Shown: positions 1 through 51,887 of the stretch, in pieces
How the letters are laid out: each line of letters begins with the position of its first letter
Position numbering within the stretch: position 1 is the stretch's first letter
Assembly (NCBI GenBank): GCA_026392045.1
Contig: JAPLCU010000043.1
Coordinates: 1 to 51,887 of the forward strand
From: Armatimonadota bacterium
Lineage (GTDB): Bacteria > Armatimonadota > UBA5829
DNA length: 51,887 nucleotides
Reading direction: 5' to 3'
Notes under the pieces: generated by a model
What the model was told of the DNA's origin: nothing
Databases searched by the model: none
The model's input: the letters and a program-made list of their open reading frames with translations, nothing else
Program-made: the position numbers and the translations under genes

Positions 1-1025
1 TTTTCGTCCGACAAGCACATGGATGGAATTGTGCAAGCCTTTGCCTCCAGGTATTTGTCGTTCTGCACAGTGGCAAAGCCAACGACCCAAATCTTGTGGT
101 TGAATCGCCGTTCTCTGAGAATCCCGGACACAATCCTGCTCCATTGACCAGCGGCTGCATCAGAGTTTCCAAGAGCATCAGTAGCGTGCAGAGATATGCC
201 TTTCTCCCCGTGGACTATATGTGGATCACACCAAATTCTAGACGGCTCATCTGGAAGTGTCTTTTGGCTGCCGATGGGTGCAAAAACGATTTGTCTTACT
301 AGCTGATCGAGGCGACCGCATGAGTTGCAGGCTGCCATCGGTTCGCTTTGTTCGTCCAACCACACACGTCTTGGCACCCATGTAAGACCTGTAAGCAAAG
401 GGATTTCAAGTGGAAGCTGGTAAAGCGGCTGCTCCCAGAAGGGTTTACCGAGAACATCAGTTCTTCGCCAGGAGAGTAGCAAAGTCTCAGCGAGCGAGGC
501 TCCTATCGCTATTAGGTAAATGGGTGGTTTCGCGTTGACACCTGGAGGTTTGCCACGACCTCCAGAAGTGGCGAACATCGGCAGTCGCAACAACCCCGTG
601 GCACAACAAGCGAGACAGATTCCATCCTCTGCACCAGTTGAATGCCGGAAATGCGAGAAGTTAGATCCTGTAGGTATTTCCTGTATGAGATAGTTGGCGG
701 ATAACTTGTCACCGCCTCCACAATCCTGGTAGAACCGCTTTCCATTGCCCAGAAGGTTGAAGCAGTCTCTATTGTCATTAAGTTTAGAAAACCATTCCGC
801 AGGCAATGAACCGACATGCTGGCTATCAGGATTTCCCTTGCACCAATACAGCAGAGCGAGCAAGAACCTCAGGATAGCTATACGATCCATTGGATTGCTG
901 GCAGCTATCTCACGAATCCGACCTGCATCTTCCAGCGCTCTTACAATCCCAACCCGGTCCACAGTTCCGTCCTCGTATAGAACTGGAATCCACTTCTGGT
1001 CAATAAGGTTAAATGATATGCTCAA
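1..1025 (-). CDS. cas8e: Type I-E CRISPR Cascade large subunit Cas8e (Cse1/CasA), 3' part cut by window edge
   Basis: Large subunit of the type I-E Cascade surveillance complex, which recognises the PAM and recruits Cas3. An open frame of 341 codons runs off the left edge with no stop. It begins SISFNLIDQKWIPVL and continues with a GIVRALEDAGRIREI segment and a LRFLLALLYW helix, the typical Cse1 N-terminus. A later CLACCATGLLRLP stretch and a CNSCGR pair of cysteines resemble the L1-loop and zinc-ribbon area of the family. The start is TTG at 1025, preceded by a strong GAGGAGGAGG ribosome site 7 nt upstream; no ATG fits. The family is usually about 500 residues, so roughly a third is missing to the left. 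It lies 26 nt downstream of a cas3 remnant, the normal cas3-cas8e order. The remaining cas genes and any array would lie left of the window. Confidence 0.88.
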   Translation of the reverse strand, partial: MSISFNLIDQKWIPVLYEDGTVDRVGIVRALEDAGRIREIAASNPMDRIAILRFLLALLYWCKGNPDSQHVGSLPAEWFSKLNDNRDCFNLLGNGKRFYQDCGGGDKLSANYLIQEIPTGSNFSHFRHSTGAEDGICLACCATGLLRLPMFATSGGRGKPPGVNAKPPIYLIAIGASLAETLLLSWRRTDVLGKPFWEQPLYQLPLEIPLLTGLTWVPRRVWLDEQSEPMAACNSCGRLDQLVRQIVFAPIGSQKTLPDEPSRIWCDPHIVHGEKGISLHATDALGNSDAAAGQWSRIVSGILRERRFNHKIWVVGFATVQNDKYLEAKACTIPSMCLSDE

Positions 1026-1051
1026 TGTTTATCCTCCTCCTCTTCGTTGTC

Positions 1052-1333
1052 TTATTGGACGTGATTGTATAACCCGCGCAGTCTAGAACATACATGTTGC
1101 TGTGAATTCATCATTTGAAACTTTGGATCAGCTTTACCAATGTCGTGCATTGCGGCGAGAAATATCGTCCATTTTACAGAAAGATCAGTGGGCAGCCCCA
1201 GGCAGTCGATGAGGCGTTCGCATATGGCAGCCGTGTCTATCAAATGACACCACAGAGGATGATAAGGATCAGTTTTTGCCCATAACGCCTGCATTCTGGC
1301 ATCGATAGCAATAAAAGTCAGTTCAGTGCTCAC
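1052..1333 (-). pseudogene. cas3: Remnant of CRISPR-associated cas3 (N-terminal part of HD nuclease domain)
   Basis: A 93-residue frame that matches the start of Cas3: a KTDPYHPLWCHLIDTAA segment (first HD-domain histidines) followed by FLAAMHDIGKADPKF, the metal-binding HD dyad of the Cas3'' nuclease. A normal type I-E Cas3 is about 850-950 residues with a following DExD/H helicase; here the frame runs only some 15 residues past the HD motif before a TAA. The stop is followed directly by the ribosome site of cas8e, so nearly all of the nuclease and the whole helicase are absent. The last dozen residues (RLRGLYNHVQ) may be the old C-terminus joined by an in-frame deletion; this is inference. 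The start codon at 1333 looks normal for the family. Confidence 0.8.
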
Positions 1334-1882
1334 AGGCGGTTTTTGTTCCTCGCTTCAAAAATCCAACTTTCGCCAAGTATCTGCAATTGGTGGAATAGTG
1401 GTAATTGTTCGAGATATAAAATGACACCAGATGACATCTGATAATGGCAGACATCTCCACTTATTACATGAGTTCGCCATGTATAACAAAAGTCCTGCAT
1501 GGATGTGATTGACGCCTAGCAATAGTTGAGTTGTATGGAACTATGAGCTTCTATGCGGGTAAAGCGTCTGTTCTTCGATAAAAACAAGAGCGCAATTACT
1601 TGCGAAGCGTCTGAATCCGTCTGTTTTCATTCTGCCTCTGTAGTGATTCATGCATTATCATACATCTTGCCCGCACGGGTCGCAAGTCTACCTGCTATAC
1701 CATTCTTATAGAAGTCGGCAAAGCTCGTCCCTGACTGAGCAATAACAGACACTGGTTGCTATGTAGCCGACAAGCGAGCGAAACGTTTGTATTATTTCAA
1801 AAAAGCAAAGCATGATATAGTTCGGCTATAAAGCTCTAGCAGTTTCGGGATTGCTAGAGCTATTTGTGTCTTAGGCGGATTC
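1334..1882. other. Gene-free stretch upstream of the cas3 remnant, with one inverted repeat
   Basis: No convincing frame is seen on either strand. It would hold the cas operon promoter: an AT-rich TTTATATC lies near 1420 on the minus strand, but no clear -35 accompanies it. A 10-bp perfect inverted repeat (AGCTCTAGCA ... TGCTAGAGCT, 10-nt loop) sits at 1832-1861. It could be a weak terminator on either strand or a protein site. Confidence 0.4.
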
Positions 1883-2125
1883 ATGAGGCAAATAATTGTG
1901 AGAAACAGTGCTTTAATAATGCTATGTCTTATCTGGTGTTCTTTGCCAGGTTCAACCACTGAGGTTACTATACCAGGCGCAAAGATATTACCTGATTCAA
2001 CTTCTTCGTCCATAAGCCTCAATGCCAAGGTCGTGACTTACGCTTCTGCCGATTATTTCTATATCGAAGAAGATAATCGGGGCATGGGCATCAGAGTTGA
2101 AAAGATCGCGCATGGGCTTTCCGTC
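1883..2125 (+). pseudogene. 5' fragment of a secreted OB-fold-type host protein
   Basis: The plus frame starts with a signal-like stretch (MRQIIVRNSALIMLCLIWC) and then reads LNAKVVTYASADYFYIEEDN followed by RGMGIRVEKIAHGLSV. This is an OB-like repeat of the same style as the C-terminal domain of the large GH127 protein in this window (GKVVTWADPVSFYIQCPEI). After HGLSV the sequence switches to the antisense of a different small gene, and the frame closes at 2173. I read it as a broken gene whose 3' part was replaced by recombination. Confidence 0.5.
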
Positions 2126-2254
2126 CACTTCCACATCAGTCTGAACATTTCCTCCCGTGCTGGCGACTATTAAAGTCTTGCCTGAACTGGAGGGTTTGGG
2201 TTTTTCTAATGGTATGCGGAGATCATTACCAGATGAGTAGAACGCAAGCGACAC
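2113..2254 (-). pseudogene. Degraded copy of the 58-residue small gene found at 2931-3107
   Basis: The minus frame reads LRIPLEKPKPSSSGKTLIV and then ASTGGNVQTDVEVDGKP. Over 37 residues this is nearly identical to the intact small protein at 2931-3107. Upstream of LRIPL and downstream of DGKP the two copies no longer match. The 3' end runs into the antisense of the OB-fold fragment. It has no matching start or natural stop. Confidence 0.65.
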
Positions 2255-2525
2255 AATACCTGGTCTTAGAACACGTCAGACCAGCTCGTCATTTGCGGCA
2301 TACGCACTGGAGCCACTGAATGCGTTCCTACGCGCCCACGTTCGCCGACATCGCGCGTGTGCGCCAGTTGGCGTAGTGGTGTTTTTCGTTTAGCCGAATT
2401 CACCGCGACGTTCGGCGCCAATCATGACACATATGATGCGGCTGCTGTCTATTAACTTTAAGATAGCTTGGACCGTGTTGTATGCTTGGATGAAGCTTCT
2501 TGCAGACCCCAGAGGCGTTGTCACC

Positions 2526-2867
2526 TTATCCAGGCTCATTGCCTTCGGTTTGATCGCGAGGTTCCACTCTGGACTCCAGGAATGATCTAATACCAGGAGC
2601 GAGATTTTCATAGCCGTTAGTTTCGGACCCACGTCGGACGCACACAGATCCGTCATCCCCGATGTAAAGAGGATCGCCATTGAGTGTCACCTCTAACCTC
2701 GCATTAAGTATTCCGGCAACCAATCCCTCGATATATCGGGACTCCACACCGAATCCATCACCGAGGACTGTCCCGCATTCTACGTGCTCGTCGGCCCACA
2801 CCTTTGCCTTCTCACTTTGCGGAACAATCAAATATGCCGAGCTTTCACCCGTTATTGCGAAATCCAT
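2526..2867 (-). CDS. Hypothetical protein of mobile-element type (113 aa)
   Basis: The start ATG at 2867 has a good ribosome site (GGAGGAAG) upstream. The first 60 residues (YLIVPQSEKAKVWADEHV, then SRYIEGLVAGIL) recall short conserved proteins of phages and plasmids that have a VP...A..W...H core and a RYI..LV.G.. tail. That resemblance is from memory and gives no function. The second half (GDPLYIGDDGSVCVRRGSET) has no recognisable motif and may be out of its original frame. It follows the 58-residue gene by 63 nt on the same strand and is the last gene of the minus-strand run. Confidence 0.5.
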   Translation of the reverse strand: MDFAITGESSAYLIVPQSEKAKVWADEHVECGTVLGDGFGVESRYIEGLVAGILNARLEVTLNGDPLYIGDDGSVCVRRGSETNGYENLAPGIRSFLESRVEPRDQTEGNEPG

Positions 2868-2930
2868 ATCATCACTTCCTCCCTGACTCTCGATTATACC
2901 ACAGCAGCGCGGCGGATGCAGTCAGGCTAT

Positions 2931-3107
2931 TCACTTCTTGATATAGGCATTCAGCCCCACAAAAACAGGCTTGCCGTCCACCATAACATCGGTCTGGGTA
3001 TTGCCGCCCGTGCTGGCGACTATCAAGGTCTTGCCGGAACTGGAAGGTTTGGGTTTTTCTAATGGTATTCGGATCACTAGTTCGTTGTTCTCAATCTTCG
3101 CTTGCAA
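2931..3107 (-). CDS. Small conserved protein, 58 aa, TTG start
   Basis: A short gene that starts at TTG 3107. GGAGGAA lies about 7-10 nt upstream, and an in-frame TAA seven codons further up excludes a longer start. The product reads MQAKIENNELVIRIPLEKP, then KPSSSGKTLIVASTGGN, then TQTDVMVDGKPVFVGLNAYIKK. It has the look of a compact beta-rich protein with a basic tail. I recall similar 55-65 residue orphan proteins (GKTLVVAST, VDGKPV.IGLNAYI) from phages and bacterial accessory regions, with no assigned function. A second, broken copy lies at 2113-2254. It sits between two unknown genes of the defence run. Confidence 0.7.
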   Translation of the reverse strand: MQAKIENNELVIRIPLEKPKPSSSGKTLIVASTGGNTQTDVMVDGKPVFVGLNAYIKK

Positions 3108-3160
3108 TGTACGCGTTCCTCCGTGTTACATAGTTCTCCGCATGCGCACCTCGAGGCAGT

Positions 3161-3904
3161 TCACTCATGGCACCGCAACCCCAGCGCATAGTCCTCAATC
3201 AGCTTGCGTATGCGGGAATCCAGTTGGTAGAGATCGCATCTGCACATGCCCAAACCCGCATTCCGAACCAGTTGCAGCCTATCCCGATATTGGCTCTCGA
3301 ACCTGTCGTCCTCAAGAACATATGCATCGGCATACGCCCAGAACTCATCGTTTGTCTCGAAGAGGAATGAGCACAGCCCAAGCGCGAGCCACCAACCGCC
3401 GAGCGTATCAGCAACGTTCTTGAGAAGAAGAGGGGCGGCGTGAACTGTAAGCCGACGTCGGAGAATCCAAGCCAACTCGAACATGAAGTGCCTGATCCCC
3501 GAGTTATGGTGGGTTAGATTGGCAACAAGACTCTCCAACTCTATCGTGGGAGCATCCGTGCTCGCCTTCAGAGCTTCCACGGCCAGATCCCAGGGCAGGA
3601 TATCGATCCACTCTATGCCCCCGCTTTCAGCCGCGCGGCTTCGGGAGTTCGTAAGCGCAATGGCGGCGTTAGACGACAACTTGTCACTGTGTTCCTCGCA
3701 GAGCATGAGGCACGCCAAGCTGTGATCGTCCATCCAACGCGGCAATGGGGCCATACCAGTACGCTCACTGCATCCGCTCGCATATTCATAAGCGAAGTGC
3801 AGCAGGCACACCTCGGCCATTAGGTGCACTTCCGTCGTTGTAGGTTGGATCTCGCTTTTGCTCCACAGTGCTTCTTGCCCTAAATCATCTCCACACCGGG
3901 TCAT
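3161..3904 (-). CDS. Hypothetical protein, 247 aa
   Basis: I do not recognise this gene. The ATG at 3904 has a strong GGAGG site 8 nt upstream. The product is soluble, mostly helical and rich in Leu/Ala, with several Trp and paired acidic residues (for example WMDDHSLACLMLCEEH and WWLALGLCSFLFETNDEFW). No signal peptide, membrane helix or catalytic motif is evident. It lies 58 nt downstream of the Mrr-N-like gene and 53 nt upstream of the 58-residue gene, so it is probably co-transcribed with the defence run. Confidence 0.7.
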   Translation of the reverse strand: MTRCGDDLGQEALWSKSEIQPTTTEVHLMAEVCLLHFAYEYASGCSERTGMAPLPRWMDDHSLACLMLCEEHSDKLSSNAAIALTNSRSRAAESGGIEWIDILPWDLAVEALKASTDAPTIELESLVANLTHHNSGIRHFMFELAWILRRRLTVHAAPLLLKNVADTLGGWWLALGLCSFLFETNDEFWAYADAYVLEDDRFESQYRDRLQLVRNAGLGMCRCDLYQLDSRIRKLIEDYALGLRCHE

Positions 3905-3962
3905 TCCTTGTCCTCCGTATCGCTTCCGTCATTTTCTATGAGCTGAAGAAAGTCCATTGTTG

Positions 3963-4538
3963 TTATTTCACCTGTTCTTTCAGATGCGCCGATCCGGCTT
4001 TAGTGATCTCCCACACTCCACGCGGGGAGTCGGCTTTGAGAAGTCCTTCTCTCACCATGGAGCACCTAGCCCAACAGGCGGCGTTGCGCCAGCGTGGCGC
4101 CTTGGGGTCCGAAGCAAGAGGTTCTTTGTCTACCGGCTTCAAGGAATCTTTCACTATAGCGTGGACCTGGTCCAGCACTTCGCCTATCTCGCCCCGGCCG
4201 CCCATATTACTTAGGACCTGCAAGATGGGAGTGTAGTAGAACACCTCCTTGGTCCGAAGGCCCTTCTTCAGTCGCCCAAGGTCTCTCTTGGAGATTATCT
4301 CCCTTACCTCTTCGTCTTGCACGGCGTAGAGCGCACCCCAGTTCTCCCGAAGTGACGCGACGCTCGACCGATAATCCGTTAGCGTCTGGGCTTGGGTCAG
4401 TATCTGCTGGGCAATGTCCAGTTTGCCGTCGGAAAACGCACGACCGCCGGACTGGTTCACTTCCTCAATGACGCTCTCGATCTCTTCCAGCAGCATCTCG
4501 AACGCCGCGTCTACTCCGGTGTTGTCTTGTCTGGCCAT
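3963..4538 (-). CDS. Winged-helix protein related to the Mrr N-terminal domain
   Basis: 191 residues. The N-terminal half is predicted helical/coiled coil (EMLLEEIESVIEEVNQSGG). The C-terminal half (residues about 95-185) has the layout of the Mrr N-terminal winged helix: FYYTPILQVLSNMGGRGE, then EVLDQVHAIV, then WRNAACWARCSMVREGLL and a WEITKAG closing strand. In Mrr-type restriction proteins this domain senses or binds DNA and is followed by a nuclease, but no nuclease follows here. It overlaps the upstream DprA-like gene by 28 nt, and AAGGAC serves as ribosome site. A regulator or DNA-recognition partner of the neighbouring restriction-type genes is a reasonable inference. Confidence 0.65.
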   Translation of the reverse strand: MARQDNTGVDAAFEMLLEEIESVIEEVNQSGGRAFSDGKLDIAQQILTQAQTLTDYRSSVASLRENWGALYAVQDEEVREIISKRDLGRLKKGLRTKEVFYYTPILQVLSNMGGRGEIGEVLDQVHAIVKDSLKPVDKEPLASDPKAPRWRNAACWARCSMVREGLLKADSPRGVWEITKAGSAHLKEQVK

Positions 4539-5350
4539 TCGTCTGTCCTTCGTTCAATCTTTCGCAACCGGCTTGATATGGCGCTTGGCTGGCGCTGTAA
4601 CTCCTGAGCTATCTCCCGCCGCGTCTTGCCTTCGCCGCGAAGCCTTAGCAGCAGAGCCTCCTCTTGGTCCGTCCATTTCGCATAGGCTTGTGGGTGACCG
4701 AGCCTGATGCTTGCCACACTATAGGCATGCTGGCGCGCATTGGAATCAGCCGATTGCTGCGCCGACTTGTCCATGCCGCTCGGGACGCTCTGAAGAAGCA
4801 CTGCAGCACCACTCAGTGGTATCGACTTCGCACCAACTGCCCGCAGAGATGCCCCGTGCTCCCCATCGAAAGTGAAAACTGGCCTGCCCGATGCAGCGGC
4901 CTCCCTGCAAATCCCCTCCACCATCCCACCTGGTGAGGCATAGGGAACGAACAGGATATCTCCCATATCAGCAACCAGCCGATTGCGTTCGGCTGAACTC
5001 TTTCTCGTTATGTGGTCATGTCCGTCTTCAAATGCGGACATGAGCAGCAATCTGCCTTCATCGATTGGCTTTTTGAGATCCGCCGGTACTCTTGTAGGCA
5101 AGCTTCTGGCATAACAGATCACGATGCCGCACGTTCCACGAAGCAGTATCTTGAGACACTCATCCTCCATCGGAGAGTGGAACCCGCTGATCACGGTTAC
5201 GTTTTCGTTCCTAATGTCGCGCATCAGATCGTATGCGCGCAGAATGATGCTGCCGGGACACTTGACCGAGCACAACAGCGCGATCTTGCGCCCCGCCAGG
5301 ATCCCTGAATCACCATGCAACTTGAGTTGGCGCTCAATAATTTCGTTCAT
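4511..5350 (-). CDS. DprA/Smf-like SLOG-domain protein with C-terminal HTH
   Basis: 279 residues. Residues about 15-195 form a Rossmann-like SLOG/DprA domain: GRKIALLCSVKCPGSIILRA at the start, ISGFHSPMEDECLKILLRG in the middle, and LFVPYASPGGMVEGICREA as the ligand-loop region. Residues about 225-270 form a Myb/SANT- or sigma-like HTH (YAKWTDQEEALLLRLRGEGK then TRREIAQELQRQPSAISSRL). Housekeeping DprA loads RecA on incoming DNA, but it is longer and carries a different C-terminal domain, so this is probably a defence-island SLOG sensor that binds a nucleotide or DNA. It starts 1 nt after the RhuM-Fic stop, which suggests coupling. Confidence 0.72.
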   Translation of the reverse strand: MNEIIERQLKLHGDSGILAGRKIALLCSVKCPGSIILRAYDLMRDIRNENVTVISGFHSPMEDECLKILLRGTCGIVICYARSLPTRVPADLKKPIDEGRLLLMSAFEDGHDHITRKSSAERNRLVADMGDILFVPYASPGGMVEGICREAAASGRPVFTFDGEHGASLRAVGAKSIPLSGAAVLLQSVPSGMDKSAQQSADSNARQHAYSVASIRLGHPQAYAKWTDQEEALLLRLRGEGKTRREIAQELQRQPSAISSRLRKIERRTDEWPDKTTPE

Positions 5351-5351
5351 G

Positions 5352-6365
5352 TCAGTTGTCGCTATTGATGAGGTTGACTACGACTTTGACAACGGTATCC
5401 TTGTGCTGAGGTTTGCTCTCGGCGATCATCAGAGTAAGAGCCACAAGTGCGTTGTCGCCGATACGCTTTCGCCCGTTGCCCGCGTAGAGAACGCCATTCT
5501 CGTCAAGGAACCACAGGAACACTACCGCTGCTATACGTTTATTACCGTCGGTGAAGGAGTGGTTCTTGACTATGAAGTAGAGTAAATGCGCTGCTTTCTC
5601 CTCGATGCTGGGGTATAATTCTTCGCCACCGAACGTCTGATAAATGGCGGCGAGGGAGCCTCGGAACGAGTCGTCTTTCTCGCGCCCGAAGAGTCCCACA
5701 TTCACTCCGCCGCTCCGCATCCGATCCGTCATCCGGTCGATTGCCTCGCGTGCAGCCTCGTATGTGATGTGAAACACCTCATTGGCGGTTGTGTTTCTCA
5801 CTACAAGGCGCTGGTGGTCATAGTCATCAAGAACGGAGAGGGCATAGGCGTAATTAGTTATGACGCGAAGCAATCCGTCGGCTTGTGAACCGTCCAGTTC
5901 CCTTTGGTGTAGCACTTCCCCGATCAGCGCGACGGCTTCCTGTAGTTCCTGATAACGTTCGTTGCGTTCGGCGAGCCTGCGCTGATTGATCGTGTAGCCC
6001 TTGGTTATGTGGTCGCGAAGCGTGTTGGTGGCCCAGATTCGAAATTCCGTGCCGCGCTTCGAGTTCACACGATAGCCAACCGATAGTATCATATCGAGGT
6101 TGTAGTATTGGGTCTGGTAGGTCTTGCCATCGGCGGCAGTATGTGCAAATTTTGCACATACTGAATCTCGATCAAGCTCCTCGGCTTTGAGGATATTCTG
6201 AATGTGCTTCGTAACAACACTTCGCTCGGTCGAGAACAACTCACCGATCTGCTGCTGCGTCAGCCACACAGTCTCGTTCTCCAGGCGAACGTCAAGAGAA
6301 GTTCGCCCGCTATCAGTTTTGTATATTATTATCTCGCCCCGTGGTTCGTCGGTCATCTCAGTCAC
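5352..6365 (-). CDS. RhuM-type protein fused to a Fic/Doc domain
   Basis: 337 residues. The N-terminal half is the RhuM (virulence protein) family: TVWLTQQQIGELFSTERSVV, KHIQNIL, then TYQTQYYNLDMILSVGYRVN and RGTEFRIWATNTLRDHITKG. Residues about 195-330 are a Fic/Doc fold with the active-site motif HSFTDGNKRIAA near residue 265. The catalytic His and the phosphate-binding DGNKR are intact. Fic enzymes transfer AMP or phosphate to target proteins. RhuM-Fic fusions are common near type I restriction genes and in defence islands. The first codon at 6365 is GTG; ATG at 6356 is an alternative start. It sits in the operon between the DUF2513 fragment and the DprA-like gene. Confidence 0.85.
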   Translation of the reverse strand: MTEMTDEPRGEIIIYKTDSGRTSLDVRLENETVWLTQQQIGELFSTERSVVTKHIQNILKAEELDRDSVCAKFAHTAADGKTYQTQYYNLDMILSVGYRVNSKRGTEFRIWATNTLRDHITKGYTINQRRLAERNERYQELQEAVALIGEVLHQRELDGSQADGLLRVITNYAYALSVLDDYDHQRLVVRNTTANEVFHITYEAAREAIDRMTDRMRSGGVNVGLFGREKDDSFRGSLAAIYQTFGGEELYPSIEEKAAHLLYFIVKNHSFTDGNKRIAAVVFLWFLDENGVLYAGNGRKRIGDNALVALTLMIAESKPQHKDTVVKVVVNLINSDN

Positions 6366-6370
6366 TTCAC

Positions 6371-6814
6371 CTAATCCTCTGCAGCCCCACTGCCGTTAAT
6401 CCCCATACGATACTTGATATCGTAGTTGATAATGAAGTCGAGTTCGTCGTTAGTTATGTGCGCAGTTTTCTGTGCTTCGAAACAATCGCGTCTACCTTCG
6501 CCGGCACGCCAAACGCATGGCTGATCTGCTCGTTGGTCTGTACCGCATTTTCTATTCGCTGCAGGTTCTCCTCGCTTATATACGACAGCTTGCCAAGTTA
6601 GTCCCTTGATAAGATAATAACACCATCTATCTCCCATCGATGTTGCATCGGATACGTCCAACAATCCTCCGTCATACATGATTTTGAGGTTATATCCGAT
6701 CTCGTCTTCAGAAAAGCCCTCAATCACGATGCGTGGCGAATGAAGACCTTTAGAATCACCATTCTCTTCGATGTGCAGCAACAGTTTCCGAACCAAATCC
6801 ATATCACGCTTCAT
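6371..6814 (-). CDS. DUF2513-family protein, truncated and joined to a methylase-tail fragment
   Basis: Start at ATG 6814 (MKRDMDLVRKLLLHIEE), with GGGGGAG upstream and a 5-codon overlap with the AlbA_2 stop region. Residues 1-75 are a normal DUF2513 winged-helix protein up to YYLIKGLTWQ. DUF2513 proteins normally continue with a GHEFLDA-type helix, but here that is gone. The frame then reads an unrelated stretch and ends NDELDFIINYDIKYRMG. This is almost exactly the C-terminal end of the adenine methylase at 8073 (EELDFIINYDIKYRMG). In the +1 frame between the two lies a plausible protein piece (LSYISEENLQRIENAVQ ... AKVDAIVSKHRK). So the 3' half is a patchwork left by recombination or decay. 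The function of DUF2513 is unknown. Confidence 0.65.
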   Translation of the reverse strand: MKRDMDLVRKLLLHIEENGDSKGLHSPRIVIEGFSEDEIGYNLKIMYDGGLLDVSDATSMGDRWCYYLIKGLTWQAVVYKRGEPAANRKCGTDQRADQPCVWRAGEGRRDCFEAQKTAHITNDELDFIINYDIKYRMGINGSGAAED

Positions 6815-8069
6815 TGTTATCACTCCCCCACAAACCAAACGCTGCGCTTAATCGAACCATTAAGCGATCCATAAAGTCGTCGGGGCGCTCAACCAGCTCC
6901 TCGGTGGACGTTTCTTCATCTATACTCAAGTCTTTGCTCTCAGAGTAAGGCTGTCCAGGTACCTCAGGCACCTGGCGATACATCGTGCGCCCGATCATAG
7001 CAACTTGATGCTCGGACAACTGATGGCGTATGGACTGCACTAAAGTGTGTTGCTTGGGATCGTTGGTCGCCTTCAACCCCTCGGCGTAGAATATCTGAGT
7101 CTGGCACACGACGGGACAGTGTAGCGTCAGCCCGTCAAGTACTGTGGCGGTGTATCGAGCGAACAAATTCAGCAGATCACGCCTCAGGCTGTCCATCAAG
7201 ATCGTGCCGCTGCTAGTGTGTTTGCTCATATCCATATTCAGACAGACTGCACCATTGTGGAAGACCCTGATCTCGTAATTCTTGCCGTTAACTTCCCCTT
7301 CCGCTTTGCCAAGAAACCGCCAGCCATCCACGAAAGGTATCCATTCGCCTTCTCTTGGAGTTGATTCGGCAGTTGGACGGTTCACCTCCAACCAATTCCT
7401 GAACCCCGGTTGAAGCATACGATCCTTGAAGCGACCGGGAAACACCGGACACGCCACAGCCCGAAGTTGCTGAGCGTAATGTACGCCGAACAGACCGGAG
7501 ATGAAGAAGTCCCGTGCGTGGGTGCATGTTGCCTCTCTCGCCAGATATGCTGCTTCGACTTCTCGCTCATTCATTGGCGTACATTGAAAGTTGCCACGCC
7601 TATAGTATAGACGGATGCCATAGCCTTCGATCATGTGTGGCTTCCAGTAGCTTTCTGGATGATGAACCACCAACAATTGCTTTGGAGCGATTTCTGGAAG
7701 TTGGACTGTTCGTATCGTCAGGGCATGTAGTGGTGGCTGCACCGTAGATAATAAAATATTTTCGACGTTCTCAGGCAAGCCCGGATACATATCCATACCG
7801 CATTCTTCAAGCGATTTGGGGCGGGGCAATCCGTCTTCTATCACTTCTGGGATACCGTAGATCAGGGTCCCACCTTGTTCGTTGGCGAAAGATGAGACGT
7901 CTTTGGCAAGTTCTTTCTTGTCTTTATCCTTGTGAAGACTCAAAGTTGCTTTGTAATCCAGACGTAAGGACTCCGGTTCTCGCTCAGTAATAAGCGATCT
8001 GATCCAATCTGCTAGTTCCTGATCAGTCACATGCCGGATATTCCTAGATAGCATTGGCGCCTCTGTCAT
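6804..8069 (-). CDS. AlbA_2 (Schlafen AlbA_2-type) DNA-binding domain protein
   Basis: 421 residues. The N-terminal third carries the AlbA_2 signature: ESLRLDYKATLSL, then KKELAKDVSSFANEQGGTLI and YGIPE, with GIRLYYRRGNFQCTPMNERE as the closing strand-helix pair. AlbA_2 proteins bind nucleic acid or nucleotide and are common in defence islands, often with a C-terminal effector. The C-terminal 220 residues (HARDFFISGLFGV ... RMLQPGFRNWLEV ... NGKNYEIRVFHNGAV) are not recognised. The ATG lies 3 nt after the stop of the methylase, so translation is probably coupled. It is likely an accessory subunit of the methylase-helicase pair; this is inference from position. Confidence 0.8.
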   Translation of the reverse strand: MTEAPMLSRNIRHVTDQELADWIRSLITEREPESLRLDYKATLSLHKDKDKKELAKDVSSFANEQGGTLIYGIPEVIEDGLPRPKSLEECGMDMYPGLPENVENILLSTVQPPLHALTIRTVQLPEIAPKQLLVVHHPESYWKPHMIEGYGIRLYYRRGNFQCTPMNEREVEAAYLAREATCTHARDFFISGLFGVHYAQQLRAVACPVFPGRFKDRMLQPGFRNWLEVNRPTAESTPREGEWIPFVDGWRFLGKAEGEVNGKNYEIRVFHNGAVCLNMDMSKHTSSGTILMDSLRRDLLNLFARYTATVLDGLTLHCPVVCQTQIFYAEGLKATNDPKQHTLVQSIRHQLSEHQVAMIGRTMYRQVPEVPGQPYSESKDLSIDEETSTEELVERPDDFMDRLMVRLSAAFGLWGSDNNEA

Positions 8070-8072
8070 ACT

Positions 8073-11000
8073 TCATTCGTCACCATCCCCATCGCCGCCG
8101 CCAAGACCCATTCGATACTTGATGTCATAGTTAATGATGAAGTCGAGTTCTTCGTCGGTGAAGCCATAGTGCTTCGCAAGAACCCGGTCGATCTCATCGA
8201 TAATGAGTTTGGATGCCTTAACTTTGTATTCATACAGATTGCCAGAGATACGTGCATCATATCGAGTAATTCTTTTATCTATGAAATCTCTCATTAATTC
8301 CGAGTGAAGACTCTGCAATGTGGTTTTGACGTCGTCTTTCATGCTGTCCCAACCGAATGGGAAGTTTTGCATGTGCCACTTTCCAAAATGCCAACAATCA
8401 GAAACAGAAGTATAAAACCAATAGAACAGTGAACTGTTGAAAGTGGCTACTGCATTGTCTCGAATGACTTCTGTCGGAACCTGCAGGTGTTTGTAAGACT
8501 TTACAGGTGTCAAGAACGGTGTAAAACTCATAGGAAATACCCAATAAGTCTCCCCGTAGTCTTTGAAATAGATATCGTATGATGATTTCGGTACAAACAT
8601 AGTAGACATTTTGTGCTTGGAAAGGATTTTTTCAAATATGCTCATTTCCACTTTCAAAGATACTTTAGGTGTAATACTATCCACGGCATTCAGGCATCTA
8701 GCGTTGCCATATTCGATATTGCTGAATAAATGCTCAAGTATTGGAGTCGTTCGCAAATAGTTCGTTCCCCAAATCTGTTGTCGCAATTCTTCTGTTTTAT
8801 GGGCGATATATATAGATACACGTTGCGATATGCCTGTAAATAGCGAAACAGGACGTATTGCGTGGTTTGTAGTCCAGGAACTTCGCATTTTATCCTCAAG
8901 GAAATAGCGGAGATTGCCATACTCACGAATTGAGGTTAAACTCATTGGCACTATGAGACCTAGTCTTCCTGAGGAACGCATAAGTGCGACAGAGCGTTCC
9001 ATTACCAATGCGTAGAGATTTCCCCAAGAGCCATTCTCGTAACCTTTTAGTAAATATGGAACGTCAGCACCGGGGTATTCCACATATGGTGGATTTCCTA
9101 TAAGAACATCAAATCCGCCTTCGCTGATAATGGAGTGGAACTCAACAAACCAATGGAAAGGCTGATGTGTCTGTAGCCACTTCTGATATTTTGCATGATG
9201 TCTTTTGGCATCTATGACATATTGCCGTGCCAAATATGCGTTAAGTTCGTCTTCGAGTGGCTTCATCTTATCTCTAAGATTTTTCTTGTCCTGTGTCGTG
9301 ATTTCTACGTCAAGTTCTTCTTGTTGTTTTCGGAATAGTGAAAACAGTCCATCTACTTCTTTAGCATTCTCTTCTATCGGAGCCATCTCATCAAACATAT
9401 CCATAGCCTTCTGCTTGCTCCCACAGACAGCGGCACGAACCTCAGCATAAGTAGCAAAACCAATAAGCGTGTTTCCTGCCCTAATGTTAAAATCAATATC
9501 AGGAAGCGGCTCCAGCCCCATGTTGGGTTTAGAACGGTCAGGTTTTACCTCGGAAGCAAGTTTTAGGAACAGACGCAGTTTGCATATCTCCACAGCCTCG
9601 GGCATTATATCCACGCCATAGAGATTGTTTAGGATAATTGATCTGTAAATGAAATACTTGGGGTTCGTGTGCGATTCAACTCGATCAATTGTTTCGGTAA
9701 ACCATCTGTAGTAGTTCGGGTGTACCTGCTTACCGGCATCTCCCCAAGCATCGACGAACTCCTGCATTCTTCCAAGGCAGCCTTCGTAAAGTGGCTCCAG
9801 GATGTTCAGAGCAGCGAAAAGAAACGCCCCGGACCCGCACGTGGGGTCGAGGACTGTCATCTTGCGCAGCGCTTCCCAAAACGCCCGAAGCAGATCAGGG
9901 CTTTCAGTGTTCTCGATAACGTCCTGAGCAAACTGACGTATGTCGAGGTTCAGAGTGATAAGATCGTCAATCGACCGAACTTCCCCGGCTTCTAGCTTCG
10001 CCTTCACTTCCTCATACCGCTGCCGACGAGCCACAACCTCGCGCCATATTTCGGTTGGCAGGGCATAGTCACTGGAAGCGGACTTGTTCCATTCGCCTCT
10101 TTGCGAGACATCTGATATTCCGACGGCGATTTCAGAAGGCAGAGGAAGACCAACGCCCTTCTTGACGGCATCATATATGTACTTGTCTGGGTTCTCTTGC
10201 AGCGCGGTCCAGACCGGCCCTGAGCTTGTCGAAGGGTCGCCCTCAAAGGCAATGGCGCACTTCTTCTTGGCGGCATCGAATAGATAGGGGATGATCGTGT
10301 TCTTGGAGATATACTCGGTTATGTCTTCCTTGGTGTAGTACGCCCCCATCTGCTTCTGGTTGATGTATTTCTCGAAGATGTAGCCCAGGACATCAGGATT
10401 GATCTCCCGGTCGTTATGCATAGGTCGTGAATCGAGATGCCATTCATACTGGTCAAAGAAGTCGAATAATCGCTTGAACGCCTCGTCGGGGATATCGAGA
10501 TCGGGGCTTTCTTGCTCGATCTCATGCTCTTCGAATAAGCCGCCGTTGAGGTAGGGTACCTTGCCCAATAACTCGAAATGCTCTGGTTTCCGATCAGATT
10601 CACGACAATCAGAACCATCGTGGAAGAGCACTCTAAGGAAGCTGCGGTAGAACGAGTAGAACTTGTCCCTTCCACGCCTTTCTTTCAGCATATCGAGGCG
10701 GTTGCGGAGGTAGTTGGGATCGCGGTCCAGGAAGCCCTTCTTCTGGATGAAGTAGACAAACATCAGCCGGTTCAGCATCAGTGATGCATACCAGTCTGTG
10801 TGAGCGACGTTAGTCATACCGGTAATGAACTTCTTGAATGCCTTCAGTTCGCCGTCAAACCGTTCGTAGAACCGCTTCGTTACTTTATCGACGTCCAGAG
10901 CAGACTTGACACGCTCAGAGACGGACTTGATCGAAATATTGCCCTCATCGTCCAACTCTTCCAGATCGAAAACCAGGCCATCAAGCTTCTGAATAAGGGG

Positions 11001-11375
11001 CAGTCCCGATTGGTCATATCTGAAGACATGCTCGCGGGACGCCGACGGCTTGCCGGGTTCCATCTTCACCCACTGCCAGACCTGTGAAATGGTATCGCAG
11101 TAGACTATGATATGTTCGTAGTGCAGCTTTGATACAACGCGGTCGATCTTCCGGCGAACGTGGTAGTCGGGAACTGCGCTATTGTGATCAGCGCTGCATT
11201 GGAGAGCAACCAGACCTCCCATTTCCGAGATAGCGCCAAGCGTATAGTCCTGTCCATCCACCGACACTGTGATCGGCGACAGGCTGCAATGACTCCAACC
11301 GAGCTCCGAGACAAAAAGGCTCTTGAAGTCGCATGTTCGCAGAAGGTCCCGCACTCTGGTCTCGTTCAAACGCAT
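8073..11375 (-). CDS. Eco57I-type N6-adenine DNA methyltransferase (large R-M/defence methylase)
   Basis: 1100 residues. S-adenosylmethionine motif I is DPTCGSGAFL near residue 510, and the catalytic motif IV is NPPYVEY near residue 760, so it should methylate adenine N6. The N-terminal 330 residues hold a helical region typical of class 1 DISARM/BREX-like methylases (TDWYASLMLNRLMFVYFIQK, then GYIFEKYINQKQMGAYYT). The C-terminal part from about 870 would be target recognition, ending in DEELDFIINYDIKYRMG. No PD-D/ExK or other nuclease motif is obvious at the N-terminus, so restriction would have to come from a partner, probably the PLD-helicase whose gene ends 3 nt upstream. A short palindrome-type repeat is embedded in the frame near residue 385. 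AGAGGA precedes the ATG. Confidence 0.88.
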   Translation of the reverse strand: MRLNETRVRDLLRTCDFKSLFVSELGWSHCSLSPITVSVDGQDYTLGAISEMGGLVALQCSADHNSAVPDYHVRRKIDRVVSKLHYEHIIVYCDTISQVWQWVKMEPGKPSASREHVFRYDQSGLPLIQKLDGLVFDLEELDDEGNISIKSVSERVKSALDVDKVTKRFYERFDGELKAFKKFITGMTNVAHTDWYASLMLNRLMFVYFIQKKGFLDRDPNYLRNRLDMLKERRGRDKFYSFYRSFLRVLFHDGSDCRESDRKPEHFELLGKVPYLNGGLFEEHEIEQESPDLDIPDEAFKRLFDFFDQYEWHLDSRPMHNDREINPDVLGYIFEKYINQKQMGAYYTKEDITEYISKNTIIPYLFDAAKKKCAIAFEGDPSTSSGPVWTALQENPDKYIYDAVKKGVGLPLPSEIAVGISDVSQRGEWNKSASSDYALPTEIWREVVARRQRYEEVKAKLEAGEVRSIDDLITLNLDIRQFAQDVIENTESPDLLRAFWEALRKMTVLDPTCGSGAFLFAALNILEPLYEGCLGRMQEFVDAWGDAGKQVHPNYYRWFTETIDRVESHTNPKYFIYRSIILNNLYGVDIMPEAVEICKLRLFLKLASEVKPDRSKPNMGLEPLPDIDFNIRAGNTLIGFATYAEVRAAVCGSKQKAMDMFDEMAPIEENAKEVDGLFSLFRKQQEELDVEITTQDKKNLRDKMKPLEDELNAYLARQYVIDAKRHHAKYQKWLQTHQPFHWFVEFHSIISEGGFDVLIGNPPYVEYPGADVPYLLKGYENGSWGNLYALVMERSVALMRSSGRLGLIVPMSLTSIREYGNLRYFLEDKMRSSWTTNHAIRPVSLFTGISQRVSIYIAHKTEELRQQIWGTNYLRTTPILEHLFSNIEYGNARCLNAVDSITPKVSLKVEMSIFEKILSKHKMSTMFVPKSSYDIYFKDYGETYWVFPMSFTPFLTPVKSYKHLQVPTEVIRDNAVATFNSSLFYWFYTSVSDCWHFGKWHMQNFPFGWDSMKDDVKTTLQSLHSELMRDFIDKRITRYDARISGNLYEYKVKASKLIIDEIDRVLAKHYGFTDEELDFIINYDIKYRMGLGGGDGDGDE
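10212..10239. repeat. PSTSSG-type interspersed repeat inside the methylase gene
   Basis: The plus strand reads GGCCCTGAGCTTGTCGAAGG, so the minus strand encodes GDPSTSSGPV and another frame encodes TLRQAQG. These are the familiar translations of a short repeat seen in many bacterial genomes. It is in frame and splits the methylase between AIAFE and VWTALQ. Only this one copy was seen in the window. Confidence 0.75.
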
Positions 11376-11378
11376 GTG

Positions 11379-14300
11379 CTATTCCTCTCCCCCAGGCTCG
11401 AATAGCCCCATCGAACATATCAGCTTAGGCTCATGCCTCTCCGCTTCTTCCTGAACCATGCACAGCTTGTCCTCACCGCGCAGATTAATGACCACATCGG
11501 CGAGGGTCTCGTCGCTGATACTGCTCTTCATTATTCGGTTCAGCGTGTCAGTGGCCATCTGCTTCAGAGGATACTTGTAGATATCATCAAGGGCCTTTGT
11601 CAGCTCCGGCGAGTCGAAGATAGTCCCCTTGACCTCCGCCGCGTGACGCTTCAGCCGCTCGTATACCTTGAACCTTGCACCCGAAGGTCTGCCGAGTTGT
11701 CCACCTATCGACTTCTCTTCCTTTACGAGGTGCTCAACCCCAGCCCTGACCAGCTCATGGTGTCGAGCATGGCGGGGGATGGCAGGAGTGCCGGGTCCGC
11801 ATTCGGCTGCTCTCAGGACGGTAAGCTGCGACTGCGTTACGCTGCCGCATTCTTTGTCCATCCAGGCGAGAGCATCGCTGCCTTCGGCGGTTCGCATGTA
11901 TAGAAGGACACCTTCGGGGCTTCGCGCACCAGGCTTGTGAGCCTTCGTAGTGTAAGTAACATTGGGCATACTCGGAACGATGCTGGCCAACCGCGGATCA
12001 CGGTCGATGGCGTTCTTCCATATCTGATATGCGTAGGAAGCGAGATCGACTTCATCGTCCTCCTCGCCGTCCATCAGCCCTGACGTTTCGTTATAAATGC
12101 CCAACAGGACTTCGCTGGATATGTCATCCTCAAAGAATGCTTCATCGGCGCCTACTACCTCAGCATTCTCCCGGAGACGTTGCCGAACTTTAGCCCTAAG
12201 CTTGATGAGTTTCTCTACGCCATCAGCCGGCACAAAGGAGTAACAGAGTATCTCTTCGGCCTTCTGTCCAATTCTATCAACACGACCAGCTCGCTGTATA
12301 AGCCTGATGATGGCCCACGGGAGATCATAGTTAACTATGACTGAACAGTCTTGCAGATTTTGACCTTCACTCAAGACATCCGTAGCTATAAGAACCCGCA
12401 GCTCATCTTGTGCTGATACCTTGTCTCGTTTTTCATTGCTTACCGGGCTGAATCGCCAAGCGAGCCCCGTGGGATCAGATGAGCCTCCAGTTACACCTTC
12501 CAAGGCTTGAACGCCACGCTTCTTCATCTGGGCTTCCAGGTATCTAACCGTGTCGGCAAACTGCGTGAATATCAGAACCTTGTCCTTGGGATGGGTCTTG
12601 GTCAGCAGTTCCTCTAATGCATTGAGCTTGGCGTCTTCGTCGGGGTTCCAGTCGCCACATTTCTCAAGCACAGAGAGAAGAGCCTTTGCGTCCCTGGCAA
12701 GGCTTTCGTTCAGGTCTCGAACAAACAGCGTGGGACGCAACCACTGGAATCGGCTCTTGTGGACACCGGAGTAAACAGCATATATCTCTGCAGCTCTTTT
12801 CCGATACCGCGACTCGGAATGGATAATACTATTGACTTCGTTGATGTCGCAGATCAATTCCTCATCACCATTTGTAAGGGTGTAGGTGCAAGCTTCCCCA
12901 TCTTCATCTTGGGAACGAGTGTCGAAGAGTTCCACGTCTTGTGTTCCGATTGGAACAGGCAATCCGTTTTCAAGAGCATGGATGAACACGTAGTTCCGAA
13001 GAACGTGTCGGCTCACCGATTGGATAAAAGTCACGCCGCCGCTTTCAAGCCGTTTGAAAAGATTCGTTCGGCAGAACCCCATAAGGCGCTTGCCAGCCCG
13101 ACCAAGGTCTTTGATCACCTTGTCCTCTCGCGGACTTGGGGAATCAGATGAATTGGGAGCGATGTAGTTCCCCAAACCATACCTCGCCAGTTCCAGCGAA
13201 GCTACCTTGTTTACCACAAATTCACTGTAGAGCCGCGCATACTGGTCATTGGAGTCTTGGTCGTCCACTTTGAACTTGGCGGTCTTGGGTGTGCGAATAG
13301 GGAAATAGGAACGTGTGCCATCATCAAAGGTAAGAAACGTCCGGCCGTTTGATGGGTCGGTCTCGGCATAGTTCTTCTGAATGAAACTGCGAGTGCGGCG
13401 CACCATAAATAGCCGCATCAGTTCTTGCCAATCCTCGGTGTAGTCGCTTTTCTCAAAAGCAGCCAGCGATCTAACCGGGCACTGGTGACGCTTGATGAAC
13501 TCGACTTCGCCACCTGGTTCCTGCATCTTCCGCTCGGGCCGAATGCCCAGATCGGCATCTTCTGGCACGAAAAGCCGCAGCTGATTCGACAGGTCGAGAT
13601 ACGTCTTATTGTAGGGAGTCGCGGTGAGCAGAATGCACTTGCTATCATTCTTGACGATGTAGTCATACAGAGCGTGGTAGGTCTTGGTCTCTCGATTACG
13701 CAAGTTGTGGCTTTCGTCGATGACTACAACCCGGTATCTGCGCAGATCAGGAAGTTCGTTAATCGCCATGCTTACAGAAAGCACCTTTGCGATCATGCGA
13801 TAGTGGTCAACGTGATCCTGCCACATCTTGACCAGGTTCTTCGGGCAGATTATGAGCGTCTCCAGAAAGTGGTCGTCTTGGAATATGCGCGCGATAGCGC
13901 ACGCCGTGAGCGTCTTGCCCAGTCCAACCACGTCGGCGACCAGAACCCCGCCGCGCTTGTTCAGGTGGTGCGCGGCGATCTTGACCGCCGCCTTTTGGAA
14001 CTCAAACAGCTTCTCACGGAACTCTTTCGGAATGCTGTATTCAGAGAGTCCCGCCCGTGCTTCCTGCGAGAGGTGATAGGCCATCTTCAAGTAGATGTGA
14101 TACGGCGGAGTCTCCTTATCACCAGCCCAACTCTCGTCAATGATCTGAACCAGTTCATCGGAAATGTCCAGACACCAGCGGTCGTTCCAGCGATCCTCGA
14201 ACCACTTCGCAAGTTTCTGACACGCGTCGTGGTCAGTGACATCGACATTGAGTTCGCCCTGGTTAGATAAGCCAGCCAGAGTGAGATTGCTGCTCCCGAG

Positions 14301-14771
14301 AAACCCGGTCATCGGATTGTTGAAGTCATCGCGGAACAGCAGGTATAGTTTCGCGTGCAGTGGATGGCGCAGGAATAACTTCACCCTTACCTTATGATGT
14401 CGTATCTGGTCGGCGAGTCGTCCGAGGCCCGCTTCGTCATCATTTGTCGGAACACCCATCGCAATCTGATCGCGAAACTCTTCCGCCAGCTTCTTCTTCA
14501 GTCGCACGGCAGTCTGGTTGTCAATTGCCGGGTTTTCTGAGATTAGACTCAGGCAATCTCGCAGCTCGTCATGAGGGAGTCTCTGCATCCCTACAAGAAG
14601 GCGACAGCATTTATCATCTTCGCCAGACCACTGATCGATGCACGAGTCCAGTTGCCTCCAGCCGCGTAGGTTGAAGTAGCCCACACAGAAATCCGCGCGC
14701 TCAGAAACGCCGAGCGTGGTCTGTAGCGCAGGCATCAGTTTGTCGTCTATATTGTCGAAAATCCTCGGCAT
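11379..14771 (-). CDS. Phospholipase-D-like nuclease fused to an SNF2-type helicase
   Basis: 1130 residues. Residues about 1-200 form a PLD-like domain with the HxK motif ([10 protein letters not shown] near 143) followed by [20 protein letters not shown], as in PLD nucleases attached to helicases. Residues about 260-890 are an SF2/SNF2 motor: Walker [10 protein letters not shown], motif II VIDESH, motif [11 protein letters not shown], and motif [13 protein letters not shown]. The remaining C-terminus is helical and of unknown role. Only one HxK copy is seen, so a dimer would be needed for a full PLD active site. The ATG at 14771 has AGGAG upstream. The 3-nt gap to the methylase gene indicates one operon. 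A translocating nuclease controlled by the methylase is the natural model (inference). Confidence 0.88.
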
Positions 14772-14867
14772 ACGAATTGACTCCTAGAGACAAGCCACAG
14801 TCCTAACGCAAGGTGCGGACGACTGCGTGCAGCGAACCGTATGGCATACCGGAAGTGAGTCTCGCGC

Positions 14868-15082
14868 TCACTGGCCGCTGTTGGCAGGCGGTTCCTTCAT
14901 CTCTTTTTCATTTGCTCCGCCGGATCTGACCCATTCGTCGACTTCTTCCTTGCGAAACTTCCAGTGGCTACCTACCTTATGACCAGGCATGTTGCGCTTT
15001 ACGACCCATCGATAGACGCTCTCTCGCGCACCACGCCCAGGTAGGCCGCAATTTCTTCTACCGACAACCAACGATCTTCCAT
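14868..15082 (-). pseudogene. Excisionase-family HTH regulator, interrupted by a frameshift
   Basis: Reading from ATG 15082 the frame gives MEDRWLSVEEIAAYLGV, and after a one-base slip it gives RESVYRWVVKRNMPGHKVG then SHWKFRKEEVDEWVRSGG. Joined, these form a complete MerR-like/excisionase helix-turn-helix of the type that heads many restriction and mobile-element operons. The slip is near 15030, in a GTGGTGCGCGAGAGAGC stretch. As written, neither frame gives a full protein, so it is a recent pseudogene, a sequencing error or a programmed shift. It lies just upstream of the PLD-helicase gene in the same direction. Confidence 0.75.
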
Positions 15083-15187
15083 TTGTAGCTGCTCCGCTAT
15101 CCCATTACGGGAAGTCAGGTGCGAGACTGGCTTGGGCACAAAGCCGGAAATATCTGGTTGCCAGCTTATCCGCCAGTCAATGCTGCA

Positions 15188-15193
15188 ATTATA
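15188..15193 (-). promoter_or_regulatory. Candidate -10 box for the defence operon
   Basis: A perfect TATAAT on the minus strand lies about 105 nt upstream of the frameshifted HTH gene. No good -35 is seen at 16-18 nt, so this is tentative; the operon may need an activator. Confidence 0.35.
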
Positions 15194-15199
15194 TCAGTA

Positions 15200-15718
15200 A
15201 AGCTGAGTTTATATCTACCCCACGCCCAACGCCTGTATTTTGATATGACTGGAACTCGACCGGAATCGCCCGACTATTTATCACTTGCGTGACACTTACT
15301 TGCGTGTTCGTTCTTACCTATCTCCTCACTCATGCCGATTCCAAACTTTTGAACACTTCAACCAGTAGAAAAACAGAGAACAATGGGAATGAGCATGCGG
15401 TTTCGAGATACTATTTGGAATGTAAAACCAACACTGAGCACAAGCTCTATCTCAAGATTCGTGCTCAGAATGGCGTAACGTAGACTGTTTGCCATCGAAT
15501 TCTTGATACTCCAAGAATATTTACAAAACCACCTGAGAACGAGGTCAACCTCGTTCTCGGCTTTTAGAGACAAATGGTCAAAAGAGAGAGAAAAAGCGCG
15601 AAATATGAGGCATGATCGCCAGACCTCGTTCTCGCGTTTCGGGCGGGTAATATTCAGAAATCAGAGCGATTTGAGCTCAAATCTACGTGTGAAATGAGCA
15701 AATCTGCCCTGTAATAGC
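15200..15718. other. Gene-free stretch with a strong hairpin
   Basis: AT-rich region with no convincing gene. At 15535-15558 there is an 11-bp perfect inverted repeat (GAGAACGAGGT / ACCTCGTTCTC) with almost no loop, followed on the plus strand by GGCTTTT. Part of the same arm (CCTCGTTCTCG) recurs at about 15626. It may be a terminator or the boundary mark of the accessory island. Confidence 0.45.
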
Positions 15719-15758
15719 AAAAAAGCGGGAGACCGTCAGAGAGACAGTTACCCGCTTT
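15719..15758 (-). terminator. Intrinsic terminator after tRNA-Glu
   Basis: On the minus strand AAAGCGGG ... CCCGCTTTTTT forms a stem with a U-run, starting 6 nt after the tRNA 3' end. Confidence 0.85.
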
Positions 15759-15763
15759 GAACT

Positions 15764-15840
15764 TGGTAGCCCCGAAGGGATTCGAACCCTCGATCTCCGC
15801 CGTGAGAGGGCGATGTCCTGGACCGCTAGACGACGGGGCC
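15764..15840 (-). tRNA. tRNA-Glu (anticodon CTC)
   Basis: 77 nt including an encoded CCA. The acceptor stem is GGCCCCG/CGGGGCT, the T-arm is GAGGGTTCGAATCCCTT, and the anticodon loop is CTCTCAC flanked by a TCGCC/GGCGG stem. A consensus promoter lies upstream and a terminator directly downstream, so it is a single-gene unit. Confidence 0.95.
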
Positions 15841-15876
15841 ACATTTGATCTAAGCACTCGCCCTGAGCGCAAAAAT

Positions 15877-15905
15877 AGTATAGCAAAAGTCCCAAGGCTT
15901 GTCAA
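15877..15905 (-). promoter_or_regulatory. Sigma-70 promoter of tRNA-Glu
   Basis: TTGACA, 17-nt spacer, TATACT on the minus strand; the -10 lies 37 nt upstream of the mature tRNA 5' end. A GGGCAGAA/TTCTGCCC palindrome at 15914-15937 sits just upstream of the -35. Confidence 0.85.
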
Positions 15906-15913
15906 TAGTTGAT

Positions 15914-15937
15914 GGGCAGAATACCTACGTTCTGCCC
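15914..15937. repeat. Palindrome of the CGGGC family
   Basis: GGGCAGAA ... TTCTGCCC with an 8-nt centre. It belongs to the palindrome family found at 22770-22858, 33412 and 48497. The rest of the gap up to the tRNA-Ser terminator holds no gene that I can see. Confidence 0.6.
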
Positions 15938-16157
15938 GAGGTCTTTGTACGGTACCTCTGGTCAAACCATTGCCCCATTTTAGCCGCCAAGAGCAGCACC
16001 CGCTGCGTCCGATCAACATTCCTGAATAAACCCTCATTTGGTCGGCGTAAATCGTCGAGATTCCTCGGATTTCCTTGTTAGGTTGTTCGAGGTAGATAGA
16101 TACAAGATAGACACATTGGGGGGATTTTGCGGTTTCCGGCACCTGGCAACCAGATAC

Positions 16158-16201
16158 ACAAAAAGCCGATATCACTGCATTCTGAGCGTGAAATCGGCTT
16201 G
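16158..16201 (-). terminator. Intrinsic terminator after tRNA-Ser
   Basis: On the minus strand AAGCCGAT ... ATCGGCTTTTTGTG forms a stem with a U-run, 7 nt beyond the tRNA. Confidence 0.85.
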
Positions 16202-16207
16202 AAATCA

Positions 16208-16295
16208 TGGCGGAGGGGGAGAGATTCGAACTCTCGGTGGCTTGCGCCACGACAGTTTTCAAGACTGCTCCGATAAACCGCTCTGGCACCCCTCC
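16208..16295 (-). tRNA. tRNA-Ser (anticodon TGA)
   Basis: 88 nt including encoded CCA. The acceptor stem is GGAGGGG/CCCCTCC with discriminator G. The anticodon loop is CTTGAAAA with TGA, and the long variable arm (GTGGCGCAAGCCAC) is the class II mark of serine tRNA. A TATAAT lies upstream at 16343-16348 on the minus strand. Confidence 0.96.
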
Positions 16296-16410
16296 GCGTC
16301 AGAGGCGAGCGCTGCCAAAACCGCGCTTGATTGATCACTATGATTATACCGCATTGCCCGAATTTATTCCAGCAATACCAGGGCATTTGGGTGTAGAACC
16401 CAGGCGGAGA

Positions 16411-16439
16411 GGGGAGGGCGAAGCTCCCGCTGAGCCGTG
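16411..16439. repeat. Interspersed repeat encoding SAGASPS-type peptide, copy 1
   Basis: 29 nt beginning GGGGAGGGCGAAGCTCCCGC and ending TGAGCCGTG. It is identical to 34261-34289, with diverged copies at 48434-48462 and, inverted, at 29283-29306. It contains a GGGAGggcgaaGCTCCC-type palindrome. Confidence 0.8.
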
Positions 16440-16487
16440 TAGTGGGCGGATGCAACGGTATTGGAGCGGCTCCCCACTCTCCACCTT

Positions 16488-16516
16488 TTGACTCTATCGA
16501 AGTATTCTGCTTTAAT
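16488..16516 (+). promoter_or_regulatory. Sigma-70 promoter of the HzsA-like gene
   Basis: TTGACT, 17-nt spacer, TTTAAT. The -10 ends 31 nt before the ATG, leaving a short leader with an AAGGAGAG ribosome site. Confidence 0.75.
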
Positions 16517-16547
16517 GTAGGCACAAGGCTATAAGGAGAGTGTGGAT

Positions 16548-18959
16548 ATGAGATTTCGGCCGATTGTTCTTATCACTATCTCGATGTTTCTGGCTGCAGG
16601 CGTTATTGTGGCAGGGAGCCGCATAAAGTCGGTGCAGGCGGCGGACCAGCCAGTCCAGCTTGACAATATGAAAAACGTCAGCGAGATTGTCTTTGCCGTG
16701 CGAAAATTTGCAGATGATGGCCACTGGTACGCAAATATCAGCTACAAATCTTACGCTCCCGACAGAAAGAACTACCGCGACGGCGGCAAGCTCTGCAAGC
16801 TCAATCTGAAGACCGGACAGGTCACCACGCTCATCGACGACCCCAAAGGCGGTATCCGCGATCCTCAGGTAAACTACGATGGCAAACGGATTATTTTCTC
16901 CTGGCGGCGCGACGGCAGTGAGTATTATAACCTCTACGAGATCAATTCAGGCGGCGCCGGCCTCAAACAGATCACCAGCGGTCCTTATGACGACATCGAG
17001 CCTGTTTACACCGCAGACGGCAGCATAGTCTTTGTCTCCACCCGCTGCAACAGGTTTGTGAACTGCTGGGTGACGCGGGTCGCGATCATTCATAAGTGCG
17101 ATTCGGATGGCAAGAACATTCAGCCGCTCTCATGCAATGGCGAGCAGGACAACACTCCCTGGCCCCTGCCTGACGGTCGGCTTCTTTATATGCGATGGGA
17201 ATACACCGACCGCAGCCAGGTGGATTACCATCATCTTTGGACGATGAACCCCGACGGCACCGGGCAGGCTGTCTTCTACGGCAACTTCCACCCGAGCACC
17301 GTTATGATCGACGCGAAACCTATTCCCGGCTCATCTAAGATAGTGTCACTCTTCTCCCCCGGTCACGGGGCTAAGGAGCACGAGGGGTTTGTGACGATCG
17401 TTAGCCCGAAGCAGGGTCCTGATTCACTGCCTTCCGCTCGACGCATGTGTGACCGTACCGTACGCGACCCCTGGGCATTCTCCGAAAATCTGTTTATGGC
17501 TGCGAGCGGGCAATCTATTGTCGCCATAGATGGCTCCGGCAAAATTCAAAACCTATACACTCTCACGGAAGAAGACAAGCGCGCGGGTTTTCAGATCAAC
17601 GAGCCTCGTCCCCTTTGCCTGCGTCCGAAAGAACATCTGATCAAGGCCAAGGTCAACCCAAAATCAGCCACTGGCACGTTTATGCTCGCAGATGTATACG
17701 CAGGGCGCAACATGGCGGGAATCAAGCGCGGTGAAATTAAAAAATTGCTTGTGCTGGAGCTGCTGCCGAAACCTATCAACTACACCGGCGGCATGGACCC
17801 TCTTACTTTTGGAGGCACGTTTACGCTGGAGCGCGTGCTCGGCACCGTGCCTGTGGAGGATGATGGGTCGGCTTTCTTCGAAGCGCCCGCGCTGCGGAGC
17901 GTGTTCTTTGTGGCGCTTGATGAAAACGAGATGTCCGTCAAGCGCATGCAGAGCTTTACCTCGGTGATGCCAGGCGAGAACTATGGCTGCTTCGGCTGCC
18001 ATGAGCAGCGGGAGAAAACTTTCCCGAACAATCGCTCGGGGGCTTTGATGGCTATGCGGCGTCCGGCCAGCAAGATCGAACCGATAAAGGATGTCCCGGA
18101 TGTTTTGGATTTCCCCAGAGATATTCAGCCGATTCTTGATAAATACTGCATTTGCTGCCATAACCCCGATAAGCGCAGCGGCAGCGTTGACCTCGCGGGC
18201 GGCCGTGGGCCTATGTATTCGATCAGCTATTTTACGCTGACGGTGCGCAATCAATTCTCCGACGGCAGAAACCGCGCGGTCAGCAACCTGCCTCCCAGGG
18301 CCATCGGCAGCTCCGCGAGCGAGATTTTGAGAAAAATGAGCGGCAAACACCATGATGTGCAAGTGTCGCCGATGGAGTTCAAAACCGTGCGGCTGTGGAT
18401 CGAGACCGGCGCGCCGTACCCTGGCACTTATGCCGCGCTTGGCACCGGCTGCATCGGCCTGTTTATTGAAAATAACCCCGCAAACCGTTTCGATTTGGAA
18501 TGGGAATCCACCAAACAAGCTAAAAAAGCTATAGATGAAAGATGTGTGAGCTGCCATACAAAAGAGCGGTCTCTGCCATCAAGCCTTTCGGATGGAAACG
18601 ATAAGCGTCATCTATACTTCAACCTGACCCAGCCGGAAAAGTCCTTGATGCTGCTGGCGCCTCTTCAAAAATCAGCAGGCGGATTAGGCATTTGCAAAGA
18701 CGAATACGGCACTGGGTGCATGGCCGAAAAAGGTGATTATGCCTATGAAGCTATCCTTGGAATGCTCAAAGACGGTAAGAAAAAGCTCGACGAAATCAAA
18801 CGCTTCGACATGCCCGGCTTCATTCCCAGGCCGGATTACATACGCGAGCTGACCAAATACGGCCTCATAGACAAAAGCTACAACCCCGGCACCCCGATAG
18901 ACTACTACGCAATGGATCAGAAGTATTGGAGATCGTTCTGGTATAAACCCAAATTATGA
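16548..18959 (+). CDS. Secreted HzsA-like (hydrazine synthase alpha-type) multihaem protein
   Basis: 803 residues from ATG 16548, which has AAGGAGAG 7 nt upstream; a GTG two codons earlier is less well placed. The product starts with a signal peptide (RFRPIVLITISMFLAAGVIV, then QAADQP). Residues about 40-400 look like a TolB-type beta-propeller (KRIIFSWRRDGSEYYNLYEI, DIEPVYTADGSIVFVSTRCN, PWPLPDGRLLYMRWEY). Three c-type haem motifs follow: CFGCH near 482, CICCH near 535 and CVSCH near 667. This domain order is that of hydrazine synthase alpha-subunit homologues, which are widespread in bacteria that do not carry out anammox. No beta/gamma subunits or hydrazine genes lie nearby, so hydrazine synthesis is not implied. 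A periplasmic or extracellular electron-transfer or oxidase role is likely. Transcribed alone. Confidence 0.82.
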   Translation: MRFRPIVLITISMFLAAGVIVAGSRIKSVQAADQPVQLDNMKNVSEIVFAVRKFADDGHWYANISYKSYAPDRKNYRDGGKLCKLNLKTGQVTTLIDDPKGGIRDPQVNYDGKRIIFSWRRDGSEYYNLYEINSGGAGLKQITSGPYDDIEPVYTADGSIVFVSTRCNRFVNCWVTRVAIIHKCDSDGKNIQPLSCNGEQDNTPWPLPDGRLLYMRWEYTDRSQVDYHHLWTMNPDGTGQAVFYGNFHPSTVMIDAKPIPGSSKIVSLFSPGHGAKEHEGFVTIVSPKQGPDSLPSARRMCDRTVRDPWAFSENLFMAASGQSIVAIDGSGKIQNLYTLTEEDKRAGFQINEPRPLCLRPKEHLIKAKVNPKSATGTFMLADVYAGRNMAGIKRGEIKKLLVLELLPKPINYTGGMDPLTFGGTFTLERVLGTVPVEDDGSAFFEAPALRSVFFVALDENEMSVKRMQSFTSVMPGENYGCFGCHEQREKTFPNNRSGALMAMRRPASKIEPIKDVPDVLDFPRDIQPILDKYCICCHNPDKRSGSVDLAGGRGPMYSISYFTLTVRNQFSDGRNRAVSNLPPRAIGSSASEILRKMSGKHHDVQVSPMEFKTVRLWIETGAPYPGTYAALGTGCIGLFIENNPANRFDLEWESTKQAKKAIDERCVSCHTKERSLPSSLSDGNDKRHLYFNLTQPEKSLMLLAPLQKSAGGLGICKDEYGTGCMAEKGDYAYEAILGMLKDGKKKLDEIKRFDMPGFIPRPDYIRELTKYGLIDKSYNPGTPIDYYAMDQKYWRSFWYKPKL

Positions 18960-19003
18960 GTTCTGAGTTTTGAATTATGAATTATGAATTGGGAGAAGGG
19001 TTC

Positions 19004-19043
19004 TGATGGGCTTGTGCTCCAACCCTCAAATCCTGAAAAACCA
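19004..19043. repeat. Interspersed 40-nt repeat, copy 1
   Basis: Begins TGATGGGCTTGTGCTCCAAC and ends CTGAAAAACCA. A second copy with about four changes is at 27805-27843. No coding function seen. Confidence 0.7.
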
Positions 19044-19200
19044 GAAGGGGATGAGGCTGGGATTTGGTGGTTTTTTTGTGTGGCAGTGGGGTTCGGTAGG
19101 AAAGGTTTGCAGAAACAGCGAGGATTGGGGAAGGGAGAATGCGCGTCGATGAATAAGGTGTTGAATAGGTAGTTTAATCGCTTTATATGGAGCATACTTG

Positions 19201-22200
19201 ATGGATTTCGTTGAAAATTATATTCTCGGGCTGCGCAATACGCGTCACAGCGGTGCGGCTGTGGATGAAACCGCGCATTATGGCGCTCTGCAGAATCTTC
19301 TCAATGAGATAGGCAAAACCCTTAAACCGAAGGTGCATTGTATCATTGCGCTCAAAAATCAAGGGGCGGGGTTGCCTGATGGCGGGTTGTTTACACCCGA
19401 TCAAATCCGCAAGCAAGCCAAGACCGGAAATGTGTTTGATCAGATTCCAGCGCGTGGGGCAATTGAGGTAAAAGGAACCAAGGATGATGTAGACAAGATC
19501 GCGGATTCTAAGCAAGTAAAGGACTATTTAGGGCGATATGGACTGGTTTTAGTAACGAATTACCGCGATTTTCTGCTTCTTGAGCGCGGGAATGATGATA
19601 AACCCGTGCGTCTGGAGCGTTTTAGCCTGGCTGATAATGAGCAGGATTTTTGGGCGCAAACTGCACACCCGCGCACTATGGCAGATAGGCATGGGGAACG
19701 GTTTTCGGAATATTTGAAGAGAGTGATGCAGCAGGCCGCGCCGCTGACGGAGCCTAAAGATTTGGCGTGGTTTTTGGCTTCTTACGCGCGGGATGCAAAG
19801 GCGCGGGTGGAGGCAGTAAAAGACCTGGCAGCGTTGAACGCAGTGCGGGCTTCGCTGGAAGAGGCGCTTGGGCTGCAGTTTGTGGGTGAAAAGGGAGAGC
19901 ATTTCTTCCGGTCTACGCTTGTGCAGACTCTTTTTTACGGTTTGTTTTCGGCATGGGTGCTTTGGAGTAAGGAAAAAGGCCATTCCACGAAAGATCATTT
20001 CAACTGGCGTATGGCGCAATGGTCTTTGCATGTGCCTATGATTCGGGCGCTTTTTGAGCAGGTTTCCACGCCATCGCAGCTTGGGCCTTTGGAGCTTGAA
20101 GAGGTGATGAACTGGGCAGGGGAAGTGTTGAACAGGGTGAAGCGTGAAGAGTTCTTCGTGAAGTTCAAGGAAGAGCATGCGGTGCAGTATTTCTATGAGC
20201 CGTTCTTGGAGGCATTTGACCCTGAGCTTAGAAAAGAATTGGGCGTATGGTATACCCCGCCTGAGATAGTGAAGTATATGGTGGAGCGGGTTGACAGGGT
20301 GCTGCGCGAGGAACTAAGGATACCCGACGGCCTTGCTGACCCAAATGTGTATGTGCTGGACCCGTGCTGCGGAACCGGAGCTTATCTGGTGGAGACCCTG
20401 AGGCGGATAGAGGAGACTCTGCGGCAGAAGGGGGATGATGGACTGATAGGCCATGATGTGAAGCAGGCGGCAATGAAGCGGGTGTTTGGCTTTGAGATAT
20501 TGCCAGCGCCTTTTGTGGTGGCGCACTTGCAGCTTGGAGTGTTGCTGCAGAACCTGGGCGCGCAGTTATCTGATGAGAAGAACGAGCGCGCCGGGGTGTA
20601 TCTTACGAATGCGCTTACGGGATGGGAGCCGCCGACAGAGCCTAAGATGCAGCTCGCTTTTCATGAGCTTGAAGAAGAGCGCGAAGCGGCAGCCGAGGTT
20701 AAGCGAGAAAAACCCGTGCTGGTGGTGATAGGAAACCCGCCATATAATGCGTTTGCCGGTATCAGCCCCAAAGAAGAACAGGGTTTGGTGGATGTTTACA
20801 AAGAAGGACTAATATCCAAGTGGGGAATTAAGAAATTCAATTTGGATGACCTTTATGTGCGGTTTTTTCGGCTTGCAGAGCGGAGAATAGCCGAGATGAC
20901 CGGTAAGGGAGTGGTGTGCTTTATTTCCAATCATTCTTGGGTGAGCGAGCCTTCTTTTGTCGTTTTGCGGCAGCATTTACTTGAGTCATTTGATAAGTTT
21001 TGGATAGAAAATATGCATGGCAACAGAAAAATATCTGAATATGCGCCAGATGGACGAACAAGTGAGACCGTTTTTGCCATTCAAGGTTTTTCTCCCGGTA
21101 TTCAGCAAGGTGTTGCAATCTCTCTATGGCTTAAATCAAAGAATAAAGATAAATCAAAGCATGTGGTTTTTCGAGATGATCTAAATGATGCAAAAGCATC
21201 GGACAGAAGAGAACAATTACTTGAAACCCTTAATGACCCGAATTTCGAAAAGCGTTATGAGCAGTCGATGCCCGATGAGAGCAATAGGTACTCTTTTAGG
21301 CCTGAAAAAGTATCAAAAGAATATAAGAGTTGGGTTTGTGTTAGCGAAATACCAGAGCAATCTCCATCACTAGGAATCTTAGAAAACCGTCGCGATGCGC
21401 TAATAGATACAGATTATGATCTTCTCAAGAATCGAATGATTACCTATTTTGATGAATCTATTAGCATGGAACAACTTGCAGCAATGGCGCCTGGAATCGC
21501 TATTAATGCTGCCAGGTTCAATGCAAGGCTAACAAGAGATAAGGTAATATCAATTGAAACATTTTCATCCGAAAATATTCGGCGTGCCACGGTTCGTCCG
21601 ATGGATACGAGATGGTGTTTTTACAACACTATTCGACCATTATGGAATGAACCGCGCCCATCGTATGCAAAGCAATGCTGGAAAGGAAACGGGGCTTTAG
21701 TTACTCGAAGACGTGGAGTAGCCGCACCAGAAGGCGTACCGTTTAATTTTATTTCAACTATTGGCCTTCAACATGCACTCCATACAGATGCGTATTATTT
21801 CCCTATACTTTTCAAGAATGGCATTAATAAAGAATCTAAAAACCATGTGATTCCTGGTTTTATTAACGAGAGTGAAGTAGTTCATGCAAACCTTAGCTTA
21901 AAAGCATTCAATTACCTCTCGTCAATCGGTCTCGCATCAATTGACGATTGGGATAATGCCTCAAGTTTATGGATGCATGTGCTTGCGATTGGCTATTCAC
22001 CTAACTATCTTGTTGAAAATGCTGACGGAATAAAGCGAGACTGGCCGCGAATCCCCCTCCCTAATTCCCGCGAGCTTCTTATCAAATCTGCAGAACTGGG
22101 CAAGAAAATAGCGGCGCTGCTGGATACGGAAAGCGACGTGGCGGGGGTGACTTCGGGTGAGATCAGGCCGGAATTGAAGAAGATTGGCGGGATTTCGGGT

Positions 22201-22641
22201 GCGGCTGGCGGGCAAATAGACCCCGGCGCGGGTGACCTTCGGATTACAGCGGGATGGGGGCATGGCGGTAAAGATGGCGTTACAATGCCGGGTAAGGGCA
22301 AGATCGAGCGGCGGGCTTTTGGCGCTGAAGAATCAGACTGCAACTTGCCTCTGCTTGGCGACGAGACTTTGGACGTTTACCTCAATGATAAGGCGTATTG
22401 GAAGAACATACCGGCGCGGGTGTGGGATTACCATATAGGCGGATATCAGGTGATTAAGAAGTGGCTCAGCTATCGCGAGTATGTTATGCTGGGGCGCGAT
22501 CTTAAGCCCGAAGAAGCGCGCGAGGTGATGAATATGGCCCGTCGGATTGCGGCGATTATCCTATTGGAGCCGGAGCTTGATAAGAATTACGCGGCGGTGA
22601 AGGAGAATTGTTATTCTTGGAAGGGGAATACGGAGAGGTAA
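19201..22641 (+). CDS. Single-chain nuclease-adenine methylase, type ISP/IIG style
   Basis: 1146 residues from ATG 19201 (TTG one codon before; GGAG 9 nt upstream). The N-terminus holds a PD-(D/E)xK nuclease pattern: LPDGG near residue 58 and IEVKG near 89. Motif I of the methylase is DPCCGTGAYL near 386 and motif IV is NPPYNAFAG near 510. The following GIKKFNLDDLYVRFFRLAER then GKGVVCFISNHSW is characteristic of type ISP methylase cores. The C-terminal 450 residues end with the ISP specificity-domain style IPARVWDYHIGGYQVIKKWL then SYRE. True type ISP enzymes (about 1570 residues) carry an SF2 helicase between nuclease and methylase; it is absent here. It probably cuts and modifies DNA as one chain. 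It stands alone between two unrelated genes. Confidence 0.85.
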   Translation: MDFVENYILGLRNTRHSGAAVDETAHYGALQNLLNEIGKTLKPKVHCIIALKNQGAGLPDGGLFTPDQIRKQAKTGNVFDQIPARGAIEVKGTKDDVDKIADSKQVKDYLGRYGLVLVTNYRDFLLLERGNDDKPVRLERFSLADNEQDFWAQTAHPRTMADRHGERFSEYLKRVMQQAAPLTEPKDLAWFLASYARDAKARVEAVKDLAALNAVRASLEEALGLQFVGEKGEHFFRSTLVQTLFYGLFSAWVLWSKEKGHSTKDHFNWRMAQWSLHVPMIRALFEQVSTPSQLGPLELEEVMNWAGEVLNRVKREEFFVKFKEEHAVQYFYEPFLEAFDPELRKELGVWYTPPEIVKYMVERVDRVLREELRIPDGLADPNVYVLDPCCGTGAYLVETLRRIEETLRQKGDDGLIGHDVKQAAMKRVFGFEILPAPFVVAHLQLGVLLQNLGAQLSDEKNERAGVYLTNALTGWEPPTEPKMQLAFHELEEEREAAAEVKREKPVLVVIGNPPYNAFAGISPKEEQGLVDVYKEGLISKWGIKKFNLDDLYVRFFRLAERRIAEMTGKGVVCFISNHSWVSEPSFVVLRQHLLESFDKFWIENMHGNRKISEYAPDGRTSETVFAIQGFSPGIQQGVAISLWLKSKNKDKSKHVVFRDDLNDAKASDRREQLLETLNDPNFEKRYEQSMPDESNRYSFRPEKVSKEYKSWVCVSEIPEQSPSLGILENRRDALIDTDYDLLKNRMITYFDESISMEQLAAMAPGIAINAARFNARLTRDKVISIETFSSENIRRATVRPMDTRWCFYNTIRPLWNEPRPSYAKQCWKGNGALVTRRRGVAAPEGVPFNFISTIGLQHALHTDAYYFPILFKNGINKESKNHVIPGFINESEVVHANLSLKAFNYLSSIGLASIDDWDNASSLWMHVLAIGYSPNYLVENADGIKRDWPRIPLPNSRELLIKSAELGKKIAALLDTESDVAGVTSGEIRPELKKIGGISGAAGGQIDPGAGDLRITAGWGHGGKDGVTMPGKGKIERRAFGAEESDCNLPLLGDETLDVYLNDKAYWKNIPARVWDYHIGGYQVIKKWLSYREYVMLGRDLKPEEAREVMNMARRIAAIILLEPELDKNYAAVKENCYSWKGNTER

Positions 22642-22740
22642 GGCGCTTTGCCATTACGTTGCGCCCTCACCCCGGCCATCTCCCCCAGGAGAGGGAGCTC
22701 AGGATGCTGGGCTTGTGCTCAGTTACAGCGTTTTGCTTTA

Positions 22741-22858
22741 GGGATCGCAGATCCCAGATGGCCACTTACGGGCTGGATTGCAAATCCAGCCCGAACATAG
22801 GTTGTTATTGCGGGCGGATCAGAGATTCCGCCCGAACAAGTGATTCTGCCCGAACAAG
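22741..22858. repeat. Cluster of short palindromes in a convergent gap
   Basis: Three palindromes in a row: GGGATC-gca-GATCCC (22741), GGGCTGGATTTGC-type GGGCTGGATT...AATCCAGCCC (22770-22792) and CGGGCGGA...TCCGCCCG (22811-22834), followed by a half copy. Each is followed by CCGAACA. It lies between the convergent methylase and GH127 genes and may act as bidirectional terminator. Confidence 0.75.
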
Positions 22859-22871
22859 GCTTATTTTACTC

Positions 22872-25800
22872 CTATGGGATAGCGTGTGACATAAGGACAA
22901 CATCATCCCAGCTTCTGGTAACGAGCGTTCTGTAATACACGCCGCTGGTCTTGCGGATGGTAGATACACCTGTCACTCGCACGTAGTCGCCGTCTGATAT
23001 GCCGTATATCGGTCCATAAACCGTGATTGGAGTCGGGATTCCTTGGAGGATTGGCGTCTTGACGATGAAGGTCGACCCATCGTAGATGGTCATCGAGCTG
23101 CCGACTACCACATTCGTTGCTTTACCCCAGGTGGTCTGCAGGGTGCCAACCGTGTTGATTCCGACCCCATAGGTGGCTCCCTGGGCCACTCCCTGGGTGC
23201 CGCCGCATACATTCCTGTTCATGCGGCCCATTGCCTTGGGCATGTCTTTGGCAAGCCCGGGGTTCGCTAATGTCGCGTTGACAACCAGCTCATCGTCTGT
23301 ATTCTTACCTAAAACGCCGCTTACGTTCACAACAGCCCCCGGCGTCTGAAGCGCTGAGCTAATGACTTTGATGCCGCATGTCGTGTGGCCGATCTCAGGG
23401 CACTGGATGTAGAACGATACCGGATCAGCCCACGTCACTACCTTACCTACCAACATCACCTGATTCCCGATGATGCCCGTTTTCTTTATGTATCCAATGC
23501 AGTTATCCGGCCTATCAGCAACCATAGCTGCTATTTCGGTGGCGCTCAAACCCCAAGTGTATATTCGGAAATCATCCACCATTCCATCCAGATACGGGTC
23601 ATTGTACTGCGACCTTCCTATCCAGCTCTGAGTGGTGGCTCCCAAACCGGACGGCTTGTTGGTTATTCCTTTGTTTTGAGCCACCTGCGAGCCATCCATA
23701 TAGATCGTCACAACGCTTCCAACCTGTGTCACCGCCAGATGCTTCCAGATTCCCGTCGGCAACGCGATCGGGCAATCGCATATCTGCTCGCCGCCGCTGC
23801 TATACTTGATAGCATACCTAATTCCGCTGCCCTGCATAAGGCACAGGAACATATAACTACTAGTGCCGGAACCAATATCGAATATCCTCGCCCATGTTGA
23901 ATTGGTATCAATCTTCACCCATGCGCTGATTGAAAAGTCTGTGCAGTTCTGCATAATACCCGCAGGCATGCTCACATAGCCGGTGCTGGGGTTAAGGTTT
24001 ATGGCTTTTCCGAATTTACCGGTCAATCGAGAGTAACTGCCGTTCACCAAGGCATTGTTGCCATTACCCGTTGAATCGATTACGGCAGTCCCGCTTGCCT
24101 CGTCGAACTTATACCAAGCCAGCGACGGATCCACGTAATTTTCCGGCGCAAGCAAATGGCTCGCCGGCACGGTCTCTCTGATCTGACTAGCGCTCGCCCA
24201 TTCCAATTTGATTTGAGCGGTTGTCAGGTTATCGTAATAGTCCAGCTTGATATCATACTTGCGGCCGGCAACAAGGCTGATCGTTCCACTGTCTACCGTG
24301 GCCGTGTGATTGGTCCAGTTGTCAATTATCAACTGCCCATTGATCCACAACCTCACGCCGTCGTCAGAGGTAGTATAGAATGTGTAAGTCTCAGAGTATT
24401 TTGGCCTAATCTTGCCGGTCCACCTTACCGAAAAAGTGTCCACTCCTATGCTCGCGTTTGGCGAACCCGTACCCCAGTTGAAATCGATGTTTGCGTCCGA
24501 CCTGACAAGTTTCTGGGCTGTAAAGTCGATATTATCGAAATACTGGGCTCTAAGGCCTCGGGACTCTCCAGTATCGCCCATAGCCGTGATTTCTGCAGCC
24601 GTAAGAATTCGGCTGTATATTCGAAAATCATCTATCTTACCGTCAAAGCTGCGGCCTCCACCATCCCAGCCGCCGATGCGGATTCCATTTAGCGCGGCAA
24701 CAGGCGCGGCCGTGTAGCTTCTAGTGGAATCCAACACGCCGTCCAAGTAAAACTTTACCGACTTCGCAGCGCTGTCATAGACGAGGGTCACATGTTTCCA
24801 CCGGCCAAGATCATCGCCGCAGAACTTATAAGCCGACGATTGCTCCTCTGCCGATGCGCCATTGAGCGCGAATATCAGCTCGCCGGTGTTTGCAACGGAA
24901 AGCGCGGCGTCGCCGCTCTCCCATCCATCGCAGTGGAAAAGGGCGTTTCTCGCATTGGCCAGCATATCTACCTTCACCCACGCCATTAATGTAAAGCTGG
25001 CTCGGTTCCCGATATTCGGCACGGCCACATAATCATCAAGCCCATCAAGGCTTATGGCGCTGCCGATCTTTCCGGTTGTCCACATCGTGCCGTTCATTAA
25101 AGCGCCATGCCTATCGCTGCCGGAAGAATCTTTTGCAATGGTCCCGGCGTTTTCATCGAATGTATAGATCAAGTCCGAGTCCACCGAATCTGCAGACCTC
25201 AGACAAGATGGCGGCGCTATTTCCCTCGCCTGGCTGCTTGAGCTCCATTCCATTGCAACACTGGCAGCGCTGTTGTTTTCGTAATATTCCAGCTTGATGC
25301 TATACCAGGTTCCAGCCGTCAGGCTGATGGTGGTGCTGGTCGATGTTCCGCTGCCGTCTACCCAGTTGTTTATGATCTGTTGATTGTTCACCCATAGCCG
25401 ACGCCCATCATCTGACGTCACATAAAATGTGTAGGCGCCGGTGTATCTGGGCTTTATTTGCCCCGACCACCTGATCGCGAAGCTGTCCTTGTTCATTCCA
25501 GCAGCAGGCGGGCTGGCGCCCCAGTCGAAATTCACCGCCGGGTCTACACGGGTCATAACCAGATTGGTCATGTTTTTGTCCGAGTAATACTGCCCCGTCA
25601 ATCCTCCGGCAAACCCCGACTCCACAACCTCAGGGAAATAGGTAATTCTCAGATTTTCTGCTCCAAACGGCACCAGCGTCACCGTCTCCTCAAGAGCATC
25701 CGAACTCACCGGCCCAACCGGAACCTCATTTGGCAGTCCGTTTACCGCCATAGTCCACGATGGCACCTTCTTGGCCCTGGCCGTGATTGTGATCGGAGTA

Positions 25801-27566
25801 TCGGATTGAACGAACGGATTCGCGGGCATCGTCCCCTGGTTCACGGTCAGCGAAGCTGCCGGATTTTTGCGGTCGATTATCAGGCCGTAGTTCCAGTCTG
25901 TTGTCGGTTTCACCTCATACTCGCCGAAATCCAGCCCATTGACTGTTTTGGTCTCTCGTTTGACCCAGTTCTCGCCTACCTTTAGCGAGTAAACCAGCGG
26001 CCCTCGCTCCACGGCAACGCTGTTATTAAACTGCGTGGTTGTCTTTAGGGTCATCGGAAAATCAAGTGTCACGGTGTCATTATTACTCCACGTGCGGTTG
26101 ATTCGATAGAATATCCCAGGAAACACGCTATACTGCGCAACGCCATTGACCTTCACAGATGGGCTCGCACACCACTCAGGTATCCTCACTTCAAGCGGGA
26201 ACTGCACCGATTGCGCGGTTGTCAGCGTTAACCTTATCTGCTCCTCGAACGGGTAATTGGTATCCTCAACAAACTTAACACTTACCCCGCTGCCCACGAG
26301 CGCCGTTACCTCAGTAGGAGCATAAGTGAATATAGCCAGGCCGTTATCCGAAGTGGCCGCCCAACTGAACTGCACGAACCTCGGCCAGCCCATATGCCAG
26401 TTAAAGCAGCAGCACGGCCAACCCGAAACCCACGACGGGGTCAGGGCGTCCACATAATCCTGGCCGAATATTCCCTTGGCGCCATAGAGGCTCTGAGCCT
26501 GGTTTGGCAGCGTGTAATACTGCTGCTGGCGCATGGTCTTGCTCAAGCATCCCGGGAGCGCATTAAACGCAAGCCGCTCAGTTATGTCACCAATTTTCGG
26601 ATTACCTACGATGGTCATGGTCACGCCGTCCGAAAAAATCCTGTCGACAATCGCGCAAAGCTCCGGTCCCTGTAATGAACTCTTGCCCGCCATAAACTCG
26701 GTGCAGGATAACATGTAGTGCGCTTGGCCATGCATCCTCATCCCATTGTTGTGACCTGCCATGAATGCGTCACGGTCGGTTGCGCTCAGCGATTTCTGAT
26801 ACCAGACCGCAGGCAGCTTGAACCCTTCGGCAACGTTTACGCCGTGGTTGTCCCCAAATGTGCCGTTGGTCAGAGCGGTGGTCCAATCCTCGGCGAGACC
26901 CTTTAGTGTGTCCATGAATGTCAGAAGCGTGGGGTCTCCATTGCGATTATATAGCCACTGCACCGCCAGGATGTTGTCTGCAACGCGCGCGGCTCCCCAA
27001 TAGCCCAATCCGCCACTGGGCACATTTGCCGCCTGGTAGGCGAAATACTTTTGCAAAAATGTTAGAACCCGAGCGTCCTGCGTTGCATCGTAGTAGTCTT
27101 CCATCATGATCAGCATGGGCATTCGCGCCCACCAGTCACCATCCGAAGTTCCGAAATACCCGCTTGCCTGCTGGCTATTGATTGCCCAATCGATCCACTT
27201 TTGAGCGCGAGTCTTTAGAGTGGCGTCATTTAGCGTATAAGCGAGAGGAATGAGTCCGCGAAGGTAATAGGTAGGCCGTTCCCAGCTGGAATCGGCGGCA
27301 TTACCGCCCAGCCATCCGCTGTTAGCTCCCAGCTCACCGTATACCGATTCCGCATTTCCGGTCAGACCGGTCTTCTGCAGCTCCAATTGCTTCAGCAACC
27401 AGCCTTTCGCTCTAATGGTTCCCATCGGCAGAGGCACATAAGGGGTGCTCACCAATGGCGACCGGTTAGACGTGTAGTTGGTGTTAGCCGCCTCAGCCAT
27501 GGGGCCTAAAACCGCCACCGCAGTAACCAGCAAAACTAATCTAACAAAACTCTTCTTTGAATTCAT
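22872..27566 (-). CDS. Large secreted DUF1680/GH127-type glycoside hydrolase with PA14 and LamG domains
   Basis: 1564 residues from ATG 27566 (AGGAGA 12 nt upstream; earlier frame starts lack a site). It has a signal peptide (FVRLVLLVTAVAVLG, then AEAANT). Residues about 40-640 are a GH127-like beta-L-arabinofuranosidase fold. GH127 enzymes use a zinc-bound cysteine nucleophile held by an ExC and a CC pair; here ELC is at about 302-304 and GWPCCCFNWH has cysteines at about 385-387, so the site looks intact. Then come PA14 (GLTGQYYSDKNMTNLV..., about 655-790), a LamG domain (about 800-1000), a second PA14 (about 1015-1150) and a second LamG (about 1160-1350). The last 200 residues are OB-like (KVVTWADPVSFYIQ). 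It probably degrades plant or microbial arabinosides outside the cell. Confidence 0.85.
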   Translation of the reverse strand: MNSKKSFVRLVLLVTAVAVLGPMAEAANTNYTSNRSPLVSTPYVPLPMGTIRAKGWLLKQLELQKTGLTGNAESVYGELGANSGWLGGNAADSSWERPTYYLRGLIPLAYTLNDATLKTRAQKWIDWAINSQQASGYFGTSDGDWWARMPMLIMMEDYYDATQDARVLTFLQKYFAYQAANVPSGGLGYWGAARVADNILAVQWLYNRNGDPTLLTFMDTLKGLAEDWTTALTNGTFGDNHGVNVAEGFKLPAVWYQKSLSATDRDAFMAGHNNGMRMHGQAHYMLSCTEFMAGKSSLQGPELCAIVDRIFSDGVTMTIVGNPKIGDITERLAFNALPGCLSKTMRQQQYYTLPNQAQSLYGAKGIFGQDYVDALTPSWVSGWPCCCFNWHMGWPRFVQFSWAATSDNGLAIFTYAPTEVTALVGSGVSVKFVEDTNYPFEEQIRLTLTTAQSVQFPLEVRIPEWCASPSVKVNGVAQYSVFPGIFYRINRTWSNNDTVTLDFPMTLKTTTQFNNSVAVERGPLVYSLKVGENWVKRETKTVNGLDFGEYEVKPTTDWNYGLIIDRKNPAASLTVNQGTMPANPFVQSDTPITITARAKKVPSWTMAVNGLPNEVPVGPVSSDALEETVTLVPFGAENLRITYFPEVVESGFAGGLTGQYYSDKNMTNLVMTRVDPAVNFDWGASPPAAGMNKDSFAIRWSGQIKPRYTGAYTFYVTSDDGRRLWVNNQQIINNWVDGSGTSTSTTISLTAGTWYSIKLEYYENNSAASVAMEWSSSSQAREIAPPSCLRSADSVDSDLIYTFDENAGTIAKDSSGSDRHGALMNGTMWTTGKIGSAISLDGLDDYVAVPNIGNRASFTLMAWVKVDMLANARNALFHCDGWESGDAALSVANTGELIFALNGASAEEQSSAYKFCGDDLGRWKHVTLVYDSAAKSVKFYLDGVLDSTRSYTAAPVAALNGIRIGGWDGGGRSFDGKIDDFRIYSRILTAAEITAMGDTGESRGLRAQYFDNIDFTAQKLVRSDANIDFNWGTGSPNASIGVDTFSVRWTGKIRPKYSETYTFYTTSDDGVRLWINGQLIIDNWTNHTATVDSGTISLVAGRKYDIKLDYYDNLTTAQIKLEWASASQIRETVPASHLLAPENYVDPSLAWYKFDEASGTAVIDSTGNGNNALVNGSYSRLTGKFGKAINLNPSTGYVSMPAGIMQNCTDFSISAWVKIDTNSTWARIFDIGSGTSSYMFLCLMQGSGIRYAIKYSSGGEQICDCPIALPTGIWKHLAVTQVGSVVTIYMDGSQVAQNKGITNKPSGLGATTQSWIGRSQYNDPYLDGMVDDFRIYTWGLSATEIAAMVADRPDNCIGYIKKTGIIGNQVMLVGKVVTWADPVSFYIQCPEIGHTTCGIKVISSALQTPGAVVNVSGVLGKNTDDELVVNATLANPGLAKDMPKAMGRMNRNVCGGTQGVAQGATYGVGINTVGTLQTTWGKATNVVVGSSMTIYDGSTFIVKTPILQGIPTPITVYGPIYGISDGDYVRVTGVSTIRKTSGVYYRTLVTRSWDDVVLMSHAIP

Positions 27567-27708
27567 GATCTTTGTATTCTCCTTGCTCATCAAAAATATG
27601 CGTGATTCGAAACATAACGCTCAGTTATTTGCAGTATATCACAAGAATACTCTTAATGTCGGTAAAATTAAAAAAAAATGGAGGGAAATCGCATTTAATT
27701 GATTAGTT

Positions 27709-27734
27709 GTTTCGGGAAACCCTTTTCCCGAAAC
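27709..27734. repeat. Palindrome upstream of the GH127 gene
   Basis: GTTTCGGGAAA ... TTTCCCGAAAC with a short CCCT centre. It lies about 145 nt upstream of the GH127 start and could be an operator or a member of the palindrome family. A related GTTTCGGGATTTCC follows at 27760. Confidence 0.55.
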
Positions 27735-27804
27735 CGTATCGGCTTAGTTGTTCAGTTAGCTGTTTCGGGATTTCCGGGTTGGGTTAAACGCTTGGATCAT
27801 AGTT

Positions 27805-27843
27805 TGATGGGCTTGTGGTCCAACCCTCAAATCCCGAAAGACC
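27805..27843. repeat. Interspersed 40-nt repeat, copy 2
   Basis: TGATGGGCTTGTGGTCCAAC ... CCGAAAGACCA, matching 19004-19043 with few changes and the same orientation. Confidence 0.7.
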
Positions 27844-27852
27844 AAAATAACT

Positions 27853-27884
27853 AAAGCCCGAGGCGAGATACCTCGGGCTTTTTG
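27853..27884. terminator. Intrinsic terminator (bidirectional shape)
   Basis: AAAGCCCGAGG ... CCTCGGGCTTTTT. It follows the minus-strand secreted-protein gene by 22 nt and also has a T-run on the plus strand. Confidence 0.85.
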
Positions 27885-27906
27885 ATTCGTAGATTTCTCG
27901 CGTCTA

Positions 27907-28989
27907 TTACAGTATGTTTGGAACCTGTGGGGCATTGATTCGCCGGTGGTTCTCGTAGACAACATCCAGTAAGCCGTCTTCCATCAGCTCTTCAATGAAT
28001 TCCGGTGTTTTAATTACAGTCTTGTCAGTGAACCCCGGGTAATTTACTGGGTCAAAGTCACGATCCAGCAGCGTGTAACGCCCTATCGGGGTGTAGTCAA
28101 AGTTGCTGTTGCGCCAACTGAATGCAGTGGGGCACTGCTCGACCACTGCAAATTGAGCTGGAGGAACCACAAAAACGCCGCCGCCATTAGGCTGTTTCCA
28201 GTTTATAACCCAGAACCGCTGAGTATCACTGAATGGTAAGGCACCAAGTCCTGGCGCGAAATTTGCCTTGAGAAGTTTTGCTAGTGTCGGTTCTTCCACA
28301 TCAGGGATTATAACTCGCTTCACGCCAAGCTTTGTTGTGATTGCATCCTGGCAATAGACGTTAAATGTGGGCAGAGTGATCGTCTTGGGCACCGATAAAG
28401 TGTTCAGAGAGATCACCTGCGGTATGCGATAGATTCCACCAAACTGCGGGTTACCAGCGGGGGATGCAAGCGATCCCAATGCAACTATCGGGCAATCTAC
28501 CACAATTCGCGGTTCAGGGTAGCCCACAAATGGTGAGGAAGTAAGAAAAACCTTTGTATTGTTAGGCAGCCCTGTGGGATTGCCTCCGCTCTCTGAGTCG
28601 GTATTTGTGATGACATGCGGTGTGACTCCCGGTTTCCATGTCACAAAACAGATCTGCCACAACCCTGAATAATAGGGTGAACTGGCTGTCGGGGCCGTTT
28701 CGAACACCGGCCCGGAATTATTGAAATTTGTAACGATGTACATCTTGCGCGCGGCATTGCCGATAGCGCTGGAAAGCTCCGGTGCAAGTGTAAGATTCTC
28801 CGTGGTCGCATAGCGAATGTTGTTAGTATCGGTGGATATAAACCATGCAACCGTGTCATCGAACCAGCCCTGGTGCATCGGCAGAGTGATTTTCCCATCA
28901 ATTTTAGGGAATGATGCGAGCACGCTCGAAGCGGCTGCACATACGATCAAAAGGGCAAATGCAATGTATATCAGGCTATAGCGTTTCAT
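27907..28989 (-). CDS. Secreted protein of unknown function (360 aa)
   Basis: Start chosen at ATG 28989 because AAGGAGGA lies 8 nt upstream and a clear signal peptide follows (MKRYSLIYIAFALLIVCAAA, then SSVLAS). The open frame extends 41 codons further up without a site. The mature protein is rich in beta-strand-like segments, Pro, Asn and aromatic residues (GRYTLLDRDFDPVNYPGF near the end). I do not recognise the family. There are no Cys pairs or membrane helix, so it is probably extracellular or periplasmic. It is transcribed alone, with a terminator after its stop. Confidence 0.75.
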   Translation of the reverse strand: MKRYSLIYIAFALLIVCAAASSVLASFPKIDGKITLPMHQGWFDDTVAWFISTDTNNIRYATTENLTLAPELSSAIGNAARKMYIVTNFNNSGPVFETAPTASSPYYSGLWQICFVTWKPGVTPHVITNTDSESGGNPTGLPNNTKVFLTSSPFVGYPEPRIVVDCPIVALGSLASPAGNPQFGGIYRIPQVISLNTLSVPKTITLPTFNVYCQDAITTKLGVKRVIIPDVEEPTLAKLLKANFAPGLGALPFSDTQRFWVINWKQPNGGGVFVVPPAQFAVVEQCPTAFSWRNSNFDYTPIGRYTLLDRDFDPVNYPGFTDKTVIKTPEFIEELMEDGLLDVVYENHRRINAPQVPNIL

Positions 28990-29282
28990 CGATTGTCCTC
29001 CTTGAAATGTCTTGGACTTGCGCATTATGCGCTTGCTTTTCGATTTGTCCAGATGCCCGTCCAAAGTTTGCCAAATGCGTCTATCCCCCCTTTCATCCTG
29101 GCGAACGGGCAAAATAATGTTGAATGGTGACTAATCGGCTGCTAAATACCCTGTAGGAGGACCATATTAAACACGCAACTTGCTATGCGAACAAAATACA
29201 TTCACAATGTGTGCTTGGCAGGGCAGGATTTGCTTTTTGCATGTAGTATTGCGGTTTGTGTATAATCTGAGCAGCAAAAATG

Positions 29283-29306
29283 CTCGGCGGGAGCCTCGCC
29301 CTCCTG
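29283..29306. repeat. Interspersed SAGASPS-type repeat, inverted copy
   Basis: CTCGGCGGGAGCCTCGCCCT is the reverse complement of the core at 48434-48462. It lies in the leader of the YjbQ-family gene. Confidence 0.65.
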
Positions 29307-29328
29307 TCTTGCTGCGAGGAGAACCAAT

Positions 29329-29721
29329 ATGGAAGTGATTTCTGTGAAAACAAACCAGAGAAATCAGTTTGTAGATATAACGGATAGAGTGCAAAGCGCC
29401 GTGACCAGCGCGGGTTTCAGAGATGGTATTGTTTGTGTTTTTGTGCCTCATACGACCGCCGGGGTGACCATCAATGAGAACGCCGACCCGGATGTAGTCT
29501 TCGATGTGCTCAACGCGCTCTCCAAGACCTATCCCGAGCACGCGGGCTACAGGCATATAGAGGGCAATTCGGATTCGCATGTAAAATCAAGCCTTATTGC
29601 GCCGTCGCTTACAGTAATTGTGCAAGACGGCCTTCTGAAACTGGGCACCTGGCAATCGATATACTTTACTGAGTTCGATGGACCCAGGACCAGGCAGCTT
29701 TGGGTGAAGATGATTGGCTGA
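29329..29721 (+). CDS. YjbQ/UPF0047 family protein (secondary thiamine-phosphate synthase type)
   Basis: 130 residues with the family hallmarks: VFVPHTTAGVTINENADPDV (conserved His-Thr-Thr and Asn-Glu) and EGNSDSHVKSSLIAPSLTV (His in the SHxK/S motif), ending in LGTWQSIYFTEFDGPR. The E. coli protein has weak thiamine-phosphate synthase activity, but the real substrate is unknown. The length is normal and GAGGAGAA precedes the ATG. It stands alone; the thiamine-pathway genes are not nearby. Confidence 0.92.
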   Translation: MEVISVKTNQRNQFVDITDRVQSAVTSAGFRDGIVCVFVPHTTAGVTINENADPDVVFDVLNALSKTYPEHAGYRHIEGNSDSHVKSSLIAPSLTVIVQDGLLKLGTWQSIYFTEFDGPRTRQLWVKMIG

Positions 29722-29849
29722 TTCTTGCTGTGTAAGCGCATTACCCTCAGATCGAAAAATTTGCATTGCGATTGTTCCCAGAGCAATAAGCATGTTATTT
29801 ACGCCTGGCTAATGTGGATAAACATATTAGAGATTAAGGCGGTAGATTT

Positions 29850-32800
29850 ATGCTTGATTTTATTCGCTCACAAGCGGATTTTATAGTTTTAATAAGCAGT
29901 ATCAGTTTCCTTGTAGTCGGTTCGATTTGTCTGTCACCTGGCAGATCAAGGCAGGCGCGCCTGCCATGGAAGTGGCTTGGGCTTTTCGGGTTGGTATACG
30001 GACTCGTTGAGGCGCTCAATCTGATAGCGCTCGACTTGGGCGACTCACATCTCTTTGAACTTGCGCGAGTATGCATAAAGGCCTCTTCGTTTGTTTTTCT
30101 CCTTGAGTTTGGCCGCTCCAGCTATGTTGCCGTGCGGGGTAAGGGACCCGGAAAATCCATCATTGCTCCGTTGACCGGCCTTGCGTTCCTGGGCGGTCTG
30201 ATTGGTGTTGGCGAGCTTCAACTGTCGCCACATCTACTGTTAGGACTGGCGGGGGCCGTTTGGAGCGCTCTTTCGCTAATTCTGGAATCGCGAGTGTCCA
30301 GCCGGAGTGTTCGATACTGCCTCGTCGCCATCGCATCAGCCATTTTGGCACATGTGATCGGCGGCAATGTTTTGCCTCAAGAGTTTGCAGCAGCTTTTGG
30401 CATCGTTATGGCCGGGGTAATTTGCAGCGCCCTGCTGCTGATGCCATCTTCGGAGACCGGAAGCCGTGTGCGTGCGCGGTCGATGATCGTGCCCGCCTGT
30501 CTGATTGGCTTGATATTGAGCTTTGGATGGATGGCAGCGGACAGGCTGGGAGAACAAACCAATCAGAGCCTCCAAAGCGAGCTTTCCGCTCGAACTCTAA
30601 CGTCAGCAACTGCGACCAACCCATTTCAGCCGGTCGGCACCCTCGGAATGGATATGGATCCCACATATTGGCCGAGCGCGGTTGCTCAGTCGAGGCTTAT
30701 TTGTCTTGTGGTCACGCTTTTGATATGCGCACTGGCTCTCACGTTTTTCTACGCTCTGCACAGCGCCCGAGATTATGGCTGGTATATTTCACTCTCCGAG
30801 CGGCGGCATAGGTATCTCGTGGAAAACTCTCCAAATTCAATTGAAGTGTTTGACGAGCAAGGGCGGTATTTGAGTATCAACGCAGCCGGACAATCAGTAA
30901 TCGGCTTTTCACAGCCGGAATTGATCGGCAGGAACTACGTGGATCTTTGGCCGGAAGAGGTGCGTCCGCTTGTTGCCGATCATGTAGAGCAGGTTTTGGA
31001 GGGCAAGAAAACGACGTTCGAGGCCGGATATGTGAGCCCGGATGGACGTTTTGTTGAGCTGTATGTGGCGCTCAATCCTATAGTGGACGATCTCGGTGCG
31101 ATTCACAGGTTCATGGGCATAAGCGCTGATATTACAGACTTGAAACACGCGCAAGGCGCCCTCGCATCCGAGAAAGACCGGCTCTCGATCACTCTGCGTT
31201 CCATCGGCGACGGCGTCATTGCCACCGATACAGAGGGCAAGGTGATGCTGCTGAACAAGGCGGCCGAAATGTTGACGGGATGGAGCGAGGCGGAAGCGAT
31301 CGGGCAACCTTTGGCCAGTGTTTTTAATATCATTAATGAGCAGACCGGTGAGCCTTGTAAGAGTCCGGTGGATAGAATGTTGGAAACAAACGGAATTGTG
31401 GAGCTTTCCAGCAACACATCGTTGATCGCCAAAGACGGTGTGGTGAGGAACATTTCAGATTCCGGCGCTCCGATTCGCGATAAGAACGGCAGCATTTCAG
31501 GTCTGGTAATAGCATTTCGGGATATGACCGAAAGAAAAGTTTACGGTGAAAAGCTCAACTATCTGGCCCATCACGATGCCCTTACGGGCTTGCCGAACCG
31601 TATGTTGTTTGCTGATCGCCTGGCTCAAGGTCTTGCTCGGGCCCGTCGTGATAACAGTAAGCTCGTGGTCATGTTCTTCGATCTCGATCGGTTTAAATTC
31701 GTCAATGATAAAATGGGTCATAATACCGGCGATTTGCTTCTCAAAGAGGTGGCGAAAAGGATGTCGGATTGCCTTCGCGAAGCGGATACCATTGCTCGCA
31801 TGGGCGGCGATGAGTTTATGGTCATTTTGGACAATATAGAGACAGCAGAGGCGGCTGTGGAAGCCGCTGAGAGAATGCTCCAAGCCCTGTCGCAGCCGAT
31901 GGATTTGGGCGGGCAGGAGTGCTTTATATCCTCCAGTATTGGAATAAGCATTTATCCCGATCATGGGTTGGACGCAGAAACCCTTGTCAAGAATGCGGAC
32001 ATGGCTATGTATAAAGCCAAAGAAAAAGGCAGAAACGGTTACTTCCTTTATACGGAAGATCTGAACGCGGCTGCTATGGAGAAACTGATCCTGGAGAACA
32101 ATCTCAGGAAAGCGTTGGAGCGCGGCGAGATGGAGCTCTATTATCAGCCTCAGGTGGCGATCAGGACCGGGTTCCCGGTCGGCCTTGAGGCTTTGGCGCG
32201 ATGGCATAGTCAGCAATTAGGCGATATATCTCCCAATGTGTTTATTCCGCTCGCGGAGGAGACAGGACTGATTATTCCAATAGGCGAGTGGGTTTTGCGC
32301 ACAGCTTGCATCCAGAGCAAGGAATGGGAAAACGCGGGCTACAAACCGAGAGTGATAGGTGTGAACATCTCCGCTCGGCAGTTCCAGCAGGGCGATCTCG
32401 TGACGACCGTCAGTAATGTCCTTAAGGAGACGGGCCTCGACCCCCGACGCCTGAATCTGGAAATTACAGAGAGCGTTCTAATGCAAGACCCGGATCATGC
32501 AACCCAGATACTGCACCAGCTGAGAGCGCTTGGGGTGCGGATTTCTTTGGATGATTTTGGAACCGGGTATTCATCGCTGAGTTATTTGAAGCGATTCCCG
32601 ATTGATGTCGTTAAGATCGATCAAACATTTGTGCACGACATTACTCATAGCGCCGGTGACGCCGCAATTGCCTGTGCTGTTATTTCACTTGCACATACCC
32701 TGAACATGAAAGTGATTGCAGAGGGTGTGGAGACTTTGGAGCAGTTGGATTTCCTGCGGTCTCTTGGTTGCGATGAGGTGCAGGGCTATTTCGTGAGCCC

Positions 32801-32882
32801 GCCGATTCCCTCAAGTGAGCTGGATGCTTCTATGCATTCCTATCATTTGGAGGCAGTGGAGATTGATTCTTTGGCGGCTTAG
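29850..32882 (+). CDS. Membrane PAS-PAS-GGDEF-EAL cyclic-di-GMP enzyme
   Basis: 1010 residues. The first 310 hold about seven to eight hydrophobic helices, with a final one before residue 310 (LICLVVTLLICALALTFFYA), so it is a membrane sensor. Two PAS domains follow (RYLVENSPNSIEVFDEQGR near 330; SIGDGVIATDTEGKVMLLNK near 455). The GGDEF motif is intact near 651, with the inhibitory RxxD site (READ) five residues before it, so it can make c-di-GMP and be feedback-inhibited. The EAL domain has GLEALARW near 778, NLEITESVL, DDFGTGYSSL and the KIDQTFV lysine, so it should also hydrolyse it. Which activity wins cannot be told. It ends at a tandem palindrome array. Confidence 0.93.
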   Translation: MLDFIRSQADFIVLISSISFLVVGSICLSPGRSRQARLPWKWLGLFGLVYGLVEALNLIALDLGDSHLFELARVCIKASSFVFLLEFGRSSYVAVRGKGPGKSIIAPLTGLAFLGGLIGVGELQLSPHLLLGLAGAVWSALSLILESRVSSRSVRYCLVAIASAILAHVIGGNVLPQEFAAAFGIVMAGVICSALLLMPSSETGSRVRARSMIVPACLIGLILSFGWMAADRLGEQTNQSLQSELSARTLTSATATNPFQPVGTLGMDMDPTYWPSAVAQSRLICLVVTLLICALALTFFYALHSARDYGWYISLSERRHRYLVENSPNSIEVFDEQGRYLSINAAGQSVIGFSQPELIGRNYVDLWPEEVRPLVADHVEQVLEGKKTTFEAGYVSPDGRFVELYVALNPIVDDLGAIHRFMGISADITDLKHAQGALASEKDRLSITLRSIGDGVIATDTEGKVMLLNKAAEMLTGWSEAEAIGQPLASVFNIINEQTGEPCKSPVDRMLETNGIVELSSNTSLIAKDGVVRNISDSGAPIRDKNGSISGLVIAFRDMTERKVYGEKLNYLAHHDALTGLPNRMLFADRLAQGLARARRDNSKLVVMFFDLDRFKFVNDKMGHNTGDLLLKEVAKRMSDCLREADTIARMGGDEFMVILDNIETAEAAVEAAERMLQALSQPMDLGGQECFISSSIGISIYPDHGLDAETLVKNADMAMYKAKEKGRNGYFLYTEDLNAAAMEKLILENNLRKALERGEMELYYQPQVAIRTGFPVGLEALARWHSQQLGDISPNVFIPLAEETGLIIPIGEWVLRTACIQSKEWENAGYKPRVIGVNISARQFQQGDLVTTVSNVLKETGLDPRRLNLEITESVLMQDPDHATQILHQLRALGVRISLDDFGTGYSSLSYLKRFPIDVVKIDQTFVHDITHSAGDAAIACAVISLAHTLNMKVIAEGVETLEQLDFLRSLGCDEVQGYFVSPPIPSSELDASMHSYHLEAVEIDSLAA

Positions 32883-32920
32883 CGGAAGTTCCCAAACTAC
32901 GTCATTCCGAGGAGGAACAT

Positions 32921-33110
32921 GATCGTCGGGGAAATCCGTTCCCCGACGCACGTTCAAAACGATGATCGTCGGGGAAATCCGTTCCCCGACGCACGTTCAA
33001 AACGATGATCGTCGGGGAAATCCGTTCCCCGACGCATGTTCAAAACGATGATCGTCGGGGAAATCCGTTCCCCGACGATGTTCAAAACGATGATCGTCCC
33101 GATTTAATCG
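32921..33110. repeat. Tandem array of four 43-bp units, each a long palindrome
   Basis: Each unit starts GATCGTCGGGGAAATCCG, is completed by TTCCCCGACG, and then has a GCACGTTCAAAACGAT linker. The stem is about 10 bp with a 5-nt loop. The units are at 32921, 32964, 33007 and 33050, and a fifth partial unit has a different stem (CCCGATTTAATCGGG). The array fills the gap between the convergent GGDEF-EAL and LysM-G5 genes. Spacing is too short for CRISPR and no spacers exist. Confidence 0.9.
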
Positions 33111-33129
33111 GGGTGACGTTTTCGTTACG

Positions 33130-34167
33130 TTAGCGTCTGGGTTTGATTCCCTTGGCAATGATTCTGGGCGACGCTTCGCGCAAGACCTCTTCGGCCATTA
33201 TCTCTGAACCGGTCTTTTTGCCGTTCTCATAGATAATTGCCACCTTGATCTGCCGTTGCCCTGATCTGCCGGGAAAAAGCAATGTGCTCTTGCCCAGGTA
33301 AAGCTGTGCGCTGGATACGTATTGAAGCGGTGCGGGGATAGTTTCGACCTTATCCGAAAGATCTCTCACGATAACCGTCAGCTTTACTTCGGTATCCTGA
33401 TGCCGAAGATTGTTCGGGCAGATTTGCAATCTGGCCCGCAGCGCTTTAACATGAACCTTGTCGCCGATATGCAGATGCGCAAGATTCACCCCAGGATTGA
33501 TCTGGATGATCTCCTCAAGCTTCAACCCATGTTTTTGTGCTATTGCGCCAGCAATGTCTCCATTTTGGACAGTGTAAATGGCGTCTGTAGTTTCAACGGG
33601 TTTGTTCGAGAATATCAGATTTACGGCCTCTTCGGCGGTCTTGCAGCAGAGCTTAAGAGGGACAGCCGCGATATCTACCATTACCTTCTGTTTGAATTGC
33701 GGCTCTTCGGCAAGGTTCTGGACCATACTTCCAAACTTCATTTTTGCTGCTTCCAACGTGTCTACAGCGGTTTTTTTGTCAGGTAAGGCAGCAATTGGCT
33801 TGCCATCCACAATAATTGCCCACCTTGGAGCCAGTGCACACACAACTTTGCGCACCGTGCTGAATGCTCTGCTGCGGCTTACCGGGCGAGCGTCATAAGG
33901 CGCTCTTGCCACGCGGACTTCCTGCTGGAACGCAACTTCTGACGGGTTGCAGCCGGATTCGCCTTTGATCTGGGTCAGCACAACCTCGGCATCTTTTTCC
34001 GAATACACACAAACTATAGGCTTGCCGTCAACCAGAATAAATGATTTTCCGCCTCGCAATTGCCCCACGGTCCACACCGTGGCGAGTGTTAATGCAATTG
34101 CTGCTATCACAATACGTTCAAGGCGCAGTTGCATTTTCAGGTTGTGTATAGTTTTTTCCTTGTCCAT
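33130..34167 (-). CDS. Membrane-anchored LysM-G5 cell-wall protein
   Basis: 345 residues. One N-terminal membrane helix (IVIAAIALTLATVWTVG, about 19-35) with a positively charged start gives a type II anchor. Two similar segments (FILVDGKPIVCVYSEKDAEV and AIIVDGKPIAALPDKKTAVD) recall the DUF348/YabE-type repeats. A LysM domain is at about 195-245 (YTVQNGDIAGAIAQKHGL, then IIQINPGVNLAHLHIGDKV). A G5 domain follows to the end (IKVAIIYENGKKTGSEIMAE). The catalytic 3D or peptidase domain that such proteins often carry is absent, so it probably only binds peptidoglycan. A genomic palindrome lies inside the frame between LysM and G5. AGGAG precedes the ATG. Confidence 0.85.
   Translation of the reverse strand: MDKEKTIHNLKMQLRLERIVIAAIALTLATVWTVGQLRGGKSFILVDGKPIVCVYSEKDAEVVLTQIKGESGCNPSEVAFQQEVRVARAPYDARPVSRSRAFSTVRKVVCALAPRWAIIVDGKPIAALPDKKTAVDTLEAAKMKFGSMVQNLAEEPQFKQKVMVDIAAVPLKLCCKTAEEAVNLIFSNKPVETTDAIYTVQNGDIAGAIAQKHGLKLEEIIQINPGVNLAHLHIGDKVHVKALRARLQICPNNLRHQDTEVKLTVIVRDLSDKVETIPAPLQYVSSAQLYLGKSTLLFPGRSGQRQIKVAIIYENGKKTGSEIMAEEVLREASPRIIAKGIKPRR
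33412..33438. repeat. Palindrome of the CGGGC family inside a coding region
   Basis: GTTCGGGCAGATTTGCAATC followed by TGGCCCG. It is the same sequence, bar one base, as the intergenic copy at 48497-48523. In the minus frame it encodes RARLQICPNN, a linker between LysM and G5. Confidence 0.85.
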
Positions 34168-34244
34168 CTTGTAAACTCCTGAGGAATATTACCTGATGCT
34201 ATTTTAGCAGAATGGGCATGGAAGTCAAATTTGGGTGTTGGGTG

Positions 34245-34853
34245 TTAGGTATTGGCGGTTGGGGAGGGCGAAGCTCCCGCTGAGCCGTGGGGCGGTTGGC
34301 GCCTTAGTATTTGGCCGGCTTGGGAGGCGGCTTGGGTCGGGTCGAAAGGTCTGGCAAGGATTGCTACGCTGCTGCCGAGGGCGCGGAGGTTGTCCCATTG
34401 GCCGATTGTGGCGCCAAGGAAGATAATAGGTATGGTTTTGTTTGGCAGGGAGTTGTAGAAGTCGATTGCAGAAATATCAGATAACAAAGAATCCGCGAAG
34501 AGCATATCTATTGCTTGCTCCCGCGCGACAGACAGCGCCTGGGCGCCGTTTTGTGCCTCGAATACTGTGCAGCCCAGGCGCTCAAGTTTCCATGTCATTA
34601 CGCGTAGGCTCTTGGGGTTTGGGTCGACTAATAGAGCGGTCTTGCCTCGGAGCGCGCGCAGATTGCCGTTGAGTTCGCGCTGGTCCTCGCGATGATTGCG
34701 CCAGATGCTCCAGAGGTCTTTTAACCAGGCCAAATGATCGCCGGGCGCGCTTTGCGCGGCAGGAAATCGCCAGCGGATGATGATGAGCGCGAGCGATATA
34801 ATCAGCGCTGCAATTATTGTCCATCTAAGCGCTATTATTAATTTAGCCGCCAT
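34245..34853 (-). CDS. Membrane-anchored receiver-like (CheY-type) protein
   Basis: 202 residues from ATG 34853 (AAGGAG 8 nt upstream). An N-terminal membrane helix (ALRWTIIAALIISLALIII) is followed by a linker and, from about residue 70, a receiver-like domain (TALLVDPNPKSLRVMTWKLE then RLGCTVFEAQNGAQAL). The usual acidic pair is reduced to one Asp (VDPN), the phospho-acceptor could be the Asp in LLFADSLLSD, and the conserved Lys before Pro is replaced by Arg (ILARPFD). Phosphorylation may therefore be lost. There is no output domain and no kinase gene next door. The last residues (GSAGASPSPT) are encoded by an interspersed repeat, so the original C-terminus may have been altered. Confidence 0.75.
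   Translation of the reverse strand: MAAKLIIALRWTIIAALIISLALIIIRWRFPAAQSAPGDHLAWLKDLWSIWRNHREDQRELNGNLRALRGKTALLVDPNPKSLRVMTWKLERLGCTVFEAQNGAQALSVAREQAIDMLFADSLLSDISAIDFYNSLPNKTIPIIFLGATIGQWDNLRALGSSVAILARPFDPTQAASQAGQILRRQPPHGSAGASPSPTANT
34261..34289. repeat. Interspersed SAGASPS-type repeat, copy 2 (forms the end of a gene)
   Basis: Identical over 29 nt to 16411-16439. On the minus strand it encodes HGSAGASPSP, the C-terminus of the receiver-like protein. Confidence 0.8.
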
Positions 34854-34993
34854 TCATCGTGCTCCTTTCGTTGTGTCTATGCTTGTTTTCGCCATCCGAG
34901 GCTGCGATTCCTTCTGTTAATCTTTAGATACCCTCGCTTTCGCAATTTTAGTTGTTGACCGATGGCTTCAGGAGACGTATACTTTGGTTTGTT

Positions 34994-36079
34994 ATGAGCC
35001 AATCAACAAAAACTGCATCGGGTGAGGTTCGGTCGCGAATATTTTCGCGTCTGCTGATCTCATGCGCATTACTTTTAATATTGCTTGCCTGTGCGCTGGC
35101 GCTGGATGTTTCTTATGGGGAGACGAAAATCCCCATTGGGACGGTGGCGCGGGTGGCGATTTCGCACATGCCTGCCCTTGGCGGCGCTCTTTGCGAGGCT
35201 GACGCGGGGTTTGACGTCATAATCTGGGGAATAAGGGTGCCGCGCGCGGCGCTTGCGCTGATAGTGGGCGCGCTGCTTGCGATGGCGGGCGCCGCGCTGC
35301 AGGGGTTACTATTGAACCCGTTGGCGGACCCGTATACCGTGGGAGTGTCGTCGGGCGCGGCGTTGGGAGCAGGGATTGCAACTGTAGTCGTGGCTAAGCT
35401 TGGGCTTGGAGGGCTTGCGGGCGGGTATGTCACCTCGGCTGTTGCTTTCGGCTTCGCGATAGGGGCGATGTTTATAGTTTTTTCGCTTGCCAGGTCTGCC
35501 GGACGGGTTTCAGTGCATTCGTTTTTGCTGGCGGGGATAGTGGTCGGTTCATTTTTGTGGGCGCTGTTGAGTTTTGTGCTGGCGCTGACCGCAGGCGACC
35601 CCGCGCAGGCTCAGGCGAAGATAATATCGTGGCTTATGGGCAGTTTTGATGCGGCAGACCCGTGGATGGCTGTGAAAGTTGCCGGGCCGTTTGCGGTGTT
35701 TGGATTGGTCGCGCTTTTCGCTTTTGCAAGGGATTTGAATGTGTTTGCGATGGGCGAGGAGACGGCGAGGCATTTGGGGATAGAGACCGAGAATCTTAAA
35801 GTTATAATAATAGTGGTGGCATCTTTGATAACTGCCGCTGCGGTGTCTGTGAGCGGGATTATCGGGTTTGTGGGGTTGGTGGTTCCGCATATATGCCGGA
35901 AACTATTCGGCCCCGATCATAGGCTGCTGATTCCCACATCCGCGCTTGCAGGGGCAACCCTTACGGTGCTCGCCGATCTCGTTTCAAGAGTTGTGTTGCC
36001 TCCAAGCGGAATGCCGGTGGGAGTGGTGACAGCGATGCTGGGAGCGCCTTTCTTCTTGTATTTATTAAAGGCAAAGTAG
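34994..36079 (+). CDS. FecCD/BtuC-family ABC transporter permease
   Basis: 361 residues from ATG 34994 (MSQSTKTASG); the frame extends up to a TTG at 34952. About nine to ten membrane helices. Family marks are IWGIRVPRAALALIVGALLA, AGAALQGLLLNPLADPYTVG and VSSGAALGAG, and near the end VSVSGIIGFVGLVVPHICRK and PSGMPVGVVTAMLGAPFF. It imports iron-siderophore or cobalamin together with an ATPase and a binding protein, but neither gene is adjacent, and no cobalamin riboswitch is apparent in the 140-nt leader. It may share an ATPase encoded elsewhere. Confidence 0.9.
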   Translation: MSQSTKTASGEVRSRIFSRLLISCALLLILLACALALDVSYGETKIPIGTVARVAISHMPALGGALCEADAGFDVIIWGIRVPRAALALIVGALLAMAGAALQGLLLNPLADPYTVGVSSGAALGAGIATVVVAKLGLGGLAGGYVTSAVAFGFAIGAMFIVFSLARSAGRVSVHSFLLAGIVVGSFLWALLSFVLALTAGDPAQAQAKIISWLMGSFDAADPWMAVKVAGPFAVFGLVALFAFARDLNVFAMGEETARHLGIETENLKVIIIVVASLITAAAVSVSGIIGFVGLVVPHICRKLFGPDHRLLIPTSALAGATLTVLADLVSRVVLPPSGMPVGVVTAMLGAPFFLYLLKAK

Positions 36080-36159
36080 GGGAGATTTTTATCACGAAAG
36101 CACGAAATGGCGAAAATACGAAAAAGGGTAGGTCTCGTCTTATGCCCGAAAATACTGGG

Positions 36160-36187
36160 TTGACATTATGGCGTATTATGGTACAAT
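36160..36187 (+). promoter_or_regulatory. Strong sigma-70 promoter of a probable non-coding RNA
   Basis: TTGACA, 16-nt spacer, TACAAT. It predicts a start near 36194, where no coding frame follows. Confidence 0.85.
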
Positions 36188-36193
36188 TAATAT

Positions 36194-36363
36194 GTAGATC
36201 CTGAGGTGGGAGTCGCTTCCCATGTTACCCTTATGCCCAGCGGAGGAGAGACTTACAAGTTTTTCCTGGGCATATTGAATTAAGAGATGCGGATGTAGCG
36301 CACCGTGGACGGGATCGGATATGTTTCTTGGACTGTGCTTCCGCGGCTCAGTCCCTATTTTTT
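36194..36363 (+). ncRNA. Probable structured non-coding RNA, about 170 nt
   Basis: The stretch begins a few bases after a strong promoter and ends in a hairpin with a T-run (GGACTG ... CAGTCC, then CTATTTTTT at 36330-36363). No frame of note runs through it. It contains a TGGGA/TCCCA hairpin, an 8-bp perfect stem ATGCCCAG ... CTGGGCAT enclosing a further helix, and a CGG ... CCG element. Size and layout would suit 6S RNA, which is about 160-200 nt, but I cannot confirm the 6S central bubble. It is not SRP RNA: the GGAAGCAGCC-type loop is missing. It overlaps the 3' end of the minus-strand gene that follows by about 9 nt. Confidence 0.65.
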
Positions 36364-36819
36364 GTACAGGCGCCATTTAGGACGGAGATTTCCCTCACCA
36401 TCGAAAAACTTTCGCCTCTTCGCCGGGAAGACAGTAACTACTTGATGAAACTCAGATTCCTCATTATCGAGCGCAGCTAAGCTCAAGATCACGATGAGAT
36501 ATTCAGATGAATTTGCAGGATGTTCGATAGCATGGCATTGCGTCCAATGTTTCATGTTGGACTTGTAATCGAGTTTGGCATAGAGTATCTCGGGGCTGGC
36601 GACGGCTGTGCATATAGTTTCAAGGTTCTCCGCTAACCAGTCTTGTCTATCGGGATGGTCATTATTAATGTGCTCCATGGCAAACTGATTCAATTGAGTT
36701 GGCTTAGGGCGAAGGTGATCGAAGCCCGGTATTGTCTGGCAGTAAAAGTGACGGGTATCCGCATTGACTCCCAAGTTGATGGGGCTGAGCAATATTCGCT
36801 TGGCTGCTGTGATCTTCAC
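36355..36819 (-). CDS. Small protein, possibly a BECR-fold (barnase/EndoU/RelE-like) nuclease
   Basis: 154 residues if started at GTG 36819. The longer frame up to 37026 overlaps the next gene and is less likely. A TATAAT sits just upstream of the GTG with no ribosome site, so a leaderless message is possible. The pattern MEHINNDHPDRQDWLAENLE, EILYAKLDYKSNMKHW, then YLIVILSLAAL and HQVVTVFPAKRRKFF recalls phage-associated BECR-type toxin domains with an H..H early helix and a strand-rich core, ending in a basic tail. That assignment is by eye and uncertain. No partner antitoxin gene lies beside it. Confidence 0.5.
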   Translation of the reverse strand: MKITAAKRILLSPINLGVNADTRHFYCQTIPGFDHLRPKPTQLNQFAMEHINNDHPDRQDWLAENLETICTAVASPEILYAKLDYKSNMKHWTQCHAIEHPANSSEYLIVILSLAALDNEESEFHQVVTVFPAKRRKFFDGEGNLRPKWRLYKK

Positions 36820-36922
36820 CCCAAAATTATAGCATATCGCGATTACGAACTCCCATTCATCTTGACCGTAGGCATTGGATGTGCTAATATTCCAACTGTT
36901 GCAATTATTCAGGAGGTAGAAT

Positions 36923-37525
36923 TTGTCAGAGGAAATTAAGAGCGGCGGCTCGCTTGAAGGTCTTGAAGATAAGGTGCATCGCGCTATGACCTGGTGGCGT
37001 GTGCCGCTGATGACGATAGCTTTCATTGGGATTCTGGGCTATATTTACGATATAAATACTTATTGGTATGGCTTGCCGGTGGTGATTTTGGGCGAGATCA
37101 TTCAGATGTGGGCGACTTCTCATTTGCATAAAGATAAGAAGTTCACTATATCCGGCCCGTATTCGCATGTGCGAAACCCGATGTATTTCGGCAGGTTTTT
37201 CGTGGGGCTTGGGATTTTTATCATGACCTGGACCGTTTGCCCGTATATTTTGGTGACTTATGTGATTCTTTATGCGATTTATGGCCCGCTGAGAGTGAGA
37301 CGCGAGGAGCGGCGCTTGCAAGAGATATTTGCCCCGCATTATCAGGATTATTGCAGCGAGATTCGCCGATGGATTCCAAGGATCAAACCTTATTCCAAGT
37401 CAGAATCACGCCGCGCTAAGTGGTCGCAGGTATGCGCTAATCACGAGCAGATCGTGGCGCTGGGGATTGCTGTTGTTATGGTTTTGATATATTATAAGAT
37501 TGATAGGTGCACTTGGCGATGGTAG
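36923..37525 (+). CDS. Isoprenylcysteine/phospholipid methyltransferase-like membrane protein
   Basis: 200 residues. It starts at TTG 36923 with AGGAGG 6 nt upstream. Four to five membrane helices. The family hallmark is GPYSHVRNPMYFGRFFVGLG followed later by REERRLQEIFAPHYQDYCSE and RRWIPR, the S-adenosylmethionine-binding C-terminus of ICMT/PEMT enzymes. It methylates a small membrane lipid or prenyl-type substrate; the actual substrate is unknown. An extra hydrophobic helix (IVALGIAVVMVLIYYKID) is appended at the C-terminus. A terminator follows. Confidence 0.85.
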   Translation: MSEEIKSGGSLEGLEDKVHRAMTWWRVPLMTIAFIGILGYIYDINTYWYGLPVVILGEIIQMWATSHLHKDKKFTISGPYSHVRNPMYFGRFFVGLGIFIMTWTVCPYILVTYVILYAIYGPLRVRREERRLQEIFAPHYQDYCSEIRRWIPRIKPYSKSESRRAKWSQVCANHEQIVALGIAVVMVLIYYKIDRCTWRW

Positions 37526-37557
37526 TTTTTAGTTGTAAGTTATAAGTTTTAGGTCAT

Positions 37558-37594
37558 AAGCCCGTAGTTTTATTTTGGATTGCGGGCTTTTTTT
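37558..37594 (+). terminator. Intrinsic terminator
   Basis: AAGCCCG ... CGGGCTTTTTTT, 32 nt after the methyltransferase stop. Confidence 0.8.
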
Positions 37595-37609
37595 GGAAGG
37601 GAGAAGCAT

Positions 37610-37867
37610 ATGAATAAGAAACAACGTACGACCATTATCATTGGAATAGTTCTGATCGTTCTAACGGGTTTATGCGCGCCGTGGTCCGTGGTAGATGTAT
37701 ATACTGGAATGCTCAATGGACATTGTTATGCTCCTATTTTTGCATGCGAAGGGGCATGGAGTCGCAGCACAGCTAAATTAGATACGGCACAACTGTATGC
37801 GGAATGGGTTTTTATTGCGCTGGTGATAGGTGGGTTCATGCTGTTGAACACGGATAGGCGTGAGTAG
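37610..37867 (+). CDS. Small two-helix membrane protein (85 aa)
   Basis: Start at ATG 37610 (MNKKQRTT) with GGAAGGGAG upstream. Helix one is TIIIGIVLIVLTGLCAPWSV and helix two is EWVFIALVIGGFMLLN near the end. A short extracytoplasmic loop between them holds two cysteines (NGHCYAPIFACEG). I recognise no family. The short gap to the preceding terminator suggests its own transcription or read-through. Confidence 0.7.
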   Translation: MNKKQRTTIIIGIVLIVLTGLCAPWSVVDVYTGMLNGHCYAPIFACEGAWSRSTAKLDTAQLYAEWVFIALVIGGFMLLNTDRRE

Positions 37868-37874
37868 GATAGGT

Positions 37875-37963
37875 GGGCCGGGAACAGATTTCCCGGCCCA
37901 TCGAGTAAAGAATGGACCGGGAACAGATTTCCCGGCCCATCGAAGGAACAGATTTCCCGGCCC
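37875..37963. repeat. Three tandem palindromes in a convergent gap
   Basis: Units at 37875, 37914 and 37945, built from GGGCCGGGAACAGATT plus TCCCGGCCC; the third is shortened at its 5' side. The spacing of about 39 and 31 nt is unlike the 43-bp array at 32921, but the centre (GGGAAATCTGTTCCC on the minus strand) is shared. Confidence 0.88.
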
Positions 37964-37979
37964 ATCAAATTCAAAACTA

Positions 37980-38040
37980 TCCAACTATCAAACCATCGGA
38001 CTATCCGACCATCTGACCATCAGGCCATCAAACCATCCAG
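37980..38040. repeat. Degenerate minisatellite with a 9-10-nt period
   Basis: Runs of ACCATC/ACTATC words separated by three to four bases (ACTATC, ACCATC, ACTATC, ACCATC, ACCATC, GCCATC, ACCATC). It ends at the stop of the DUF362 gene. Confidence 0.6.
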
Positions 38041-38043
38041 CCC

Positions 38044-39147
38044 CTACTTAATCTCCTCCAGCTCATATTCCTGAGCGCCAAGCCCGAGTTTTGCGAGCTC
38101 TTCGCATTGCATATACGGGTCTTTGTGGTGGATTTTCTCGAATAGATGGCCGGGGGTTTCCGGGTCCATTGCGAGAGGCGGCGGTAGGGAACCCTCTATG
38201 AAGTTTTCAGATTTGATCTGATCTATAGACGCCTGCTCTACCGCCACTATGTCCATACTCGCGAGGATTCCCACGTCCGGCACGATGGACGGTGAGCTGA
38301 AGCCCCAGCAATCGCAGAGCGGGGTGACGTTCATTACGTAGTTGATATACATAACTCGATTCGGCTCGAAAGTATCGAGGCAGGCTTTGTTGACGTAGGC
38401 CATACCCGCCTGGAAATAGCGCGAGCCCTCTTCGTTTATGGTGATCGCCTTCTGCGGGCATGTGGTTACGCAATGCATGCAGTAGCGGCAGTTGTGCACG
38501 AATATGTTGAACTTGCCCTTATCATCGAACGAGGCAGCCTTGGTGGGGCAGTTGTCCACGCAGAGATTGCAGTGCGTGCAGGTCTCTTCGTTCCATTCAA
38601 AAGATGTATCGGAAAGCATGTGAACGGCGCCGCGGGTTTTGCATGTGACGTTGCCCATGCCGATGTTTTTGATTGCCCCGCCCCAGCCGCAGTGGCCGTG
38701 GCCTTTGCCGTGGCTAAGAACGATCATAGCATCGGCGTTCATGATCTCTCCGCAGATGTCGGCCTCTTCGAGTGTGCGGTAGCCGATTGGCACCGTTACA
38801 TAATATTTTTCATTGAACCCGGCAGCCGGAACAACCGGCGCGCCCAACACTTCTTCGGTGTAACCTCTGTCTCTGGCGTCTGCAATTGACCAGGTGCCGT
38901 CAGTGATGAACGGCCTGCCGCCAGCGTCCTTGACCGCAGTCACGAGAAGCTTGACGAAAAGCGGCGGGATGGTGGTGAAACCCAGATTACCGCCCAGGTG
39001 CATTTTGATGGCGACCGTCTTGCCGCCGAACATTTCATTCATAGGATATTGCTCAAGCATACGCTTGAACTTGGCCGGAAGACTGGCTTCGGCCCTCATC
39101 TCTGCGAGCTTGGCGGAAGCGAAATGGACTTTGCTCATTTGATTCAT
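38044..39147 (-). CDS. DUF362 protein with two [4Fe-4S] ferredoxin motifs
   Basis: 367 residues. The DUF362 part (about 1-190) includes KTVAIKMHLGGNLGFTTIPP and LSHGKGHGHCGWGGAIKNIG. The ferredoxin part has CTHCNLCVDNCP and CRYCMHCVTTCP, each a full CxxCxxCxxxCP cluster site, at about 200-240. After this the DUF362 fold resumes (CDCWGFSSPSIVPDVGIL). The family is widespread in anaerobes and archaea, with unknown electron-transfer roles. Cytoplasmic; no signal peptide. ATG 39147 and ATG 39138 are both possible starts. It is followed upstream by the cyclophilin gene, 27 nt away in the same direction. Confidence 0.9.
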   Translation of the reverse strand: MNQMSKVHFASAKLAEMRAEASLPAKFKRMLEQYPMNEMFGGKTVAIKMHLGGNLGFTTIPPLFVKLLVTAVKDAGGRPFITDGTWSIADARDRGYTEEVLGAPVVPAAGFNEKYYVTVPIGYRTLEEADICGEIMNADAMIVLSHGKGHGHCGWGGAIKNIGMGNVTCKTRGAVHMLSDTSFEWNEETCTHCNLCVDNCPTKAASFDDKGKFNIFVHNCRYCMHCVTTCPQKAITINEEGSRYFQAGMAYVNKACLDTFEPNRVMYINYVMNVTPLCDCWGFSSPSIVPDVGILASMDIVAVEQASIDQIKSENFIEGSLPPPLAMDPETPGHLFEKIHHKDPYMQCEELAKLGLGAQEYELEEIK

Positions 39148-39174
39148 AGACCTCTTGCAAATAAATTTTGAGAA

Positions 39175-39618
39175 TTACTCGGACACAGTGATTTTGGTCA
39201 TTACGTCGCCGATTTGGATGTTTTGCACCACGTCCAGCCCATCTGTTACGCAGCCAAAAACTGCGTAGTTGTTGTCCAGAAAGTCTTGTTTGCCAAGGGT
39301 GATATAGAATTGGCAAGATGCGCTGTCGGGGCTTTGTGAGCGCGCCATAGCCACAGCTCCCGCCGCGTCATGGCGTAGTTTGGGGCTGATCTCTAGTGGG
39401 ATTGTCTCGTCTGATCCGCCTGTGCCTGTGCCATTAGGGCACCCCCCCTGGATTACAAAATCTTCGACTACTCGATGGAAAGTGAGTCCGTCGTAGAACC
39501 CAGCTTCAGCCAGCTTGATAAAATTGGCCGTGGTAATCGGTGCGTCCTCTTCGTAAAGAGCAAACTTGATAGCGCCCTTGTTAGTTTCGATTATAACAAT
39601 CTTGCCGGTATTTGGCAT
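39175..39618 (-). CDS. Cyclophilin-type peptidyl-prolyl cis-trans isomerase
   Basis: 147 residues without signal peptide, so cytoplasmic. Catalytic-pocket motifs are [20 protein letters not shown] (Arg and Phe of the active site), [20 protein letters not shown] (Gln and Phe) and [23 protein letters not shown] precedes the ATG. It assists protein folding at X-Pro bonds. It is probably co-transcribed with the DUF362 gene downstream. Confidence 0.94.
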
Positions 39619-39795
39619 GTTTTATCTCCTTGAATGCTAATTACTAAGTTTAGTTTATAGCGAGAGAGCAAAACTGTCAATATTGAGTTCCCATATTTCG
39701 ACCTCTTTCCTCGCTTCCAAAATTGGGTAAGAAAGACGTTGTCTGATACATGTTGGGCGAAATAAGTTTATCATTATCAAAGATGGGGTGAGGTT

Positions 39796-41061
39796 ATGGA
39801 TATTATCGTGGGAGTGCATGAGGATTTGATGTTGGTTCAGGCGGTGCGAGAACTGGCGCTTGAGGATTTCAAAGGGCCGGGCAAGCCGGAGCATAAGAGT
39901 CAGGAAAAGTTTGTTTGGCTGCGAGAAATGGCCAGTAAGCTTTGGCTGGATACCGGTGATGTGAAAGCGGCGGATAAAGTGTGGTCTCCAGAACTGGAAG
40001 GGCTGACAACGAATAACACCCTGGTCAATCAGGTGGTGCAGACAGGCGCTATGGATGGGCTTGTGGTTTATGCGTCGAGGAAGATTAAGCAAGCCAGGCC
40101 TGATATCACCCTAAACGATCTTGTGATAGAGTTGGCATTTCTCATAAACGCGAAAATTGCATTGAGCCTGGTGCAGAAGTTCGGGGCGCGGGTAAGTGTG
40201 GAGCTTCATCCATCGCTGGCATCAGATATTCCGCGCTCAATGGCATTTGCAAGAAGATATTACGAGATTAATCCAGAATACTTCTTTATAAAGACGCCGA
40301 TATCGCCGGCAGGTTTTGTAATAACCCGCATGCTCTCGCAAGAGGGGATTGCAGTCAACTTTACCCTCGGCTTTTCTGCGCGGCAGAATTACCTGGCTGC
40401 GAGGTTTTCAAAACCGAGATTTGTGAATGTGTTTTTTGGCAGATTGAACCAGATGGTGGAAGAAAATGGCCTCGGCAGCCCGGAAAATGTCGGGGAAAAG
40501 GCAGCGCTTGCTTCGGATGAAATGGTGAAGAATTTCAGGTCGTCTATGCTGGAAATATCCACCCAGCAGATCGCCGCGAGTATGCACAGTGGTCGTCAGA
40601 TCGCCACGCTTGCCGGGGTGGATGTGCTCACGATGCCGCCGAAGATCGCCCAGGAATATTTGGATTTGCAGATCGATAGAAATGATTTGATTCAACGAAA
40701 CTGGCGCGACCTTGAGGTAAACTTGAACCACGAGCGAGGAATAGAGGCGGATGCGCTTTCGCAGCTCTGGGAGATAGGCCCGCAGTTCGTGTCTTTTGTG
40801 GAGGACGCCGTCAGGCATGCGCATCAAGTGGAAACTGGCGATGACTTGGTGGAACTTTCGCGCAAGCATCATGTCGCCCTGTTCCACGATTGGAGCGCTG
40901 AAGATCGTCAAAAGGTTCAGAAAAAAGGCAAGATTCCAAACGTGGCGGATTGGCCGGGAGCGCCCATTGATGATTTAATGACAATCGCTGCGATTGAGTC
41001 ATTTGCGAAAGATCAGGTGGAATTAGACTCGCGGATAGAAAGGCTCATAGCGTTCGAGTGA
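39796..41061 (+). CDS. Transaldolase-family protein
   Basis: 421 residues, longer than the 215-320 of ordinary transaldolases. A TIM-barrel core is seen: KVWSPELEGLTTNNTLVNQV at the start (Asp/Thr/Asn of the family), RVSVELHPSLASDIPRSMAF (Glu), YFFIKTPISPAGFVITRML (Schiff-base Lys near residue 175) and GIAVNFTLGFSARQ. The C-terminal 130 residues are extra and helical. It probably transfers a three-carbon unit in sugar phosphate metabolism, although a specialised aldolase is possible. GGTGAGGTT precedes the ATG. Confidence 0.8.
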   Translation: MDIIVGVHEDLMLVQAVRELALEDFKGPGKPEHKSQEKFVWLREMASKLWLDTGDVKAADKVWSPELEGLTTNNTLVNQVVQTGAMDGLVVYASRKIKQARPDITLNDLVIELAFLINAKIALSLVQKFGARVSVELHPSLASDIPRSMAFARRYYEINPEYFFIKTPISPAGFVITRMLSQEGIAVNFTLGFSARQNYLAARFSKPRFVNVFFGRLNQMVEENGLGSPENVGEKAALASDEMVKNFRSSMLEISTQQIAASMHSGRQIATLAGVDVLTMPPKIAQEYLDLQIDRNDLIQRNWRDLEVNLNHERGIEADALSQLWEIGPQFVSFVEDAVRHAHQVETGDDLVELSRKHHVALFHDWSAEDRQKVQKKGKIPNVADWPGAPIDDLMTIAAIESFAKDQVELDSRIERLIAFE

Positions 41062-41135
41062 TGATTGTTGAGTTCATAAAGGGATGTGCAATTTTCATGG
41101 CCTCAGAATATTGGGTGGGTATTCTAAATAGATGT

Positions 41136-41151
41136 GTTAGCTATAGCTAAC
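41136..41151. promoter_or_regulatory. Perfect 16-bp palindrome
   Basis: GTTAGCTATAGCTAAC, between the transaldolase gene and the next promoter. It may be an operator for the downstream unit; no family is assignable. Confidence 0.35.
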
Positions 41152-41214
41152 CTCTCACAGATGCGAACATAGTGAGGCTAAGGATTTAATAAATACCGAA
41201 ATTATCCTTGATTG

Positions 41215-41243
41215 TAGACAATTCCGTCCAACTGGTGTATAAT
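41215..41243 (+). promoter_or_regulatory. Sigma-70 promoter upstream of the small frame and GH-like gene
   Basis: TAGACA, 17-nt spacer, TATAAT. It predicts a start near 41250, about 34 nt before the small frame. Confidence 0.75.
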
Positions 41244-41283
41244 TATGGCGAATCATTCATGCTTACAGAGAATTGGGAGTACA

Positions 41284-41421
41284 ATGTTGTTCTCATCGTC
41301 ATTGGATGATAGGTTGTGCGCTAGGTTAGCGACAGATTTTGACAGTGAAGGAAGCGTTATTATGGAAACTGGTCTACTTCTAACTGCTTGGTGTAAATGT
41401 CCTGGGGGGACACAAATATGA
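41284..41421 (+). CDS. Possible 45-residue leader peptide overlapping the next gene
   Basis: ATG 41284 follows AATTGGGAGTACA (GGGAG 6 nt upstream). The 45-residue product (MLFSSSLDDRLCARLATDFD, then ITEM-free SEGSVIMETGLLLTAW and CKCPGGTQI) ends in TGA within ATGA, so the next gene's ATG at 41418 overlaps its stop by 4 nt. Such overlap is usual for translational coupling. No family is known. It could be chance, because it is short. Confidence 0.4.
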   Translation: MLFSSSLDDRLCARLATDFDSEGSVIMETGLLLTAWCKCPGGTQI

Positions 41422-43598
41422 ACTTATTACCCGTAATACCTCAAAATGTCCGAACCGCAGAAACTCGTGCTGAATATTTTGAAACTCTTGAGCGATCAGG
41501 TTTCAATATGGCATGCATTTTGTACAATGCGCTGACCTATGATGACTTGGTAGGTGAATATCAGGAGGTATACACCAGTTTTGCGGCAGAAGCTCGCCGC
41601 AGGGGATATGCTTCTTGTATTCGTATACATGCGTCTATGAGCGCAGGCGACCGAGTTGGAGTCTCTGAAGCACAGTATGATGTTGCTAATCAGACTAAAG
41701 TTGATGGCAAGAAATTTCTTGCATCGTTTGCTTCTGAAGCCTGGAAATCATATTTTAAGGAACTGATAGAGCTTTTCGTAAGGGATTACGGCTATCAGTA
41801 CGTTATTTTTGAGGGCTGCGAATATTGCGTTGATATACCAGGCTCATCAGATCCGTTTTATGCCAGGTATGCAGAAGAATATCCTGATGCGAAGTATCCT
41901 ACCGAGAGACGCGAGAATGCGGATTACTTCGCTTTGCAACAGGCCAAAGCGACAGTTGTCCAAGAATTTTTCACAGACATAATAGCTCACGCGAAACAAT
42001 TAGGCGCTAAGCATATAGGCATCCTTCCCTCTTACTTCACTCCGTCTGTAAGAACATGCGCTGGTGATATGTTCAACCATTCTTGTAATTCTGGTGTGCT
42101 GGCGCGAGTTCCGGGCATTGACTTTGTAATGTCAAGAATGAGCCGCGAAGATGTTTATAACGGTTTGATGAGAACTGGTGATGAGCTGCAGGAATCTCCT
42201 GAGCTTTGCTTGATTGAAGTTCTTGCTCATACATCTGCAAAACCCACCATCGCAGTTGATGGTTTAGGCGACCAAGCCGGACTGAAACCCGCTCCCGCTG
42301 ATTTTGCCAATGATTGCACGAATGCGGCATTGGCCGCTGCGCCCTGCGGGTTCATGGGACACTGGTATGGTGAGGGCGATGTAGGCAATTATGGCATTCC
42401 CGCCGCAGCGGCAGAACTCACCGGTAAACTGGGATATCCGAAAGCGCCTGTAGCTTTTGTGTTTTCTTACAGTGGCACACGCCACTCCACGCCATATAAT
42501 TATGAGACTGTTTTTCAGTTCTATGAAGCGCTCATCAAAGAGATGATATTCAAAGAGCATTTGCCGATTCTCACTTTCCATGCGGAGACTTTGCAGCAGG
42601 ATTTAATTGACCATCCTGAAGTGCAGGTCCTTGTATTTGATGAGCATTTCCCATTGACCGCTGAGCAGATGCTGGTCATTAGAGATTGGTGGCAGGGCTC
42701 GCAGAAACGCGCAGCAGTTGCGTTCGGCTTGGGACAAGGATTTTCCGCTGATGTTAGCTTTCCGGGGGTGCAGCCTTCCGCTGCGGCTTATCCGGGAATG
42801 CTGGAATTGATCGGGCTGAAGCACGATGAAGAGGATCTGGTTGTTAGATTTGAGCAGCCAATAGCATTAAATGATGTTTCTCGTGTTCGCAGATCGGCGT
42901 TTTTGGGAGAAGATTTAGCGCCGAGGATTACCGCCATCGCCGGGCTGAAAAGGGTGTTTGGTTCCAGAGCAAATGTTCTTTATGAAGCAGAGCATGCAGA
43001 TACGCGATTACCCGTAGTTGTTGAGTGGAGAGATCGGTCTACTCTTGCCATCTTCTGCGGTTTTGGGCTCTCTCGTGAAACTGCGGATATGGCTGTGAAG
43101 GCTATTGCCTACGCAATGCAGGAAATGGATGTGCCGGCACAGATTATCGATTCATGCAGCGAAGGCATTCTTTGGAACAGCAACAAGCACGACTATGTTA
43201 TTTTGACCAACATGAAGGATAACGCGGGGGCTGCCACGGCAAGGCCGGGACGCGCGAATCTGTGGGATTGCCAAGCGCGCGCATTTTTGCCGGATGGTGA
43301 TCCGATCATATCGGTCGAACCGCATTCGATCAGGGTCTTTAGAGTGGTAGGACGTCGGTCTAAGTTCCTGGATGTTCTGGGATGCTCGTGCATGCACTCG
43401 CTTATGAATGGCGCGGGCAGAGCAGAGATCGAGCTGTTGGCAGGAAAGAAAACCGTTTTCGTTCTTAGAAACTCACCGAAAGAGATTATAGTGGATGGCA
43501 GGGCTAGCACGATTACCCAGGAAGTAGTTGATGGTGTATACTATGTCACGTTGCTGCAGTGTCCTCCAGGAGATCGCAAGATATCGTTGAAGTGGTAG
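41418..43598 (+). CDS. Putative glycoside-hydrolase-like protein (GH42/GH-A-like barrel plus GATase-like domain)
   Basis: 726 residues from ATG 41418; ATG 41397 seven codons up is an alternative. The N-terminal 300 residues look like a TIM barrel (YFETLERSGFNMACILYNAL, YQYVIFEGCEYCVDI with a candidate acid Glu). From about 330 comes a Rossmann-like segment (PVAFVFSYSGTRHSTPYNYE; VQVLVFDEHFPLTAEQMLVI; LAIFCGFGLSRETADMAVKA) reminiscent of the trimerisation domain of GH42 beta-galactosidases. The last 130 residues are beta-rich. No signal peptide, so cytoplasmic if the start is right. The family is guessed, not recognised; substrate unknown. It is the main gene of its transcript. Confidence 0.6.
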   Translation: MNLLPVIPQNVRTAETRAEYFETLERSGFNMACILYNALTYDDLVGEYQEVYTSFAAEARRRGYASCIRIHASMSAGDRVGVSEAQYDVANQTKVDGKKFLASFASEAWKSYFKELIELFVRDYGYQYVIFEGCEYCVDIPGSSDPFYARYAEEYPDAKYPTERRENADYFALQQAKATVVQEFFTDIIAHAKQLGAKHIGILPSYFTPSVRTCAGDMFNHSCNSGVLARVPGIDFVMSRMSREDVYNGLMRTGDELQESPELCLIEVLAHTSAKPTIAVDGLGDQAGLKPAPADFANDCTNAALAAAPCGFMGHWYGEGDVGNYGIPAAAAELTGKLGYPKAPVAFVFSYSGTRHSTPYNYETVFQFYEALIKEMIFKEHLPILTFHAETLQQDLIDHPEVQVLVFDEHFPLTAEQMLVIRDWWQGSQKRAAVAFGLGQGFSADVSFPGVQPSAAAYPGMLELIGLKHDEEDLVVRFEQPIALNDVSRVRRSAFLGEDLAPRITAIAGLKRVFGSRANVLYEAEHADTRLPVVVEWRDRSTLAIFCGFGLSRETADMAVKAIAYAMQEMDVPAQIIDSCSEGILWNSNKHDYVILTNMKDNAGAATARPGRANLWDCQARAFLPDGDPIISVEPHSIRVFRVVGRRSKFLDVLGCSCMHSLMNGAGRAEIELLAGKKTVFVLRNSPKEIIVDGRASTITQEVVDGVYYVTLLQCPPGDRKISLKW

Positions 43599-43739
43599 GA
43601 GTTCGCTTATCCTTTTAGCTGTGCATTATTGTTTTATGCTTGTCTGTTATGGGTATTTTGCAAAGCAAGCAGGAATATAGATGCGCTTTGTTTAATCATA
43701 CATTGTTGAAAAAATATACTTAAGGAGCATAAGTAAAAA

Positions 43740-44732
43740 ATGAGAAGAAACGTCCTTTTGGCAATCGGTGCAGTGGCTGTTGCTGCTGTGACTCTTTCGT
43801 TTGTAGGGTGTGGCAAGTCTGGTGTAAATTTGCCAGACCCGGTAGCTACGGTAAACGGAGCGCCCGTATCGTCGACAGATTTTATCAATCAATCGACTTT
43901 GCAGGCAGGCAATCAGGCATTACAGACTCTGATTGAGAAGCAGATATTGCTGCAGTGGGCCGAGGAAGAGAAAGTTGCGGTGACAGATGTTCAGGTCAAC
44001 AAGCAGATCGAGATTCTTAAGCGCGACGGTATGTATGACGATCAGATCAAGTTGCTGGGTGAGGACGGTCTGAAGTCTGAACTCAAAGCTATGCAGGCAA
44101 GGATCAATTTGTTCGAGAAGCTGGAGAAGATTACCGACCCGGAGATCAAGACCGCATACGATCTGATGAAGCCTCGCTATGTGCATGGCCAGCGCAAGTG
44201 GGTTGCGTTGATCTTGAACTCAGACAAGAAAAAGGTCGAAGAAGCTGCTGCGAAGATCAAAGGGGGAATGGATTTCGACAAAGCTGCACTTCTGTATTCT
44301 GATCCTCGCTTCCCCATGCGTGGCGCAGCCTTCAAAATATGGGTTGAGGAAACTCAGAAAGGACTCCCTGCTCCAATCGCAAAAGCAGCTAAAGATACCA
44401 AAATGGGTGAAGTTAGCAGCATTGTAACGGTTGTGACGCCGCCTCAGCCGAATCAGCCGACCCAGCCGACTCTGTATTGCATACTGAAGTTCATCCAGGA
44501 GCAGCCTAAGGCCAATTCGACGCTTGATCAGGTTAAGGACGAAGTCAAGGATACGGTTGCTATGCAGAATGCACAAATGGATCCTGATTTCCAGAAGAAG
44601 TTTGATGAGCAGAAGAAGAAAGCCAATATCGACATCAAGATCGATAGGTTGGGCGACCTCGTGGGCACGTTCAAGAACCCGCCTCCGCCCAATCCTTACA
44701 GCAATATGATGCGCGGACCTGGCGGTCCCTAG
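43740..44732 (+). CDS. PrsA/SurA-like lipoprotein foldase (parvulin type)
   Basis: 330 residues. A signal peptide with a lipobox (VTLSFVGC, lipidated Cys at about 24) makes it a lipoprotein outside the inner membrane. The SurA-N-like helical part is VATVNGAPVSSTDFINQS, then LQTLIEKQILLQWAEEEKVA. A parvulin-like core follows (RKWVALILNSDKKKVEEAAA, KIKGGMDFDKAALLYSD), where KIK.G.DF..LA is characteristic. The parvulin domain is shortened and the active-site residues are not clear, so it may be mainly a chaperone. The C-terminus is Pro/Met-rich (PPPPNPYSNMMRGPGGP). A terminator follows. Confidence 0.82.
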   Translation: MRRNVLLAIGAVAVAAVTLSFVGCGKSGVNLPDPVATVNGAPVSSTDFINQSTLQAGNQALQTLIEKQILLQWAEEEKVAVTDVQVNKQIEILKRDGMYDDQIKLLGEDGLKSELKAMQARINLFEKLEKITDPEIKTAYDLMKPRYVHGQRKWVALILNSDKKKVEEAAAKIKGGMDFDKAALLYSDPRFPMRGAAFKIWVEETQKGLPAPIAKAAKDTKMGEVSSIVTVVTPPQPNQPTQPTLYCILKFIQEQPKANSTLDQVKDEVKDTVAMQNAQMDPDFQKKFDEQKKKANIDIKIDRLGDLVGTFKNPPPPNPYSNMMRGPGGP

Positions 44733-44763
44733 TAAATAGGGTGTGCCAATAGTTTAAATAATG

Positions 44764-44795
44764 AAAGGTGAGGTCTCCCATCGGGCCTCGCCTTT
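44764..44795. terminator. Shared terminator between convergent genes
   Basis: AAAGGTGAGG ... CCTCGCCTTT, with a short T-rich tail on either strand. It lies between the PrsA-like and peptidase genes. Confidence 0.75.
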
Positions 44796-44797
44796 AC

Positions 44798-45766
44798 TTA
44801 CAATGACCAGTCGTTGCCCTGCTGCCTGCGCAGGGCTTCTTCAAACTCCTCCTGCTCCCACTGCTTTGCCGCTGCCGCCATTCTTCTGCGCCTTACGGTG
44901 AATGCGATTATGGCCAATATCGCCATAATAGTCCATAGGACAGTTGTCACGATTCGCATGAGCTTCCAGGCCCAGTAGCGCTTGGTGGTGTCATCATACC
45001 AAAGGGCTGCGAAGTGATCTGGGGATTCGCCGGTCACCTTGAGCATTGATTTCTCGAACGAGCCTGTGTGAGTCATATCCTGAATGATGGCTTTGGGGGC
45101 CGAATTCCCGTATTTCTTGATCAAGAGCCTTATGGCCGAGGCAGATTCAGCATAGGAGAGATCGGTTCTTTTTTCCGGAAATTCCGTCTGAAGAGTTGAG
45201 AGTGAAATGAGCGATCCGTCTGCTGATGCGTCTGCGACGAGATTGTTGTCATTGCCCTCATAAGCCCCGCTTTCGTGTTTCGCAAGCCCCTCATTGAACC
45301 ACAAAGGCAATTCGCTTGATAACGGGCCAAGGATTCTGAAGATAATGGCATGCGTGATCTCGTGGGCCAGGGGCTCCTGCGGGAATATGAGAGCGCCGCT
45401 GGCATCGAGCGCGATTGCTGCGCTTCCACTTTGGGCAGTGCCCACGGTGTATTTGTTCAGAATTCCTTCTTCACGAATGAAGCTGCGGTGGGATTTATAT
45501 ATGCGCAGAGGGAACGGCTGATCTGGGTCTGGGCTATATCCGAGTATTTTCGACACTCGTATCAACTCATCCTGCGCAACGCGAGCCATTAGATTGGCGA
45601 GGTAAGGGTCTGACGGGTTATAGCGCACGATAAAGTAGCGCGTGCGCATCGTCGCGGTAAGCTCGGTTGGAGCACCCTTTTCTTGCGCCAACAGTGGGGT
45701 AGAAGACGTGATTATGAGCATCAACGCTATTGCGAATATGCTCACGGCGGAACGGCTAGTAATCAC
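44798..45766 (-). CDS. Membrane-anchored peptidase-MA-family (gluzincin) protein
   Basis: 322 residues if started at GTG 45766 (VITSRSAVSIFAIALMLI); the frame runs up to 45829 but would overlap more. It has a signal peptide, then a zinc site HEITH in PLAHEITHAIIFRILG (about residue 137) with the third ligand in WFNEGLAKHESG, and finally a C-terminal membrane helix (IVTTVLWTIMAILAIIAFTV) with an Arg-rich tail. It overlaps the stop of the upstream phosphatase gene by 11 nt, suggesting coupling. Substrate unknown; it probably acts outside the membrane. Confidence 0.8.
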   Translation of the reverse strand: MITSRSAVSIFAIALMLIITSSTPLLAQEKGAPTELTATMRTRYFIVRYNPSDPYLANLMARVAQDELIRVSKILGYSPDPDQPFPLRIYKSHRSFIREEGILNKYTVGTAQSGSAAIALDASGALIFPQEPLAHEITHAIIFRILGPLSSELPLWFNEGLAKHESGAYEGNDNNLVADASADGSLISLSTLQTEFPEKRTDLSYAESASAIRLLIKKYGNSAPKAIIQDMTHTGSFEKSMLKVTGESPDHFAALWYDDTTKRYWAWKLMRIVTTVLWTIMAILAIIAFTVRRRRMAAAAKQWEQEEFEEALRRQQGNDWSL

Positions 45767-46940
45767 GAGTCTTCTTGCTTCCTCTTCTGGGCTTTGCTTC
45801 GGCGCTGACCGCAGGCGCTTCTCCAACAACCTTGGTTATTAGAAGCGAGATGTCATCATGAGGCTGGCTAACGAAATCGGTCACGCTTCGGACCACTATA
45901 TCGGCGATTTCGTTGGCCGATAAATGCTTGTTCTCCATGACCAGCGCTTTTAGCCTATCGAGGCCGAAACGTTCACCAATACCTGCTTCTATTATGCCAT
46001 CGGAGCCGAAGAACACCAAGTCATCCTTTGCCAGCGTATATGTTACTTCGTTATATGCGGCTTTCTCGGTCAGACCCATCAATGGGCCGGTGAGCGGCAT
46101 ATCCACGCATCCGTCTTTTGTGCAGATAAAAGCGGGCGCGTGACCGGCATTCACAATGGTCAGTTCATAAGTGTCTGGGCGCAGCCAGCCATAAATCATG
46201 CTGATCAGAATTTCGTGCGGCGTCTCAATGGTAAGCACCCTGTTGGTTTGCTGCATCACTTCGGCTGCCGATTGAGCACCTTTATAATATCCGCCGGAAG
46301 TGAACTTTACAGCAGCTACGAGGGTGGCGGCGGCAATCCCATGGCCGGTGATGTCAGCCAGTTTGAGTGTGACGATATTATCCTTGGGGTGAAACTTGAT
46401 GCTCCAATAGTCTCCGCCTATCTCCGCCGCAGGGATGAGCAGGCCAGCAAAGTCAAATCCGGGGATAGTCGGAATTACTTTTGGCAGCAAATGGCTCTGT
46501 ATTTTCTTGGCGACCGTGAGCTCCTGGTTGAAGCGCTCGGTGCGCCTCAGGCGAATTGTTTTCTTGAGCTGATTTGAGTTAGCCTCGCAAAAAGCGGATG
46601 AGATGACGTTGGCAAAGCTAACCATAGCCCTCGTAAGTTTAGGATGGCCTTCCCCGGCGTAATCCAGCATAGCGTCCAGCAGGTAGTCTCTATAGTGTTT
46701 GTAAACCATATCTATAGGAGTATCCAGCAGAGCTTTTCCGGCAAGCTCGCAGGCTATCTTGTGGACATCCTCAGCGACCTTGTCAAAGTCCTCTATGCCT
46801 TCCCCAAAAGCTACAAGCAATTCCCAGACAAGCTGCGATCTCTCTTCGCTGGCTGCTATCCCAGTCAGAAATGCCTTGTTGAGCCAAGCCTTATGGGCGA
46901 GCTTTTGATGGTAAAGGAGCCTTTCCATTTCTTTGTGCAT
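45756..46940 (-). CDS. SpoIIE/RsbU-type PP2C phosphatase
   Basis: 394 residues. Residues about 1-140 form a helical regulator region. The PP2C-like phosphatase follows: ELTVAKKIQSHLLPKVIPTI (linker helix), then FDFAGLLIPAAEIGGDYWSI (metal-binding Asp of GGDY), LADITGHGIAAATLVAAVKF (Asp-Ile-Thr-Gly-His-Gly) and LTIVNAGHAPAF, ending in GSDGIIEAG and HDDISLLI. Such enzymes dephosphorylate anti-sigma antagonists, but no such partner gene is adjacent. The C-terminal tail is basic (KPRRGSKKTRDY). Confidence 0.9.
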   Translation of the reverse strand: MHKEMERLLYHQKLAHKAWLNKAFLTGIAASEERSQLVWELLVAFGEGIEDFDKVAEDVHKIACELAGKALLDTPIDMVYKHYRDYLLDAMLDYAGEGHPKLTRAMVSFANVISSAFCEANSNQLKKTIRLRRTERFNQELTVAKKIQSHLLPKVIPTIPGFDFAGLLIPAAEIGGDYWSIKFHPKDNIVTLKLADITGHGIAAATLVAAVKFTSGGYYKGAQSAAEVMQQTNRVLTIETPHEILISMIYGWLRPDTYELTIVNAGHAPAFICTKDGCVDMPLTGPLMGLTEKAAYNEVTYTLAKDDLVFFGSDGIIEAGIGERFGLDRLKALVMENKHLSANEIADIVVRSVTDFVSQPHDDISLLITKVVGEAPAVSAEAKPRRGSKKTRDY

Positions 46941-46984
46941 AATCTCAATCTCCGTTTGCCAGAATTACGACACTCTTGCAATTC

Positions 46985-48409
46985 TTAGTCCGTGCGAGCA
47001 GCCGGCGTGTCTGAGTCGGAAGTAGCGCTCGGGTTTGTTGCCACAGGGCGCTTGATGTCAGGTCCTACGCCAATTATAACCTTTTGCGCAGGATAGCGAT
47101 CTGTTGAAATGGTCTTTGTGACGGACGTTCCGTCCGGCGAGTTGATACGCCTGTATACCGTCACACGCGCCCCTCTCGAGCCTTTATCGACTATTTTGCG
47201 TGTCCCGGCAGGTAAAGTCGGGTCAAATACGGTCAGAGTTGCCGATACTGGGGTATGGGACACAGGGCCGGTGAATATACTGATGTTCTTTTTGTCGGAT
47301 GCCGAGCCGTAAATATCTACGGTCAAGCGAGCCCCGCTTACGTGAGTCAATATACCTACAGCGCCGCTCATTGGGTTCTTGAACCTGAAGTCTCGCGAAC
47401 CATAAGCTACTGTCGCGTCTCTTCCTGCGGTCACATAAGGCACTGTACGGGAATGCGGATAGCGCTCTATCACTTCAAGCCCAGTCAGCAGCACGGTATT
47501 ATATAGCGTGCTCGATACCTGGCAAATTCCGCCTCCGACCCCAGGCTCCAACTTCCCGTTAACAAAAATCGGCGCCTCTCGGAAACCCCTCGTCTCGATT
47601 CGAGGGCCGACTATAGTGTTGTATGAAAACTCAAGGCCGCTTGGCACGATAACGCCGTTTATAGCTTTAGCGGCGAGCGTAAGGTTATGGGTGCGGTTGC
47701 GCTTACCGGGGTTGAATAGTGTTGCATATCTTGCAAGCAGCGTGTCGATACCGCTGGCATCCTGCGTGGTTACATCCGGCTTGTCCTCATACACAGGAAG
47801 CGACGCCACCATCTTGTTTGCCTTGATAGTATTTATGACGGTTTTAACCGCGCTCTTTTCGTCTAGCTTGATGCCTGAAGCGTCTTGCTTGATTTCCATT
47901 TTACCGTCGACATCTCTAAGGCACGCATCTGTGTGAGGACGATTGACGGCTTTGGCAACCTTGTGGATCGTTTTTTGCACAAAACTTGGGTCTATCGCAA
48001 TGGGTATGCTAATACGTTTTGTCGGGCCATTCCTGACAAGCACGCAGATCATACGGCTGATGAAGTTGCCTTGCCTGCCGACAGCGTAGGCCTCGTCTAC
48101 TGCCTTTGGCCAATCCACCCTGGCGACGAAATCAGAGAGTGCGCCTGTCCAGCGGGTATCTAGCGCAGTAAGAACAATGCGCTTACCGGCCTGCTTTGTC
48201 GCCCATGCAGATGCTGCATCTCGGCATTGCCCCTCTGTGAGGCCGCCGACATTCATACCTTCGATTATTACACCTCTGCAAATCCGGTTGCTATTGCCGA
48301 AGCTTAATGTTGTCCATACCGCTGCCGTCAGTGATAGCCCTATCACTATTCCGACTCCGCCCAACAGCCAACGCGCTTTTCTCAATTTCCTTTTTCCTAT
48401 TCTATGCAA
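46985..48409 (-). CDS. VanW-family cell-envelope protein
   Basis: 474 residues. An N-terminal membrane helix (ARWLLGGVGIVIGLSLTAAV) is followed by a PG_binding_4-like region (about 45-220: GVIIEGMNVGGLTEGQCRD). The VanW domain is at about 230-380: RNRTHNLTLAAKAINGVIVP, SGLEFSYNTIVGPRIETRGF, GGGICQVSSTLYNTVLLTGL and ERYPHSRTVPYV. A Pro/Thr-rich tail ends it. VanW proteins of this type are peptidoglycan-associated; the reaction is unknown. The start is uncertain: TTG 48409 or TTG 48385, the latter with AGGA 9-12 nt before it. Confidence 0.88.
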   Translation of the reverse strand: MHRIGKRKLRKARWLLGGVGIVIGLSLTAAVWTTLSFGNSNRICRGVIIEGMNVGGLTEGQCRDAASAWATKQAGKRIVLTALDTRWTGALSDFVARVDWPKAVDEAYAVGRQGNFISRMICVLVRNGPTKRISIPIAIDPSFVQKTIHKVAKAVNRPHTDACLRDVDGKMEIKQDASGIKLDEKSAVKTVINTIKANKMVASLPVYEDKPDVTTQDASGIDTLLARYATLFNPGKRNRTHNLTLAAKAINGVIVPSGLEFSYNTIVGPRIETRGFREAPIFVNGKLEPGVGGGICQVSSTLYNTVLLTGLEVIERYPHSRTVPYVTAGRDATVAYGSRDFRFKNPMSGAVGILTHVSGARLTVDIYGSASDKKNISIFTGPVSHTPVSATLTVFDPTLPAGTRKIVDKGSRGARVTVYRRINSPDGTSVTKTISTDRYPAQKVIIGVGPDIKRPVATNPSATSDSDTPAARTD

Positions 48410-48433
48410 TGTAGTGTAATTAAGGTATCAGTT

Positions 48434-48462
48434 TAGGGAGGGCGAGGCTCCCGCCGAGCCAT
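48434..48462. repeat. Interspersed SAGASPS-type repeat, diverged copy
   Basis: GGGAGGGCGAGGCTCCCGCC then GAGCCATG. It differs from 16411 at a few bases that keep the internal stem. Confidence 0.75.
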
Positions 48463-48496
48463 GTAGCTGCGAAGGGAATCGGCTCAGGCCGCTCAT

Positions 48497-48523
48497 GTTC
48501 GGGCAGATTTGCAATCTCGCCCG
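48497..48523. repeat. Palindrome of the CGGGC family
   Basis: GTTCGGGCAGATTTGCAATC followed by TCGCCCG, just 3' of cysS. It differs by one base from the copy at 33412. Confidence 0.8.
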
Positions 48524-48547
48524 TCCCTTCCCGCTCTCCACTCTCCG

Positions 48548-49984
48548 CTATCCCTTATGCCAGATGGTGCCCTGTGCCGTATCTTCCAAGGTGACGCCCT
48601 GTTGCGAAAGAATCTTCCTGATTTCGTCCGCTCTTGCCCAGTTTTTGTCGGCCCTCGCCTGCTCGCGTTCTTTGATCAGGGCCTCAACATCGGAATCCAC
48701 GCTAGTCGCTGCTTCAGCCGATTTTTTCAAATTCAGAGCGAGAACGCGGTCGAAGTCGTAAAGCGCGTTGATTACGCCATACTCCTTGCGCCCCTCGGCT
48801 TCGCGGATCAGCTCATAGACCACAGCCATTGCCATCGGCATGTTCAGGTCGTCCGATATCGCCGCCTTGAACCTCTCGCGATAATCCGCCACCCACGGCT
48901 GTTCCTCGCCGCCAATCTGATGAGCGCGAGTTACGAATTCCTTGATGCTGGAATATCCCGACGCGGCTGCGTCCATAGATTCCCAGGTGAACTTCAGTTT
49001 TGTTCTATAATGCGCCATCAAGCATGCGTATCTGTAGGCGAGCGGATCGTATCCCATATCTATTAACGTCTGAAGCCGCAAGAAGTTACCCTCGGATTTG
49101 CCCATTCTGCGTTCTTCATCGGTTTGCTGTGCGTTTTTGGAGAGGTCTCCCACCACAAGGAAAGCTCCATGCAGCCAATATTTAACAAATTTCTTTCCGG
49201 TGGCCCCTTCGCTTTGCGCGATTTCGTTTGGGTGGTGGACCCAGATATGGTCCTCACCGCCCGTGTGGATGTCGAGTGTCTCCCCAAGGTATTTCATAGA
49301 CATCGCAGAGCACTCAATGTGCCATCCAGGGAAGCCCACGCCCCACGGCGACTCCCAGCGCATAATGTGGTTTGCGAAACGCCCGATTGCTTTGAACCAC
49401 AGCGCGAAGTCTGCCGGGTTTCGCTTCTCGGGGTCTTCCTGCACCTCATCGCGCGCCGCCGTAAGCTTGTCTTCAAGCGACTGCCGCGTAAGCTCGGTAT
49501 AGGTCGGGAAAGTAGCGAGATCGAAGTATACCGCCTGCTGGGTTTCGTATGCATGGCCGCGTTCAACCAGTTTTTCAACCAGAGAGATCATTTCAGCGAT
49601 ATGCTCGGTGGCGCGGCATTTGACCACGGGCGCTTCAATGTTGAGCTTTTCAAGATCCTCAAAAAACACGCCCTCGAAGTATCTGGCGAGCTCCCAGATG
49701 TCCTTGCCGGTCTCGCGGGCCTCGCGCTCCATCTTGTCATCGCCGGCATCCGAGTCGGAAGTCAGGTGGCCGACATCCGTGACGTTCATGACATGATTGA
49801 CCGTATAATCGTTGTATTCCAGCATCCTACGCAGAAGATCCGCAAATATATAAGAACGGAGATTGCCTATGTGGGCGAAGTTATATACCGTGGGTCCGCA
49901 TGTATACAGACTAACCTTGCCCGGCTCCAGGGACACGAACTTGTCCTTGTGCCGGGTAAGTGTGTTATACAGACGCAGTTCCAT
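48548..49984 (-). CDS. cysS: Cysteinyl-tRNA synthetase
   Basis: 478 residues from ATG 49984 ([15 protein letters not shown] 5 nt upstream). Zinc and class I motifs are [16 protein letters not shown] (HIGH-type), WHIECSAMS and [16 protein letters not shown] (Zn ligands His and Glu), and RMGKSEGN (KMSKS-type). It charges tRNA-Cys with cysteine. Its start overlaps the end of cysE by 20 nt, so cysE-cysS form one coupled operon, as in many bacteria. Confidence 0.96.
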
Positions 49985-50630
49985 CAGTGTCCTCCGTCTC
50001 AAACTTGCCGACTCGTTTTTCCAGTTCTTCTATCTTGTTCATAAGGCTCTTAATCATTTCGCCTTCGGGGTCAAGGTCTCGACCGTGGCTCAGAGGCCGC
50101 TCTTCCTCCACACGCTTGCCATCATAAAGAACCACTCGACCGGGGATTCCAACGACCACCGAGTTGGCCGGCACATCCTTAAGCACCACCGCGTTAGCGC
50201 CAACCTGAACGTTGTCGCCAAGGGTGATTGCTCCCAATATCTTTGCGCCCGCGCCTATTACTACGTTATTCCCAAGGGTGGGGTGGCGTTTTTTCTTTTC
50301 TAAGCTCACGCCGCCCAGCGTGACCCCATGGTATAGAAGACAGTTGTCACCAATCTCCGCAGTCTCGCCAATAACCACGCCCATGCCGTGGTCTATAAAG
50401 AATCCCTTGCCGATGGCGGCGCCGGGGTGGATTTCTATGCCCGTGAATAGCCTTGTGGTCTGGGAAATCAGCCTGGCGGCGAATTTCATATTATGTCGCC
50501 AGAGGAAATGCGCCACCCGCTGCCAGGTGACAGCGTGCAGACCGGCATAAGTAATTACTTCAAAACCATTGCGCGCAGCAGGATCGTTCTTGAAAACAGC
50601 ATTCCAATCAGCTCGAAAATTGTTGAACAT
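49965..50630 (-). CDS. cysE: Serine O-acetyltransferase
   Basis: 221 residues from ATG 50630 ([17 protein letters not shown] upstream). It carries the left-handed beta-helix hexapeptide repeats: [20 protein letters not shown] and [20 protein letters not shown], with the catalytic His in [10 protein letters not shown] and the second His in [28 protein letters not shown] and [17 protein letters not shown] complete the fold. It makes O-acetylserine, the first step of cysteine synthesis, from serine and acetyl-CoA. First gene of the cysE-cysS operon; its leader contains a hairpin with a U-run. Confidence 0.95.
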
Positions 50631-50649
50631 GGCAGCTTCTTCCCTATAG

Positions 50650-50699
50650 AAAAAACCCTCCGCACGTGCGAAAGGCCCAGTGATTCTACCCGAATTATA
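50650..50699 (-). promoter_or_regulatory. cysE-cysS promoter and hairpin leader (possible attenuator)
   Basis: On the minus strand a TATAAT (50694-50699, with TTGCAG 18 nt before it) predicts a start near 50687. Within 30 nt lies the stem CCTTTCGCAC/GTGCGGAGGG followed by TTTTTTC, the shape of an intrinsic terminator, about 20 nt before the cysE ATG. The leader is far too short for a T-box. Read-through could be controlled by an unknown factor; alternatively it just marks a palindrome. Confidence 0.5.
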
Positions 50700-50768
50700 C
50701 CACGAATGAATAAGGCGCTGCAAGAACAAGTATGAATAGTAATGAATGAATAGTAATAGTTCAGAAAC

Positions 50769-50943
50769 GATTGGATCGCCCTGGAAATCTGTTTCAGGGC
50801 GCAGGTTTACGATTGGATCGCCCTGGAAATCTGTTCCAGGGCGCAGGTTTTGCGGAAATCTATTCCATCAGTATAGATGTTGTAGGTGAGTCTGCGGATC
50901 AGATATCCGCGAAACGTGCATCGGGGAATGGATTTCCCCGACG
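50769..50943. repeat. Cluster of palindromes upstream of cysE and the tRNA-tuf region
   Basis: Two direct units with a 42-bp period (GATTGGATCGCCCTGGAAAT, then CTGTTTCAGGGCGCAGG, at 50769 and 50811), a GCGGATcagATATCCGC palindrome at 50894-50910, and a CATCGGGGAATG/GATTTCCCCGACG palindrome at 50919-50943. All share GGAAATC-type centres. No gene is seen in 50700-51261. Confidence 0.85.
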
Positions 50944-50968
50944 ATCATGAGACGATCATGGGTTGAGG

Positions 50969-50996
50969 TTGTAAACACTGCGGAATATGTTATAAT
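50969..50996 (+). promoter_or_regulatory. Candidate upstream promoter of the tRNA-tuf cluster
   Basis: TTGTAA, 16-nt spacer, TATAAT; it lies about 265 nt before the first tRNA. Confidence 0.55.
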
Positions 50997-51164
50997 AGTG
51001 TCTGGTTATGGTTAATATCGTAGGACACAGCTCTGGTGCAAATAGAATTTTTGAGTAGTCGAAATTTCTATGAGCGCCGGCTATTGGCGCTCCAAAGTCC
51101 GAATCAAACACGGAAAATTTGCCTGTTTTATCACGATTAGTGATAATAACTCTGACACTGGGTA

Positions 51165-51193
51165 TTGACAGAAGGGCTTTAGGTCAATATAAT
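51165..51193 (+). promoter_or_regulatory. Consensus promoter of the tRNA-tuf cluster
   Basis: Perfect TTGACA, 17-nt spacer, TATAAT, about 70 nt upstream of the first tRNA. The strongest-looking promoter in the window, as expected for stable RNA and EF-Tu. Confidence 0.92.
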
Positions 51194-51261
51194 ATATCGG
51201 GTACACCTGTTCAGATGTATCTTTTTTGCACGGCGAGGGATTGTGGCGCCAGTGACAAAAC

Positions 51262-51337
51262 GCCGATGTAGCTCAGCTGGTAGAGCAGGGGTTTTGTAAA
51301 CCTCAGGTCGCGGGTTCGAGTCCCACCGTCGGCTCCA
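51262..51337 (+). tRNA. tRNA-Thr (anticodon TGT)
   Basis: 76 nt with encoded CCA. The acceptor stem is GCCGATG/CGTCGGC, the T-loop is GGGTTCGAGTCCC, and the anticodon loop reads TTTTGTAAA with TGT. Confidence 0.96.
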
Positions 51338-51372
51338 TAAGTTTACACCGGGGGGCAATCTGCCTCTAGCGT

Positions 51373-51457
51373 GGGGGGATGCCCGAGTGGTTAAAGGGGG
51401 CAGACTGTAAATCTGTTAGCAATGCTTACACAGGTTCAAATCCTGTTCCCCCCACCA
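51373..51457 (+). tRNA. tRNA-Tyr (anticodon GTA)
   Basis: 85 nt with encoded CCA and a long variable arm. The acceptor stem is GGGGGGA/TCCCCCC and the anticodon loop is CTGTAAAT with GTA. Confidence 0.96.
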
Positions 51458-51515
51458 ATACAATTTGTTTCCGGCTTATGGGTGAGAGCTTGTAAGCCGG
51501 TTTTTGCTCTCGTAT

Positions 51516-51590
51516 GCCCACATAGCGCAGAGGTAGCGCACCTCTTTGGTAAAGAGGAGGTCATGGGTCCGAATCCCATTGTGGGCTCCA
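51516..51590 (+). tRNA. tRNA-Thr (anticodon GGT)
   Basis: 75 nt with encoded CCA. The acceptor stem is GCCCACA/TGTGGGC and the anticodon loop is TTTGGTAAA with GGT. It stands 39 nt before the tuf start codon, so it is cotranscribed with it. Confidence 0.96.
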
Positions 51591-51629
51591 TTATATTAGA
51601 GAGTAAGTCCTATCCGGGAGGCAATCAAC

Positions 51630-51887
51630 ATGGCTAAACAGCGGTTCGAGAGAACAAAGCCGCACGTGAACATCGGAACAGTTGGTCACGTGGATCACGG
51701 CAAAACCACGCTTACTGCGGCGATCACTGCTGCGTTGGCGACTAAGGGGTTAGCAAAATATACTCCTTACGATCAGATAGACTGCGCACCTGAAGAGCGA
51801 GAGCGTGGTGTAACGATCAATATTTATCATGCCGAGTATGAGACGGAAGCAAGGCATTATGCACACGTAGACTGCCCTGGTCACGCC
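51630..51887 (+). CDS. tuf: Elongation factor Tu, 5' part (cut by window edge)
   Basis: 86 residues are visible from ATG 51630 (CGGGAGG upstream). The start is [20 protein letters not shown]. The P-loop GHVDHGKT, the switch I region ([12 protein letters not shown]) and the start of the G3 motif DCPGH are seen. EF-Tu brings aminoacyl-tRNA to the ribosome. It follows three tRNA genes, the classic tRNA-tufB arrangement. A small oddity is [10 protein letters not shown], where most EF-Tu have TINTSHVEYE. Confidence 0.98.

Follow-up and report, generated by a model that had tools for sequence, protein, structure and literature searches.

The window, which is the whole 51,887-nucleotide stretch of DNA that was analysed, ends at the 5′ edge of a CRISPR operon of subtype I-E2, the variant in which Cas5 carries a fused HNH nuclease (Cas5-HNH, or "HNH-Cascade"). 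The truncated cas3 found at that edge is very likely the decaying remnant of a Cas3 that has been replaced in a working I-E2 system. The locus is therefore a further example of a known, recently described variant, with a leftover scrap of Cas3 attached. The window corresponds to an entire contig, C77 (G000:C77:1-51887), and ends inside cas8e; the remainder of the operon lies on a second contig, C83 (5372 bases), of the same genome (G000: 3.55 Mb, 206 contigs, 98% complete, with a contamination estimate of 2%).

The cas3 stub and its surroundings in the window

The cas3 remnant (1052..1333, minus strand) is an open reading frame of 93 aa with a GTG start: about 75 codons from the start of the Cas3 HD domain are followed by about 18 non-conserved codons and a stop. 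A preliminary description of this DNA had proposed a type I-E locus whose cas3 is cut down to the first part of its HD domain, and profile comparison bears this out. The stub covers positions 1-80 of the 207 positions of Pfam Cas3_HD (E 1.2e-14, above the curated cut-off) and matches NCBIfam cas3_HD at 1e-9, slightly below the cut-off of that model. It also matches two Cas3 structures, the Thermus Cas3 HD structure 3sk9 (2.8e-9) and 4q2c. The motifs YHPLWCH and MHDIGKADPKFQ are both present in the HD part, and alignment to 3sk9 shows that the first histidine (chain residue 24) and the HD pair (69-70) are still in place. The other metal ligands of Cas3 lie further downstream in the protein. Nuclease activity is not expected of the stub because these remaining ligands are missing, and with the whole helicase gone as well it should be catalytically dead. 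In pairwise comparison it is closest to a full-length Cas3 from the same phylum (G079; 57% identity over 63 aa), and comparison of its last ~18 codons with Cas3 C-termini revealed no homology.

The stub leads directly into cas8e (cse1): a TAA stop is followed by the strong Shine-Dalgarno-like sequence AGGAGGAGG (1033..1041, minus strand), 7 nt from a TTG start at 1025. This arrangement agrees with the earlier suggestion that translation of cas8e was preserved at the junction. The description of cas8e as intact-looking holds in part: the frame stays open for 341 codons within the window (3..1025, minus strand; Pfam CRISPR_Cse1 1.9e-35), but the gene runs off the contig end. Measured against canonical subtype I-E, the Cas8e portion in the window (341 residues) fits the Cse1 profile over the first 265 of its 450 positions only; against cas8e of two I-E2 loci (L055 and L086), identity is 60-61%.

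Other defence genes were seen elsewhere in the window. Beside the CRISPR locus, positions 3963-14771 (minus strand) encode a protein with an Mrr N-terminal domain, a DprA-like protein, a PDC-S23 candidate, a Schlafen AlbA_2 protein, a type IIG restriction-methylase (PADLOC, 1045 bits) and a PLD/HKD-Snf2 helicase, and this stretch is probably a defence island. At 6371-6838 (minus strand) there is a short ORF that ends in a copy, ~23 codons long, of the C-terminus of the type IIG enzyme beside it (ELDFIINYDIKYRMG); it is probably a duplicated gene end. Another type IIG-like restriction-methyltransferase is located at 19198-22641 (plus strand; PADLOC 1.7e-101).

The remainder of the operon and its nuclease

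As the preliminary description had proposed, cse2, cas7, cas5, cas6e, cas1-cas2 and an array were looked for, and all of them are on C83, the one contig of the genome to match in searches for Cas7e and Cas1. C83 begins with the 3′ end of cas8e (97 codons; L022:2-295, plus strand) and continues with cse2, cas7e, cas5, cas6e, cas1 and cas2, which is the type I-E order; its array has five 29-nt I-E repeats at 61-nt spacing. The I-E Cascade subunits Cas8e, Cse2, Cas7e and Cas6e are all present in the operon, split over the two contigs. Judging from the fit of Cas8e, the ends of C77 and C83 very probably adjoin, because the two pieces (341 aa on C77 and 97 aa on C83) together fall only ~20 residues short of the full-length L086 Cas8e. 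The 2% contamination estimate means that the bin may be mixed, and this counts against reading the two contigs as one locus.

Cas5 on C83 (367 aa) consists of a Cas5 domain (Pfam Cas_Cas5d) followed by a C-terminal HNH domain (Pfam), and nearly its whole length aligns with the Cas5-HNH chain 8yb6_A (residues 3-365, E 5e-132). It is on these two grounds that the locus belongs to subtype I-E2, a name given to this variant by Makarova et al. 2025 (PMC12669027). Residues C278, C281, H290, D304, C309, C312 and H313 do not vary among the eight Cas5-HNH proteins of the phylum. They comprise CxxC pairs, histidines of the HNH region (H290 and H313) and D304, so that zinc-binding and catalytic positions are conserved. 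Full-length Cas5-HNH was not found in the plasmids and phages searched.

Previous work shows what such a complex can do. The HNH-type complex of Ca. Cloacimonetes carries out RNA-guided cleavage of dsDNA at a defined place by means of its HNH domain (PMC10910872). Most Cas5-HNH examples are without cas3 (Altae-Tran et al. 2023, PMC10910872), and in I-E2 loci generally Cas3 is typically absent and cleavage is the task of HNH (PMC10910872, PMC12669027). Given its homology to a Cas5-HNH system that has been tested, the complex encoded here would also be expected to assemble and cut: a crRNA-guided Cascade (Cas8e, Cse2, Cas7, Cas5-HNH and Cas6e) would find the target, and the nuclease acting on both DNA strands would be the HNH domain of Cas5 instead of Cas3. 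The earlier view that this Cascade could bind DNA and could not cut it unless a Cas3 were encoded elsewhere is not supported, because Cas5-HNH on C83 is the defining I-E2 architecture.

A second cas3 was nevertheless sought, as had been suggested; there is none in the assembly, and none is needed given Cas5-HNH. Profile searches of the genome (full-length Cas3, HD domain and core helicase) returned nothing besides the stub, and the remainder of cas3 was not found on any other contig. Two weak helicase matches were considered as a second cas3 and set aside: their sequences resemble RecG and Mfd, as judged by inspection rather than by profile. Cas3 is absent or vestigial in this genome, as expected for I-E2.

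Stubs and I-E2 loci across the phylum

A whole-genome survey of one phylum found Cas5-HNH (I-E2) loci in 8 among 291 genomes, one of which (G085) is cut off at cas5. An HD stub stands immediately before cas8e in two of the seven loci with a visible 5′ end, those of G000 and G233; it was not found in the other five (G016, G017, G090, G091 and G248), nor at the I-E2 locus of the IMG/VR contig L086. The ends of the two stubs differ by no more than about ten codons, both falling after HDIGKADPxF, and the G233 stub ORF continues into cas8e. Over 50 aligned codons the stubs have a protein identity of 54%, with pS 0.80 (saturated) and pN 0.36, the latter close to the pN of cas6 (0.33) and cas8e (0.28) for the same pair of genomes. 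A tree built with iqtree places the G233 stub beside the full-length Cas3 that the same genome encodes (95% ultrafast bootstrap); an alternative tree in which the two stubs are joined is slightly worse and is not rejected (AU p 0.25). The two stubs hint that Cas3 was lost more than once, a point that the tree does not settle.

Several observations concern the relatives themselves. G233 has two loci (contigs C12 and C36): one is canonical I-E and has a Cas3 frame of 886 aa, the other is I-E2 and has the Cas3 stub, which is closest to G233's own Cas3 (62% over 61 aa). Cas1 of the locus studied here (L022) is 75-80% identical to Cas1 of G016 and G017 and 56% identical to that of G233, whereas for Cas7 and Cas8e the G233 proteins are the closer ones (comparison with L023, L024 and L055). 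This discordance between protein sequences suggests that adaptation and effector modules have been exchanged. Three related loci from the genome contigs were examined and set aside: L007 and L008 are ordinary I-E (Cas3 HD present, Cas5 without HNH), and L006 has an apparent Cas3 C-terminus before cas8e on a contig that does not reach cas5. The viral-collection contig (L086:1-8259, IMGVR_UViG_3300005916_000376; 8.3 kb) carries cas8e, cse2, cas7, cas5-HNH and the start of cas6, and the operon adjoins a lambda-family phage portal gene (Pfam Phage_portal_2, 5.1e-64). This system could be phage-borne or prophage-adjacent, or the contig could be chimeric.

Origin of the stub and comparison with known systems

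Remnants or truncations of cas3 near Cas5-HNH loci are reported to be rare and to suggest progressive loss of cas3 (Altae-Tran, PMC10910872). In the present case the 93-codon HD stub would be what is left of an ancestral I-E cas3 at its usual site before cas8e, presumably without function. One point against a decaying remnant is that the ORF has stayed open and its sequence is well conserved, which would not be expected of a long-dead remnant. The stub might instead have a function for which selection keeps it in some members of the I-E2 family, either as a mini-protein or as a leader whose translation is coupled to that of cas8e. Both G000 and G233 have an open stub just upstream of cas8e, with similar ends after the same motif, which is consistent with such a role, as is the continuation of the G233 ORF into cas8e; saturated synonymous differences alongside a pN near that of cas6 and cas8e could likewise mean selection on the stub. 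This is unlikely, however, for a piece with an incomplete HD active site that is missing from most I-E2 loci with a visible 5′ end and from L086. Moreover, the grouping of the G233 stub with the Cas3 of its own genome means that the truncations may be independent and recent, in which case the conservation would be that of the former full-length gene. The more specific proposal of a conserved accessory mini-protein or coupling leader belonging to one I-E2 branch, a piece of Cas3 reused after HNH took over catalysis, we regard as decidedly unlikely. A decaying remnant is favoured because the data can also be accounted for by two truncations that arose separately and fairly recently, and this reading agrees with the published remark on rare cas3 remnants.

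The contig break 1 kb away, inside cas8e, shows that assembly is difficult here, and a full cas3 could in principle have been lost by assembly collapse. This is very improbable because an independent genome, G233, has the same arrangement of stub and cas8e; in addition, cas3 is normally missing from I-E2 loci, and the other contigs hold no remainder of the gene. The preliminary description had also raised the possibility that the I-E Cascade has no nuclease and now serves transcriptional repression, which would suit a genome in which Cas3 was not found. But a nuclease is supplied by Cas5-HNH with its conserved motif residues, cas1 and cas2 are present, and the array spacers match the rest of the genome at chance level only (15-31 bases), which counts against repression. 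The proposal is unsupported and scarcely credible.

The result corrects how a "headless" CRISPR locus is read: a cas3 remnant of this kind can point to a Cas5-HNH system whose genes lie on different contigs. The survey adds eight I-E2 loci in one phylum and one on an IMG/VR contig, and the two stubs beside I-E2 genes offer material on the question whether the gain of HNH preceded the loss of Cas3, and on how frequently Cas3 was then lost.

Like canonical I-E, the locus has the order cas8e-cse2-cas7-cas5-cas6e-cas1-cas2 and I-E repeats, and the stub sits in the place of cas3. Canonical I-E combines Cascade with a Cas3 that has a complete HD nuclease and a helicase, whereas this locus is without the Cas3 helicase-nuclease and its Cas5 has an HNH domain. 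In its I-E gene order, its HNH on the C-terminus of Cas5 and its lack of a working Cas3, it is like subtype I-E2 (PMC10910872, PMC12669027, PDB 8yb6). It differs from the usual I-E2 locus in keeping a 5′ remnant of cas3, 93 codons long, before cas8e, a kind of remnant that is reported to be rare (PMC10910872).
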